Assembly: GCA_030068145.1 (NCBI GenBank)
Contig: JAPJBO010000503.1
Span: 1 to 64,000 of the forward strand
Length of the DNA stretch: 64,000 bases
Direction: 5' to 3'
Source: Diplonema papillatum
Lineage: Eukaryota; Euglenozoa; Diplonemea; Diplonemida; Diplonemidae
Positions 1-64,000 of the stretch are shown in pieces (the stretch's first letter is position 1; each line of letters begins with the position of its first letter). The translations under genes and the position numbers were made by a program. The notes under the pieces were generated by a model. It saw only the letters and a list, made by a program, of their open reading frames with translations, made no database searches and was not told the DNA's origin.

Positions 1-141
1 TTCGAGACTGGAGGTCCTATGAACATGCAATGTGAATAGCCTCTATTCGAGCCAACCCGGCTTTTCTTGCAACAATTATGAAACCGTATTGTTTTTGGAC
101 TGGATAAAAGTTCAGAGCAAGCTTTTTCCTTCTGGGAAAAT

Positions 142-213
142 GCACAGGGGTGGCAGAGTGAGCGGGCGCCGGCCTTCAGGCGGTCGGCCCGGGTTCGAAC
201 CCCGCCCGTGACA
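142..213 (+). pseudogene. tRNA-like sequence with A and B boxes
   Basis: An A-box-like TGGCAGAGTG is followed about 40 bases later by a B-box-like GGGTTCGAACCCC and then a T run. The acceptor arms do not pair (the 5' side does not complement the CCGTGAC 3' side), so this is not a functional tRNA. It is more likely a tRNA pseudogene or the head of a tRNA-derived short repeat. Similar degenerate copies lie at 3640-3692 (minus) and 3905-3975 (plus). Confidence 0.45.
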
Positions 214-402
214 TTTTTCCGGTCGGGGATTGTTTTCGAGGTTTGCTGCGTTCCGGGGTGTAATGTGCCCGAAATTTGCGTTTTTTTGCGGAGTTTCTCA
301 GTATCTCGCGGTATTTTGTTGTCACCCCGTCGCCCCGGGAGAGGGCCGGGGGGGGGGGGACGGGCGGGAAAAGGCTGCCCCAAGGGTGCGGCGGGGCCAC
401 CC

Positions 403-540
403 GGGTACGAGCGCCAAACTTTACCCGTGCTCGGTGGGTCCGAGGGGTGTCCCCCCCGGGTACCAGCGCCAAACCTTTCCCGTACTCGGTGGGTCGGGGG
501 GGTCCGGGGGGGGTGTCCCCCCCCGGGCACGAGCACCGAC
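403..540. repeat. GC-rich direct repeat, period about 55-66 bp
   Basis: GGGTACGAGCGCC-type starts recur at about 403, 458 and 524, each followed by a CGGTGGGTC and G/C-run segment. Open reading frames across here reflect GC content; no coding signal is seen. Confidence 0.6.
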
Positions 541-630
541 CTTGACTTCACCCGGACTTTACCACCCTGGCCGAACTTCGCTTCGTGCCCGAACTTTTTT
601 CAGTACCAGCGCAGCCTGAGCGCTTAGCAC

Positions 631-719
631 CAGAACTTAGCAACGCCCGAACTTAGCATCACTCGAACTAAGCTTCACCAGAACTTAGCATTGCCCGAAC
701 TTAGCTTCGCCCCGAACTT
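631..719. repeat. short degenerate tandem repeat
   Basis: Five or six imperfect units of about 17 bp centred on CGAACTTAGC, with alternating linker bases. Non-coding. Confidence 0.6.
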
Positions 720-776
720 TACCTGCTGCCTCCAGTCTCGCCACGCGCCGGCCTTAGCCGAGCGCACGTACTTTAC

Positions 777-1424
777 AAGCTGTCACGGCTTGACAATTTC
801 TGCTGCGCACTTGAATCGTTTGAACGCAAACACTGCTCCGGTTTACTCCCGTATCTGCGGGGATGCGATGACAACTACTACTACACTAGCTTGGAGGAAG
901 GCCAGCCCGGATGCGTGAACATCTCGACATGCTGCCGCTCGATTACTTTCTTCCGAGAAGAATCTAGTCCCGGGTGCGTCTTTCAGCCTCCCGTGTTGGA
1001 CACTTCACCTTCGTCCTCGCATGGGGCGATGCAGTGTCCGCAAGCGGCCTTCCTGGATGTATCGACCTTACAGGAAGAGGGTCTCCGCAGGTGGGTTCAC
1101 AAGCTGTCACGGCTTGACAATTTCTGCTGCGCACTTGAGTCGTGTGAATGCAAACACTGCTCCGTTTTACTCCCGTATCTGAGGGGATGCGACGACAACT
1201 ACTACTACACTAGCTTGGAGAAGGGTTAGCCCGGATGCGTGAACATCTCGACATGCTGCCGCTCGGTTACTTTTTTCCGAGAAGAATCTGGTCCCGGGTG
1301 CGCCTTTCGGCCTCCAGTATTGGACACTTCACCTTCGTCCTCGCATGGGCGATGCAGTGTCCGCAACCGGCCTTCCTTGGATGTGTCGACCTTACGGCAA
1401 GAGGGTCTCCGCGAACTAAGTGGA
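777..1424. repeat. 324-bp tandem duplication
   Basis: The segment beginning AAGCTGTCACGGCTTGACAA at 777 starts again at 1101 and runs to about 1424 with scattered substitutions. Both copies contain a CAACTACTACTACAC stretch and end in a GAGGGTCTCCGC stretch. No gene is recognised between 1 and 2100; 1425-2100 holds nothing else identifiable. Confidence 0.8.
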
Positions 1425-2105
1425 CGCGCTGGCCACTGGTGATGAAAGACGCATTTGCGGGCACTCAGAGGTTTCGAGCTGGCGCAAACCGGCAGAATCT
1501 GCTATCCATTTACACTGAACCAAGCCTATCTTCCTCGCTGAGAGCGTGCGTTTCCCGCACGGACCCAGTTTTCTTCGCCGCAGTCACTTTCCCTTTTCTT
1601 GAGAATCTCAAGACTCGCGTATTCATTAACGTGAATGCTTGTATTGTTTAGTGCACACAGCGTGTAGGTATCGGTTGATACCTTTGGTACAGTGTTCAGT
1701 CGTACAGGAAGGTCTGATTCACCTGCTCACGTGGTACTTCTTTCCTTGCATATTAATGCTCGTCTGGTCTTTCGTATTTACAAACGAAGACTTCACGTGG
1801 CAGACGTGCAGAAGCGTCGAATCCGCAAGTGCGCCTGAGGCAACCGAGTTGACCTCGCCTAGGAAGCTTTGGCATCTTTACGCGTCAGTAGAACCTCGAG
1901 ATATGTCAGTGTGTCAGCATTTTGTTCGAACCTTGAGTTACTTCTGCTAGTTGTAGCACCCTTGTACCTTCAAATGAAAGAAGCTTATCGAGACAGTTTC
2001 TTTGCGAAAAGCCCCACCAATCTTGAAGCAACAAGGCTAGGGACACTTCCTCCTCTGCCCCCCTTCTCACCCCCCTTGGGGGTGGCTGGGCATTGTGGCA
2101 TGCAC

Positions 2106-2703
2106 ATGAGTGACGGCATGAGCGGCCTCGACAGCTCGTCGAACGGCGAGGACCCGCACTTGATAGACGGCCTTCCACCTTGCCTGCCACTGCCCAGCTT
2201 TCCCCTGGTGCACGTGCCCGACGCCGTGTACGTCAGAGTCGTGAGCAAGTTGAGCAGCAAAGGCTTGAAGCAGAAGCGCATCCTCCTGCTGAAGCATGGC
2301 AAAGCTCTCGTTTCCGAGGCGAAGGATCCGTTCGACATCCGACGGTATTTGAACTTGTGCGACATCCGGCAAATGGTCGTCGGTCCTGAGGTAGTCTTAT
2401 TCAAGGTGCCGAGCGCGTTTGACCTGCTGATCTACTTCTCGAATGACCAGCGTAACATCGAGCCGTTCAGCATGCGCCGTTTTACGCACGTAGTTCGCAC
2501 GCTGGCGGCCGCGGTAGGGCACTCCATCATAGAAGTCCCGCTGGTGCCTGGGCAGAACATCAAGTCTCTGGCCTCACTGTCCAAGGAGGGCCAGTACCGC
2601 TCGCCTTCCCAACTCGCAGCCGTCCGTCGGACAAGCAGCGGGGACCTCTCGAAGCAAGCGCACGGCGACCTGACGAGGATGCTCCTCATCCACAAAGCTG
2701 CAG
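2106..2703 (+). CDS. PH-like/PDZ-like/SAM-like scaffold protein, exon 1
   Basis: First of three exons (2106-2703, 2961-3239, 5119-5855) whose phases agree (1, 1) and give about 537 residues. I do not recognise a named orthologue. Exon 1 encodes a low-complexity N-terminus and a PH-like beta-rich stretch (about 41-140) containing G-L-K-Q-K-R-I-L-L-L and F-K-V-P-S-A-F-D-L-L. Exon 2 adds a PDZ-like fold, exon 3 a coiled coil, a His/Gln-rich linker, a SAM-like helix bundle and a second coiled coil. That order suggests a cytoplasmic adaptor tethering membrane or signalling partners (inference). The start is chosen at ATG 2106; in-frame ATGs at 2100 and 2118 are alternatives, and a trans-splice AG at 2109-2110 would force 2118. 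The donor at 2704 is GTGTGC. Confidence 0.75.
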
Positions 2704-2960
2704 GTGTGCGTGTGTGTGATGACCGCTCCTGCCCGCTCCTCTTTCCGGGCTGTTCTCTCGAAATGTGGCAAACACACGAAGATCATTGACAGTTGGCTTT
2801 CGTTTTCTACTCACCCGTCTACGCAGCGGCACTGAGGCTGGAGCTAGCGCAGCACGATGTTCTTTTTCGTCCATTTTTTCATTTTTGAGGCTGGGCTCAT
2901 TTTCGGGCAGTTCCGACCGGGGACACCGTCTCAACCGGAGATTTCGCCTTCAACTCGCAG

Positions 2961-3239
2961 GTGAGGCTACGGGGCTCGTTCTCGGGAACGACATGGTGAT
3001 CGAGGCCTGCGTCCCGGCCAGTGCGGGCGACAGGAGCAATGGCCGCGCGTTCATTGGAAGGCGGATCACGCACGTCTTTTCGACGCCGGTCGTCGATCCC
3101 GAGAGCTTCGCCTGCCTGACCGCGCCGGCCACTGCCTGCGTCATAAAGCTGTCCGACGACTTGCAGTCGTCCGCGGCCAGCAGCAGGCCGTCCACTCGTC
3201 GCAGCTCCTCTGCGAACCCTGCAGTTGACGCAGGGTTCG
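2961..3239 (+). CDS. scaffold protein, exon 2 (PDZ-like)
   Basis: The acceptor CTCGCAG precedes a phase-1 join that restores a Gly codon with exon 1. The G-L-V-L-G-N-D-M-V-I-E-A stretch, then F-I-G-R-R-I-T-H-V and C-V-I-K-L, look like the carboxylate-loop, beta and helix pattern of a PDZ domain (residues about 205-265), followed by a Ser-rich tail. The donor is either G|GTCAAG at 3240, which keeps phase with exon 3, or GTATGC at 3245, which does not. Confidence 0.7.
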
Positions 3240-3317
3240 GTCAAGTATGCTACCGGCGCGGCGTCCGTTTTTTTTCCGTAATAGTACCCAGCCTCACAGC
3301 GGGGGTTCCAACTAAAA

Positions 3318-3398
3318 ACTTGCTCGAAGAGAACCCATTCATGAACGGTCACACGGAGACCCTAAAACCCCGGAATTTCAAGCGAACTTTAACTCTAA
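3318..3398. repeat. dispersed repeat with CGGAGACCCTAAAA core, copy 1
   Basis: About 80 bp beginning GCTCGAAGAGAACCCATTCA. A nearly identical copy is at 4354-4437; diverged copies keep the CGGAGAC-y-TAAAA-CCCCGGA core at 11330-11372, 18795-18850 and 20330-20372. Copies 1 and 2 directly bracket the inverted-repeat element at 3405-4332. Confidence 0.75.
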
Positions 3399-3639
3399 AA
3401 ACCAAATATCACTCATTCCACGAAAAAGTGTCACAGATTTTCCGTCTGAAAAGCAGCCCGTTTTGGGTCAATTTTTTTGGAATTTTGGGGAAATTTTTTT
3501 TGGGATGGAAAGAGCTATCCCTGGCGATTATGGGCAAGCAATCAGCTCGCGTGGCGACCAAAATCTGGCGTGCAGATGGACAAAAGGTCGGTTTTGGGGC
3601 TGTTTCAAAAACCCAAAAAAACGATTTCCGGCGGGAATC

Positions 3640-3692
3640 GAACCACCGACCCCCAAACCCCTGTATGGGTGTGGTAACCTCTGGACCATGGG
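3640..3692 (-). pseudogene. tRNA-like unit inside inverted-repeat element
   Basis: Read on the minus strand: A box TGGTCCAGAGG and B box GGTTCGATTCC with a weak T-arm; no acceptor pairing. Confidence 0.45.
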
Positions 3693-3904
3693 CTAAAAAA
3701 ACGGCGGAGAAATCTTTTGTTCACTGCGGAGTGAGAATTTTGGACTCATTTTGAGTTCTTCGCAAACCGGGCGAAATAAGCTCTGAGAGAGCAGAAATAC
3801 CGTCCTGGGACACTGGAAACGAGTAAATGACGATCTCGCACTTTCCGATAAGAATTCCAACTGAGCAGGCGCTAAAAGCAAATTTTGGGCCGAGGTTTGG
3901 CAAC

Positions 3905-3975
3905 ATAGCCTAGCGGTTACCGCACCCTCCTGGGCCCCTGTAGGCCGTGGTTCGATTCCCCCGGTCCGATTTTTT
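3905..3975 (+). pseudogene. tRNA-like unit with T-run terminator
   Basis: A box TAGCCTAGCGG, B box GGTTCGATTCC and a run of at least ten T, a typical pol III terminator. Stem pairing is poor, so this is SINE-like or a pseudogene. Confidence 0.5.
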
Positions 3976-4353
3976 TTTTTGCGATTTTTCGGTGTGAAAA
4001 GCAGCCGTCTGGAAATTATTTTCGAGGTCTTTTTGGGAAATCTTTTGGTTTTCGAGTAGTTCTGGGATGCGCGATTATGGGCAAGCTGCCAGCTAGCCCA
4101 GCGATCAAACTCTGACCCCCTCCTGGATGCAGAGAAAAAAAACCGATCTCCAGGACCCCATTTTTTCGGGTGCCGACCTCCATTTCCGGGGGGGGGGTCG
4201 GTCAAAATTTTTATTCAAACGTGTCCTCAAAATCTCGAAACCGACCATTTTCGGACCTGCAGATGGAAATTTTCGGCAGAAATCCGAAAAAAGCCGAAAT
4301 CTGTGACACTTTTTCGTGGAATGAGTGATATACAACCCGTAACCTTATAGCCC

Positions 4354-4437
4354 TTTCTTGCTCTAAGAGAACCCATTCATGAACGGTCACACGGAGACCC
4401 TAAAACCCCCGGAATTTCAAGCGAACTTTATCTCTGA
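4354..4437. repeat. dispersed repeat with CGGAGACCCTAAAA core, copy 2
   Basis: Near-identical to 3318-3398 and in direct orientation; it diverges after the shared GCGAACTTTA. Confidence 0.75.
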
Positions 4438-4633
4438 GACAAAGCTTCAGAAAGCACCACGAAACTCCCGGAGAACGCTCTACATCGGGGCAGGTTGAAA
4501 ATGATGGCCGGAAAACGTCCCGCCGAAACGCCAGGACCCCAGAAAGACCCCGGCTGGACCCCTGGTGGTTCGGCTCAAACAATATGGCCGGAGAAGGCGA
4601 AAACAAGGAAGAGTCACCTCCACAGTGTTAACA

Positions 4634-5160
4634 GTTGATCCCCAGCACCCCCAAACTCGTTAGGACATTCCAAATTCTTGTGGCACATCACCCGAAACGA
4701 GCGCACACACTACTACAGGCTGCAGACCTTGCGGGTCCCTCGGCCCCGTTCGCGATACGGACCCCTGGTTTTGGCTCATATAACATGGCCGGAGAAGGCG
4801 AAGACAAGGAAGAATCACCTCTACAGTGTTAACCGTTGATCCCCAGCACCCCCAAACGCGTTAGGACATTCCAAATTCTTGTGGCACATCACCCGAAACG
4901 AGCGCACACACTACTACAGGCTGCAGACCTTGCGGGTCCCTCGGCCCCGTTCGCGATACGGACCCCTCATATAACATGGCTGGAGAAGGCGAAGACAAGG
5001 AAGAATCACCTCTACAGTGTTAACAGTTGATCCCCAGCACCCCCAAACGCGTTAGGACATTCCAAATTCTTGTGGCACGCTCACTTGAAACGAGCGCACA
5101 AACTACTACAGGCTGCAGACCTTGCGGGGTCCCTCGGCCCCGCTCGCGATATGCTGGTGC
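4634..5160 (+). repeat. tandem copies of the intron 2/exon 3 boundary
   Basis: Units starting GTTGATCCCCAGCACCCC lie at 4634, 4834 and 5026 (spacings 200 and 192 bp). Each carries the CTGCAG acceptor and the first 40 or so bases of exon 3; only the third runs into the real exon. The first two have GGG where the real exon has GGGG, shifting the frame, then diverge at GATACGG. A partial fourth unit (the middle section only) lies at 4570-4632. The copies amount to decoy acceptor sites inside the intron. Confidence 0.85.
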
Positions 5161-5855
5161 GGGAGCTGGTGCTGGAGAACGAGGAGTTGAAGCGTCTTGT
5201 TCTAGCCTCGCAGTTGAAGGAGCAGCAGAGCGCTGCTGCGACTGATGTCGCCCGTTCGGCGTCCGTGCTGAGCACCGAGCGGTCCGCCGACGACTTGCAC
5301 CGGCTGCAAGCCGAGCTCAGGCGCGTGACCGACGAAAAAAACGACCTCCTCTCCCTTTGCCAGCACCTCCAGCAAGAGCTGGACGCATCAACCCCCGACG
5401 AACCGGCTTCCAGCCCGCAGCCCAACCACCACGTTCACCAGCAGAACCACCAGAACCAGCAGCAGCAAGAGGACAAGGCGACTGCGACTGTCGAAGTGAG
5501 CGACATCGAGAAGTACCTGGTGGAAGCCGGTGTGGAGCCGGCCGAAGCGCCGCGGATTGCGCACGAACTGCCGGTCAGGGACTTGGACGAGGCGCGGGAG
5601 CTGGATGTGGAGGACCTGCGCTGCTTCATGCCGCTGGTGGTTGCGCGGCGGTTCCTCCGGGTTTCCGCGAAATCGGCTTCGTCGGACCGCCCGGCGTGCG
5701 GCGAGGCGTGCGCGCGGCGGGTCGGTGCCTTGCAGCAGGACCAGAAGGCGAATCGTGAGTCGATCGCCGCCCTCAAGCAGCAAATCGTGGCCCTCCAGCA
5801 GCGCTTGGCCGACGCGACCGGGGTCCCCCGGTACCTGCTGCCGCAACCGGTCTGA
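5119..5855 (+). CDS. scaffold protein, exon 3 (coiled coil, SAM-like, coiled coil)
   Basis: Terminal exon after acceptor GGCTGCAG, joining in phase 1 to exon 2 (Asp codon). It encodes a leucine-rich coiled coil (residues about 303-380), a His/Gln/Asn-rich linker (about 393-407), a SAM-like segment beginning V-S-D-I-E-K-Y-L (about 417-472) and a C-terminal coiled coil with Q-Q-I-V-A-L-Q-Q-R-L before TGA at 5853-5855. Codons are GC-rich at third positions, like the other genes here. Confidence 0.8.
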
Positions 5856-5892
5856 TGCGTCGCCTTCAAACCTTCAGATCCCATTCAAGATC

Positions 5893-5975
5893 AACACCGC
5901 TGCCCTGTCTGCAGACACTCAAGTTCCGCGGCGCTGATGAGTGGTCCGCCTTCGTGACCGTGGCTTCAAGTGTCG
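5893..5975. repeat. partial copy of CTGATGATGGTCCGCC repeat family
   Basis: A diverged copy of the family best seen at 7110-7300 and 45434-45605, sharing CTGTCTGCAGACACTCAAG and TGGTCCGCCTT. Confidence 0.6.
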
Positions 5976-6114
5976 AGTTCTTTGTTCTGGTGTCGCAGCC
6001 GTGCCTGCTCCTGGCCGCGTCACCCCTGAACAGCAGCGGCACGTCAATGTGTCGCCTCTCTGCATCCGGGTTGTGGAGGTTCTCACCACGCATGTCGCGA
6101 CCTTGCAAATTGCA

Positions 6115-6212
6115 AGGGATTCCTCCGAATCGCAAGAACACGTGGTCCCTCCTAGCTCCACTAACACTCGGTCTAGACGGCGCAGTGGCAGGCGATGAGG
6201 ACATCATAGAAT
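6115..6212 (+). mobile_element. relic 3' end of a LINE related to the intact one at 25.6 kb
   Basis: About 97 bp ending in ATAACCTG match the last codons and stop of the intact LINE (30573-30662): GAATCGCAAGAA, TAGCTCCACTAACACTCG, GCAGTGGCAGGCGATGA and ATCATAGAATAACC align with only substitutions. The downstream flank TGTGGTTCATGCACTCC resembles the flank of the intact element. No upstream LINE sequence is visible, so it is 5'-truncated. 6213-7110 contains nothing else recognised. Confidence 0.7.
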
Positions 6213-7109
6213 AACCTGTGGTTCATGCACTCCAAAAAGATCCAGTGCTACCGGCTCTCCCACGTGTGACCGATACAGATGCTATCGTCGTTAGGTTCTC
6301 TCTGTACTCTTTCCCAAAACGAACGTAGCTTGTGGTATTAAAGTCGTAGATCCCCTTGAATAGTATGTGTTTACCTCGAGTTGCCTTTGTGTTGCCGTCC
6401 TGGTGACGATCCATCAGGGCTTCTCGCTGTCAGTATCAAAGTCTCTTTACCGGCACGCTTTTTCGCCTGGAAACCGGTGCTGCAAAGAGTGGTCGGTTTT
6501 CACAACCTGCTTGTCCTTTCACGAGTGAGGCAAGGTGTCCCCGTTCCATGACCCTTCCGCGAAGTCTGTTTGTCTTCGAAAAACACGGCAAATCCACAGT
6601 GTCCGCTTGCCCAAACAGACTTTGGAGCATCATTCTTTTGTCGATGCAGCCCCCATCTGTGACCGGCCCTTCCCCCCTGCGATTTCTGTGCCATTGTTTC
6701 TGCCTTCCGGACGGATGCTAGGAAAAGGTCGCAAACAGTTCTTTTTCAAGCTCCCGTTTCTCTGGTTGCGGTCAACGGCGCACGCAGAGCAAAGCGAAGT
6801 TGCACGTGTGCTGCAGAGCCGCTTGGCCTGCGGTAAAGCCGCCTCCCCCCCCCCCGTAGTACCTCCTTTTGGTACTGCAACCATTGGTGCTGCACACGGC
6901 ATCCCCATGTCCACTGTGCTCTGCGGAGTTTACTTCGCAGATTGCCACCGTAAAAAGAAGACAAGTCAGTGCTGCCTAGCGAGTCGCAGTCACAATCAGG
7001 GCGAGTGCCCTGAGTTTTTTAACTGATTGCTCAGACACAGTTGTAGGGGCCTTCTCCCCGTGACGGATTCGTCTGTGCTCTAGTAGCACGGGTGGTCCTG
7101 GCTGTGACG

Positions 7110-7300
7110 AGCTACGAACAGCCGCCTGACAAACCAGACTCACACCGCAGTCCTGTCTGCAGTTCCACGCTGATGATGGTCCGCCTTATGTGTCCGTGGC
7201 TTAAAGGACCGAAACACGGCGCAGACGGGACCAGTGCGAGATGGAAGAAGAAATATGAGCACATACCCATTCCAAGCACTTTCTTGCAAACCCCCCCCCA
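7110..7300. repeat. dispersed repeat, CTGATGATGGTCCGCC family
   Basis: About 190 bp matching 45434-45605 at high identity (CCGCCTTATGTGTCCGTGGC, GGACCGAAACACGGCGCAGA, CATTCCAAGCAC). Partial copies lie at 5893-5975, 34165-34205, 40738-40850 and 45370-45430. Copies usually end in a C-rich run; here a 12-bp AAA/C9 arm at 7288-7299 pairs with G9/TTT at 7309-7320. Confidence 0.75.
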
Positions 7301-7458
7301 TAGTACGAGGGGGGGGGTTTAGTCTTTGCCTGCGGTAGTGGCCAGTCGGCTTTCCAAATTAAACACAGGACGGCGGTGTTGGCAATTGCGTTTGGGCATG
7401 AGAGAGCACATGACTCTTCTCTCGTGGGAGCCTAGAGAGATCTTCTGTCAGCCGGAGG

Positions 7459-7545
7459 ACGTAGTGCGTTGCTCAGGGTAGTCGAAGGTCTGACAATCAC
7501 ACTAATGCAACAAATGTACACATCTTCTGTCAGTCGAGAGGACAA
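7459..7545. repeat. dispersed repeat, GTTGCTCAGGGTAGTCGAAG family
   Basis: A second copy at about 34925-35000 shares TGCGTTGCTCAGGGTAGTCG and AATGCAACAAAT. Not coding. 7546-8000 has nothing recognised. Confidence 0.7.
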
Positions 7546-7988
7546 TCTCCTGCGACCTCCGGTCGTAGCATTTGGCGAAGTCCAGCGCTACACCGTGCAG
7601 CCGTCTCCCCGTCAGCTTCGCTCGATTTGGACACCAGCTCGAAATCCTCATCATCAAGCCAAGTCAAAGGGTGCTAGGTTTGGGGTGGCTCCCTGGGAGG
7701 CACGCACCTGTATGTTCTCGTGGTCATCGCTACCGCGCTGACCTTTGCCGAGAAAGCGAAGGAGAGTCGTCTGCAGCGACCTCTTGTGCACCTGAGCGCA
7801 ACACCTTCGTCTCTAATCTCTTCCTCCCCCAGGAAGCTCCAGATCTGGCGCAAAGCCGGCAAATCATAAACATAGTTCCTTTCCGGTCGCTCGCGACCGT
7901 TTCCTGAACAATCCTTCACTAAATCCGCGGTTAAATAACCTGGCCTCAGTGGTGCAAGCACCATGCGCTCTTCAAACCCAAGAAACAT

Positions 7989-8012
7989 TTCCCCCCCCCT
8001 CTTTTCTTTCAG
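7989..8012 (+). promoter_or_regulatory. pyrimidine tract and AG acceptor, probable trans-splice site
   Basis: A long C/T tract ends in TTTCTTTCAG, 25 bases upstream of the ATG at 8038. With no coding exon upstream, this fits a spliced-leader addition site; a non-coding 5' exon is the alternative. Confidence 0.55.
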
Positions 8013-8037
8013 GTGATCAAGGCAAAAGAACAATCAG

Positions 8038-10482
8038 ATGAACGCTGATGCAGCTCCATACTTTCCCCAGGCTCCCCAGGCTCCCACCACGCGCCCAGGT
8101 TGGGGCCAGCACGTCCCGCCCGGTGACCAGCAGCAGCAGTATGCGCGCATGCACCCGCAGATGTTCGGGCAGCCCCAGCAGCAGCAGCAGCAGCAGCAGC
8201 AGATGCAAATGGGAGGACAAGGCATGAAGGGCGCGCCCCGGCAGTTGCCTCCGCAGCAGCAGCAGCAGCCGCCGCCGGCGCACGTCGAGAACGGGCGGGC
8301 GGCGCCGCCGGCGCAGATGCCAGGCGCTGAAACCGGGCTCCACAAGCAGAGCGAAGGCAAGTCGTGGAGCGCCGCGATGCGGGCAAAAGCAGGCCAGGCG
8401 TCGGCCCCCGCGCAGCCTCCGGCGCGCGACCATCCGGCGGCCGCGGGTGCCGCGCCAGCCCAACACCAGCCCCACGCCGGAGTCCCGGCTCACCACGCCG
8501 CGCACCAGCAGCATGCCCACCACCGGCAGCACCACCACCAACAGCACCACGCGCAGCACCAAGGCCAACACCCTGCTCCTCACCAGACCGCAGTTCAGCA
8601 GCACCCTCATCAGCATCCCAGCCAGCAGGCTATGCACCGAGGCATGATGCCCCCCAACAACTACCCTGGGTACGCCGGATATCCCCCGAGCTACGAAACC
8701 TCCGAATTCTACCCGCGAGGCGGGCAGAAGGGGGGTTTCCCCATGCCGGGCATGATGCCGCAGCAGCAGCAGCGCGGCCAGCAGGCCATGGCGCAGCAGC
8801 CGCACGGCCACCACCACCACCACCACCAGCACCACGGGTACCAGCAGGCCGCCTACCAGATGCACCACCAGGAGCAGCACCACGCCCAGCACCAGCTGCA
8901 GCAGCAGCAGCTGCAGCAGCAGCAGCAGCAGGCTAAGCGCCAGCAGCCGCAAGCCCCGCAGCAGCCCCAGCAGCAGCAGCAGCAGCCCCCGCAGCAGCAG
9001 CCACAATCCCAGCCCGCAGTGCCGGCGCAGCCGCAGCAGCAGCCTCCACAACAACAGCAGCGGGGGCCCCCGCCGCAGCAGCAGCAGCAGCAGCAGCCGG
9101 CGCCGGTGCAGCAACCGGCGGCGCGGCCGGCCGCGGCGGCACCAGCGGCGGCGGCGGCGGCGGCGGCGGCGCCCCAGCAGCAACAACAGCAGCAGCCCCA
9201 GCTCAGCGCGCAGGCGGCGGCGGCGGAGATCCTGGGCGGCACCGCCAAAACCGCGTGGAAGCCGCGGGCGAAGCGGTCGCAAGAAGACGAGGCAATGGCG
9301 GCCGAAGACCGCAAGCGGCTCCTCGACATGCGCCGGCAGGAGGACGAAGAGCGGAAGAAGGCCGCGAGCCAGGTCGCCGCGCAAACCGCCAGCCAACCCG
9401 CCGCCCAGCCCAGCCAGCCCGCCGCGGCAGCCGCCCCGTCAGGCCCCGTGTCCGACCGCCAGAGGCAGCTGCAGGAGGAGAACGAGAAGAAGGAAGCCGA
9501 GCGAAGGAAGGCCGAGGCCCAGCGGCAGAAGGAGGCCGAAGCCCGGCGCGCGGCGGCCCTGAAGAAGATCGCGGAAGACATGGCGAGCCTCGCCGAATCC
9601 GAATCCGCACCCCGAAAAGCGATTGCTGACGAAGAGGATACCGCGTTCGGAGGAATCCTGGCTGAGGCGGAGTCTTCGAAGCAGAAGGCACGGCGGGCGC
9701 AGGACGAACGGCTGGCGAAGGAAGAAGAGGAGAAGAAGAAGATTGCCCTCGAGAAGAAGACCGTTGACCGCGTTTCGTTCGCCGTGCAGCCGCACTCGAG
9801 CTGCGAAGATCTCGGCCTCGTGTGGACCGCCGAAGACAAGTTCGTGCTCAAGAAGGTGTTCGCCAACAGCGTCGCGGCCAAGCACCACATGGACGAGCTC
9901 ACTGGCCAAGTGTGCTTCGAAGTCAACGACACGAAGGTGGCGAGCGTGAACGACGTCGACGAGGTGCTGTCGTCGGCCACGAACGTGGTCTTCAAGTTCA
10001 AGAAGACCGTCATCTGCCCTCCAACGAACGTCCTGCGCGATCTGCTGGAGAAGCTCGACATCGAAGCAAACCTCAGCACGCGGATCGTCGCCAAGTGCGA
10101 AGACCCCGACTTGGCCCTCGTCAAGTCCCTGCACACGATCATCTCGAAGGGCGAGAAGGCGAAGTCCGTCACCGTGATCAAGACGCTTGAGAAGGTCGGC
10201 TTCGAGAGCATCAAAAACAACACCGCCATCGGCCGCCTCGACTTCCAAGCGCTCTGCTTCATTGCAGCGGCAACCATGAGCGAGATGGACCTGAACATCC
10301 CGGAAGTTTTGGCGCAGATCAAGTTTGACATCAAGAGCAGCGACAACACCGTCGAAGTCGACGAGAAGATGTACGCAGAAATGCGTAAGAGCGAAGAGCA
10401 AGCGGAGAAGAAGAAGCAAGAGGAACAAGAGCTCAAGGAAGCCGAAGACGAGCGACAGCGAAAGGCCACCGCCGCGAAAATG
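8038..10482 (+). CDS. eIF4E-domain fusion protein, exon 1 (Q-rich, charged coil, PDZ-like)
   Basis: First of five proposed exons (8038-10482, 12838-13314, 14179-14378, 23986-24040, 24631-24753), in phase throughout, giving about 1099 residues. Residues 1-400 are Gln/His/Pro/Ala-rich with poly-Q runs. About 440-590 is a charged helix rich in Glu, Lys, Arg and Ala. About 590-660 is PDZ-like (D-L-G-L-V-W, F-E-V-N-D-T-K-V, V-V-F-K-F-K-K). About 660-790 is an unrecognised helical domain. The exon ends at ATG|GTACGC in phase 0. The eIF4E fold is supplied by exon 2, so this N-terminus resembles an eIF4G-like or granule-forming extension fused to the cap binder (inference). The gene lies immediately upstream of ACADSB on the same strand. 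Confidence 0.85.
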
Positions 10483-11734
10483 GTACGCCTGACACGCGCC
10501 GAGCGTTTTTCACCTTCAAACCCTGGGCGGAAGACATATTGATGTCAAAACAAATCTATCAGCTAAATAGGTCCCTTTAGCACACAGCTACGTAATAGAA
10601 GACACAGATAAACAATCAGACTGCCGCCAAGGCAACAACTACCAGGACACTAGACCGATAGTAAAGTTCGGGCGAAGCTAACTGAAGCCCTGAGGAGCCT
10701 TCTGGAAGAACCCTGAGCAGAATCCCTCAAAGGCGTCATGACTCCAAAATGAGGAACTTGTGGCTCCTTCGAAATCTCTCGTAACACATCTGCTCACAGC
10801 AGCAAACATGCAATAATAGGAGGGCCACGCAAGGCAAGCTACAATGGGGCAATTCGGGACAAAAAGAATATGAAGGTTACTTTACCGCGTTTTAGCTGGA
10901 AAACTCATGCAAAAACCCCAAGAAACACTACTGTGGAGTAGCTAGGGTGGTAGGAAGGTGGTTCAGCCCTCGGATCGAACATCTTCTCAAAAGACTTCCT
11001 GCTCGGCACAGTGTCTCCTGGGCAATTACCATGGAAAAAGGGGAATTTCACAGGAAAGTACATCTAATCGTGCATTCGATGGAGATGCTTCATGCAAACC
11101 CAATATGCCAATATGTTTGACGTGTCGATACTCTGGAGACGCAATATTAGAACTTCAGCTCGGGTTCGGACTTTTTTAGAGTGCAAGTTCGCGGTGTCGG
11201 TCACAAGAGCCATACATGGCAAAGCACATAGGAAAAAGAGCGCGCGCTAAAATAAGTCGAATAGTCGGCAACAGGCAGCAAAGATACACACACAAACATA
11301 ATATACCGTAAAGGAACCTTTACGACAATGGTCACCCGGAGACTATAAAACCCCGGATCCCTAAGAGTTCACGTTTCGCGAGGAAAGCGATCTCGGGCCC
11401 CCCGCGTGCATACATGTTTAGCAGGGGTTGCCATGTAGCGTGTTTCCCGGACTTTACCTGTTGCCTCCAGTGTGAGGCACTTTTTCATGCCCGTCGTTCG
11501 GTACCCACCGCAAAATGCACCAACAGGAAGCCCTCCGGGAGCAAGCCGCGCGAGAGGAGAAGGAAAAGGACGAGATCGAGACCGCAAACGGCACGAAGAC
11601 CAAGAAGTCGGACGAGGTATTGTCCCACCCACCCCAATGAGTTCACATGGTATATTGCTAACACGCGCCAGAACATGTGGTCGCTGTATTTACATGTCGA
11701 GAACATGTGGAACCCCATAACGATTCGGTGTGCT

Positions 11735-12184
11735 TATGTACACCGTGTCGTCCTTCAAGTATGTACACCGTGTCGTCCTTCAAGTATGTACACCGTGTCG
11801 TCCTTCAAGTATGTACACCGTGTCGTCCTTCAAGTATGTACACCGTGTCGTCCTTCAAGTATGTACACCGTGTCGTCCTTCAAGTATGTACACCGTGTCG
11901 TCCTTCAAGTATGTACACCGTGTCGTCCTTCAAGTATGTACACCGTGTCGTCCTTCAAGTATGTACACCGTGTCGTCCTTCAAGTATGTACACCGTGTCG
12001 TCCTTCAAGTATGTACACCGTGTCGTCCTTCAAGTATGTACACCGTGTCGTCCTTCAAGTATGTACACCGTGTCGTCCTTCAAGTATGTACACCGTGTCG
12101 TCCTTCAAGTATGTACACCGTGTCGTCCTTCAAGTATGCACACCGTGTCGTCCTTCAAGTATGTACACCGTGTCGTCCTTCAAG
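11735..12184 (+). repeat. 25-bp minisatellite, 18 periods
   Basis: The unit TATGTACACCGTGTCGTCCT plus TCAAG repeats exactly 18 times (450 bp). The only substitution noticed is TATGCACACC in the 17th unit. Because 25 is not a multiple of three and the unit has no stop in any forward frame, all three forward frames stay open, so the apparent 25-residue repeat proteins are an artefact. Confidence 0.95.
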
Positions 12185-12372
12185 CTTGCGGACACCTAAA
12201 GCGGACGCGCGGAACCTGAGTGTATGCAGACACGACGCGATGTCAGTCGAGTTTGTCAGGGGTGGCTATTTGTAGCTCATCAGCCAGGACCACCGCGATA
12301 CGAGAGCACAGATAAATCCGTATCGAAGAGCATAGCGACAGGTGTTGAGCACGAAGCAACCGTTCCGAGCGC

Positions 12373-12600
12373 TTTTTAATAGTACATCTGTACTGACGGG
12401 AACATTTCCGGAACAACTGTTGCACATGAAAGAGAAAACGAAGCCAACGAAAAAGGGCTAATACAGGAACCCCCCCCAGAGAGGTTTATACCCTGTACAC
12501 GCGAAGAACAAGAAATCCTTGCCTTATCATTTTCACCACCTTTGGTCAGTTGATGCTGGTCGTCCGTTACTTCGTTTATCAATGCAAGTCCCAACCGGAA
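12373..12600. repeat. dispersed repeat, TTTTTAATAGTACATCTGTA family, copy 1
   Basis: About 225 bp, about 90% identical by eye to 46602-46830, sharing GACGGGAACATTTCCGGAAC and GAGAAAACGAAGCCAACGAA. Both copies have the same orientation. Confidence 0.8.
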
Positions 12601-12837
12601 GTGTTCCTTGCACCCCCCCCATCAGTAGTCAGACTCCCTCAGTACAAACCTCGACAGCCACTTGCTACAACGAAACGGCGAAGAAAATGAAGTTGCATTG
12701 AGGACGTTTCAAATCAACACCCAATGTTCCATGTTATACCCAGTTTTCAATTGCCGCACGTTTCCACCTGAGTACTCAACTTTCAACAGAGCTCCCCAAC
12801 CCCTGCCCCCGACTCACGCACGAAACTAACCCAACAG

Positions 12838-13314
12838 AAGAACAACCCGGACTTCCACTCGGAGTGGGTGTTGTTCTACACGCCTGAGCCCGGCGGCGAT
12901 GGCACGTGGGTGAAGCCGAAGGAAATCTGCACCGTGAAGGACATCCAAAGCTTCTGGACCATGGCCAGCAACACGCCTGCCGCTAGCACCCTGAAGGCCA
13001 AGTGCTCATACGCTCTGTTCAGGCAGGGCATCGAACCGACTTGGGAGGACGAGGCCAACAAGAACGGTGGCCAGTGGACCTTTGCGATCGACGAGAACAA
13101 AGTCGACGACGCGTGGTCGGCAGCCGTGCTGAAGGTGGTCGGAGAGACCTTCACTCAGTACCACTCGCTCATCGCCGGAATCACGATTGAGCACAAGTAC
13201 AACTGGCGTTTGAGCCTTTGGCTCAAGGTCAAGGACTCTCAAGCCAACCAGAAGGCGATCTTCTTGTTGGGCAAAGAGCTCAAGGAGCCCCTCGCTGCAA
13301 ACAACTACATCGGG
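12838..13314 (+). CDS. eIF4E-domain fusion protein, exon 2 (cap-binding domain)
   Basis: This 159-codon exon is essentially a whole eIF4E fold. Counting from exon 1, Trp 839 (G-T-W), Trp 884 and Glu 885 (P-T-W-E-D-E) correspond to the mammalian cap-sandwiching W56, W102 and E103. Trp 855 (S-F-W) corresponds to the eIF4G/4E-BP-contact W73, and Trp 943 (L-S-L-W) to W166. The family signature Y-x-L-F-x-x-G-I-E-P-x-W-E-D is present, as is the helix V-V-G-E-T-F. The domain should bind the mRNA 5' cap and act in translation initiation or repression; having it inside a long fusion is unusual. The exon follows ACCCAACAG and ends at GGG|GTATGA, phase 0. Confidence 0.92.
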
Positions 13315-14112
13315 GTATGATTTCCGTTCTTCGTTTTAAGTGTCTCCGCTGCTGCTTCGTGTTGTGCATATGCATGGCGGGCGTCATTCCTTATTATGCT
13401 ATTAAAGTTTGCCGGGTCGAATGGTAACTCTTGTATTCGCCGTGCCGTTCCTGCAAGTGCAAATGCCCCCTGAAGTACCTCTTGCATTCAAGGTGCCTCG
13501 TGTATTCGACCCCCCCTAACAAGGAAATTAGCACCACTTTAATGGCATAAATGATAATGAAGAAGTTAGCAAACTTTTGATCGTATACTGAAGAATGACC
13601 GCATGGCGGCAAGGGGGCCAAACGTCCTTCCATCACTGGAGGACACAAACCTTTCGCGGCTGTGATTGGACGGTCGGGATTGCTGGGGGCGGGTCCTCCA
13701 TTCATGAGTGTACAAAGCAAAGCATGTGACCTGCCCCCTGCGCCTGGTGCCACCGGCTGCTTCGGCAGTTTGACAATTACTACACGTCCGTGTCGTCCAG
13801 CCCCTGAAGCTGAAGTTGCAGAGGCACACCCGATAAGCGGGTGCGCTACAACCAAAACGCGTGTGTAAATTCACACCCGAAAACCGGGTGCGACACCCGC
13901 TCTTTTTTGCTCCAGCTGTACCCTCCAGCTTCGGAGGCTGGATTCCACCGTAGTGCGCATGAAGGGCAGTCGTCAGTTCCGAGACTTTTGAAGAAAGAGG
14001 ACATCTCCCAGTCCTTGTTTCCCGGGTTGAACCAGCCTACTTCGGACGTTTTCGGGAACCTTCGGGGCGGAATATAGAAGCAAGAACAGTCGAGGCGCAG
14101 CTCTTGCTATGA

Positions 14113-14173
14113 CACCACCCAGGCGTGGAGTACGCGGCTTAATTTGACTCAACATGGGGAATTTTACTAGGTC
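14113..14173 (+). pseudogene. 18S rRNA fragment inside intron 2, abutting exon 3
   Basis: ACCACCCAGGCGTGGAG, CGGCTTAATTTGACTCAACA and GGGGAATTTTACTAGGTC match the conserved small-subunit rRNA block downstream of the GGAATTGACGG site (mature 18S helices around 32-34). Flanking 18S sequence is absent, so this is an isolated about 60-bp insert. It ends only about 5 bases before the proposed acceptor of exon 3, so rDNA-derived sequence forms the intron's 3' end, including a TTACTAG branch-like motif. Confidence 0.85.
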
Positions 14174-14178
14174 ACGAG

Positions 14179-14378
14179 GAGGGCGAGATTCTGTTGGAAA
14201 CACTTACCCACCTGATCGAAGGCCTGAACAGGAAGCCCTGCGTCACGGTGGTTTCCCTTCGAACCATCGACAATTATGACCAAATTCTCCCACAGCTTAA
14301 CAGCACCGGCAAGGCGCAGATGACGAAGTTCGTCAACAACGAATCGCAGCAGGGCGGCCGGAAGATTGCCAACTCGGT
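14179..14378 (+). CDS. eIF4E-domain fusion protein, exon 3
   Basis: In frame after exon 2 (phase 0), beginning E-G-E-I-L-L-E-T-L and ending about K-I-A-N-S. GC-rich codons and an open frame support coding. No domain is recognised; position implies a C-terminal extension of the eIF4E fold. The acceptor is ACGAG, with AG at 14177-14178 (14182 is the alternative start). The donor is GTGTGT at 14377 (phase 0) or GTGTTT at 14379 (phase 2); only the latter fits exon 4 directly, so an additional unseen exon is possible. Confidence 0.65.
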
Positions 14379-15083
14379 GTGTTTTCTCAATGTGCCGCCC
14401 CTTTCTTCCGACGGGACGTAAACGTCTGTCTGCGAGGTGCGGGTCGGGGTATCGGCCGTGTTTTCGCGTGCAAAGGTCCTGCCCGTTCGTGACCCAGATG
14501 GCGGCTGCCGACCGCAGGAGCGCGCACCAGTGGGGTCGAACAGCGGAGCAGGCCTACACCAATCTCAACCATGAACACCTTGGAATGCGGAATCAGTGGC
14601 ACCGGCTACGGTGTCCGGCTTGCGATGCACAACGGCGCCGTGTAGGCCGGTTTGCATTCGTTGTACAACAACTACACCCAAAGGAAGGAGAACAAGAAAC
14701 GTCGACCACCACCCAAAGGAAGGATACGGAAGGATACCAAGAAACGTCGAAAGACACCAGACTGCATCAAACCCCGGTTGATTGTCGGCAACACAAACAC
14801 AACTGGATTGACTCAACATCGCCATCCGACAGTCCCTCACGCTGCCCAAGAGGCTGCTGTGTAGCGATTGTTGGTACAAGCCCTTTGCGAAGGCGCCAAG
14901 CTCATTGCATACGTTGCATACAGAGAGAGCTTGCCACAGCCTCGGGTCAGATGTGCCGCCTGAGCAAAGACACTCAGCTGTGCGGCCAACACCCGCAAGA
15001 TGGAAACAGAATGTTTTGGTTGAAGGCCAGACGGCATCCTCCTTTGCTACATCCGTCCCCCGAAACAGCGGGACCAAAAAGCA

Positions 15084-15440
15084 TGACTCGTGAACGTGAC
15101 GAGGTTGCTCCACACTGTAGGGGTATAACAAGACACACACACAACTCAAGAAATGACTCGAACGTCACGAGGTCGCTTCACACTGCAGTAGTATAACAGG
15201 ACACACACACAACTCAAGAAATCACTCGTGAACGTGACGAGGTTGCTCCACACTGTAGGAGTATAACAAGACACACACACAACTCAAGAAATGACTCGAA
15301 CGTCACGAGGTCGCTTCACACTGCAGTAGTATAACAGGACACACACACAACTCAAGAAATCACTCGTGAACGTGACGGGGTTGCTTTCAGACGTTTACCC
15401 ACTGCAGTAGTATAACAAGACACACACGCACACACAGGGA
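15084..15440 (+). repeat. higher-order tandem repeat, about 138 bp of two 69-bp half-units
   Basis: ACTCGTGAACGTGACG recurs at about 15085, 15224 and 15362; between them the variant half-unit GACTCGAACGTCACGAGG alternates. Both half-units contain GTATAACA-GACACACACAC. A CACACGCACACACA tail follows. Confidence 0.85.
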
Positions 15441-15670
15441 ATGTTCATCTAAAGGCCAGCGAGGGCTGTTTTCACAGTGCTCACAGTCTGTGCGGCGCCG
15501 TCTCATCTGTGCGTTACAGGCACAGCGCCAGCGCCCCTGCCGCAAATGGACGAAGCGCACACCACATCAGTCGTCAGTGAGGTTGAACCGGCCAGATCAT
15601 CTCGAACCACAGGAGGTCTTTTGCACGTTTCGTGTGCTCCTTTTCTTTCTTCATCAGAACGGCACGACGA

Positions 15671-15695
15671 ACACACACACACACACACACACACG
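15671..15695. repeat. CA microsatellite
   Basis: An uninterrupted run of about 12 AC dinucleotides. Confidence 0.9.
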
Positions 15696-16737
15696 GACAC
15701 GCCCCCTATCCCGCGCTTCTTGCCGCGTAAGGGATGAGATTTGAAGTCGGTTCAGGGGGCCGCAGCGCAGAACCGGAGAAAGTAGCGCCAGAACGAAGAC
15801 GCGGCGGGTTGGACCCTTGATCAGGAACCGATGGGGGAAAAAAAGCGAAAGACCGTGTGGCAGCCTCTCCTCCCCCTTCCCCGCCCGATCATCTGCGAAA
15901 GGAAAAAAAAAAAAAAAAAAGCAGGCGCCGGCTGAACCAAACCCGCGGCCACGGGCACCCGACCAGTTTTTGCAGCAGGAAAATTGTGAGAAGTGCTGGG
16001 AGGGCACGTCCATCCCCACTCCCACCCCTATTTCTCCCTACCCTGCGTATCCACGTCAAGCCGAGCAAGGTGCGCGTGTTCACATACACGGACGCGAGCT
16101 CAACCAATTGAAACATCCACCTTCTTCTTTTGTTGGGCATGCCGGAAAAAAAAAAACGGCAAAACAGGCCCACGGGCTGTAGCTGCGAGGGCCCTAGATG
16201 CAGCGACAAGACACACACATACACTCTCTCTCTTTCTCACACTCTCGCCCTAGCTGGTCAGTCCGGACTTAGGCACAAACGTTCGTGTTGGTCTAGCAAC
16301 TCGGAAAGGGTGTTCCGTGCTACTCATTTATTTTTTAAAAAGAAGAATCCATCAGGGTGGTGGCCCAAACTATCCGTTCCTCTTCCTTTTTCTCCCCCCC
16401 CCTCTTTTTTTCTTCTTCTTCTCTTTTTGTTTGTCGTTGCTCCTTTCTTCTTTTTTTCCTTTGCAAAACTGCCGAACCCGCCATAAAATATGGATGCCGT
16501 CCTCGCTGCTTTCCACTCCCTTACGGGAAAGAACACCGCTTTCATGCAACTTAACAACACGAGTCAACACGAGAAGAAGGCGCGGAACAGGGACCCTTTG
16601 TGTGTGTGTCGCTGGTCATCTTTTGGCAGGGGAGTTGGACAAAGAATCTGCGGTACCGCCGCGCCAAGTCGGAATTGTCGTTGTGCGCCTAAGGCTTCTG
16701 GAAGGAATTCCCGGGAGTTTTCTTCGAGCGATCTCGC

Positions 16738-16888
16738 TTTTTTTTTTTTTTTTTGTATAAGCACCTGCTTTGTAGGAAATGCTTGAGGAGACTGCCAGTT
16801 GCAAAAGATCAAAGGAGGTAAATGTGCTGTAGCCCACACGAAACACAGGTAAATCTGGGTTTAGTAGCGGGCGTAAGCGTTCAACAAG
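16738..16888 (-). mobile_element. SINE-like element, copy 1
   Basis: On the minus strand the element ends CAGGTGCTTATAC followed by about 17 A (a T run at 16738-16754 on +). It shares TGCTGTAGCCCACACGAAAC, AAAGGAGG and GCGTAAGCGTTCAAC with copies at 23371-23590, 40948-41147, 44564-44698, 44932-45150 and 46382-46606; this copy is truncated at its 5' end. The A tail is the mark of reverse transcription of RNA. No pol III A/B boxes were identified, so its RNA source is unknown; it could be the 3' end of an unseen LINE. Confidence 0.8.
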
Positions 16889-17531
16889 CTCAGTCCTAAA
16901 ACGAAAAATAAAGAGTCCCAGGGAAATTGTAAATTGACCGGTTGCACGAACTGGTTGAGTGTTGGTGCTGCTGCGCAATTTTCCTCAGCGAACGCGTTGG
17001 GAAGCAGAGCTTATCCGACGTTGTCCAAAACTTACACCTTAAAAAAGCAGATACTGTCCTGTTACTCCTGCCACTTGGTAGACCGCCCACTCAATGGATT
17101 CCACAGTTCTTTGCCTCGGAAAAAAACACTGGTAAAACGAAAAAAAAAAAAAAAGATAAAAGTTTCAAGCGACTTTCACTCTAAAAAAAAAATCTTTAAA
17201 AAAAAAAGCAACCGGGAGGGAAAGAAGAGTCCGAAAATGGGGGCAAACGCCAGAGGGGGGGGGTGCCGTCCGGAAGGCAGGGTGCAAGCCTTCCGCTCAA
17301 CTGCCCCCACGAAGAAGAGAAAAAGAAGCAGTACGGTCTTCAACCCTTGAACACGATGGCAACGAGTACACAAAAAAGATTGGTGAGAGTAGATATAGGC
17401 GCCTCACGGCAGTCGCCGCGGCGCTTCACGAATGTACAGATTTGGCAACTACCGTCCAGCCTCTAATTTATAGGCCAATACTATGCGTGGTTTATAATTT
17501 ATCGGCCGCTAATTTTATATATCCTTAATTA

Positions 17532-17568
17532 TTATTCTCGGCGCCGTTCTTTGTGGCGCCGAGAATAA
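17532..17568. other. perfect 14-bp hairpin
   Basis: TTATTCTCGGCGCC, loop GTTCTTTGT, then GGCGCCGAGAATAA. It lies in an AT-rich part of intron 3. A diverged SINE-like fragment follows at about 17720-17790 (GCATAAGCGCCAGCTT). Confidence 0.8.
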
Positions 17569-18436
17569 GATGAGAGAAGAGAGTGGGATCAATGAATTAA
17601 TTTCTTTTTGACGGCGCCGCTTCAGCAGCGCAGGCCCACGGTACGGTGCAGTGTGGCGCGCCTCTGTTTTACAGGCCTTTGTTTTATGTGATTTTTAATT
17701 TATAAATCATTAATTATTTTGCATAAGCGCCAGCTTGAAAGGAAATGCTCGACGATGCTGCCCGACAAAGAACAGGGATCCCAAGTGCTGTAACAATCGA
17801 ACCACGTGTTGAACGGACGTGAGGTCATGCGGGTCTACCCCGACACGACAAATCACACAAACAAAACAGGTCAAAGTCCTGAGTGAGAAAGCAACACACG
17901 GTGGTGTAAGCGAAAAACAAACGTCGAGTATTTTCCTTTCAAATTTCCCAATATTTATAAATTAAAGAAACATTAATTAGGACGGTATCTAGCTCGTCAG
18001 CACCAGAGGCGCCGCTCACAGCTCTGAGCACCACAAAGCACAAGAGTTCGCGGCGAACACAATTTGTCGCTCTCTTCTTGGCAGCTATTAGCGCAGCGCA
18101 ACAAAAAAGTCAAGCGAATCTGAAAAAGGTAGCCCCCTATGTCCCCAGACTCAACGACCCAACTGAACAGACCCACCGGCTTCGTAAAACAAAGAAACAA
18201 GGCTTTAAAAAAAGAGCACGAAAAACTGTCCGGAATCGGAGCCGTAAAACAAAACATTCAAACAAATAATCGGCGCTGAAGAAAACAAAAAGACACGAAC
18301 GTTCAAGAATTCGACGGAAATAAGGAGAAAAAAAAGTAAAGGGACGAGAAAAAGAAGCAACAGAAAGAGGGGGAAAGGATGCACACAACCCCCACTTTGT
18401 TATAGCGACGACGAAGTCGATGTCAGCTTGCTGTAT

Positions 18437-18635
18437 CGCTTGTTTTGCTGCTTTCTTTTTAGTACTAACAATCTTGCGGGTTGCCCTTCAATGTATTGTA
18501 GGCTAAAAAGACGTAGGCAGCGCGTTTTGATGGTTGATCAGAATTCCTTACCTGAATATACACAGGGTAAATACAAGTGGGAAACACGATCAACCGGCAC
18601 GCACAAACAAAACGAAGCGCCTGTCTTTTTTGTAC
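18437..18635. repeat. dispersed repeat, ACAGGGTAAATACAAGTGGG family, copy 1
   Basis: About 195 bp present in reverse orientation at 45826-46015, sharing AGTACTAACAATCTTGCGG, AATATACACAGGGTAAATAC and CAAACAAAACGAAGCGCCTG. It contains a T run downstream of the shared GACAGG end. Confidence 0.8.
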
Positions 18636-19562
18636 CACTTAGTCGATACCAAGTGCAAGAGTATAGCTCGTGGTCAAAAGTAGCGTTCGAAAAGGCTAGC
18701 AGAGAGCGCTCCAAAAATTGACGAACGGGCAGCAATCAGCCTGCTAACGACCCGCACCTACGTGTCACTAAATAGTATACTTCACAAAAGAACTCATTCG
18801 ACGAAAGGTCGCCCGGAGACATTAAAATCCCGGATTCCAAGCGAACTCTCAGCGAGTCTCACTCAGGGGATTAGCTTCTATATCCACATCCGGACTGCCA
18901 GTCCAAATGTGGAAAAGCCGGCAGGGAAAGAAGAAAAAAATGGCACTACACCATCACCCAGGCCCCCGGCAAAGGTGGCCAATGTGCAATCCGAGGCACT
19001 CAGGGCCCAGCATTGTCGTGAAGATACATCGCGTCGCGCTGTGTTGAGCCCATTCCTGAGTGACGCAAAAAGCCGTCAGCGGTCCTAATTTGGAAAATGT
19101 GCCGGAAGCCAAGCTAATGCCCTGGTCTCACTCCTTGAAAAATAAAAGAAATGGTCGTGCGAGGATAGGGCGGGGAAAGGCACGGAGGGTGAAGAATCAG
19201 CCCCGCGAGAAAACCGACGAGGCATTTCTGTGACGAAGCCTGCGACGCGCCCCACCGGGACACCCGTTTCTACGGGCCTTGTCTTGCTCAGCCCCACCCC
19301 CCCCTTACCCCCCATTCGTTATTTGTTGTCTCTTTCTGAATCTCGCTTGCTTTTGGACGCGGTTTTCCACTCGCCAGCTGGCAACACGAAACCTGGAGAG
19401 GGTCAAAAAAGAAGAAAAAAAAGAAGATTGCCGGCAACACAAAGTCTGCGAAAGGACAAAAATCTGTCCAGGGATTTTCATACGAAGTGTTTTACTCAGA
19501 AAAACGCGCGTGGACTACAATCTTAGCGAATGTAATGAAGGGTAGCGGTCGCGTTAGTCTAA

Positions 19563-19672
19563 ACCTTGGCTAGACAGAGTGAAAATGGTACATATCCACC
19601 GCAAAGCCTGGGGGAGGAACCTTGGCTAGACAGAGTGAAAATGGTACATATCCACCGCAAAGCCTGGGGGAG
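19563..19672 (+). repeat. 55-bp tandem duplication
   Basis: ACCTTGGCTAGACAGAGTGA and the following 35 bases occur twice head-to-tail without visible differences, so the duplication is recent. Confidence 0.9.
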
Positions 19673-19796
19673 GAAGGAGGGCAAAACGGAGAGAGGCCTG
19701 ACTTTGCTTTCCCCCTGAGAGACAAAGGCTCTAGGCCTTCATAGGCTCTCATTCCCAGTTTCCTACACGTGGCGTTTTCCACTCCCTTTTCTCTTT

Positions 19797-19875
19797 TTCT
19801 ACGACGAAAACTTGATGCAAGCATCAAACATGTCTAGAAGACAGGTGTCCTGCCGGAACATTGAACTACACGGTG
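19797..19875. repeat. palindrome-bearing dispersed repeat, copy 1
   Basis: A family of about 75 bp with TTGATGC-x2-GCATCAA near the left end and a GGCAG...CTGCC pair in the middle, followed by AACATTAAACTA. Other copies are at 21436-21512, 39677-39752 and 39889-39962. The conserved self-complementarity suggests an RNA hairpin or a recombination/excision structure. Confidence 0.65.
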
Positions 19876-20690
19876 CACTACTGGGACAAACGGGAACTGG
19901 TCATCTTACAAGTGAACAAGGCTGACCACTAAGCATAATGACCAGTGCACGTCATTCTTACTAGTGGCACTAGCCATGTGTCGCTTCCTCGTGAGATCAC
20001 TTGTAAAGAAATGACCGGTGAAAGGCATGCCGAGGGCACGTGCACAGGGCGGACTGCCCTGTGCCGGTTGGGGAAGTGAATGCGGGAGCGAAAATGTGCG
20101 GCAATGATTTTCCGCAAAAAAAAACAACCCAAAGGAAGTAAGAACGCATATTACAGACCGATACGAGCTGCATGGCAACCCCTGCTCAACATGCATGCGC
20201 GTGGGGGGCCCAAGACTAAATTCAAAGCGAATTTCTTCTTGGTGTCGGTCGCAACACTTACAAACATGGCTAGCCGTATTTAAGCATACCTACTACCCAC
20301 ATACCACCCGCCTCACAGCCTCAATGGTCAACCGGAGACCCTAAAACACCGAACCTCGAAACCACAATAAACGCTAAAAAAAGTCAACCGCAATTCGCGT
20401 GTATTTGGCACCAAAATGCGGGAGTGCCGCTCCCGCATTGCGGGTGTTGAACTCCCCGCAGTGTGGGTGTAAATGAAGAACAAAACCCGAACGCACAAAA
20501 CGCCGCAAAATCATTCCCCCATCCGGTGGGGGGATTTCGCCGAGCTTCCCACCACCCCCCCACTCCGCCGCGGACACCTCATTTTCTGCAGTTCGATGGC
20601 AGTGGTCGGGGCATCGAAAAAAAGCACCAAAAAATAAGAAGAAATCCCCAATAACCAGCTAACAGGTTTATGAGCGGGACCAAACCTGCA

Positions 20691-20721
<31 letters not shown>

Positions 20722-21435
20722 TTTTTTTTCCGCCTGGTCAATCAATGGGCGTGTGGGCCCGTCTGATACTCGGGCCCTCAGACACCACTACGTTCAGCCT
20801 TTTTGGTAAGGAAATATACTACCCAGTGGCGAAGAGTACGCACGTTGGCCGCAGAACGCGCCCAGCCGAATTGTTTTATTAGTTGTACTTGCTGTACTAG
20901 AGAACGCGCCATTTCCGGAGCAAAAGGCTGGCGTTCGAAAAGTTCAACGAAACCAACCAAAACGTGCTGAATGCGAACGGTTTTCATTCCCCTGTACACG
21001 CGAGGAGGCACCAGCCCCGAGCTCCGGAAATGTTTTTTAGCCTACTCCCTTCTACTTCGTCGCCAACTTTGAGGGTCAGGCTGTTTAGGGCTTACGCCGC
21101 TCTCACACGTGCACACCGGGCATGCTTGGCTATGCTCGGCTCTCAAAGCACCACGCGGCGATTTCTGTAATATTCTTGCATGCTTCATCTGTTTTTATTG
21201 TATTTTACTTTGCAACTACGCAGATACCGCAGGTATGGTTGACTAGATCTCTTGAGAGTTTTTTTTTTTCTGCTGCCGCTGGAGCAGCGGAAAAAAAAAA
21301 AAAAAAAAGACTTGACCGCCCCTTTTTTTTGTTTTTGTTCCCGTCTGTCAAGAGCCGCGACTCAACTCAACTACGTACTGCGCGATGGCGTGAAAAGCGA
21401 ATAGTTCCCCTCCTTGCAGCCCTTTCCTAGACAAC

Positions 21436-21512
21436 ATCTTCCTCGAAGAAGACTTGATGCTAGCATCAAACCATGCATGAGAGGCAGTGCTCTGCCTAAA
21501 CATTAAACTAAG
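21436..21512. repeat. palindrome-bearing dispersed repeat, copy 2
   Basis: Carries the perfect palindrome TTGATGCTAGCATCAA and GGCAGTGCTCTGCC; nearly identical to 39889-39962. Confidence 0.75.
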
Positions 21513-23370
21513 ATTTCTCCCCCCTCACTCATGGCGTGGCACAAGACATGCGAGGTGCTCGTGGTTAGCAAAGTGCTGTTGTTGCTAGAAAGCAGAGATG
21601 CACGTTCACGCATACTGGCTGGCAGATACTACCCATCCTGATGCACCAAACGACGGGGCGCGATAGAACGTAAACGGGAGGGGAGGGTGATCCGACAACT
21701 TCTCAGCCTTCGAAACTGGTTGTTGAGAATTAGGCGGAAGACTAGTGGAGGTAGCGTGATGCGTTTATCTTTCGCATTGGCTCGTGCTGACTCTTCCCGC
21801 TCGTGCAAATAAGAGCAACACTGGGGCTGGTTAGGCGGATCACCCCACCATATGCGACATGCTGTTGAGTGCCCAACGAGTCAATTCCAATCACTTTTCT
21901 ACACCCCCCCCCCTCCCCCCCGCCCTTGCCCTCAACACCCCGACTCCTGCCTTTCGGCCGCCAACGCAGCACACATATCAAAGCTAGCTGTCTTTAAGAA
22001 AAGAGATTCGATTGCTCTTCCCCTTAAAACCTTTTGAATCCCACCCCACCCCACTTTTCTTTCTTTTTCTGGCTCTTTCCGTTCGCTCATCCTTCTCGTT
22101 TCCTTTGATTTTCTTGTTTTTTCTTCTTGTTTCGGCGTTTTTTTTTGCCGAAGCTTTTTCCCCCTGAGGCGTTATGCTTACAATCTGCACCGCGCGGGAC
22201 TTCTTTTCTTTTTTTAAAGAATCATATCTTTTCCCCCCCCCCCCCCCCCCCCCTACCCCCCCCCCCCCCAAAAAAAAAAGGTTCCTTATCTTTTTTCTCT
22301 TCAAAACTACGCAATTTCCCTTCTGCTTCATTCTTTTTTCCATCACAGCCGTGTCTCCTGTCCTTTCTTTTTTTGCTTTCTCCTCCTTCTTCATTTCCCC
22401 TCTTCTATTTCATCACGTATGAGGGTTTTGCGCTTTCTTTTTCGCTCCCCCCCCCCCCCCCCCAACTCTTTTTTGCCCCTTTGCAGTGTTTCTTTTTGGC
22501 TGTTCTGAGACGTACCTCAGAACGTTGTTTGGCGACCTCTATTCGCGCGCTCGCCGTGTGCATACCTGTATATGCTGACGTCCCCGTTCGTTGCAGCACT
22601 TTCAGCGCTCGGTGTATGCAACAACCAGACAAACTTCTTTCGAAAAAGAATACCGATTCAGCGCAGGTGATCGCCAGGCTTTTCCGCTTGGGGCGATGCA
22701 GGCGCTCAAATACCGCAGTGGGGAACCATGGCTTTCCCTCAAGGGATGTCTTGCTAGCCGCTTTGCCACGCTTTCCCACCTCTTCTTTTGTCTTTTGCCG
22801 AGAAGGGGCTGCAAATTGGGTACCTTATGCGAGCTATCAACGACCTGTGCTGCGCCGACTCAGGAGTCGCCTCCTTCCCTGGGAAGTGGCGGCAGGGGGT
22901 CTGTTCCCCCCGCTGTTTTGGTGCGCCGGCTATGCCGGGTTGTACCCACCGCCCACGCTTTGCGGCTGGACGGAAGACCGAGTGGATGTTGGGCAAGCTG
23001 GAAATAATTTGCGCCCGTAACAGCTGGAACGATGCCGTGCCTGAATATCCGCACGACGTACCCTATGTTCAGTGGGAGTTGAGATTCTCTGTCAAGATGC
23101 TAGCCGCCGCCATAGGGCGGGCTATTGCCAAAAGGAGGAGAGCCCGCGAAACAACGTGCCAACACACGCCTGCCAGGCGGTCTCGTCCGCCAGTCAGAAC
23201 GCCCCCGGCTGCACCACCATCGGTGCAACAATCATCTTTGACAGGGCCACGGCTCGCTCCGCGCCCACGGTGCAACGACTTGCGCCCGCCGTAGTAGTAC
23301 GGGATAGTAGTGGGGCGACCGGATACTCCTCGGAGAGATGGTCCCTGCACTCTAACTCGTCTCTCTCTCT

Positions 23371-23590
23371 TTTGTTGTATAAGCACCTGCTTTGTAGGAG
23401 ATACTTGAGGAGGCTGCCAGCTGCAAAATATCAAAGGAGGTAAATGTGCTGTAGCCCACACGAAACACAGGCGAATCTGGGTTCAGTGGCGGGCGTAAGC
23501 GTTCAACGAAAAAGACCCACTTTGTAGTTGTATTGTTTTCGCCCCCTGTAGCCTCCTTCGAAGTAAGCACAAGGCAGCCCCTCGAGTATT
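23371..23590 (-). mobile_element. SINE-like element, copy 2
   Basis: A full-length-looking copy (about 220 bp) extending to CCCTCGAGTATT; the 3' A tail is short here. Upstream at 23235-23320 is a segment similar to 58290-58370 (CAGGGCC-CGG, ACGGGATAGTAGTG), another dispersed repeat. Confidence 0.8.
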
Positions 23591-23985
23591 CTTTTGCCGT
23601 GGCTTGTTTTTCTGTTGTTCTTACATTTTCTTATGGCCGTTCGTGGGAGACGAGCTCCTCAGATATCTTGCCTCGCCTGAAGGAAAGAGGGACAAGGAGA
23701 AAAAGGGGAGCGCAAGTACAAACAGGCTAGTCTCAGACGGGCGGGGGTCGGTGCGTATGAGTACTAGTAGCCATCGTCCCATCAACCTGCACACAGTGCA
23801 CACCGCGCAGACCCTCTCCGAAGATCTCTCCTCCACCGAGCAATACATGCAGAAGCAAGTCCCCTTCCTGTATTGCTGTTGACGAATGGGTCGAGCCTCT
23901 TTCTCTCAAGGATTCTCTTCCTTCCCTTGTCCCCCACTCCCCTGTTTTTTTTTATTGTTGCATCAGACCCGCGTACATTTCACAG

Positions 23986-24040
23986 GGATGCCAAGAACAA
24001 CGGTGAGAAGTACATCTGGTGTCCCCAGGATTTCCTCAAA
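23986..24040 (+). CDS. eIF4E-domain fusion protein, exon 4 (tentative)
   Basis: After a long pyrimidine tract and TTTCACAG, the frame reads D-A-K-N-N-G-E-K-Y-I-W-C-P-Q-D-F-L-K and then meets AAA|GTGCTT. Its end phase (0) fits exon 5 exactly; its start phase (2) needs the alternative donor of exon 3. An earlier acceptor at GCATCAG (23966) is possible. Coding status rests on composition and phase only. Confidence 0.45.
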
Positions 24041-24630
24041 GTGCTTGTCCTAATGTTGATGATGACAAAGTGTACTTGTCACACATACGACTACTTGGTG
24101 CAGCTACCAGCACAGCCATCCCCGTACCCCCAATCCCCTCCGGGTTCTCGCTCCTTTTTCCTTTGCTGCGAGCCACCCTTACCTGCAGCAGTCTTCCTTT
24201 TCAAGGGCAACCCCTGCCCTGCCTATTTTACATCCTCTTGCCCCCCCTCTTCCACGCCCTCCTCTCCCCATCTTCCTTTTCATTGCCTTTTCCTTTCCAA
24301 AAATGGTTTTTTTCTTTTCTTTTTTCTTGCCTTTTTTTTTTTGTGTTTTTTTTTTTTTTTGATCCCTCTTTTTTTCTTTTTCTCTCTCTCCCAATGGGAA
24401 GTCATGGAATAGGTAACGCGTGTCTCGGGTTTGCTAGCTTTTCTTGGAACAGAACGGCGCATATTCGGATGGCTTGGATGTGAAACCCCCTATTTATAGC
24501 GAGTCCAGGCTTCGCGCAGGGACTCTTCTGAGGCCCAATCAATGTTGTCTGGGTCTTGAGCCTGAACGTATTTAGGTGCAGCACAGGGGACGCGCTGTAA
24601 ATTCGGCATGTGACTAAGTTGCACAATGAG

Positions 24631-24753
24631 AGAGACCTCCGGAAGAAGGGGGTGGGCAAAATAAAACCGAACGAAGAAGAAGAGAAGAAAAAGGCCGCCC
24701 TGAGGACGGATGTCATCAGCAAGGACGTAGCTATCGTCACAGACCCTGGGTAA
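24631..24753 (+). CDS. eIF4E-domain fusion protein, last exon
   Basis: Preceded by GACTAAGTTGCACAATGAG, a branch-like ACTAA followed by AG. The 40 residues begin R-D-L-R-K-K-G and pass through a Glu/Lys-rich stretch to A-I-V-T-D-P-G before TAA at 24751-24753. The frame is phase 0, matching exon 4. The stop lies 45 bp before the ACADSB start codon. It could instead be the last exon of another, unseen gene. Confidence 0.55.
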   Translation, partial: RDLRKKGVGKIKPNEEEEKKKAALRTDVISKDVAIVTDPG

Positions 24754-24760
24754 AGTTAGG

Positions 24761-24768
24761 ACTTTCAG
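24761..24768 (+). promoter_or_regulatory. AG acceptor between two closely spaced genes, probable trans-splice site
   Basis: ACTTTCAG lies 15 bases after the upstream stop and 30 bases before the ACADSB ATG. Such a short gap leaves no room for a separate promoter and fits spliced-leader processing of a polycistronic transcript. Confidence 0.5.
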
Positions 24769-24798
24769 AAAACCGAAGAAGAAGAAAAAGCGGGGAAA

Positions 24799-25154
24799 AT
24801 GCAGCCGTTGGTGCGGGGATTGACACGCGTGGGCAAGAGGTGCTTCAGCTGTCCGGCCTTGACGAGTTTGAACGAGGATGAGCTGGCGCTGAAGGAAATG
24901 GTGGCGAACTTCGCCAGGGCGGAGATCGCGCCCCGCGTGATGGCAATGGACGAGGCCCAGAAGATGGACGACGAAATCATCCGAAAGTGCTTCGAGCAAG
25001 GGCTCATGGGTATCGAGACCTCAGCGGAGTACGGCGGTGCGGATCTCGGCTTCTTCGGCTCAATCATCGCCATCGAGGAGCTTGCCAAGGTTGACCCGTC
25101 TGTCTCCGTCATGGTCGACGTCCAGAACACACTCGTAAACAATGCGTTCTTCAG
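24799..25154 (+). CDS. ACADSB: short/branched-chain acyl-CoA dehydrogenase, exon 1
   Basis: The gene is spliced from 24799-25154, 31208-31674, 32809-33077 and 33877-33990; phases 2, 1 and 0 match at every junction and give 401 residues (human enzyme about 432). It is a mitochondrial FAD flavoprotein that oxidises 2-methyl-branched and short acyl-CoAs in isoleucine/valine breakdown, passing electrons to ETF. Exon 1 starts at ATG 24799 with a basic, hydroxylated presequence (M-Q-P-L-V-R-G-L-T-R-V-G-K-R), then the N-terminal helical domain with the family blocks Q-G-L-M-G-I-E, E-Y-G-G, I-E-E-L-A-K-V-D and Q-N-T-L-V-N. The first intron (25155-31207) is interrupted by an intact LINE. Confidence 0.95.
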
Positions 25155-25459
25155 GTACCAGCTTCTCCACTGTTATGCGCATATTTTCGGAGGCCAGGCT
25201 CATCGCAGTACTAGTAGTTTGAACTTGATATGCAGCAACAATCTGTGACGATAGACCGCACAAGTCGCTACCGGCCGTCTCTTTGCACGCATCGTGCTCA
25301 TGCTTCTGTCGCATAGTAGTAATAATTGGGCAACTGCTTTTTCTGGCTCACGATCCTTATTCGTGGGTGAACAGTCCAACCCATAGACAATGGTTCTTGA
25401 CTTCGCTTGGCTTGAAGAAGCCAGAGAAACACACAAGGGACGGTGCTGCGGCATGATTC

Positions 25460-25628
25460 GGCAACGCTGCTCAACTAAGTGCTCGCTTGCCTTCATGGCT
25501 TTTGCACTTTACAGAACTCAATGCGTAACAAGTGCTCGCCTGCCTTCGGCACTTGCACTTTACAGACCTCAATGCTTAACAAGTGCTCGCCTGGTTCATG
25601 TACTTAAAAGAACTCAATGCTCAACTAA
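25460..25628 (+). repeat. tandem array that is the LINE target
   Basis: Three imperfect units of about 45-55 bp built on AGTGCTCGCCTG, a CTTCATG/GTTCATG block and AGAACTCAATGC. The LINE is inserted after the last unit; part of that unit is duplicated on the far side of the LINE. A similar block (TGTGGCTCATGTACTCAAAA) is seen unoccupied at about 42475-42500. Confidence 0.7.
25592..25628 (+). repeat. 37-bp target-site duplication, left copy
   Basis: TGGTTCATGTACTTAAAAGA and 17 further bases are identical to 30693-30729. Confidence 0.9.
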
Positions 25629-25652
25629 GCAAGACAGCGGCTGATAACCGCG

Positions 25653-25679
25653 GGGGACGTCGAACAAAACCCTGGTCCC
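25653..25679 (+). other. 2A-like ribosome-skipping peptide encoded in the LINE leader
   Basis: GGG GAC GTC GAA CAA AAC CCT GGT CCC reads G-D-V-E-Q-N-P-G-P, matching the D-x-E-x-N-P-G-P 2A consensus. It is in frame with the ORF ATG at 25692, four codons downstream, and no stop intervenes. The in-frame TAA at 25626-25628 is the last codon of the target duplication. There is no upstream ATG in the element, so expression needs non-AUG initiation (a CTG is at 25641) or another route. GCGG/CCGC (25637-25640/25648-25651) and GGGAC/GTCCC (25654-25658/25675-25679) could form stems. T. cruzi L1Tc is known to carry a functional 2A in a similar place. Confidence 0.88.
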
Positions 25680-25691
25680 GGCCGCGCGGAG

Positions 25692-28600
25692 ATGAGGTTC
25701 GCGACGTTAAACATAACCAACCTACTACAGTATCTCCCAGCGGCCGACGCGGTGGAAGCGGATCTTCTCTGCTGCCAGGAGGTGACACTCCTTCCGTGCA
25801 AACGGGTGCAGGCGGAGGAATACCTGCGGAAATGGTGCTGCCACTGGGGTCTGCCACCACCCGGAAGACTCTGTAGGAACTCCGGTAGTCGCTCGACGAT
25901 GAACGCCGCGAACGGAGGGCTCTCCACTCTAGTACTGAGACCGATACCGGCGTACGATACGATGACGGCGCTCTCGCACGCAGCAATACGGTCCCCGGAC
26001 CGAGTGAGCCATACGGTAGTAGCAACAGGGGCCGGCAACACGTTCGTGCACGTGTTCAATGTCTACTGCCCTTCCGGAAACGGGAGGGCGGAGAGCGAGG
26101 AGCGTGAGGACATGCTGGAGAAGATCCTCTTCGCAGCGGCGGATAGCCTCGGTGACGTCCCCATAATGGTGATGGGTGACCTGAACACAGAAGAAGACCG
26201 GTCCCCTGTACTGCGGAAGGCACTAAGGAATGGGTGGTCCGACGCAGCGGAACTGCACCATGCGCGTACCGGTGACACACCACCACCACCGACCTTTACT
26301 AGCGCCCGGACATCGGGCACGAGGATCGACCGCATACTCCTCAACCGAATAACGACGGGAGCTTTCCGCCAATGCGTCACCACCGCGGTGAACGTGCCGG
26401 GACACCGGCTCGTGACAATGACCCTGGACATTGCGGCGCTGCGCCAAATCGTGTGGCGATTTAAAGTACCGCGGGAAATCTCTACGGAGGGGGGACCCAA
26501 GTGGGGCCTCTCGGACACAGAAGCTTACAGGGAAGCCGTACAGAGACTGGCCAACTCCGATTTCGCAGAACGGCTGGCAGCACAGCGAGTGGAAGAGGCC
26601 TGGCTCGAGTGGTCACGAGTCAGTGAGCAGTACTTGCAGGATGCCTTCGGAATCCCTGCGGAAGAAAGGGGAAGAAGTACCGGCCGGGGGATAAAGACGT
26701 CACCTAAAAGAGTCTGCATCACGGCAAGCACTGCGAGCGACGGGTCGGGGGCGGCGAACAGCAGACAGCTACGGCTCCGGAAGGCCATCCACAGGATGGA
26801 ACGCATCTGCAGCTACCTTGCGCAACGGCGCGGGCCGGAGGCAGTTCCGCATGAGGTATCCCGTTGCTGGCAGAACAGCAGGCGGCTGGCACAGGCGTGC
26901 ATGAAAGATGGCCAAGGGACAGAAGGATTCCCGGATCATGAGGAGGCGAAGCAGCTTCTCACGGCATTGCGGGAAGAGACGAGCAGGCTCGGAAAGGAAG
27001 GATCGGCGGCCAGGTTTACGAAATACCGAGACAAGCTGAACGAGAGGGCCGATGCGAGCAGACGATGTCTGACAACCATCTGCGCCGGACGCGCTGAGCC
27101 GTCGGGGGTGTTGCGAAAGGGGGCGGGAGTGACTGCAAATGTTGACGAGATGGACGAGGTGCTGAACACTGCGTGGGACCCTATCCTGCGTAAGTACAAG
27201 GACGGGCCAGAGCCGGAGTACGAGCCGTTTCGGGATCGGTTCCGGGATCACATCGGCCCACATATGATGGAAGCCGGAACAATCACGGGGGAGGAGCTAC
27301 GAATTCTGCTGAGGAAGAAGCCGAAGAAAAGCGCGTCAGGGGTGGATGGCTGGCGTATGGCTGAACTGCGGGAGTTGCCGCTCCCCCTGCTGAATGCACT
27401 TGCGGACGTCATGAACCTGGTCGAAGCAACTGGAGACTGGCCGGCAAGCATGACAACTGCGCTGGTGTCGATGGTGCCGAAGGATGAGAGTCAAGACCCG
27501 CTGCACACAAGACCGATAACCGTCACATCCGCCGTGTACCGCCTATGGGCCTGCCGCAGGCTGGCGGACATAGTACTGTGGCAAGAGGAATGGATCGAAG
27601 AAGGACAGAAAGGCTTTCGACCAGGTCACCGGATCGAGGACGTCTTGATGGAAATTGGGCTCGAGATGGAGGACGCCTTGTTAGACGGGGAGCCGCTCTA
27701 CGGTGTGGCGCTGGACTTCCGGAAATGCTTCGACATGGTCCCACGAGAGATAGTACTGCGCTTAGCCGAGGACTTAGGATTGCACAATCGGGTTCTCAAG
27801 CCGCTGAGGGCTATCTACAGACTGCTCGCGAGACGCTTCAAGCTACCATTAGGGGTGGGCAGGGAGTTCAGTGTGACCAACGGTATCCTTCAAGGGTGCC
27901 CTGTATCCGTCATACTCATCAATGCCCTGCTGTCGGTAGTGATGAAAGCGGTCAAGAAAGAAGCGGAGGGTGTGAGTCCAAAGTCATACGCGGACGACGC
28001 CACACTGCTGTCCAGGCTGTCGGAGGCCGCCCTGCAAAAGGGAGTGGACGTAGTAGACGAGTTCTGCACACTCACCGGTATGGAGCTAAACCTCCAGAAG
28101 ACGGTCGCGTTCTCGACGAGACGTAGGCATCAGTCGACTCTCAAACTCCGCAGCGTGGATGCGCTGCTGCGGTTTAGCAAATCCGTCAAGTGCCTCGGGG
28201 TCCTAGTCTCGACGGCGAAGAATAGGACGGAAAGGTCCGACTCGGAGAGGGTGGAGAAGGCGGCTGCCCTGGCGGAAGGCCTCCGCCATGCGCCGTTCCG
28301 GTACGAAAAGCGGGTCCGGATTGTGCAGTCGAATGTGCTACCGGCGGCGCTGTCAGGCTGCTCTTTCGCGCCGGTATCGAAGGTGGCGATGAAACGGCTG
28401 ACGACGTCGGTGATGGGACTGATCTGGGGTGGATCCAACCCGAAGCGCGCGAGGGAGATGGTCCTAAACTTTCAGGAGAAGGGCCACCTGACGGATCCCG
28501 GTACATGCCTAGCATATAGGGTGACGACAGCGTTTTACGCGGCGTGCGAGAGGTTGCCACGACTGCTGCCTCTGATGGAGAGCATCCGGGGAAGATACGC

Positions 28601-30659
28601 CGAGGGGGACCTACCCCTGGGGCCAGTTGGACTGGCGATGAGGAGCATGGGGGAGTGTGGACACGTATGGGGACCCGGGCCCCTGTCTCGCACGCTGAGG
28701 AATGGTGCAACATATGACCCGTTAGCCTCGGCACCTTCGAAGAGGGGACATGAAGTTAGGGCGGACTTGAGGGCGAAGACGTGGTCCCGACTGGTGGCGA
28801 GGCGGCCGGGATTTGAGGGCATACAGAGAGCCGACCTGGAGCGGACGAACACCTTCTGGAGGATGCGTGAATGTCCCGCGCACACCGCGAGGCTTATACG
28901 TGTAGCGTTGGCGGGGGGGGTGAACACGGCTGAGTACACGTCGCGGATGAGGCAGGCCGGAGCTGAGCCGCAGGCGCCCAGCTGCAAGCACTGTGGAAGC
29001 GGCGACACCGAGGACGAGAAACACGTATTCTGGGACTGCGGAGCGTACTCGCACATACGGCGACGAGAGGCACATGCCGAGCTGATGGCAGCCAACCGGG
29101 CCGACTGGCCCAGATGCACGCTGGAACACGGAGTGGTAGTACCCGAGAATGCCCAATTCTCGAGGCGGCTCCAGGAGATGATGGCTGAAATCCTTGCGGA
29201 ACGGGCTGGGCTCGAAGCACGTGGCTGGGTGGCCAGGAACCCCACGACCCCCTGGTCGAGAGCGAATGCGATGCCTGCCGAGAAATTTGACCACCCCTTC
29301 GCGCGGATTGCCCCGGCATGGACGTGGGAGCGGAACAAGACCTGGGGACTACCGACGTTTTATGCGTTGGTAGCGTGGCTGTCGGACATGCAATGGACCG
29401 AGAACGGGCAGGTGTCAATGCTGGAGCTTGCGATCGACTTTGAACTCTTCTCGGGCCTCAGCATGCCGCTGCACGGGAATGCGCCGAAGGGGGTGAGAGA
29501 ACGGGGAAACGTCCTGCGCTGCATGATGAGCGCGTTGGACAAGCTGGCGGCACAGCAAGGGCTGGGAAGCTGCATGAGAGGAGAGAGGGTGTGCCCGACG
29601 ACGTCGCTGTCGTTCATGGGCATCACGGGGATATCGGGTATACGGCCCAGGCCACGCTTTCGCGAGGCACACACGGGGACGATACTTGAGGAACAAGTGA
29701 AAGGAAGCGATGTAGGGACGCAGTGCCCGACGTACCCTGACTGGACGATCGGGAGAGCGGCGAGGTGGGCCCTGCCTGCCCCACCACAACTGCACCCAGA
29801 CCCCGTGCATATGCCGGGTGTCGGTATAGAGAAGGCACTCGTCACGTGCGCGACCCATCACAAAGGGAAGTGTGAGGCGTGCAGAGCACTCGTCCGAAGG
29901 GACGTTCCCACGGTAGAGATGTGCTGCCGGCACCATCACCACGCGAACGATGGGCAGCCGATCGCGGTGTGCACAGAGCACAGCACGACGAAGTGCGGCG
30001 AGTGCAAGACGGCGGCGGCGTGTTGCCGCAGCGGGCATCATGCCTGCCGCACGCATGGCAGAGGAACCTGCCAAGAGTGCAAAAGGCTCCCTACGCTGAC
30101 GCAGAGGCGACCGGCGGCATGTTGCAGCCGCGGCCACCACCAGTCCAACAAGCCGAACGTCCAGTCAACCCCCGGACGCAACAAGAAGAAGAGGCCCTCC
30201 TCACCCACCCAGGTGGGTGTACAGCGGGAGACGCCATTAGGAAAGCGAGCGGCGCGAGCGCCGCTCGCGGCAACGAAAAAGGAGACGGCGGCGACCGGAC
30301 GGGCGACCAAGAGGCCGCCACCAACGCCAGGAACCAGCGAACGACCAGCGCTGAAGAAGAGGGTGCTTGGCACCCCGAAGGAAGGCCCGATCGCCGGCCG
30401 CAAGCGGAAGAAGACGAAGGCGACCACCCCCGACTCAGGGGTGCATCGAAGGAAGAAGAAGGTTCCGAGGGCAAGCAGCTCTCAGAAACGACCGGGGACC
30501 ACGGGCACGCCAATGCCCTCGAAAGTGAAAAACGGGCACACGTGCCCGCCCTCGTACTCGCCGACTCAGTCTCTGGAATCGCAAGAAAGCCAAACCCCGC
30601 TAGCTCCACAAATGCTCGACCTTGACGACGCAATGGCAGGTGACGACGTCATCCGATAA
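25692..30659 (+). CDS. LINE polyprotein: AP endonuclease, reverse transcriptase, Cys/His-rich tail
   Basis: The product copies its own RNA into nicked target DNA. The N-terminus is an APE-type endonuclease: C-C-Q-E (about 29), G-D-L-N (about 162), T-R-I-D-R-I-L-L (about 207) and P-G-H-R-L (about 236). A linker follows to about 540. The reverse transcriptase spans about 550-830, with the first catalytic Asp in A-L-D-F-R-K-C-F-D (about 675), G-I-L-Q-G-C-P and Y-A-D-D at 766-769. A C-x2-C-x9-H-x4-C knuckle lies at about 1098-1116. About 1383-1481 is a Cys/His-rich array with repeated C-C-R-x-x-H-H/C-x-x-C units, then a Lys/Arg/Pro/Ser-rich basic tail. No RNase H domain was recognised. Start ATG 25692; stop TAA 30657-30659. 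The 2A places it nearest the ingi/L1Tc style of element, but clade assignment needs a tree. Confidence 0.95.
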   Translation: MRFATLNITNLLQYLPAADAVEADLLCCQEVTLLPCKRVQAEEYLRKWCCHWGLPPPGRLCRNSGSRSTMNAANGGLSTLVLRPIPAYDTMTALSHAAIRSPDRVSHTVVATGAGNTFVHVFNVYCPSGNGRAESEEREDMLEKILFAAADSLGDVPIMVMGDLNTEEDRSPVLRKALRNGWSDAAELHHARTGDTPPPPTFTSARTSGTRIDRILLNRITTGAFRQCVTTAVNVPGHRLVTMTLDIAALRQIVWRFKVPREISTEGGPKWGLSDTEAYREAVQRLANSDFAERLAAQRVEEAWLEWSRVSEQYLQDAFGIPAEERGRSTGRGIKTSPKRVCITASTASDGSGAANSRQLRLRKAIHRMERICSYLAQRRGPEAVPHEVSRCWQNSRRLAQACMKDGQGTEGFPDHEEAKQLLTALREETSRLGKEGSAARFTKYRDKLNERADASRRCLTTICAGRAEPSGVLRKGAGVTANVDEMDEVLNTAWDPILRKYKDGPEPEYEPFRDRFRDHIGPHMMEAGTITGEELRILLRKKPKKSASGVDGWRMAELRELPLPLLNALADVMNLVEATGDWPASMTTALVSMVPKDESQDPLHTRPITVTSAVYRLWACRRLADIVLWQEEWIEEGQKGFRPGHRIEDVLMEIGLEMEDALLDGEPLYGVALDFRKCFDMVPREIVLRLAEDLGLHNRVLKPLRAIYRLLARRFKLPLGVGREFSVTNGILQGCPVSVILINALLSVVMKAVKKEAEGVSPKSYADDATLLSRLSEAALQKGVDVVDEFCTLTGMELNLQKTVAFSTRRRHQSTLKLRSVDALLRFSKSVKCLGVLVSTAKNRTERSDSERVEKAAALAEGLRHAPFRYEKRVRIVQSNVLPAALSGCSFAPVSKVAMKRLTTSVMGLIWGGSNPKRAREMVLNFQEKGHLTDPGTCLAYRVTTAFYAACERLPRLLPLMESIRGRYAEGDLPLGPVGLAMRSMGECGHVWGPGPLSRTLRNGATYDPLASAPSKRGHEVRADLRAKTWSRLVARRPGFEGIQRADLERTNTFWRMRECPAHTARLIRVALAGGVNTAEYTSRMRQAGAEPQAPSCKHCGSGDTEDEKHVFWDCGAYSHIRRREAHAELMAANRADWPRCTLEHGVVVPENAQFSRRLQEMMAEILAERAGLEARGWVARNPTTPWSRANAMPAEKFDHPFARIAPAWTWERNKTWGLPTFYALVAWLSDMQWTENGQVSMLELAIDFELFSGLSMPLHGNAPKGVRERGNVLRCMMSALDKLAAQQGLGSCMRGERVCPTTSLSFMGITGISGIRPRPRFREAHTGTILEEQVKGSDVGTQCPTYPDWTIGRAARWALPAPPQLHPDPVHMPGVGIEKALVTCATHHKGKCEACRALVRRDVPTVEMCCRHHHHANDGQPIAVCTEHSTTKCGECKTAAACCRSGHHACRTHGRGTCQECKRLPTLTQRRPAACCSRGHHQSNKPNVQSTPGRNKKKRPSSPTQVGVQRETPLGKRAARAPLAATKKETAATGRATKRPPPTPGTSERPALKKRVLGTPKEGPIAGRKRKKTKATTPDSGVHRRKKKVPRASSSQKRPGTTGTPMPSKVKNGHTCPPSYSPTQSLESQESQTPLAPQMLDLDDAMAGDDVIR

Positions 30660-30692
30660 CCTGACTGTCAAGGCAGTGCATGTTAATCCGTG

Positions 30693-30729
30693 TGGTTCAT
30701 GTACTTAAAAGAACTCAATGCTCAACTAA
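30693..30729 (+). repeat. 37-bp target-site duplication, right copy
   Basis: Identical to 25592-25628; ends TCAACTAA. Confidence 0.9.
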
Positions 30730-31207
30730 CATGACGCGGGCGGCATAGAAAAAGCAGGAAAACTCTGTGACCCCCATTATGTCCACCGAAACCCCATGGT
30801 ACCTACCCCACCTGTGTAATCGTGCATCGGGCGGCGCACAAGGAACCAAGCGCCCATGCGGGGCTTGAAGCTCATCAGACAATCGATGCACAACCTCATC
30901 AGCTTGCCAAACGAACGTTTCAGATTACCACACAACGCAAGCACCTTGTCTCCGGTAGCTCCGGCCAGCTGACCTCCAAAGTAAAAACGCTCCGCTGAAA
31001 AAAGACGCCTTTTCCGCCGCAGGGCGGAAGCAAGGTAGCCAGGGCTTCTCACTGGCCCCGACGCACGCCAGCCCTCCTCCAAACCCTCTCTGTCTTTATG
31101 CTGTCTTTCTTTCTCTTTTCTCCTCAATGTGGTAACAAGAAGCAAGGTTTGGCGGGTCAGGGTCCCCCCCAGAGAAGGGAAATAACCCGTCTTCCCCACC
31201 CCTGCAG

Positions 31208-31674
31208 ATACGCCAACAAGGACATGCAGGCGAAGTACCTGCCCATGCTCGCCACCGACACGTTGGGGTCTTTCTGCCTGTCAGAGGCCGGCTCCGGGTC
31301 CGATGCGTTCGCGCTGAAGACGAGGGCAGAGAGCATGGGCGGCGGAAAGTACGTCATCAACGGCTCGAAGATGTGGATCACCAACTCGGGTGAGGCGGGG
31401 CTGTTCCTCGTCATGGCCAACGTGGACCCGTCGAAGGGTTACAAAGGCATCACCTGCTTCGTTGTGTCGAAGGACAACCCGGGCCTCAAGGTCGGCAAGA
31501 AGGAAAACAAGCTCGGCATCCGCTCCTCGTCCACCTGCGAGGTGCTGCTGCAGGACTGCGAGGTCCACGAGACCGACGTCGTCGGTGAAGTCGGCAAGGG
31601 TTACAAGATCGCCATCGAGCTCCTCAACGAGGGAAGAGTCGGCATCGGCAGCCAAATGGTAGGTCTCGCGCAAG
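31208..31674 (+). CDS. ACADSB: acyl-CoA dehydrogenase, exon 2
   Basis: After CCCTGCAG the join completes an Arg codon (AG|A). It encodes the middle beta domain: [19 protein letters not shown], the FAD/substrate loop; [17 protein letters not shown]; and [11 protein letters not shown]. The donor is CAAG|GTCTGC at 31675, chosen because it keeps the conserved L-A-Q-G-A-F-D run with exon 3; a GTAGGT at 31659 would drop five conserved residues. Confidence 0.95.
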
Positions 31675-32808
31675 GTCTGCTGGGTGTATTTCCCCTACCT
31701 ACAACTGAGTAAGTGAGCCGGTCCGTCCCTATCTCTTGAACCTGCATCGAAGTGCCTGCCGCTGTTTCCAACAGTGAACCACGGTCCACCACGGTCTATC
31801 AGGTCCATCCGTAGTCCCTAGAGCTGCATTGCCCGGTGCTGTATTCTTCGGTCTATCACGGTCTATCAAGAGGGGATGGACCGGCTCAGTAAGCTCCTCG
31901 AAACCTGTGCTTCTCGGACGCGGTGACGCGCAATAAATAAACAAACACGGCGCCCGGAGTCGTTTCACGGAGGGAAACTCTTTCACTGAATGTCTTGAGA
32001 AAAGCAGGGGGTTTTATGCACGAACCTGTCGTAAACGACTTGTTCCGATTCTGTTTTTGAGTGTGCTGAGCTGAGAAAACCGCCTGTTGCAATACAGTTT
32101 ATTTGCTCGAATCGATTGTCCGCAACCGGGCACCATCGTTTGGGTTAGAATGCAAAGAATCTGTGGCGATAATCTGCATCTCCGACGGCGCGGTTATCTC
32201 TTCGCACGTGATGTGTCAAGCTTTCGCCTCTATAGCTCGTCTTGATCGTCGCGCTCAGGCACGCGTTTGGTGCTTCGCTTCTTCTTCGATTGCTCGTCCA
32301 GGTTCATCGGTTGCGCGTCGACTTCTGCTTCCTCTCGGCGCTTGGGCGATGGTCGTGTTGCCTTCGGTTTCACTTCGATGCGTCCTTTGCGCCTTTTCGG
32401 TACTGGCTCCGCCGCGGAGTCCGATTGCCTTCTTCACCGGGTACCATCGAGTCTTGTCTAACTGGTCCTCTGTGCATAGACCAAGCATGTTAAAAATGCG
32501 AACGGCGCGCTCCTTTTTCTCTCGCTGTTAAATAGAGCTCGGGTTCAGCTACTCCTGCGACCACCAGCTCGCAAACATCAAACGGCATCACCGCTCATCT
32601 CGGCTGGACAAAAGCACGTGCCCGGAGCACATCACAACATGCCATTCGGGATTCAGGCCAGTTGAGGCCTAGTCCTAGGGCTTGTGTTGTTCTGTTATCC
32701 GTTATAAGGCCCAGCCATCACAGTACACCCGGGCTTTGAATGAAGTGGTAGGTGAGAAAGGGTGAGGGCTCGAGGCGTTCCCCCTGAGCTACCAAACTAA
32801 CACGGCAG
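31675..32808 (+). other. ACADSB intron 2
   Basis: It ends CAAACTAACACGGCAG, with a CTAAC branch site as in the eIF4E gene. It contains one copy of the GTTAGAATGCA motif family (32141-32175) and short GGTCTATC/GGTCCATC repeats at 31790-31880; nothing else is recognised. Confidence 0.8.
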
Positions 32809-33357
32809 GTGCGTTCGACGTTGCGGTTAAGTACGCGTACGAGAGGAAGCAGTTCGGCGTTGCGATCGGCACCAATCAAGGCATGCAGCACCAGATCGCG
32901 CAGGCCGCCACCAACATCCAAGCAGCGCGCCTGATGGTGTACAACGCAGCCCGCAAGAAGGCAAACAACGAAGACTTCATCCAAGACGCAGCGATGGCCA
33001 AGCTGTTCGCGTCCCAGGTAGCGGGAGACGTGGCGTCCAAGGCTGTCGAGTGGATGGGCGGCGTCGGCTTCGTCAAGGTATTCCTCCCTTGGCCTCTTGC
33101 GTGCAGATTGGGTAAACTGCAGTATTCAAGCCTGGTCCATCCTAATAGACCACGGTGAATCGTGACGGTTGAGGTTAGAATGCAGAATATCTGCAGCGAT
33201 CTCCTGTATTGGTCACTACGTGTTTGGGTTAGAATGCAAAGATTCTGTGACGATCATGCGAGGTGACCGTGATAAACAGCTCCAGGATAGAGATGAGCCT
33301 GATAGACCAAGGTGTACCGCAAGACACCGAAGTTAGAATGCAGAGTATCTGTAGCGA
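32141..33357 (+). repeat. GTTAGAATGCA...ATCTG motif, four copies in ACADSB introns
   Basis: GTTAGAATGCAaAGAaTCTGTGGCGAT-like motifs of about 27-35 bp occur at about 32141, 33171, 33226 and 33329. The core GCAGAATATCTGC is a near-palindrome. Copies 2-4 lie within 190 bp in intron 3, often with CCTGTATT/CCTGCATT downstream. Confidence 0.7.
32809..33077 (+). CDS. ACADSB: acyl-CoA dehydrogenase, exon 3
   Basis: Joins in phase 1 to exon 2, completing Gly. It encodes the start of the C-terminal helical domain: A-F-D-V-A-V-K-Y, Y-E-R-K-Q-F-G, Q-A-A-R-L-M-V-Y-N-A-A-R and E-W-M-G-G-V-G-F-V-K. Ends AAG|GTATTC, phase 0. Confidence 0.95.
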
Positions 33358-33876
33358 ATGTCCTGCATTAGTCCGTACACCCGTGACAAACAGCTGCAAC
33401 CAATTTGATGTAGTTCTAGCTGGCAGCGGTGGACTGGCTTAGCAGCGTCGCCTCGTTTCAGAGTGGCACATGCCAGCATGTCCACCTTCGAGTAGGCAAC
33501 CACTCTCCCTTGGGCTTGACCTCCTCTTTCAGCGTCCCAACATTACCTTGAAATAACCCAGGGGTGGGGGAGTGGTTGGTCAGGCCAAAGCTCATTGCGC
33601 AAAGAGAGCTTGCCACGTCATCGGGTGAGATGTGCCGCCTGTGCAACACATTTCGCTGGGGCTGAAAATTCCGTGCAGCTAACACACTGCAAGACGAATA
33701 GAAGCTGAGAACCTCCCACGAAGGATCCGCCCACCTTTCGGAGAGGAGTCAGGATCTAAAGCAGCGTGTCGGAAACTCAAAACCGACTGGTGAAAGTGAC
33801 AAGTGAGCTACTTCGATTCAGCCGTTACCCACTCATATGCCATGAACTTGAACACACACGCACACAAATCGCACAG

Positions 33877-33990
33877 GACTACCCAGCTGAGAAGTTCTAC
33901 AGGGACGCGAAAATCGGAGCCATTTACGAAGGCACATCCAACATCCAGCTGACGACGATCGCCAAGATGATTCAAGCCCAGTACGCATGA
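33877..33990 (+). CDS. ACADSB: acyl-CoA dehydrogenase, exon 4 with catalytic Glu
   Basis: After ATCGCACAG it encodes [24 protein letters not shown] and ends Q-Y-A-TGA. The Glu in I-Y-E-G is the catalytic base position of the short/branched-chain enzyme. Confidence 0.95.
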
Positions 33991-35354
33991 GCACCATCCG
34001 TCCGTCCCGCAACGTACTTGTCATACGCGGATCTGCGCCGTGGCGGAAACAGCCTAGGATTCCTTCAAAGTACTTGCACTTGACAAGCACCTTGTACTTG
34101 CCATCCGGAAGGAGGCCGTGGTGCTCAGCGCATTGATATCTCCCCCGGTGTGCTGCCCCACCGGTTGAGCATGTATCCATTCCAAGTACGTTCTTAAAAG
34201 CCCCCCTCCGCCGTACTCTGCCTTCCGCGGTGAAAAGGAGAGGGCACGTTCTGAGCTACACTGGCATGTGTTTCCACTTGTCTGTCCTCGATTGCAGTAC
34301 TTTCGCTGGCACGTACTGCTTTCGCCCGCCCGCAGTAGCGCACGGTGGAGTCCAGCCTCGCCAGAAGCTTCTCGCCAGCGTCCTGTTTCTTGCGAAAAGC
34401 CGTTTGCCGCTTGAGAGCGCGCCTTGTATACGCTGTGGGATCTTCGTCGTTCGTGTTCTTCTTCTTCTTCTTCTACTTCTCAGTCTTTTTCCATACGTGT
34501 TGATGCGTGTGAGACGAGAGCCAGCCAGTCGCTCGCTTTTCTTTTCGTGAAGAGCGAACTGGAGGCTCCCGCAGGTCGTCGTTCCGCTTCTTCCTAGCCT
34601 CACCATGCCATTGTTCCCGAGGTTCATTCGAATGACGAACCATCGGGAATACTCAAAAAAGGGACATGATTAACCCCCCGCCTGCTTCCCCCCCATCCCG
34701 TTGCAATCCGATTGCAAAATGGTAATCGATACGCTACGCGAATAGGTATTCGCCACAGCTCGCAATGCTGGGGGCCTGTACACTACAAATGAGACGCCAA
34801 CGTGGAGGAATTCTGGCAAGCCTCCTCCCACGACGGCATTTTCTGATGGATTACACGAAGAAGAGAACAGCAACTAAGTAGTGGTCCGAAGCGCGTTCCA
34901 TCTGCTGTAATGTAGGCACGGAGTGTGCTTAGTGCGTTGCTCAGGGTAGTCGAAGGCCTGACAACCACCATAATGCAACAAATTTACAACTAGTGGTGGC
35001 CGAAGGACCTTCTGCTGATGCTTTGCCACCTCCCCTCCTCACCTTCTCCCCTCGGTTTCTCAAGCTTTCGCGGTGGGCCGGCGTTTTGCTTGCGTTCGTG
35101 TGGCGTTTGTGGAAGGGGTGGGGCGGAGTCATCAGCAGGTCAATGGGCACCGCACGGAGATGGTGCATGGTCACGGTAAGTAGCCCGCCGAGGTAGTCGG
35201 CGGATGGCCGAGTGTTTCAAGCCAGTGGGCATAAAGCTTCGGCGACTGTTCCCCCTCTTGCCTGAGCCTTACACACTTGTCTCCCCATTCCGGACACCGC
35301 TGAAAGAGAACGCATCAGAAGAAAAGAAAAGGGAAAAATGCCTCAGGGGACTAG

Positions 35355-35465
35355 TCCCAATGTGAAATGTGCCCAAAGAGTGCATTTCCCAGAGCTTGCC
35401 AATAAGAATGTGCCCAAAGAGTGCATTTCCCAGAGCTTGCCAATGAAGAATGTGTCCAAAAATCC
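35355..35465 (+). repeat. 41-bp tandem repeat, about 2.5 units
   Basis: AATGTGCCCAAAGAGTGCAT followed by TTCCCAGAGCTTGCCAATAAG occurs twice plus a partial unit. The remainder of 33991-35350 holds a partial CATTCCAAG repeat (34165-34205) and a GTTGCTCAGGGTAGTCG copy (about 34925-35000) but no gene. Confidence 0.85.
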
Positions 35466-35509
35466 CGCTCCGGGTCAGTGGGAACGTGAAGGCTGTACAG
35501 TGCAAACGA

Positions 35510-35925
35510 CCCCGTCCGCTGCTGAACCGCCTCGACGAGCTTGTGTTCAGTGCAAGCGCCAAGCCCCAAAGCGCCATGCCTTGATGCTTTAGTTTGGGAA
35601 TTTCTATCGGCTATCCTCAGTGTTGGGCATTGCAGTAGGACATTGCAGTCAGGCATTGCTGCTGTGCATTGCAGCTGCGGTTTTCGTTCAATGAGAGTAA
35701 AGGAATGAAGAAGAAGAAAAGAAGAAAAAAAGGAAAAGAAAAAGGCCGCTCCTGGTCCAGGAACGTGACGGTCAACCACAGCTTGCAAAGCTTGAGTCGG
35801 AGGCAGCACAGTGCCACAACCCCGTCCGCTCTGCCCTGCGGCTGACCGCCTCGACGAGCTTGTGTTCAGCGCGAGCGCCAAGCCCCAAGGTGCGCCAAGC
35901 CTTGATGCTTTAGTTTGGGAAATCG
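35510..35925 (+). repeat. direct repeat pair upstream of USP gene
   Basis: ACGAGCTTGTGTTCAGTGCA and GCCTTGATGCTTTAGTTTGG occur at 35530-35600 and again, with changes, at 35850-35920. The second is followed by AAATCGGTAGCCACTTGACC, which recurs at 36184-36203 in the USP leader region. Confidence 0.75.
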
Positions 35926-36240
35926 GTAGCCACTTGACCCGTAGGCCCGTGGCTCTGCAGTACCGCCGAACACGTGAAGCTTGGCTTCCGTGTAGCAGGC
36001 TTTCCCTGGTAAAGGAATGAAGAAAACCGAATACCAACTTTCGATGGGGTGATACCCCAAGGGTACTTGGACACCCTGCGGGGTCACCCCACCTATCCCA
36101 AAAACAAAATGTTTCCCGCGTAGAACAGACACCCTGTGTGTAGATTCTTCAAGCCCCGCAAATTCCCTCGAAGAATCCGTGAGAAATCGGTAGCCACTTG
36201 TCCCGAAGAACCCGCAGAACAACCCCGACGCCATCTGTTT

Positions 36241-36266
36241 ATTCTTATTGTACTGCTTACTTGCAG
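36241..36266 (+). promoter_or_regulatory. AG acceptor in USP leader, probable trans-splice site
   Basis: A T-rich tract ends CTTACTTGCAG, 58 bases before ATG 36325. Confidence 0.45.
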
Positions 36267-36324
36267 CTTAGCAAAAACGCCCGCCGAATCGCAAAGGGAG
36301 AGGGGAGGAGGAGAAGAGAGGAAA

Positions 36325-37999
36325 ATGGACCTCTCCCGTCTGGAGCGGGACTGCATCCCGGTGCGCCTGGATCTGACGTACGACACTTACATCAAGGCCC
36401 TGCGCGGCGCCGTGGTTCGGGAGTGGGAGGACAAGCAGAAGGAGAACCTTTCGGTCAAAAGCTTGAAGCGGGTCCTCGAACGCTACTACATCGAGGTCGA
36501 CGACAGCTGGCAGAAGAGGCGGTGGGACTGGTGCTACTATTACAGCTGCCGATACGCGATCGTCGCGCAGGATCACCTGCGCAAGCACAAGGAGTGGCCG
36601 CGGATAGACGCCCGCGTGAGGGAGCAGATCATAAAGAACATCGGCCGCGCGCTCGACATCTGCGACACGGAATGCGACGGGAAGCTCGAGGCGCAATTCA
36701 ACGCGAGGAAGGCGAAGCTGGTGGCCAGCCAGCGCGCCGCCGACGACGCGGAACGCGCGAAGGAGGAGAAGTGGAAGCAAGTCGAAGAGCAGCGCAAAGA
36801 GCGGGACAAGGAGCGCAATAGGGAGCAAGAGGCGAAGGCGAAGCGCAGGAAGCTCGAATCCGACTGCGCCTGGCGCTTCGAAGCCGCCCGACCGTCGCAA
36901 CACGCGGTTCAACCCCGCAGGGGTTTGCACAACATAGGGAACACCTGCTACATGAACGCGGTACTGCAATGCCTCGCCCAGTCCCAGCTGCCCACCCTCT
37001 TCGGCACCCTGGGGCTCCCCCCGGCTGCGAACGCGGAAGCGCACTCCGTGCTGCTGGAGACGATGGCCGTGCTTTCCGAGTTGCGCCGACCGGTTTCCCC
37101 GGGCAGGCGTGCGCCGCCGCCGGCGGTCAACGCGACGCGGCTGAAGGCGGCGCTGGGGCAGAGGAGCCCGACTTTTTTAACGTCGTCGCAGCAGTGCGCG
37201 AGCGAGTTCTTTGATGCTTTGATTGACGCGCTGCACGAGGACCTAAACGCCGCGCCTTACAGCCGGAAGGCTCTGCGTGCGAGCGGGCTGCCGCCCCCTG
37301 CCGTACAGGTCCCGACCGACGGGAAGCCGGACGCTGAGCTTGCGAGCCAAGCCGTACTCGCCATCAAACAGCGGGACGATTCGCCGGTGCACGGCCTCTT
37401 CGGGTTCCTCGAGAAGAGACGGCTGCAGTGCCCGCAGTGCCAGCACACGAGCACGACGTTCTCCCGGCAAACGTCGCTCCACCTCTCGGTCAACGCTTCC
37501 GCCACCAACTTCGTCGTCGACCGGCTCTCCCTCCACCTTTCCGAGGAGACCCTTCCTTGGACCTGCTCCGGGTGCAAATCGGCGGTGAAAGCGCGGAAAA
37601 AGCTGTCCCTTTGGTCGGTACCGTCGGTGCTGTGCGTCGTGTTCAAACGGTTCCGCGTCGCGGGGTCGTCGGAGGGGAAGGTTGAGGCGCCGGCCGCGTT
37701 TCCGCAGAGCTTGGACCTCGGCGAGTTCGTTGAGGGAGCGCCCGGCAGCGCGGCGGCGTACGAGCTCGCCGGCGTCGTGAACCACCAAGGGCAGCACTAC
37801 ACAGCGGACGTGCGGGGCGCCGAGGACCGTCGGTGGTTCTGCATGAACGACACGATGGTTGCCCCGTCCCGCGGACCGCCGTCGGCCGCGGGCGCGTACA
37901 TCCTCTTCTACCAAAACACGCTGCTCTCATCGCCCGCAGCGAGCATGCCGGCGGCGCCGAAGTCGCAGCAGCCCATCCCGCGGTCGCCGTTCGCGAAAG
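36325..37999 (+). CDS. ubiquitin-specific protease with Tudor/Agenet-like tail, exon 1
   Basis: Spliced from 36325-37999, 38545-39410 and 40041-40262 (phases 1 and 0), 920 residues. It is a USP/C19 cysteine protease that removes ubiquitin from proteins. Residues 1-185 are a helical, then highly charged coiled-coil N-terminus. The catalytic Cys box is N-I-G-N-T-C-Y-M-N (Cys about 208). The zinc pairs are C-P-Q-C (about 369) and C-S-G-C (about 414). The His box is N-H-Q-G-Q-H-Y-T-A (about 490), followed by W-F-C-M-N-D and A-Y-I-L-F-Y-Q. The usual Q-Q-D-A-x-E-F motif reads Q-Q-C-A-S-E-F: an Asp-to-Cys change at a position usually conserved. Start chosen at ATG 36325 after the leader acceptor at 36266. 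Confidence 0.93.
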
Positions 38000-38544
38000 G
38001 TGTGCCCTCGGCCCCTCTACTTCTACTCGCCGGGCGAAAGCCCAACACAAAAGCACAACCCCGCTTGCCATGGAAATCAGGACGTATTACAAATTGCGAT
38101 GCTGACAAGCCAACCATGAAAGCAGCTCGTGGTGTCAATTTGTTGTGCTGTTGTCGACAAGGGCAAAACCTGCAGTGGAAACAGCACGTGAGTTCAAATT
38201 GTTACGTTGGAAACACGGGGCAGAACACCCATATTGACCCAAGGTTTTGACCCAAAGAATGCACCCGTGTCTGTGACATCATCCCCCAAGTCTTCGACCC
38301 AGTGAAATTTCTATGTTGGGCATAGAAGCAGGTTTATAAAATCTTTCTGCCCATATTTGGCAGCTTTTGGTAAAATGGCCGGCCATACCAGCCGTGTCGT
38401 CAAAAGAGAAGCGTTCCAGAAGTGAGGAAAAATGCGCAAAGTCAGAACGGCGTAAATCGTCGCTCTCACTCAAAAGGAAAATGCTGCGACTGAGACACCG
38501 AACGGAGCGTCCGAGCAATGTACACCTTTTTTACAACACCTCAG

Positions 38545-39167
38545 CGACCCTTGCGCCATTTGCCGTCGGAGACACGGTGCTGTACCGGCCCGCGGACGGT
38601 GCCGCGCCGGTGGTCGGCACCGTCAACGCGGTCAGCAGCGGAACGCCGCCCATGTACTCGGTGTTCCTGCCGTCGATCAACTCGCACCAAATTACGGACG
38701 CGACCAGCCTCGTGAAGCAGGCGAACGGCGCGGTGCTGCCCGCCGCTGCGGGGGTCGCCTCGTTCCGGGAAGGCGACGCCGTTTACTACAAGACCGCCGA
38801 CGGCACCGAGGAGCCGGCCACCGTCCTCTCCGTCGACGAAGCGGCGGCAGACGTCTGCATCGAGCTCCGGGCAACCGGGAAGCCGAGGCACACGGAAGCG
38901 TCGCGGCTGCGCAAGATGCCCGACGCGGGAGCTCCCGCGTTCGGCGCTGCGGATCCGGCTCCCGCGCAGGTTCCCCGGGGTGTTTCGTCGTTTCCCGCGG
39001 TGCGGTCCCCGGGGGGGCCGATTTCCCCTGTCTCGGCTGCCCGGAATGGCCCGGTTGGGCTTCCCCCCACCGCCAGCGGGGGCGGCGATGCGGATGTCCT
39101 GCAGGACATCCTGGGTGGCGGCACTGCGGCTGGGTCTGGTGGGGAAGGGGCGCTCCAGCCAGACGAC

Positions 39168-39198
<31 letters not shown>

Positions 39199-39410
39199 AG
39201 GAGGCGCCGCCCGCCTTCGACTTGTCGATGCCGCCCGATGCCTCCGAGGGTGCCCCGGGCAACCTGTCGACGTACCTCAACGACTGCTTCGCAGCCCGCG
39301 GCGGCGGCGGCGGCGAGGAACCTGCCGTCTACCCTTCTTACGACCCGGTCCCGCCGCCGCCGTTCGAGGACCCCGGCCTGGCGGCCCGTGTTGCCGAGAT
39401 GAAAGCGGAG
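38545..39410 (+). CDS. USP fusion protein, exon 2 (two Tudor/Agenet-like repeats, Pro-rich)
   Basis: The acceptor CACCTCAG joins in phase 1 to the USP exon (Ala codon), so the protease and this region are one protein. Two related units begin F-A-V-G-D-T-V-L-Y-R-P-A-D-G and F-R-E-G-D-A-V-Y-Y-K-T-A-D-G, each with a following A-T-V/G-T-V strand, as in small beta-barrel Tudor/Agenet folds that read modified or linear motifs. Then come Ser/Pro/Gly-rich sequence, a run of about 10 Pro and a poly-Gly patch. The donor is GAG|GTCTGC at 39411. Fusion is inferred from phase; two adjacent genes are the alternative, but there is no strong ATG context for a second one. Confidence 0.75.
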
Positions 39411-39676
39411 GTCTGCTTCCTGTCGTCCCCCCAGTGTTTTCTTGTGTTCACAATGCATTGTTGGTACGAAAAATTAGTAGCTGGCAGCGTAGTATATGAA
39501 GCTTACCAGGGCAGGTGAGTTCCGCTAGTGCGCACAAACACAAAAAAACGCCATACTAAATTTTTATGGTAGCGTATGTCTTTATCAAAAAGGGACGGTT
39601 GGCAGCGTACTGTACAAATTACCAGAACACATACGCACAAAACAAAGATTTCCATCACGTGAGGACCTCACCGACG

Positions 39677-39752
39677 TGTTCTTCGAAGGAGACTTGATAT
39701 GCTAACTTCAAAACGTGCAGGCAGACAGTACTGCCTGAACACTAAACATTTT
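39677..39752. repeat. palindrome-bearing dispersed repeat, copy 3
   Basis: A diverged member (GACTTGATATGCTAACTTCA, GGCAGACAGTACTGCC) inside the last USP intron. Confidence 0.65.
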
Positions 39753-39888
39753 GACTCCAAGAAAGTGGAAATATATGTGTCACACCACACGAAGTGAACC
39801 TCACAAAACGGCGAAAGGCACCCAATCAGTACGCCCGTACGGGATCGTCAGAAACGGAAAAGTAAATAGAAAACAAAACTCTGCGTTC

Positions 39889-39962
39889 CCGCGATGAAAA
39901 CGTGATGCTAGCACCAACCATGCATGAGAGGCAGTGCTCTACCTAAACATTAAACTAAGATG
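39889..39962. repeat. palindrome-bearing dispersed repeat, copy 4
   Basis: Near-identical to 21436-21512 over CCATGCATGAGAGGCAGTGC and TAAACATTAAACTAAGAT; ends about 80 bases before the last USP exon. Confidence 0.75.
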
Positions 39963-40040
39963 CCCCCCTTTTTTTTAACATCAGCTGCGCTGATCCGTCG
40001 GAGCATGCTCCTCCTAAACAACTACCGCTTACAATCACAG

Positions 40041-40262
40041 GTATACCGTCTCTGCATGGTGGCCAAAAACAACCAAGCTGACGCGGCCATGCAAACAGTG
40101 AAGCAACGGGCTGAGGCCGTTCTGTACGACGTGCCCTCTGATTCGCCGCTGAGGGCAGAAGCCGATCAGCTTTTCAAACTAGCGTCGGACATCGACGAGT
40201 ACACGACGACTCCTGCCTATAAATTGGGGCTGCGTTTCAATTCGCTGAAACCTCGCGATTGA
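40041..40262 (+). CDS. USP fusion protein, exon 3
   Basis: After ACAATCACAG, phase 0. It encodes about 73 residues beginning V-Y-R-L-C-M-V-A-K-N-N-Q, largely helical, ending L-K-P-R-D and TGA at 40260-40262. No domain recognised. Confidence 0.75.
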   Translation, partial: VYRLCMVAKNNQADAAMQTVKQRAEAVLYDVPSDSPLRAEADQLFKLASDIDEYTTTPAYKLGLRFNSLKPRD

Positions 40263-40737
40263 TGTTGACACAAAAGGGATGCCACACAGGGCGTGCATTA
40301 AGCGGTGTTCGCAACCGTCGGCGGGTTGCTGCTCGGCAGATTGAGAGCTCTTTCTCGATTGCCAGTGTGGTGGGGATCGTTGTAGGGGTGTCTGTCGGCA
40401 TCGGCGGCTTGCTGCTTGACAGATTGAAAGCTGTTCTCGATGGATTGTGTGTTGCGGCCGCTCCCGTTGACTCTTGTGCAGAATTTTAACAAAGGTGGGC
40501 GTGTTCGTTGCAGGGGCGCGTGGCTGCGCACCACTTCTTCAAGCATCGACCCTCGTCACGATGCAAACTGCAAACTCAAATGATTTCCCATCTATATCTC
40601 CCAAGACACGTGGTCGGAAGGCTCTCAAACTTGTTCACTAGTGCGCGTGCAGTCCAACCCGCCTGGCTCGCACTTCCGCACACTTTCGTAGGCGCATGCC
40701 TTCAGCTTGCACAGTTGCGAGTGTGACTTGAAGTTCA

Positions 40738-40850
40738 CTGTTCTGATGCTGGTCAGCCTACTGCGTCTGGCTTCAGAGAACCGAAACACGGTGCTCAGAC
40801 GACCTGTTGGGCACATTTCCAAGTCAAGCACGTTCGTACAACCCCCGCAT
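40738..40850. repeat. diverged copy of CTGATGATGGTCCGCC family
   Basis: Shares TTCTGATGCTGGTC, CCGAAACACGG and CCAAGTCAAGCACGTTC with 7110-7300, followed by the usual C-rich tail. Confidence 0.55.
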
Positions 40851-40947
40851 ACAGTAGCTGCTTGCAGCACCTGGCAGCCATAGACCCGTCTACCCGGCCC
40901 TGGCCCTTTTTTTTTCTGTTGCGCAACCAATTCCGTGAAAAAAAGCC

Positions 40948-41147
40948 TTTTTTGTATACGCACTTGCTGCTTCGTAAGGAGATACTCGAGGCTGCGTGTT
41001 CAAAACCTCAAAGAAATGTGCTGCAACCCGCACGAAACCCAGATACATCTGGTTTAGTGCCGGTAGTTCGGCACGACGTAAAATGACTCATGTGTAGTTG
41101 CTTCTCCCTCTCCGATCGACCTCCGTCGAAATAAGCACCATGCGGCC
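40948..41147 (-). mobile_element. SINE-like element, copy 3 (diverged)
   Basis: TTTTTTGTATACGCACTTGC, CACGAAACCCAGATACATCT and AAATAAGCACCATGCGGCC mark an older copy, T run on the left as in the others. Confidence 0.7.
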
Positions 41148-41335
41148 CATCGGGCATTTCTCTCTGTTAGAAACGTAAAATTCCCCAGGCTACAGTCCTA
41201 CAGGCCACTGTCGGGATAGAGCCGTGATTGAACACTTGCTACGTAATGTGCCGCCCGAAAGCGGTGTGTCGATTGGTCCCAACTTGTCCGAAGCTGTCAC
41301 GGTCGTTCTAGCCCAGATCCCTGATCTATTCTTTT
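41143..41335 (+). repeat. direct repeat copy 1 of an orphan coding-like segment
   Basis: About 190 bp matching 41778-41990 except for a few substitutions and a 21-bp in-frame deletion in this copy. Confidence 0.8.
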
Positions 41336-41777
41336 ACCCGAACCGAGCGCCTTGCCTCTGGATCGACAGACTTTTGTTTCTGGCACTTGGAATACCACCG
41401 GCCCCTAATCGCTTTTTCTAGCCTGCCTTTTTTTTTTTGTGGCGCATTGTTTCGTCCTTCGCTACCACACGCATTCCTCCGTCTTTTCCTTTTACAACTA
41501 ACAAGTAAAAGAATAAAACTAAACTACGCATTTCTTTTAACAACTGCTGAACCCAATAGATGTACCACGTGTGGCAAGCAAAACATGTGGCAGGCAAGAA
41601 CGCTGGTCATCGGAGTCAGGCGATCACGACACATGAAACTGCGCCACCACGCTGAAGAAGGCGTACCGCTCGTGCGAGAAGCCACTCTACCGCCGCATCA
41701 GATAAGCGTAACGAAAAGACACCCAGACATACTGAGCATAACCAGAAGCACCACTCGTCAATGAAGTTGTCACGCAC

Positions 41778-42033
41778 CATCGGGTGTTTCTCTCTGTTAG
41801 AAACGAAAAATTCCCCAGGCTACAGTCCTACAGGCCACTGTCGGGATAAAGCCGTGATTGAACACTTGCTACGTAATGGCATTCCGTATTATGTTGCTGT
41901 GCCGCCCGAAAGCGGTGTGTCGATTGGTCCCAACTTGTCCGAAGCTGTCACGGTCATTCTAGCCCAGATCCCTGATCTATTCTTTTACCTGCGCGAGCGG
42001 TGCGCTAAGTCCGACTCGCTGTCTGACTTGTAG
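41778..42033 (+). pseudogene. orphan coding-like segment, direct repeat copy 2
   Basis: From about 41841 one frame reads D-K-A-V-I-E-H-L-L-R-N-G-I-P-Y-Y-V-A-V-P-P-E-S-G and continues to a TAG at 42031-42033. Copy 1 lacks exactly seven of these codons (G-I-P-Y-Y-V-A region). It looks like a displaced terminal exon; no parent gene or domain is recognised. A real last exon of an undetected gene is possible. Confidence 0.5.
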
Positions 42034-42244
42034 CACGGGGACGCCCCGGCATCAACCCCACGGAAAACCACCGGCGGGCCGAAGTCGTACTGACCGCATT
42101 CAACGCGGAAAACTGAACCAGCACGTAACGAGCTCATCCGAGTGTCCGATGAAAGCCCTTGCCAATACCACCCAAACGACTGTAGCATCACTCCAGCTCC
42201 AGTGCAAGCTTCCGTCTCCGTAACTTCACTTCAGGTACGCGGTC

Positions 42245-42420
42245 CGATTTCATGCGTTCCGAAAGCCCAAGCTCGGCAACGAAAAGCACCTGGTTTTCGC
42301 AGCACAACCAGAAGCAGCTACCGTGGCAGTTCAAAGGCAGCACCACGATAGCCTTCATACCATCCGGAGGCTTTTTCACAATAACGCTCAACTTCTCAAA
42401 GCTGACCTCCAGGCATCACA
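42245..42420 (+). pseudogene. degenerate fragment of the DYP-gene duplication unit
   Basis: ATGCGTTCCGAAAG, GCACAACCAGAAGC and CATCCGGAGGCTTTTTCACA match the distal half of the 429-bp unit at 42648-43505, with an extra interruption. A further trace (GAAAAGACACCCAGACATAC) is at about 41715. Confidence 0.65.
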
Positions 42421-42647
42421 TTTGTCACGGCAAGTTTTGGCAACGCTGCTCAACAGTGCATGCTCGTCTATATGTGGCTCATGTACTCAAAATATCCCAG
42501 TGCTTGCCATGGCGCTCGCACTTCACAGCATTCGATGCTTAACCCTATTCCGACGGGGCACCTACAGACCAGCCCTGGGTTTTCTGCGACAGGGTCGACA
42601 CGGGTACCTAGAGTCGATTTTCTACCCGCCATCAGTAGAGGGGAGGG

Positions 42648-43505
42648 TGTGGGGCGGTGACCTTCTTTTCTTGGACCTTTTTGGTCGGAGGGGATGATGT
42701 ACGCCCAGTGCACGAAGCACAACCAAAGGCGGGCAGCACGCCCCGTCGACCGGCGGGACCGGTCGGCGGAGAACCCGAAGATCACGAAGCGGACGGACGT
42801 GGAACGCGGCACCGAAGGCAAGATCTTCTGGGGCGACAGGCGGCCCGAAGAAGGGAAGCAGACGCACCCGAACGTGTGGGTCACCTCGCACCACGTCGAC
42901 TACCCGAGCGGCAGCTCGAGTAGCGTCAGTAAGAGGAGGTCCGACTTCATGCGTTCCGAAAGAGGCGACGAAAAGACACCCAGATATACTGAGCACAACC
43001 AGAAGCCAGTACCATCCGGAGGCTTTTTCACAATAACGCTCAACTTCTCAAAGCTGACCTTCAGTAGAGGGGAGGGTGTGGGGTGGTGAACTTCTTTTCT
43101 TGGACCTTTTTGGTGGGAGGGGATGATGTACGCCCAGTGCACGAAGCACAACCAAAGGCGGGCAGCACGCCCCGTCGACCGGCGGGACCGGTCGGCGGAG
43201 AACCCGAAGATCACGAAGCGGACGGACGTGGAACGCGGCACCGAAGGCAAGATCTTCTGGGGCGACAGGCGGCCCGAAGAAGGGAAGCAGACGCACCCGA
43301 ACGTGTGGGTCACCTCGCACCACGTCGACTACCCGAGCGGCAGCTCGAGTAGCGTCAGTAAGAGGAGGTCCGACTTCATGCGTTCCGAAAGAGGCGACGA
43401 AAAGACACCCAGATATACTGAGCACAACCAGAAGCCAGTACCATCCGGAGGCTTTTTCACAATAACGCTCAACTTCTCAAAGCTGACCTTCAGTAGAGGG
43501 GAGGG
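42648..43505 (+). pseudogene. two tandem 429-bp copies of the 5' end of the DYP gene
   Basis: Units at 42648-43076 and 43077-43505 are nearly identical to each other, and their first about 240 bp match the true gene start at 43506 onward. Each keeps the leader, the ATGATG start and about 80 near-parental codons to V-D-Y-P, then a degraded tail with a stop, so each could encode about 131 residues. Exact 429-bp spacing (ATGs at 42694, 43123 and 43552) points to unequal exchange or slippage. Confidence 0.85.
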
Positions 43506-43551
43506 TGTGGGGTGGTGAACTTCTTTTCTTGGACCTTTTTGGTGGGAGGGG

Positions 43552-44577
43552 ATGATGTACGCCCAGTGCACGAAGCACAACCAAAGGCGGGCAGCACGCC
43601 CCGTCGACCTGCGGGACCGGTCGGCGGAGAACCCGAAGATCACGAAGCGGACGGACGTGGAACGCGGCACCGAAGGCAAGGTCTTCTGGGGCGACATGCG
43701 GCCGGAAGAAGGGAAGCAGACGCACCCGAAAGTGTGGGTCACCTCGCACCACGTCGACTACCCGCAGCGGCAGCTCGAGGCGCGGGACACGAACGTCATC
43801 AAGAGCAGATCCGACTTCATGCGGTCCGAGAGCATCAAACTCGGCGGTGAAAAGACGCCCATGGAGCGAAGCAGCATGCAGAAGCTCGACAGGGCCCACT
43901 ACGTCGGAGGCATCCGGCACCTCAGGGGCGGCGACAGCACGAAAACCCGGTCCGAGCTGTACGTGTGCCCTGCGGAGATCGAAGAGTGGAAAAAGAAGCA
44001 TTTGAAGGCGATGTCGCACCGGCAGTTCGGCCCCGTCGTCCCTTCGGCGCCGCAGGGGCCCGCCGACGAAGCCGGGACCTGCCGCGCGATTCGGAAGGAC
44101 ATGCTCAGGTCGCACTTCCAGGTCGGCTCCGTCGACGAAGCCGACGCACGCCCCGCGGCGTGGGTCACTTCGAAGCAGGTCGACTACCCGAAGCAGACCC
44201 AGGCTCAGTTCGCGGCCAACATCCTGCATTCGCGGGTCGACCTCGACGGCCAGATCAAAGCCTCGTCGTCGTCACTCGCCCTCAACAACCCGAACTGGAG
44301 CGAGAAGCCGGTGACCACGTCGGCGTCGGACTACCCGAACCGCCTCAAGCAGCAAATCCACATGCTCCGCGCCGCGTCGGCACCCACCTCGCGGCCCCCG
44401 CCCATCGGCGGCTCGCCTGGGCATCGCATCCGCATCCCCCCCGTGGAGACCGCCGCGTCCGTGCACGAATCCACCCTTTCCTCCGACAAGACGCGCTCCC
44501 TCCAGCACACGCGGCATTCGTGGAAGCTCGGGTACGAAGATCGAGACCACAACATGCATGCCCTTTTTTTCTTTTTT
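43552..44577 (+). CDS. DYP-repeat protein of unknown function, exon 1
   Basis: About 340 residues from ATG 43552. The product shows a recurring pattern: V-W-V-T-S-x-x-V-D-Y-P (about 63-73), A-W-V-T-S-x-x-V-D-Y-P (about 203-213) and V-T-T-S-A-S-D-Y-P (about 252-260), alternating with R-S-D-F, R-S-E-L and R-S-H-F blocks. Such short periodic motifs are common in microtubule-lumen or axonemal filament proteins, which is only a suggestion. The exon runs into the poly-T end of an antisense SINE-like insertion at 44564; either the insertion supplies a stop (TAA in GTATAA) and truncates the protein, or splicing still reaches 45652. The original donor is not visible. Confidence 0.75.
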
Positions 44578-44698
44578 GTATAAGCACCTGCTTTGTAGGA
44601 AATGCTTGAGGAGACTGCCAGTTGCGATGGATCAAAGGAGGTAAATGTGCTGTAGCCCACACGAAACACAGATAAATCTGGCGTAAGCGTTCAACAAC
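44564..44698 (-). mobile_element. SINE-like element, copy 4, inserted at the DYP exon end
   Basis: The T run at 44564-44577 directly follows coding sequence; body as in copy 1, truncated after CGTTCAAC. Confidence 0.8.
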
Positions 44699-44931
44699 AA
44701 ATGCCAAATGCCGAAGCAACTCACATTGCGACGTGTGTTCCAAAAATGCAAGCCTGAGCAATGAGCGAACCGACACCAAACTGAAGATCAGCTTTCGTGT
44801 CCGTGCTTCACATGGAGACCCCTAACTCAAGACATGCCAGATGCAAAAGTAAAACAACGACCTGAAGAGAGGGCCCAAACTGTGTGGATGTGCAACAGTT
44901 TTTGATAAGGATAGCGAAAGAGCGAAGGCAT

Positions 44932-45150
44932 ATTTTTGTATACGCACCTGCTTTGTAAATTTGGAAATACTTGAGGAGGCTGCCAGTTGCGAAAGATCAA
45001 AGGAGGTGTGCTGTAGCTCACACGAACCACAGGTGGATCTGGGTTCAGTGGTGGGCGTAAGCGTTCAACAAGACCCACTTTGTAGTTGTAGTGTTTCTCC
45101 TCCTCTAGCTTCCTTCTAAGTAAGCACAAGGCAGTCCCTCGAGTATTTTT
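44932..45150 (-). mobile_element. SINE-like element, copy 5
   Basis: From TTTTTGTATACGCACCTGC to CAGTCCCTCGAGTATTTTT; a full-length-looking copy. A more diverged fragment (GCGCCTGCTTTGCGTAGGAA) lies at about 45275-45335. Confidence 0.8.
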
Positions 45151-45433
45151 GTCAGCACAATTAGTTGTGAACTCCAAAGAGAACTCTGGCAGCGTTTTTT
45201 AAGGGGGAGTCTTTGCTTAACGATCATGTTCACTCACTGACTGCAGGCTAACTTCCCCCGGCGTACCAACAAACATCGCGCCTGCTTTGCGTAGGAACTA
45301 ATCGATACGGTCGTCAGTTGCAGAATCATAGAGGAGGACATCTCCCCTGGCCCCCGTCCTTGTTTCGACAGGACCAGTGCGGTGTTGAGCACGTATCCAT
45401 TCCAAGCACGTTTCTTGCAATCCCCCTCCCCCT

Positions 45434-45605
45434 GTTTAACCAGACTCACACCGCAGTCCTGTCTGCAGACACTCAGGTTCCGCGCTGATGATGGTCCGCC
45501 TTATGTGTCCGTGGCTTAAAGGACCGAAACACGGCGCAGACGGGACCAGTGCGGTGTTGAGCACATATCCATTCCAAGCACGTTCTTGCAATTCTCCTCC
45601 CCTTG
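45434..45605. repeat. CTGATGATGGTCCGCC repeat family, copy 2
   Basis: High-identity match to 7110-7300; immediately preceded at 45370-45430 by a second partial copy of its right half. Confidence 0.75.
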
Positions 45606-45650
45606 TTTAAAGTCTAGAAAGACGAAACCTATGAGATAACCCCCCCTCAG

Positions 45651-45804
45651 GTACACGACTCAGAACCAGGTTGCGTTCACCAACGTGGTGTTCACGCCGA
45701 AGAACGGCAAGTCTTGCTCGTTGTCCGCATCGATGGCTTCCAACACCGCGGATCGTCGCAACTCGATACGGCGCATGCTCCACAAGTCGAGCGTTCCCAT
45801 TTAG
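45651..45804 (+). CDS. DYP-repeat protein, probable last exon
   Basis: After CCCCCTCAG the frame reads Y-T-T-Q-N-Q-V-A-F-T-N-V-V-F-T-P-K and continues with a basic Ser/Arg-rich end to S-S-V-P-I-TAG. Codon use matches genuine exons. It needs two bases from the previous exon, and no donor with that phase was found at the SINE-disrupted end of exon 1, so linkage to the DYP gene is inferred from order only. Confidence 0.6.
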
Positions 45805-45825
45805 CCGTCTCCTGCCTCGATTCAA

Positions 45826-46015
45826 GAAGACAGGCGCTTCGTTTTGTTTGTGCGTGCCGGGTGATCGTTTTCCCACTTGTATTTACCCTGTGTATATTCA
45901 GGTAAGGAAATTCTGATCAACCACCAAAACACGCTGCCTACGCCTTTTTTAGCCGCAAGATATGCACAATACATTGGAGGGCAAGCCGCAAGATTGTTAG
46001 TACTGAAATCGAGCT
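45826..46015. repeat. ACAGGGTAAATACAAGTGGG family, copy 2, inverted
   Basis: Reverse complement of 18437-18635; begins about 20 bp after the DYP-gene stop, so probably in its 3' UTR. Confidence 0.8.
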
Positions 46016-46381
46016 GGGCAAGCGCTAGGAGCACACGTGAGGCTGCATCGGCTGCGCGGCTGTACCGCCAAGACTCAAAGGACTCGTGTCCGACCCTTCC
46101 GCGAGTGTGAAGGCGTGGTAGGTACCTTAGTTGGCCATTGTCCACCGCCTTTCGATGCAAAAGCGGAGGCATCCGGCGTCTGTTCGGTGGCGGTTTTGCG
46201 AGCTTGCGGCATTTTCGAGTCGAAAGGCGCACATCTCCCGCGCTTCGCTCCTTATTCGGGCACCGTCGTGGCCTCTCATTTGTCTGACCAGAACCGTCGA
46301 AGGCGCAATGGCAGCGGGGGGGCGGGCGGGGGGAAGTTCCTTTTACTCTATGTGTTGTTGTACTCTGTTCCTGTTCTACGC

Positions 46382-46606
46382 TTTTTTTTCTTGTATAAGC
46401 ACCTGCTTTGTAGGAAATGCTCGAGGAGACTGCCAGTTGCGATAGATCAAAGGAGGTAATGTGCTGTAGCCCACACGAAACACAGGTACATCTGGGGTTA
46501 GTGGCGGGCGAAAGCGTTCAACAAAAAAGACCCACTTTGTAGTTGTTTTGTTTTCTCCCCTCTAGCCTCCTTCGAAATGAGCACAAGGCAGTCCCTCGAG
46601 TATTTT
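46382..46606 (-). mobile_element. SINE-like element, copy 6
   Basis: From the T run to CCCTCGAGTATTTTT. Its end coincides with the start of the next repeat, suggesting nested insertion. The preceding 46016-46381 has nothing recognised. Confidence 0.8.
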
Positions 46607-46830
46607 TAATAGTACATCTGTACTGACGGGAACATTTCCGGAACAACGGTTGCACATGAAAGAGAAAACGAAGCCAACGAAAAAGTGCTAATACAGGAAA
46701 CCCCACCAGAGAGGTTTATAGCCTGTACACGCGAAGAACAAAGAAACTTTTGCCTTATCATTTTCATCACCTTTGGTTCACCAGTTGATGCTGATCGTCT
46801 GTTGCTTCGTTTAGCAGTGCAAGCCCCAAG
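46602..46830. repeat. TTTTTAATAGTACATCTGTA family, copy 2
   Basis: Matches 12373-12600. 46831-47780 contains no recognised feature. Confidence 0.8.
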
Positions 46831-47787
46831 TCCGGAAATCTTCTGAGCAGTGCTGTTGCAACATTTCTGGAACGGCTGCCCTACGAGAAAGTTAAGCAAA
46901 CCCGACCAGCTCAGGAAACACCCCACAAACGGGGAGGTCCCACGTGGCTAGACTCTTGAGTTTGCGCTGACCACGATGGTGGTAGTCGGAGAGCCTGGCA
47001 GAGCCGAAAGCAGAACACCCCCCTTCGTGAGAAAAAACGAAGAGAAAAAGCGAAGAACACGTTGATACCGAACACCGTTTATCAGCAGCAAGACCCTGTC
47101 TCCCAAAATGTTCCTTTCTTGCACCCTGTTCCTTCAGTTACTTTTTGGAGTTGCCAGCGATGGCGTTCTCCTCGAAAAACAGTAAAAAGAACCGGCGAAG
47201 AAACAACCGAAGGCTCAAAAATACCGGCTTCTTGAAGTCTCAAAAAAAAAGCTACCGCGAATGTCGCCGGAAACACAAAAAAGCAGACAAAGGCAGTGGA
47301 AGCAATCAAACTGTTGGCCCCTTGGGGGCAAGGGGCGGAATCATCAGATCCTGAGGGGCGCGATCGGCAAATTGTGCCCCCGAGAAGACAAGGATCGTCC
47401 GCTCGAGGTGATACGTAGTTCGTGCCTCTTGGCTTTATCGCCTCATCGAGGCATTCCGTGCGCAGTGCCAAGACATCCACCGATGAGGCAATTGATGTCA
47501 CCCTCGAGGCACCTGCAGTTGAGCCGAGGGGGAGCAGTTGTTGTGTCTAACAAACGCAATTTGTCCAAGAACAAAACCCGATCGATGACAGCGTACCATC
47601 CTCACTCCCGTTAGATGAACAAAACAGGTTTGAAGGAAGTGCGCGCAAACAAATCTGATCGTTCGGGATTTTAAATTCCTTCATGGTCATGTATGGCTGC
47701 TGGTTAATAGCGCGTCAGCAATGTCGGAGCTCGCTGCTCCGCTGATTCACAGAGATCAGCATGTCGTTCGACCTGCTACTTGGGGAT

Positions 47788-47840
47788 ACTAGAGGAAGTA
47801 AAAGTCGCAACAAGGTTGCAGTAGGAGCAGGATCATCACC
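47788..47840 (+). pseudogene. 18S rRNA 3'-end fragment
   Basis: GAGGAAGTAAAAGTCGCAAC, AAGGTTGCAGTAGG and GCAGGATCATCACC match the 3' terminus of small-subunit rRNA with indels in the most invariant bases, so it is decayed. The upstream 18S body is absent. The 48,000-50,290 stretch has no gene recognised. Confidence 0.85.
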
Positions 47841-49812
47841 AAATATTTCAATTCTGACCGTCAGACTGACGCCGTGACGAATCAGTCCGACGCTCGTCTG
47901 GCCCTCTGACTCTGGGTCAGACGATGATAGTCAGGTCGGAAAACAACGGTTGCCTCCAATTTGTCGCTGCCAACTTCGTCTGAAGTGGCAGAACTAAATT
48001 TTGGGTAATAAGCGGCAGAACTGAATTTACGGCGAAAAAAGCGGTGTTGGAAACCGAGGATCCGTAAGCCTTCAAAACCCCCCACACAACCATCGGTATT
48101 GGAACTCCCGTCACCTTGGGGCCCTGAAGCCCGGGTCAAATAATAACCAAGAACTGTCACAACCCCTTCCGCGGGAGAAAACGAAAGCCCATCCACCTCA
48201 CAAGTCAAACGGAGACTTCAAACCGACGCAGCTTAACAAGAAACACAGCCTAAAGCATCTCCGGAGGCAACGAACCCCGCAATTGCCTGCTTCGCGCGCG
48301 CAACGTTGTACCGTACAAACACAGATTCCTCCCTTCCTTTCTCCCACATCTCAGATGCCGGGAAACAACCAATCAATGGAAGGTAAATAGGTTATTCGAA
48401 TCGTGGTACCGTGTTTGGGACTGTGGTCCCGACCCCGGTTTGCCGGCCTGGTACTCGAAGACGGCAGGGAACCTTTTTGTGGCCAGACCTTCTCGAGTTT
48501 GCTCGTGCCGACTCAAGCCAGCTCATCAGAGGAGCTGACCCAACTACTGTCCCTGGACCTGTCCATCAGGAGACCAGCAAGGTATTTAAAGGCTCAGCAG
48601 GCGGCACCGCTGAGAGATTTGACGCAGCGCACGAACGTGCGCCACGCCGAGCTTTTGCTCCTCTTCCCCTCTCTCTTTTGTACGGTCGGACTCCCCCCGG
48701 ATAGGGGGGACTTAAAAGTGCCCAGGTGCGACACCTGTTGCTCTTTGCGCGTGCTTCTCATATGATCTATTCGGACTTGCATAGACCCGGTTGGAGGACG
48801 GTATCCGGATGTGAATGTGGAAGTTGCCGCTCGTCAAAGCAAGTAGCGGCCCGCTGAATCCGTCGTGCCTCGATTATCTCACGCATTCCGCCAGACTGGG
48901 TTGCGGGTGGAGGCGTTCAGCCGCACGCCATCCAAAGCGTAGCGTCACGGCACTGTCCGACCAAACAAGCTGCTGCGAAGGCATACCGACTGTTTCTCCA
49001 ACCGGATCTATTTCATGATTAGTCTTGTACGATCCCGACTGGACCGGCAGTAACCCACGGAGGAACCTTGTTGCTCCGTGGGTTGGAGCCTTGCGATGGT
49101 TCTCTCGCGATTTACCTCAGTCGAAAGAGTGCAGTAGGAAGGAATGGCCTCCTGATTTGTTCTCTCTCCTGACCTCGAATTCGTGCGTTCACCCTGTTCA
49201 CCGGGCCGTTGCATACGAGAGAGGAAGAACAAGGGGCTGGTATTAGAGAGTTGATAAGCTAGCTCACCCCTCGGCTGCCAATGAACGACGCACGCACGAT
49301 GCAGCACAGGATGCAGCAGGCGGCCTGGCTCAACCCAAACACACCAACGGTAAAAGAAAAGAAAGAAAGGTTAAAAGAGCGACTCCCTGCTGTCGCTGCC
49401 CAGTTGCATTGCCATCCGTTTCGTTTCTGCACGCGTTTCCGCTTGCGAAGGCGATTCTTGTGTTTTCCCCCAGTGTCAACCAAAATTAAAGTATCGCCTG
49501 TTCACCCGTGAGAGTGGGAGAAGGTACACACGGTAGTTCTTCGCTTTCACACGACACACCCCGGCTTTGACAGCTATAGCCCGGCAGTTGAGGGCTTCTC
49601 TTATGGAATTGGTGACAGCGGAGAGCTGGTGGGCAGTGCTCCTTCGTACACGTTCCTCGATAGTTCTAATAAGCACCTGCTCATCGTGCAGGACATACTC
49701 AAACAGCGAGCCACGTAAGCAAAGTCGCCAGACGTCAGAACGACGTATACCGTCGACCGCACAAACGTGCTTTTTCTGGGTTGGGGACTTCCGCAGTGGG
49801 TGTGTGGTGTGT

Positions 49813-49862
49813 GTCGCAACCTGTACCTGTACCTGTATCGGAACTGTACCTGTAACTGTAGC
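49813..49862. repeat. CTGTAC-type hexamer repeat
   Basis: ACCTGTACCTGTACCTGTAT and a second imperfect run. Confidence 0.7.
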
Positions 49863-50295
49863 CGCCTGGTGTACCGTACCGTTCACCGCGGCTCCCCGGA
49901 CCCCCCATTGGGTCAATGGACCCCCTTGTGCAAGGCTGGAGGTGTGGTGGACAGGGGACGAGGCCTCGGGGCATGCAGAAGTGCGTGTGGCGCTGAATTG
50001 CATGCAGTGCCGGGCGAAACCCCCCTGTTCCGAGCGTGGACTTCATACCGTAATTCGTAGTAATGGTTTCCACCCCCCCGGCGGAGAATGGAAAACGTCT
50101 GAAGTTTTTCCGTCCTCAGTCGCGGTTTCGGCCGCTGTACCGACCATTTTTTCCTGTCCGTTGCTTCCCCGTGATCTGCAGTTCTTCTTCCTTTTTCAGA
50201 GTCAGCACATGTTCCGAGGTTCCTTTTTCCCTGATGCCGCGCACAATTGAGTCGGCCCGTTTCCAGCGATCCCTCAAGACTCCGCCTGGCAGCCT

Positions 50296-50352
50296 GCAAC
50301 CCAACAGCGTATAGTAGTGCTTCCGCTGTTCAAAAGCTTGTAGTTGGATCCA
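50296..50352 (+). pseudogene. 18S rRNA fragment, forward
   Basis: CCAACAGCGTATAGTAGTGC and CAAAAGCTTGTAGTTGGATC match the segment just 3' of the 530 loop in small-subunit rRNA. Confidence 0.85.
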
Positions 50353-50459
50353 GAACTCAGGTTGCAAGGTGGCTATTCAGAAGCTGGGCGAAGCCCTCGC
50401 ATCAAGACCTGTGCTCTCGACGGTGGTAATGATGTATGGGCGACTTCAATGGCTGTCCG

Positions 50460-50505
50460 GTGCTAGAATTACCGCGGTGCTGGCACCAGACTTGTCCATC
50501 AATTG
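50460..50505 (-). pseudogene. 18S rRNA 530-loop fragment, reversed
   Basis: On the minus strand: CAATTGATGGACAAGTCTGG, then TGCCAGCACCGCGGTAATTC. In a normal 18S this segment directly precedes the forward fragment at 50296-50352; here it lies about 110 bp away in opposite orientation. Confidence 0.88.
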
Positions 50506-50629
50506 TGTTCATTGACAGGTCATTGCTTCTAACGTACGAAGTACGTTCCGAGGCTATTTCTCTTCGCTGCCTCAGCAGTGTTGCTATTGGGAAGTTTGCG
50601 TACCTGCACCCGTATTTTCTTGCGAGGGC

Positions 50630-51072
50630 CGAGAAGGAGTTGGGCCAAGCACTTGATCAGGGAGCGCCAGAAATAAGAAGACAGCAGTCTTGCGAAGCAG
50701 CAGTCAAGGGAACGGACTCGAAACTGTCAGCGGGGAAATAAGGACCAAGCGCTTTGACTCCAGTCTGACCTTGATGGCAGCTCGGTACGAGCCACCGAAA
50801 GACGTCGCTGCCTTCTACGCGTCTCTAAGTCTCGCACCCGCCACTTTTCGTGCATCCCCACTGCTGAACTCGGCAAGCATGCAGAACTGATGTGCCTTGC
50901 TTTTATGATGATCATGCGTAGGTTGCTCTGCAAGCTTGCGAGGCCGGAGAAGGAGTCTTGGGTCAAGCGCTTGACCACGGAACGCAAAGGCAAGAAAGAG
51001 GAAGTAGACGACAGCAGTTTGGCGAAACAGCAGTCAAGCGAATGGACTTGAAATTGTCAGCGGGGATGTAGG
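50630..51072 (+). repeat. direct repeat pair, CAGCAGTCAAG family
   Basis: 50630-50740 and 50948-51072 share GAGAAGGAGT, CAAGC-CTTGA, CGACAGCAGT, GCAGTCAAG and TGTCAGCGGGGA with many substitutions. 51073-51980 has nothing recognised. Confidence 0.65.
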
Positions 51073-51982
51073 AACTTAGCCACATACGGACGGAGGGTGG
51101 GTGTTAATTTAGGGAAAATAGACTTTTCGAGGCAAACCTGGGTCATACTCAAGAGGGGGTTTCGTAGGGCAAAAATGGGAACCGAGGGACGCATTTGAAA
51201 GATTTCGTGGCAGATCTCACCTCGACGCTGAATGAATACACATGGAAGTGACCCAGGACGGGCACCCGGGGCGTCTTGCAGATACCCGCGAATTAACTTG
51301 AATTAACCACGTCATATGGCGTAGTTCGTCCGTATGCGGCTAATGAGTTTGACACCAGTCTAGTAATAGGGCAACCTTGAAACGAGAGCCTGGGCAGCCA
51401 ACTGTAGACACGAACGGCCGAAGCCACGATGACCAACCACGACCACCATTTGAGAGTGAACTTTCGCTTTTCCGGGGAATCGAGCACAGTGCAACTAACC
51501 ATTTTTCCGTTCTGTCTTGGCTGATTATGGAGATTCGCTCTTCTTCCCCGTGAAAGGACGGTGGATGACCTGTACCACACGCAACACTACCTGAGCTAGC
51601 AGACAGTTGGGCTTGCTTCTCTCGCTCTCTTTCTCCCGGGAAGAGTCAGCGCGGTAGCGCTGACAACGAGAACACGTACAGGGACCGGGACTAACCCCTG
51701 CCCGTGTCCCCTCGCAGGGAGCTGCCCCGGATCTAACCTGGCCCACTTGACGATAGAGGCCCCACTCCCATGATTTGCTTTGATGTGTTCTCTGTCTCTT
51801 TCGCCCCCCGCTGTTCTTTGATCGTTCGACAACATCCAAAACAACATCCAAAACAACAGAGTCGAGAGCGGGGGACGAAAAAAAACAAAGTGAACCTAGA
51901 AGAAGGCGCCATAGCGATCTGACCGAACCGCCGACTAATTGCATATGCGCGTCCCTTCGCGGGGAGAAAACGCGCCGCCGTC

Positions 51983-52870
51983 ATGGCCGGAACAGCCTCG
52001 ATAGCGAGCTGGAACCTGAGCCTGGGCAAGCTCCCGCCGGCGCCGGGCGGGTCGAAGCGAAGGGCGCGCACGGGCGACGGGAAGGCGCCGCTCACGCGGC
52101 GTCCGCCGTTCGACGTGTCACGGCTTGGCTGCACGAGCGTGGCAGAATACGACGGGTTGAAGGACTCAGCTCTCACCGGGCATTGGTTTAAGGCATCGGT
52201 CGACAGACACCTGAGAGACATCGGGCTGCGGAGAGACAGAGGCTGGGGGATGACGGGTGTGCTCCGTGACAATGGGAAGAGTAGGACAGTCGAAGAAGCG
52301 TTGGAAAGCGTGGAGGCAGAGGAGCTGCAAGGCCGGCGGAAGCTGCGGCAGCTGGTCTGCCGGGCGAGGGCAGAAGACGAGCAGCGTCGGGCGTCGCGGG
52401 TGAAGCACGCCTGCGTGCGCAAGCGGCAGGCCGACGGCCACCGAAGGCTGCAGGCCGCCCGCTCGCGCAAGCCGCAGCCGCAGCCGCGCGCCGTGTCGGC
52501 CCCGCCGAAGCGTCCTTTGCAACCCCCAAGCGGCGCCCTCCCCCTACCCCTACCCCTACCCCTCGCCGGCCCTCCGCCGGCCGACCCGCCTGCGCCGCCC
52601 CGGTTGCCCGGCGTTGCTGCCGGTTCGGACGCTGCTTTGGCCAGCAGCCTGTGGGACTCGGACGTCGTCCGCAAGCACAAGAGCAGCCCGCCGACGTGCA
52701 GGCCGCTCACCGCGGTGCAAGCCGGGCCGCGGCGGGTGCTCGAAGCCGTGCAAACTGTCACCTGGCAGTCGGACCCGTCGTCGCCCGACTGTTCCCGGTC
52801 CGCTTCGCCGCGATCGACGCTCAGCCCGTCTCTTTGCTCCGACCAACCTCCCTTGAGGGACGTGTCGTAG
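51983..52870 (+). CDS. single-exon protein of unknown function, basic and Pro-rich
   Basis: 295 residues from ATG 51983 to TAG 52868-52870, no introns. The N-terminal third contains F-D-V-S-R-L-G-C and D-G-L-K-D-S-A-L-T-G-H-W-F followed by V-D-R-H-L-R-D-I-G-L-R-R-D, which looks like a conserved structured motif but I cannot name its family. Then comes an Arg/Glu-rich helix (about 100-165) and a Pro-rich tail with P-L-P-L-P-L-P-L encoded by CCCCTA hexamers at 52541-52566. GC-rich third positions support coding. Its 3' end is partly copied downstream. Confidence 0.75.
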   Translation: MAGTASIASWNLSLGKLPPAPGGSKRRARTGDGKAPLTRRPPFDVSRLGCTSVAEYDGLKDSALTGHWFKASVDRHLRDIGLRRDRGWGMTGVLRDNGKSRTVEEALESVEAEELQGRRKLRQLVCRARAEDEQRRASRVKHACVRKRQADGHRRLQAARSRKPQPQPRAVSAPPKRPLQPPSGALPLPLPLPLAGPPPADPPAPPRLPGVAAGSDAALASSLWDSDVVRKHKSSPPTCRPLTAVQAGPRRVLEAVQTVTWQSDPSSPDCSRSASPRSTLSPSLCSDQPPLRDVS

Positions 52871-52964
52871 CCTAGAACCTAGAAGAATAAAAGGTTATCA
52901 AACTCGAAACAGTTCAGAAGGGTCACTGTGCCGAGAAACTTGGATCAGGCCCGAGCTGACAGTA

Positions 52965-53265
52965 GTCTCCGCGATCGATGTTCGGCCCGTTCCTTTGCTC
53001 TGCCAAGCTCCGTTCTGAGGGATGTACCTTAGAGCCATTCCAGTTTGGATCTTGCCGGACTGCGGCGATACCCCAAGATAGGAAGGGTGCACTGTGCCGA
53101 GGTGGATGGTACGTAGGGTTACCACCAGCATACCACGATACCACACGAGCTGCAAATGGATGGTGGGTTGTGTGTACACACCCACGGGGGTACTGAGGAC
53201 CACATCGATTTTTGGCCTCCCCAGGTCGGAAGCACAGCCCGTCTCGTTGCTCTGACCAAACGTTA
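52965..53265 (+). pseudogene. degenerate copies of the 3' end of the preceding gene
   Basis: CGCGATCGATGTTCGGCCCG followed by TTTGCTCTGCCAAGCTCCG and GAGGGATGTACCTTAG (52971-53032) match 52810-52870. A weaker copy with CACAGCCCGTCTCGTTGCTC is at about 53205-53262. Confidence 0.75.
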
Positions 53266-53572
53266 AGCGTCTTACGGCCGCCTCCGAAACAGTTACGTAC
53301 GAGAGCTGCTGCATTGCTAGATGCCCGCAGTGTTGAAGACCTGACACCACGAAGAACTGAAGGATGTCCCTGTTCTGAGGGACTCAAAACACTGGAAGTG
53401 CGAAGTGGCTTGAGTAAACATTACATATTAAGCAGGTGGTGCAATGGATGCGCGGCAGATACGAAGCTTTGTCACAAACGTTTACCCGCAGTTGGACCAT
53501 CGACGACCGGTTCTTGTCGGTTTGGCCTGCCCGACCCAAAGCCTCGGATTGACGCCTAGCAAAATATGTGAC

Positions 53573-53825
53573 GATGCCAAACCCCCCCCCCTCCCCTTTG
53601 CACTAATAAAATACTTTTCGACGTCCCCCCTTACTGGCCCCGAAACCCATCTGGGCCCACTTGTGTGCCTTCTGAGGCCCCTTTACCTCCACAAAACCCG
53701 TCGAAAACCGTTTAGGGCCCGTTTTCGGCCGCACAGACAGGGTTTCGGGGGCTGGCATACAGTATAGGATGACGTCAAAAAATGTTTTATTAGTGCAAAG
53801 GGGAGGGGGGGGGGGGGTTGGCATC
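53573..53825. mobile_element. 253-bp foldback MITE-like element
   Basis: The left arm GATGCCAAACCCC...CTTTGCACTAATAAAA...GACGTC (53573-53625) and the right arm (53771-53825) are reverse complements over about 53 bp with small C-run length differences. The about 145-bp centre has no coding capacity. A flanking duplication is not evident. 53826-54260 has nothing recognised. Confidence 0.8.
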
Positions 53826-54264
53826 TTATCATAATATATTATGTTGTCAGCGGAGAACAAAACAAAACCACGCATCCCTTTGCTCTGGCCAAGCAGCCGG
53901 ACAACGCCAGTGGGTCCTCCCACAATAACCACTTCCCCCCCCCATGCATGCACCTCACAACTTGCTCCGCTCCTCCCCTCTACGTGTAGCTGCTTTCCAG
54001 TAGCTCCTTATCACAGTCTTTGTTGTCGCTGCTGTCAGAAAGTCCTACTTTTGTTTCTGGATGCACAGCACCAAAAGGCGAACTCTTCCACTTCTTCATA
54101 CCTACCAGTACTGTGGTAGCGAAGAGCCAGTTTCACTTTTAGCCCCATATTGCGGGGTCACGGTGTAGCGGCCCAATGTTGGTCGGAAGTCGGCTTCGTT
54201 TGCTTTCTTTGAAAGTTTTGTTGCAAATCATCTTTCAAATGCGCGCAAGACTCAAAAACACCTC

Positions 54265-54497
54265 AAAACACCGGCTTCTTAATACACGAAACAGTCTACA
54301 CAAGAACGAACCGGATGCGGCGGCTTTGTCGGGCTGAACTTGGTGGAGAAGCTGCTCGTGGCGGGATGGCGGGTCGTCGGGTACGACGTGTCGAGCCGGT
54401 CGCTGCCGCTGCTGCGGGCTTTCCCGAATAACGACCGCTTCTCGTTCGTGCAGGGCGACATGGTCGACCGCACCGCGCTCGCCGACGGCAAACCGGA
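54265..54497 (+). pseudogene. partial duplicate of the SDR gene 5' end
   Basis: ACCGGATGCGGCGGCTTTGT through CTCGCCGACG matches 54809-54980 almost perfectly; just upstream, AATACACGAAACAGTC matches 54686-54701. The intervening about 90 bp of the parent (after CACAAGAA) is deleted, and after GACGG the copy diverges. Confidence 0.88.
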
Positions 54498-54795
54498 GGC
54501 AGCGGGGCTCCACGTGTTTGAAAACGCACCTCCTTCGTAGAATATACTCGAGTGGCGAATCCCGAACCGAAATTCACTCTGAAGGGGAAAAACAGTACAA
54601 CCTCGTTTCGACGAACTCTCAATCTAGAAAGCAGACAGCGATGCACGGTGCTCACTCTTACCGGCGACTCAAAAGCACCGACTTTTAATACACGAAACAG
54701 TCGTTCACATTGTAACACAAGAAGGAAAAAGAAAGACAAACGGCGAGGTTGAAGACGAAAACAGAGAACGCGACAGTTCCAACCTGGCTCGCCCC

Positions 54796-55941
54796 TTGGC
54801 CGTGGTCACCGGATGCGGCGGCTTTGTCGGGCTGAACTTGGTGGAGAAGCTCCTCGGGGCGGGATGGCGGGTCGTCGGGTACGACGTGTCGAGCCGATCG
54901 CTGCCGCTGCTGCGGGCTTTCCCGAATAACGACCGCTTCTCGTTCGTGCAGGGCGACATGGTTGACCGCACCGCGCTCGCCGACGCGACGCCGGAGAAGG
55001 CCGACTACTTCTTCCACCTGGCGTCGAACACCGCCGTCCGCAAAGAAGGCGACTCCCTGCAGAACCAGGTCAACATCCGGGGCACGGAGAACGCGGTGTC
55101 CGTCTGCCAGGAAAAGCAGATAGGCCGCTTCATGCTGACGTCGAGCATCGCCGTTTACTTCCCGGCCACGCACGAGTACGAGGGGTGGCTGCCCCCTAAG
55201 CGGAAGCGGGTCATCCTGACCGAGGAATCGCAGAAATCTCCCGACGACTTCTGGGTCAATTACTGCCGAACGAAGGCTCTGCAGGAAAAGATCGTCCAGG
55301 CTTCGGACCTTGACTTCGTCATCCTGCAGCCGTCGGACATCGTAGGGCGGTACGACGACCGGAGCTGGGGAAGGCTGGTGCGGATGATGGCGGACTGCAG
55401 GCTCGTAGGGGTGCCGAAGACGAAGCTGAACTTCGTGAATGTCGTGGACGTGGTAGAGGGGCACTTCAAAGCGGCGGTGCAAGGGAAGCCGCGGGAGACG
55501 TACATCCTCGGGGGGACCCCTTTTGAGACGACGGAGCTCATATCGGAGATGATGTGCAACGTCCGCCGGATCATCGGCAGCGCGCCTTGCACCCCGAAGG
55601 CGGTGCCTTTGCTGCTCCTGTCGTTCCTGGGCTGCGTGCAGGACTGGCTTGACGACGACCCACTCGCGGAAACGTGCAACACACCGGAGGCGGACAAGAG
55701 CTTCCCGCGGGAAACCATCTTCCTGCTCTCGTCGCAGCACACGACGTCGTCCGAGAAGGCCCGCAGGGCCTTCGGCTACCAAGCGACCGACCACAAAGGC
55801 GTCGTGCTGGCCATCCGAGAAATGGCGGATTACGCCCTCGCCCACCACGGGCAAATCACGGCGCCGACCAACCAGATAGCCCGACTCCGCAAGCACTACC
55901 ATCTGACGAAGCAGCAGGTCCGCAAGCTGCTGTCCGTGTGA
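54796..55941 (+). CDS. extended SDR family NAD(P)-dependent epimerase/dehydratase-like enzyme
   Basis: About 382 residues. The Rossmann signature V-T-G-C-G-G-F-V-G opens the protein. D30-V-S-S follows the second strand, suggesting NAD-type specificity. F-F-H-L-A-S, L-T-S-S (catalytic Ser) and Y156-C-R-T-K160 complete the S-Y-K set of 3-beta-HSD/dihydroflavonol-reductase-like enzymes. A 20-residue hydrophobic patch near L-L-L-L-S-F-L-G-C may be membrane-facing. It should oxidise or reduce a hydroxy/keto group on an unidentified substrate. No ATG is near: the frame is open upstream to about 54700 through a Glu/Lys-rich stretch, so the initiator is on an unidentified upstream exon or initiation is non-AUG. 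Stop TGA at 55939-55941. Confidence 0.9.
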   Translation: MAVVTGCGGFVGLNLVEKLLGAGWRVVGYDVSSRSLPLLRAFPNNDRFSFVQGDMVDRTALADATPEKADYFFHLASNTAVRKEGDSLQNQVNIRGTENAVSVCQEKQIGRFMLTSSIAVYFPATHEYEGWLPPKRKRVILTEESQKSPDDFWVNYCRTKALQEKIVQASDLDFVILQPSDIVGRYDDRSWGRLVRMMADCRLVGVPKTKLNFVNVVDVVEGHFKAAVQGKPRETYILGGTPFETTELISEMMCNVRRIIGSAPCTPKAVPLLLLSFLGCVQDWLDDDPLAETCNTPEADKSFPRETIFLLSSQHTTSSEKARRAFGYQATDHKGVVLAIREMADYALAHHGQITAPTNQIARLRKHYHLTKQQVRKLLSV

Positions 55942-56389
55942 GGAACACACCGGCGCGCATGCATCCTGCTTGCGCGCCCGGCTTCTTTGCACTCCCGAAC
56001 GACTGGCGAAGGCGGCTAGCCCGCCACACTGAGAGGAGGCGGCAAACGGCTTTGCAACCCATCTTCGTTCTCTTCGCATCCTACGGTGTCTTCTGAATAG
56101 GCCCGCAGAGACTGAGGTTTCCAAGCTACCATGGCATCGTGCTTCGCCTTCTGTGAGATAGTTCTCACTCGTTTGTATGTGAAGATTGCTCAGTTTCTTG
56201 TTCCAGACCTGCTCCGGAGCTAGAACGATACATACTATTACGACGACCGCACCGGCTTTGTCCACGGTGCTTGCTTCTGAATGCCAGGGGGCATCTCAGA
56301 GTACGTCCGGCGCTTGTTCGCTACGTCGTTTTCTGTAACCCTCCCTTCCCCCCTCCCCGTTTTTTATTCGTTTTTGCCTCTTTTTCCTT

Positions 56390-56480
56390 TTTTTTTTAAA
56401 TAAGCGCCCTGCGTTGGAGGAAATACTAGAGGTGGCCGCCCGTTGCAAATTGTAAGTGCAGTGTGGTCCTCACTAGCCGT
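56390..56480 (-). mobile_element. diverged SINE-like fragment
   Basis: A T run, then AAATAAGCGCCCTGCGTTGG and AAATACTAGAGGTGGCCGCC, recall the SINE-like family. 55942-56389 and 56481-57190 show nothing else. Confidence 0.5.
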
Positions 56481-57195
56481 GCTGGTGACGCTAACCAACC
56501 GAGAAAGCGTGCTGTTTCCCTGAGACCAACAGGTCAAAAATCTGGGCTCAGGAGGCACCTCCGATTATTTCCTGTTCTCTCTCTTACTCTTACTCCTAGC
56601 TCTGCTCCATTTTTAACCTAACAACTCTTTTCGGTTTTCTTTCTCCTCCTTGCCTCAGTTGCGGTAAAGCTGAAACTTTGGGTCCAGGTAGTTTAAACGC
56701 TTCCTTCGACCCCTCAAAGGTCAACTGCTGTTGAAAGAATGTTTAAAAAAGGCAGCTGGTCCCAACGATCTCCAGTGTCATTGCAGCGATTTACCCAGAG
56801 AGACACAGACGAGAGGGGTTCCTCTTGGGGGGCTCGTAATTGCAGGCTTCAACCTTTCGCGACCAAGATCGAAACAGCCGGATTTGCCGCGGGCGGGGCT
56901 TTTTGGGTCCTGGGAAAGGAAGTGAAACAAGGCCGCGCGCCCTGTATTTTGACGACTACTGCTGATCCTGGTCGGTACGTTACCAGAGCCTTCTAGAGGC
57001 AGTTTGATTCTTGCTTTTTGTTTTTCTCGCGAAAGGGGGGAGGGATCGGTTCTGCTTTGCGGTTTTCGACTCCCGCAATTCGAAGCAAACTGAAGAGCTT
57101 ACGATCCAGTTCACGGGTGGAGGAGTATGTGTACCCATCTTGACCGTGTCAACATCGTGCTGTGTGGTCACTCTCCATCCGCAGAGGAGGAAGAC

Positions 57196-57350
57196 GTGTA
57201 CCACGCGCTGCTCGGGTCGACATGCCATTTGGAGACACTATAAATAGTCTTATGCAGGGGATAAATTGGGCTGTGGGCGCATTCTGGGCGTTTACAACAT
57301 CTCAAGGGTTTTCTGCAAGAGGATGTAAAAGACTTCTAAAAGAGGGCTAG
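57196..57350 (+). repeat. dispersed repeat, TGCCATTTGGAGACA family, copy 1
   Basis: Shares ATGCCATTTGGAGACA, GGGCGTTTACAACATCTCAA and GACTTCT-AAAGAGGGCTA with 57745-57935 in the same orientation. Confidence 0.8.
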
Positions 57351-57744
57351 CAACGTGGCTAGTCACCTGCGTCGTCCGGACAGGAGGGCCACATCAGACG
57401 CAGAGGCCTAGTCAAGTACTCTCTTCACACAATCGCATACCTTTCCCAGCAACAAATGCCCTGGTTGAAGAATGAAAGAAGGCGCCGCCATTCTGCAACG
57501 CTGGGTCCTCGACCCGAAAAGCATAAGGTCGGCTCCTGCTGCAACAACGCCTGGGCACGCCTCGGCCCAGTACCCCCCCCTCCCCCAACTCTACTCAGAG
57601 AATCCGGGCTGCGAGATATGAACCTGCGAGTTTGGCTGGCCCACCCTTCATTGACGCGGCATGTGAAGTCCTTCAAACACGTCTCTTTTCATCTAGCTAT
57701 TTGCTTTCGTGGTGATATACTCGGACAACGCAGAAGAAAAGAAA

Positions 57745-57935
57745 GAAGGATCCTCTACCACGCTCGGGTCGATATGCCATTTGGAGACATATACGTAGTC
57801 TTACGCAGGGTATACATTGGGCCGTGGGCGCATTTTGGGCGTTTACAACATCTCAAGGGTTTTCCGCAATGTAGCCAGAAGTCCTACAGCAAGTGAGAAG
57901 ATGCAAAAGACTTCTCAAAGAGGGCTACAAGTCCC
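57745..57935 (+). repeat. dispersed repeat, TGCCATTTGGAGACA family, copy 2
   Basis: See 57196-57350; this copy has a 15-20 bp insertion before the shared CAAAAGACTTCT. Confidence 0.8.
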
Positions 57936-58380
57936 TGGGTACGTGGTAAGAGTTGAAGCTTGCGTTCAAAACCTCAAGCATCCGCTTGCTTCTTCGCTGG
58001 GAACTTGCCAGGACCACACACACTGACTGCGAGATCACAAAAACGAAGTATCCTAGGTCTAGGTCGAGGGACGCAACGTCGGAGCATTTTGTTTTTAGAT
58101 AAAAACGCGGCGAAAGCTTCCGCTTCTTTTCTTTTCGGATCTCGGTTCCGGAGTAGTGCTTCCAGTCCTTCCGCCGGCGGCCAGAGCTCAAGAGAGAAAA
58201 AGAACAAGAAGAAGGAAGCGTCATGTTCCTCCGTTTGCGCCCTACTTCCTGCAGCTGCCGCGGCGGTTACGTTGATTATCTCAGTATCCACTGCGACAGG
58301 GCCGCGGTTCGCATCGCGCCTCCGATGTAACGACTTCAGCCCGCCTTCGAATCACGGGATAGTAGTGAAGCAAAACAAAA

Positions 58381-58465
58381 CATTTCTCTCCGTGCACGAA
58401 AACGCGGGCCCCGGGGCGCCGCGGGTGCCGCAGTGGAAACGGCCGGGTTCGTCTCTTCAACCGAT
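58381..58465 (+). pseudogene. partial duplicate of the ABC transporter N-terminus
   Basis: GCACGAAAACGCGGGCCCCG, GGCGCCGCGGGTGCCG and GTGGAAACGGCCGGGTTC match 58861-58920, about 465 bp downstream; a one-base change in spacing after the V-P codons shifts the frame. Confidence 0.85.
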
Positions 58466-58759
58466 GAAGTGCCGGCGAGAGTTTAAATCGAGCGAGCTTA
58501 CTACACGAGACAGAACTAAGGAGCACACAAGTCAGTCATCACCCGACCAGCCGGGCAGAATTGTGAAAATATCATAAAAAACCAGGAACTGGGAAAACTG
58601 GGAACCAGGAAAACCTTGAAAACCCGGAATCGGGTCGGGAGTGACGGACAGAAACGCAGAACTTCCCGAAAGAAAGGCATCAGAACAAAAAGTCGAAGCA
58701 ACGCAAAAACAAAAACAAAAACAAGAAACCTCGCCGTCGTCGTCCTCCTGCCATTCTGT

Positions 58760-61700
58760 ATGACAGTTGCGAGTCTGCCGTATGCGGCAAACGAACCGGC
58801 AGCGGACCTCGACGGGTCGTCATCGGAAGTGATTAATGAAGGCCCGGTCGCAATCTCTCTGCACGAAAATGCGGGCCTCGGGGCGCCGCGGGTGCCGGCG
58901 GTGGAAACGGCCGGGTTCATCTCGTGGATGATGGTCGACTTCATCCAGCCGATGCTGCAGCTCGCCAGGGAGAACCGGTTGGGGCTCGACAACGTCGACC
59001 CCCTCCCTGAGCGGGACCGGGCGCGTGCGCAGGTCGATGCCTTCCACGTGGTCTGGGACGAGCGGAAGGCGCAGGTGACCGAGCAGGGCTTCCACGACAC
59101 GCTCGCCGCCCTCGAAGCCGTCGACAAGAAGGAGATGCTCCTCAAGAAGGCGGACGACCCGTGGCAGATCATCCGTTCCCGCGTGCAGGCAGGCGAATAC
59201 ACCAACTACAAGGACCTCCAGCGGTTCCAGGAAGACGTGAACAGAATTGTGTTGATGCCGCCGTACCGTGCGTTGGCGCCCAAGTGCACCAGGTGCAAAG
59301 CCGGTCTATGCCCGCTGCCCGACGGTATTCCAGAGCTGGCGAGTCTGCCGCCGTGCGAGGAGCCGCACCGCAAGCTGCGGTGGCTGATGATGAACTTCCG
59401 GAGGGTGATCCGCAAGCCGCAGCCGAACCTCATCTCGACGCTCCTCCGCGTGCACAAAAGGGACATCTTGAAGGGGTTGACCTTCGGCTTGTTCCAGGCG
59501 ATCACCCCGTTCGTGCCCATCGTGCTGCTTCCCTTCGTGAACGACAGCCTGATCCCGGAAGACAACGGAGTAGAGCTCGAGACGAAGACGCCGTACTGGT
59601 ACACGTTCATCTACGCCGCGATTGTGTTGGTAGCCATCTCTTTGATGGGGTTCATGATGAAGCTCACGTTCGAGACGACGGCGACCGTATCGAGCCGGAT
59701 CCGAGGCTGCCTCGCAACCGAGCTGCTGCACAAGGCCCTCCGGATCTCGCAGGGTGGCTGGCACTCGGCGGGCGGCCACGCCGCGATCTTCACGCTGCTG
59801 CACTCCGACATCGAGCGCATGTTCCAGACCTCGTGGAACCTCATGGGGAACATCCTGTTCATCCCGACGCAGACGATCATCGCCCTCGGGTACCTGTTCT
59901 ACGTCATGTCGTGGCCCACGGTCGCAGGGCTCGTCGTGTTTTTGTTCCTCACCCCGTACAACACGTACTGCGCGCTCTCGTTCCAGCTTCTACTGGCGGA
60001 GCGGATGTTCTCGGCCGACGGCCGGACGCGGGCGGTGCACGAGCTCATCGAAAACATCCGCGGCGTGAAGTTCTACCAGTGGGAGGAGCAGTACTACCAG
60101 AAGATCATCGACCTGCGCCTAGCCGAGGCACGCATCGTGCGGCTGGTGATGAAGGCGATGGCCAAAATGCTCAGCTTCTCGGCGTTCGCGCCCATCCTGT
60201 TCCAAGCCGTCGTCCTCATCGTCTACGCAGCATGGGACGAGGAAGGCCTCACCGCCTCGAAGGTGTACGAATCCCTCTCGCTGACCTACGTCATCCGCAG
60301 CAGCTTCATGGCCATCCCGTTTTTGTGCACGGCACTCATGCAGTTCTACGTCGGGTTGTCCCGCGTGCAGGACTACTTGGTCAGGGAGGAAGGCGACGCG
60401 AGGCAGCCCGCCATCTGCGACAGGGCCATCCGCATCGAGAACGCGAGCTTCGGCTGGGTTGCCGGCAAGAACGTGCTGGAAAACGTCAACCTGAGCGTGA
60501 AGCCCGGCGAGTTTGTGATGGTCGTCGGCAAGGTCGGCACCGGCAAGTCGACGCTGCTGTCGGGGCTCCTGCAGGAGGTCGCTGTCAGCTCCGGGACGAC
60601 CCACGTCGGCGGCCGCGTCGCGTACTGCCCGCAGCAGCCGTGGATCTTCAGCGGCACCATCAGGGACAACGTCGAGTGGGCCTGCGTCGACGAGAGGGCG
60701 AAGAGCGAGGAGAGGTACCGCAGCTCGATTGCAAACGTTGCGCTGCTGCCGGACCTTCGGAAGCAGCTGCCGGATGGCGACGCGACGACGATCGGGGAGA
60801 AGGGTACAAACATTTCAGGCGGGCAGAAAGCGCGGGTGTCCCTGTCCCGCGCCCTGTACAGCGACTGCGAAGTGTACTTGTTGGACGACGTGCTCTCCGC
60901 CGTCGACGCCTACGTCGGCGCCCACATCTTTCACCACGCCCTCCTCGGGCAGCTCACCGGCAAGACGCGGCTGCTGGCGACCAACCAGATGCAGTTCCTG
61001 CCCTTCGCCGACCGCGTGTTCTCCATCGAGCCCGTCGGCGACAACGGCGCGCACACCCTCGTCGAAGTCAACGCCGCGGATCCGTCGTCCTTCGACAAAG
61101 CCTCGCACTTCTACCAGCTGCACGCGGAGCACGTCCGGCAGCAGGACCTCGCGAAGGAAAAACGAACGAAGCAGCACCCCGCGTGCGACCCCCTGCAAAC
61201 GTACCCGAACACCGGCGGCGGGGACGCCGACGGACAAGCACCGCAGCTTGCCGTCGACGGGCAGGTGGCCGCAGGGGATCCGAGGGCGTTGAGTGTCACG
61301 GTTGTTGACATGAACGGGGATTCGCGGCACGGGGCCGAGGCTGCGTTCAAAGCGGGGGGGTACAGCGCGACGAAGCTGGTGGTCGACGAAGGCGTCGAGG
61401 AAGGGATCGTGACGTGGAAGACGTACGTCATCTTCTTCAGCTACTTCGGCGGCGCCGCGTACTGGGTCTTCATTGTGTTCTGCCACGTGTACGCGAACGC
61501 GGTTGATAAGTTCGCGCAGGTGTGGATTGGGTGGTACGCCGACCGAGACAGCGCGCAGCAATACGCGGCCTGGGAGCGGCGTGAGGTGCTCACGGGGCAG
61601 TCCACCGTTTTTTGGTTCGGGATCTACATTGCGATCGCGTTCACCGGCATGGCGTTCATCCTCTTCCGGGAGCAATGCTTTGCCACCGGCGCTGCGAAAC

Positions 61701-63196
61701 CGGTTGTTCGGTTGTATTCAGACCTCCTCACCGCCGTCCTCGACAGCCCTCTGCAGTTCTTCGACACGACGCCGGTCGGGCGGATCCTGACGCGGTTTTT
61801 GAATGACTGGGAGACGGTCGACTACCAAATCCCGCTGTTTGCGGCGCAGTTCTTCATCCAGGCCGGGCTCATGGTCGCGGCCCTGCTCGTTGTCGCGATG
61901 ACGATCCCGTACTTCGCCGGCATGCTGCTGCCCGTCGGCGCCGCGTTGTACTACATTCTGCACCGAAACCGCGCGTCCCTGCACCTTCGCCGGCTGTTCA
62001 ACGTCACGAAGTCGCCGGTCTCCGAGGTATTCGCCGAGAACCTGCGGGGGCTCGATTCGATCAGAGCGTACGGGATGCAAAACACGGTGGTCCTCGCCCA
62101 GGAGGCGACGCTCGACGTGAACCACGCGTGCTTCATGGGCGAGCGGTATGCCTTTGAGTGGGTCCGGCTGCGGGTGAATCTGCTGGCGGCCGCGGTGCTG
62201 TGCAGCATCCTGCTCCTGCTCATCGTCGTCCGCGACGAGCTCACGTCGTCGACCCTCGGGCTGGTCATCTCGCAGGGCGTGTTCGTCGTCATTGTGGTCG
62301 CCCAGGCCTTCTTAATGCGGCAGCAGATGGACTTCTCGATGAACTCCGCAGAGCGCGTCATCGAATGGTGCCACCTCCCCTCCGAAGAGCCGAAGGACGC
62401 CTTCATCGACGCCCCGAAACCGCCGTCTGACTGGCCGACGGTCGGGCGCCTTGAGATCAAAAACATGAGCGTCAAGTACCGACCCGATTTGCCCCTCGCA
62501 ATCAAGAACCTGAACGTCGTCATCGAAGGCGGGTGGAAGGTCGGAATCGTCGGCCGGACGGGCGCCGGCAAAAGCACGGTGCTCAAAGCGTTGTTCCGGC
62601 TGATGAAGCCGGAGCCCGGGTTTTCCCTCGTCATGGACGGGTTCGACGCGACGCAGCTGCCGCTGCGGGAGCTGCGGAAGCTGTTCGCAATCATCCCGCA
62701 GGAGCCGGTGCTCTTCGCGAGCACCGTCCGGAAGAACATCGACCCGTTTGCTACTGTCGACGACGCGGAGCTGCGGCAGGCGGTCGAGCTGTGCCACCTG
62801 AGACCCGCGCTGCAGGAGCGCGCCGGCGCAGGCGGCGACCTGCTGGAAGTCGACGTTTCAGGCGATTCGCTGTCCATCGGCCAGCGGCAGATGCTCTGCC
62901 TGGCGCGCGCCCTCGTCATGAAGCGGAAGTTCCTCCTCCTCGACGAAGCCACCGCGTCCGTCGACGTGCACACGGACAAGCTCATCCAGGAGACGCTGCT
63001 GACCGCTTTCAAGGACTGCACAGTTCTCACCATCGCCCACAGGCTCAACACCATCACGCACAGCGACCGAATCATGGTCTTGCAGAGCAAGAACGGTGTA
63101 GGACAGCTCGCGCAGTTCGCCAGCTACGACGACTTGGTGGCAGACAAGCAGGGCGTCTTCTACCAGCTTGCCAAGGAGGCCAACCTCGTGCAATAA
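58760..63196 (+). CDS. ABCC (MRP)-type full ABC transporter
   Basis: 1478 residues from ATG 58760, single exon. It is an ATP-driven membrane exporter of the multidrug-resistance-protein subfamily, typically moving anionic or glutathione conjugates. Order: soluble N-terminus with the ABCC-like L-D-N-V-D-P-L-P; membrane domain 1 (about 215-520; P-F-V-P-I-V-L-L-P-F and other helices); NBD1 with Walker A G-K-V-G-T-G-K-S (about 589), signature I-S-G-G-Q and Walker B V-Y-L-L-D-D; a linker; membrane domain 2 (about 880-1170); NBD2 with Walker A G-R-T-G-A-G-K-S (about 1264), signature L-S-I-G-Q and Walker B L-L-L-D-E-A. NBD1 has Asp where NBD2 has the catalytic Glu, the usual ABCC asymmetry. There is no TMD0. 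The frame is open upstream of the ATG without another ATG. Stop TAA at 63194-63196. Confidence 0.96.
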   Translation: MTVASLPYAANEPAADLDGSSSEVINEGPVAISLHENAGLGAPRVPAVETAGFISWMMVDFIQPMLQLARENRLGLDNVDPLPERDRARAQVDAFHVVWDERKAQVTEQGFHDTLAALEAVDKKEMLLKKADDPWQIIRSRVQAGEYTNYKDLQRFQEDVNRIVLMPPYRALAPKCTRCKAGLCPLPDGIPELASLPPCEEPHRKLRWLMMNFRRVIRKPQPNLISTLLRVHKRDILKGLTFGLFQAITPFVPIVLLPFVNDSLIPEDNGVELETKTPYWYTFIYAAIVLVAISLMGFMMKLTFETTATVSSRIRGCLATELLHKALRISQGGWHSAGGHAAIFTLLHSDIERMFQTSWNLMGNILFIPTQTIIALGYLFYVMSWPTVAGLVVFLFLTPYNTYCALSFQLLLAERMFSADGRTRAVHELIENIRGVKFYQWEEQYYQKIIDLRLAEARIVRLVMKAMAKMLSFSAFAPILFQAVVLIVYAAWDEEGLTASKVYESLSLTYVIRSSFMAIPFLCTALMQFYVGLSRVQDYLVREEGDARQPAICDRAIRIENASFGWVAGKNVLENVNLSVKPGEFVMVVGKVGTGKSTLLSGLLQEVAVSSGTTHVGGRVAYCPQQPWIFSGTIRDNVEWACVDERAKSEERYRSSIANVALLPDLRKQLPDGDATTIGEKGTNISGGQKARVSLSRALYSDCEVYLLDDVLSAVDAYVGAHIFHHALLGQLTGKTRLLATNQMQFLPFADRVFSIEPVGDNGAHTLVEVNAADPSSFDKASHFYQLHAEHVRQQDLAKEKRTKQHPACDPLQTYPNTGGGDADGQAPQLAVDGQVAAGDPRALSVTVVDMNGDSRHGAEAAFKAGGYSATKLVVDEGVEEGIVTWKTYVIFFSYFGGAAYWVFIVFCHVYANAVDKFAQVWIGWYADRDSAQQYAAWERREVLTGQSTVFWFGIYIAIAFTGMAFILFREQCFATGAAKPVVRLYSDLLTAVLDSPLQFFDTTPVGRILTRFLNDWETVDYQIPLFAAQFFIQAGLMVAALLVVAMTIPYFAGMLLPVGAALYYILHRNRASLHLRRLFNVTKSPVSEVFAENLRGLDSIRAYGMQNTVVLAQEATLDVNHACFMGERYAFEWVRLRVNLLAAAVLCSILLLLIVVRDELTSSTLGLVISQGVFVVIVVAQAFLMRQQMDFSMNSAERVIEWCHLPSEEPKDAFIDAPKPPSDWPTVGRLEIKNMSVKYRPDLPLAIKNLNVVIEGGWKVGIVGRTGAGKSTVLKALFRLMKPEPGFSLVMDGFDATQLPLRELRKLFAIIPQEPVLFASTVRKNIDPFATVDDAELRQAVELCHLRPALQERAGAGGDLLEVDVSGDSLSIGQRQMLCLARALVMKRKFLLLDEATASVDVHTDKLIQETLLTAFKDCTVLTIAHRLNTITHSDRIMVLQSKNGVGQLAQFASYDDLVADKQGVFYQLAKEANLVQ

Positions 63197-64000
63197 TTCC
63201 GGCAAAGAACGGGTTCAAACTAGGCCTGATTCCTGCGATTGGCAGATCCGGAAGCCGAGAGGGCGTAATGCAGCTGTGGAAGCTGCGTTGGCGATCAACA
63301 CCGCGGGAGCCTGTTTCGTTGGGTGGAGCCTAGTTCTTTGTACGGTCATTGACTCATTCAGAGAATGTACTTGGGTCTCGTGCCCAGCCACTTTGAAATC
63401 CGCACTTGCCTTGCTCTTCGTCGTCGGGACAAAGAACATGGGAGAGCGAGAGAAATGTTGGGCTACCTTCATCGCGAATTTGAACTTGGCCAGCTCACGA
63501 CCGACTAGCGACCGAGAACACCGCAGCTTTGCAGGCTCTTGACCTGACCATTTACACCGTCAACTCGAAGACCGCAAGAAACACTGGCTCCTGAGAAACA
63601 ATAAAAAACAGTTTAGGAAACAGGGGTGGCAACGCCTGCCGACAAATGAGTCCCTGATGCGGAATGTCTTTGGGATGTCGGTGGCTAGCGTTTCTCGTGC
63701 GAAGGGGGGTCCCTTGCAAAGTCGTTGGGGGCTCTCAGGGTAGTGTCAGCACTGCCCCCCACCCCCTCCTACAACAGAATGATAAAATAGAACGAAAATA
63801 AATAAACGCAACAAATGCAATAAACTACACCACCGTACTTGTCACACGTGTGTGCTTGCCATTGTACATGTCATACGTATGTTAGGATGTCAAAGGGAGG
63901 AGTTGCGCGATGCTGGGCATGGGGTATGCGGCCTGTACCCTCCAGAACCCGTATCGTAAGGCCGAATTGGTGCCCCCACAGGTCCACTTGAGAAGCCTTC
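63197..64000. other. 3' flank of ABC gene, no gene recognised
   Basis: AT-rich stretches (63600-63830) and a G-run area; GTACTTGTCA...CTTGCCATTGTAC at 63836-63875 resembles a stretch at 34012-34110. No coding or RNA gene is supported. Confidence 0.5.

Follow-up and report, generated by a model that had tools for sequence, protein, structure and literature searches.

The 2A-like peptide encoded near the start of a LINE in the window, i.e. the whole 64,000-nt stretch of Diplonema papillatum DNA analysed here, is almost certainly an internal part of a longer ORF2, and the copy that carries it a 5'-truncated insert. Longer copies of the element contain, in a single reading frame, an ORF1 that we take to be gag-like, a stop codon in the context UGA CUN, a module with an AlkB or OTU domain, the 2A motif, an endonuclease and a reverse transcriptase, an arrangement that can be read directly from the copies. 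The best overall explanation, which we regard as quite probable, is that readthrough of the UGA codon would yield ORF2 and that the 2A peptide would then free the endonuclease-reverse transcriptase part (EN-RT), the copy in the window having been truncated.

As read from the window sequence, positions 25629-25691 (ARQRLITAGDVEQNPGPGRAE) are in the same frame as the ATG codon at 25692. The features of this region are the following:

25496..25583, forward strand: two older, diverged tail-like repeats (25496-25532 and 25547-25583), 70-73% identical to the tail
25592..25628, forward strand: tail copy before the truncated element, ending with an in-frame TAA; its 37 nt are identical to 30693-30729
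25629..30659, forward strand: ORF2 remnant that begins 8 codons ahead of the 2A motif, 1676 codons plus the stop codon TAA
25653..25679, forward strand: 2A motif GDVEQNPGP, in frame, assigned by pattern count and by similar motifs in 10 of 50 protein relatives
25692..30659, forward strand: ORF from the first ATG, 1655 aa, ending with TAA at 30659 (ORF reading)
25716..26348, forward strand: endonuclease domain PF03372, residues 9-219 of the 1655-aa ORF, E 1.3e-8
27501..28202, forward strand: reverse transcriptase domain PF00078, residues 604-837 of the 1655-aa ORF, E 1.4e-20
30693..30729, forward strand: 3' tail of the element, earlier taken for a 3' target duplication; the tail recurs downstream of 2A in other copies

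Both Pfam domains scored above their cut-offs and lie in one ORF, as expected of an AP-endonuclease LINE, and no Pfam RNase H domain was detected in the 1655-aa ORF at E 0.001. The peptide DVEQNPGP conforms to D(V/I)ExNPGP, the form of the 2A motif used (PMC12846837). The pattern D[VI]E.NPGP occurred once in the six frames of the window and in none of 60 first-order Markov simulations, and the looser pattern.[VI]..NPGP was found 0.08 times per simulation. Motif, frame and Pfam domains thus bear out the sequence-only reading of a canonical in-frame 2A peptide located N-terminally to the endonuclease-reverse transcriptase of a LINE, and the 2A-EN-RT frame of the window copy is whole. A CTG codon is located at 25641 and an in-frame TAA codon at 25626-25628. 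The closest protein relatives belong to Diplonema papillatum itself, with 91-100% identity across the matched part.

Diplonema papillatum is a free-living diplonemid with a published assembly of ~280 Mb, and a rigorous study of its transposable elements was deferred by the genome paper (PMC10161547). The genome sequence searched here comprised 271 Mb in 2910 contigs, with the window being part of contig C503. A query of 309 bases around the 5' end returned 359 candidates, 40 of which were scored, and all 40 matched; these are the window copy and 39 others, and they form the basis of all counts out of 40 given below. Stops or frameshifts between the motif and the ATG, which would have spoken against an in-frame 2A peptide, were present in none of the 40 copies, and at least 1659 codons from the leader onward are kept in 19 of them. 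The leader peptide is identical in 39 copies, but the copies say little on codon conservation, since 38 of the 40 leaders are identical at the DNA level.

Shared element sequence extends at least 21 nt further upstream of the leader in 37 of the 40 copies; 35 of these share a longer flank, and L029 and L030 differ beyond the common 21 nt. In the window copy, L009 and L010 alone, the element ends at or a few bases from the leader, and at this point each of the three abuts a tail copy (TTAAAAGAACTCAATGCTTAAC and variants of it). The sequence-only reading had described an intact LINE with a 63-nt 5' leader and a 37-nt target duplication. These assignments did not hold: 37 copies reach further upstream than the window copy, the leader bases are internal ORF2 codons in the longer copies, and the 37-nt repeat is the tail, whose presence downstream of the 2A motif in 35 of the 40 copies identifies the supposed duplication as the element's own 3' end. 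At most the TAA codon could derive from the target; this stop is in frame, as had been stated, but it forms part of the preceding tail copy. Translation from certain insertion sites only was the earlier proposal that came nearest to these results: in the window copy the TAA of the tail, 8 codons ahead of the motif, cuts off the 2A peptide.

It is very improbable that the element genuinely starts with the leader and that the leader is translated from CTG 25641 or serves as a Pr77-like promoter or ribozyme, and this earlier interpretation can be considered largely refuted already. The starts of the window copy, L009 and L010 fall within ~11 nt, as would be expected of a genuine 5' end, but the query consisted of tail and leader and favoured such junctions. 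Moreover, the sequence upstream of the leader is in frame in the 37 longer copies, and the window copy, which differs by 0.31% from the B-type copy L014, is placed among longer copies. Further shortened copies, namely L049, L072, L086, L070 and the rearranged L061, start 3-14 nt past a tail (gaps derived by hand), at points that differ widely along the element. In L085 a tail is close by with different sequence intervening, L059 and L074, likewise shortened, showed no tail in the stretch available, and no junction was located in C48 and C13.

The leader did not resemble an RNA element either. The fold of positions 25629-25715, for which two stems had been predicted, was no better than that of shuffled sequences (z -0.04; 92 of 200 shuffles equal), and the Rfam search around the leader, which addressed the suggested HDV-like ribozyme, gave no ribozyme at E up to 10, the only match being a miRNA family on the opposite strand with E 6. 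Rfam searches of five copies with their 3' flanks were uninformative. Neither a CTG start nor a dual-use RNA element is needed, because the leader bases are internal ORF2 codons in longer copies such as L071. Both initiation at CTG and a 5' ribozyme at the leader were rejected on the grounds of the in-frame upstream sequence in 37 of the 40 copies, the missing ribozyme match and the fold statistics.

Some observations concern the surroundings of the tails. Three tail-like units are arranged in tandem at positions 25496-25628 of the window, and the shortened copies L009, L010, L049, L070, L072 and L086 begin near the tails of other copies. These starts would be compatible both with template jumping and with insertion after an old tail. 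Among the 35 tailed copies, the motif ACGTGGGCGG is found at most 25 nt past the tail in 20 copies and, with one mismatch allowed, in 27; it is present in the 3' flanks of L009-L047 and at 30730-30745 in the window, and a hairpin-like repeat often comes next. The recurrence of ACGTGGGCGG beyond the tails suggests a preferred, multi-copy target site.

The upstream part missing from the window copy is represented in L048, L049 and other copies, in which the 2A frame is open upstream for 337 codons up to a TGA codon, and beyond this TGA an ORF1 with a Cys-rich end lies in the same frame. The complete ORF2 of L071 comprises 2007 codons from TGA to TAA. ORF1 ends were recognised in 28 copies and are followed by TGA CTN in all of them (18 TGA CTA, 9 TGA CTC and 1 TGA CTG); the frame or the spacing to the 2A motif is maintained in 24 of the 28, and indels break the spacing in L065, L073, L076 and L079. 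The other 12 of the 40 copies are truncated or rearranged, lack a recognisable ORF1 end or, in the case of C295:909 near a contig end, were not examined. All eight longer copies that were fully read from TGA to 2A (C398, C1, C264, C370, C357, C352, C295 and C105) are open, with the 2A motif inside the frame between two protein parts. Five layouts were distinguished, termed A, B, O, D and E, and none of them contains a stop between TGA and 2A in the ORF2 frame; the other two frames contain 11+7 (A), 11+10 (B), 8+2 (O), 2+4 (D) and 1+1 (E) stops, and the simulated chance of an open frame was 0.0015 (A), 0/2000 (B), 0.005 (O), 0.036 (D) and 0.11 (E).

A stop codon in a UGA CUA-like context, with the exact CTA in 18 of 28 cases, is thus combined with an in-frame extension, and in human cells UGA CUA is the consensus for high basal readthrough (PMC4359377). 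Judged from these sequence features, UGA readthrough is likely to be the route to ORF2. The first in-frame ATG in layouts A and B is located 660 or 786 nt after the ORF1 UGA and within the AlkB domain, whose HxD motif has no preceding in-frame ATG; the AlkB domain of these layouts therefore needs either readthrough or a non-AUG start. The earlier puzzle of a missing upstream AUG accordingly recurs in A and B. In the other layouts, in-frame ATGs between UGA and 2A are present at codon 5 (O), codons 100 and 144 (D) and codon 35 (E).

These latter ATGs are compatible with a different route, in which ORF2 would be made by termination-reinitiation or from a separate trans-spliced mRNA with an AUG near the 2A motif, so that 2A trims a short N-terminal peptide. 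One of the ATGs of family D yields MAKKLLLLGGDVETNPGP, as in the gene model P0005, diplonemid mRNAs receive a spliced leader (PMC10161547), and reinitiation is known in the LINEs SART1 and LINE-1 (PMC5972666). However, this route provides no in-frame ATG ahead of the AlkB HxD motif in A and B and leaves the shared frame, the open spacers and the conserved TGA CTN unexplained, and we therefore consider it unlikely. Two further explanations of the in-frame UGA were discarded. A reassigned UGA was rejected, as the 2007 codons of the L071 ORF2 are free of TGA and end with TAA, and an intron spanning the UGA was thought unlikely, since an element copied from RNA would presumably lose it.

The frame and the stop context were also found in divergent families. 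P0005, the family D protein, shares 56% identity with the window protein across the first 900 residues, and family E is 66% identical to family D. The single family D copy (L088) carries TGA CTC, 154 codons and the 2A motif GDVETNPGP, and family E carries TGA CTA, 101 codons and, in three of four copies read, GDIEENPGP; in the family E copy L090 the frame is shifted and the 2A frame runs into TGA GGG. The ORF1 proteins of A, D, E and O are ~24-47% identical over their aligned parts, with some weak E-values, and because these lineages are homologous the shared TGA CT represents conservation rather than four independent cases. TGA CT and the frame have been kept across long divergence, with spacers that vary in length and largely in content. 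A 2A-like motif ahead of the endonuclease was detected in 10 of the 50 protein relatives: D(V/I)ExNPGP in P0005, P0016, P0037 and P0046 and variants in P0006, P0015, P0018, P0022, P0024 and P0035, those of P0006 and P0016 having been spotted by eye after they were missed by the script's pattern. Many other relatives are gene models that start within or after the endonuclease and are uninformative on 2A. No 2A motif is present in P0028, P0029 and P0034, whose N-terminal part is OTU or related to OTU.

The stretch of 337 codons holds a putative AlkB-type dioxygenase (PF13532, E 8.3e-13, 49.4 bits at a cut-off of 31.2), for which ALKBH8 was the nearest solved chain (E 8.9e-7); the AlphaFold model of this part was poor (pLDDT 44) and gave no support for the fold. 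The AlkB core is 49-67% identical to the AlkB of three other Diplonema proteins, and the residues HxD, H and RxxxxxR, which we take as the AlkB motif, are invariant among the compared domains. In L050 the place of AlkB is occupied by an OTU fold, joined 21 nt before the leader; its Pfam score of 20.1 bits is below the cut-off of 23.3, and the assignment is based on a model (mean pLDDT 64) that matches OTUD3 with E 1.8e-6. Type B copies (L005 and others) contain a different ORF1, identical to that of family D over 128 residues, and an AlkB part that is 99.3% identical to the AlkB of L048. From these comparisons, at least two exchanges of the stretch from ORF1 to 2A seem to have taken place between families. 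Apparent recent recombinants are L050, L029 and L030 as well as L005 and L007, which carry ORF1-OTU or the family D ORF1 on the same 2A-EN-RT. The three other Diplonema proteins with a related AlkB domain are P0051-P0053; one has an OTU match below the cut-off, and one looks to us as if it bears a tyrosine recombinase.

The AlkB and OTU parts might instead be passengers acquired by template switching, the stretch from UGA to 2A being untranslated and its open frame due to chance or a relic. Recent copies are in line with this view, as their AlkB differences look neutral: no purifying selection was detected when five copies or groups of copies were set against the reference L004 (13 nonsynonymous to 4 synonymous changes at 694:236 sites), where the endonuclease columns are meaningless owing to an indel that breaks L004. 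Likewise, the spacer dN/dS between D and E of 0.44 hardly constitutes a signal beside 0.57-0.58 in the wrong frames; the values for the ORF1 end and for 2A with the endonuclease start were 0.28 and 0.20. Untranslated passengers are nevertheless improbable in view of the conserved AlkB core with its invariant residues and the low simulated chance of open frames in the layouts, and a 2A peptide retained in divergent families would be useless without upstream translation.

Readthrough followed by 2A skipping remains our preferred explanation. Most ribosomes would halt at the UGA and release ORF1, and the few that pass it would extend ORF1 by the module; at the 2A motif the Gly-Pro bond would be skipped and EN-RT continued as a separate protein. 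The predicted output is ORF1, little ORF1-AlkB and equally little free EN-RT, and a release of EN-RT by 2A would allow the UGA-2A stretch to be exchanged between families. The window copy almost certainly lost its 5' part on insertion directly behind another tail. Against readthrough stand the neutral AlkB, the weak spacer dN/dS, the in-frame AUGs of O, D and E, the indels in 4 of the 28 copies, the frame shift of L090 and the 2A-less P0028, P0029 and P0034. For diplonemid LINEs in general we slightly favour the view that a leaky UGA CUN and the 2A peptide act as a two-step switch that would set the ratio of ORF1 to EN-RT independently of a protease, with an exchange slot for AlkB (demethylase-like), OTU (deubiquitinase-like) and basic spacers.

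In the readthrough of retroviral gag-pol, a leaky in-frame stop sets the ratio of structural to copying proteins and a protease frees the polymerase, whereas in the Diplonema element 2A would release the copying protein. APE-type animal LINEs with 2A peptides were reportedly described by Odon in 2013 and would share with the Diplonema element a 2A-like motif in an endonuclease-reverse transcriptase LINE. L1Tc and ingi-clade LINEs of trypanosomatids also combine an AP endonuclease, a reverse transcriptase and an in-frame 2A in a euglenozoan host (PMC4748587). L1Tc additionally has an RNase H and, at its 5' end, the Pr77 promoter with an HDV-like ribozyme (PMC4748587), whereas the Diplonema element showed no ribozyme match around the leader and no Pfam RNase H, and its 2A comes after ORF1, UGA and the module. 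An AlkB-type dioxygenase in a retroelement has been described for orchid Ty3/Gypsy elements, and the orchid AlkB demethylates m6A in vitro (PMC9289625); these are LTR elements with AlkB in a separate ORF, in contrast to the Diplonema LINE with AlkB in ORF2 before 2A. The literature searched, outside of which lie most subscription papers, yielded no description of a LINE that carries AlkB or a UGA-2A pair, nor of the present elements.

The N-terminal 2A peptide of a LINE protein, which is hard to explain on its own, hereby gains a likely partner in the module upstream of it and the stop codon, which is in frame and probably leaky. Two questions thereby become testable: by what means a LINE that lacks a protease could produce plenty of ORF1 but little free EN-RT, and by what means it could acquire further enzymes while leaving EN-RT undisturbed. 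A dozen AlkB homologues were read as a sign of host regulation by the genome paper (PMC10161547). In contrast to this view, the AlkB domain described here belongs to many copies of a mobile element, and some of the homologues attributed to the host may themselves be mobile.

Three further features were noted in the window. A fragment at 50456-50638 on the reverse strand matches eukaryotic SSU rRNA with 53.9 bits at a cut-off of 50, and many scattered rRNA gene pieces (28S) were reported by the genome paper (PMC10161547). Long ORFs on the forward strand match a ubiquitin carboxyl-terminal hydrolase (36136-38250) and an ABC transporter (58616-63196).
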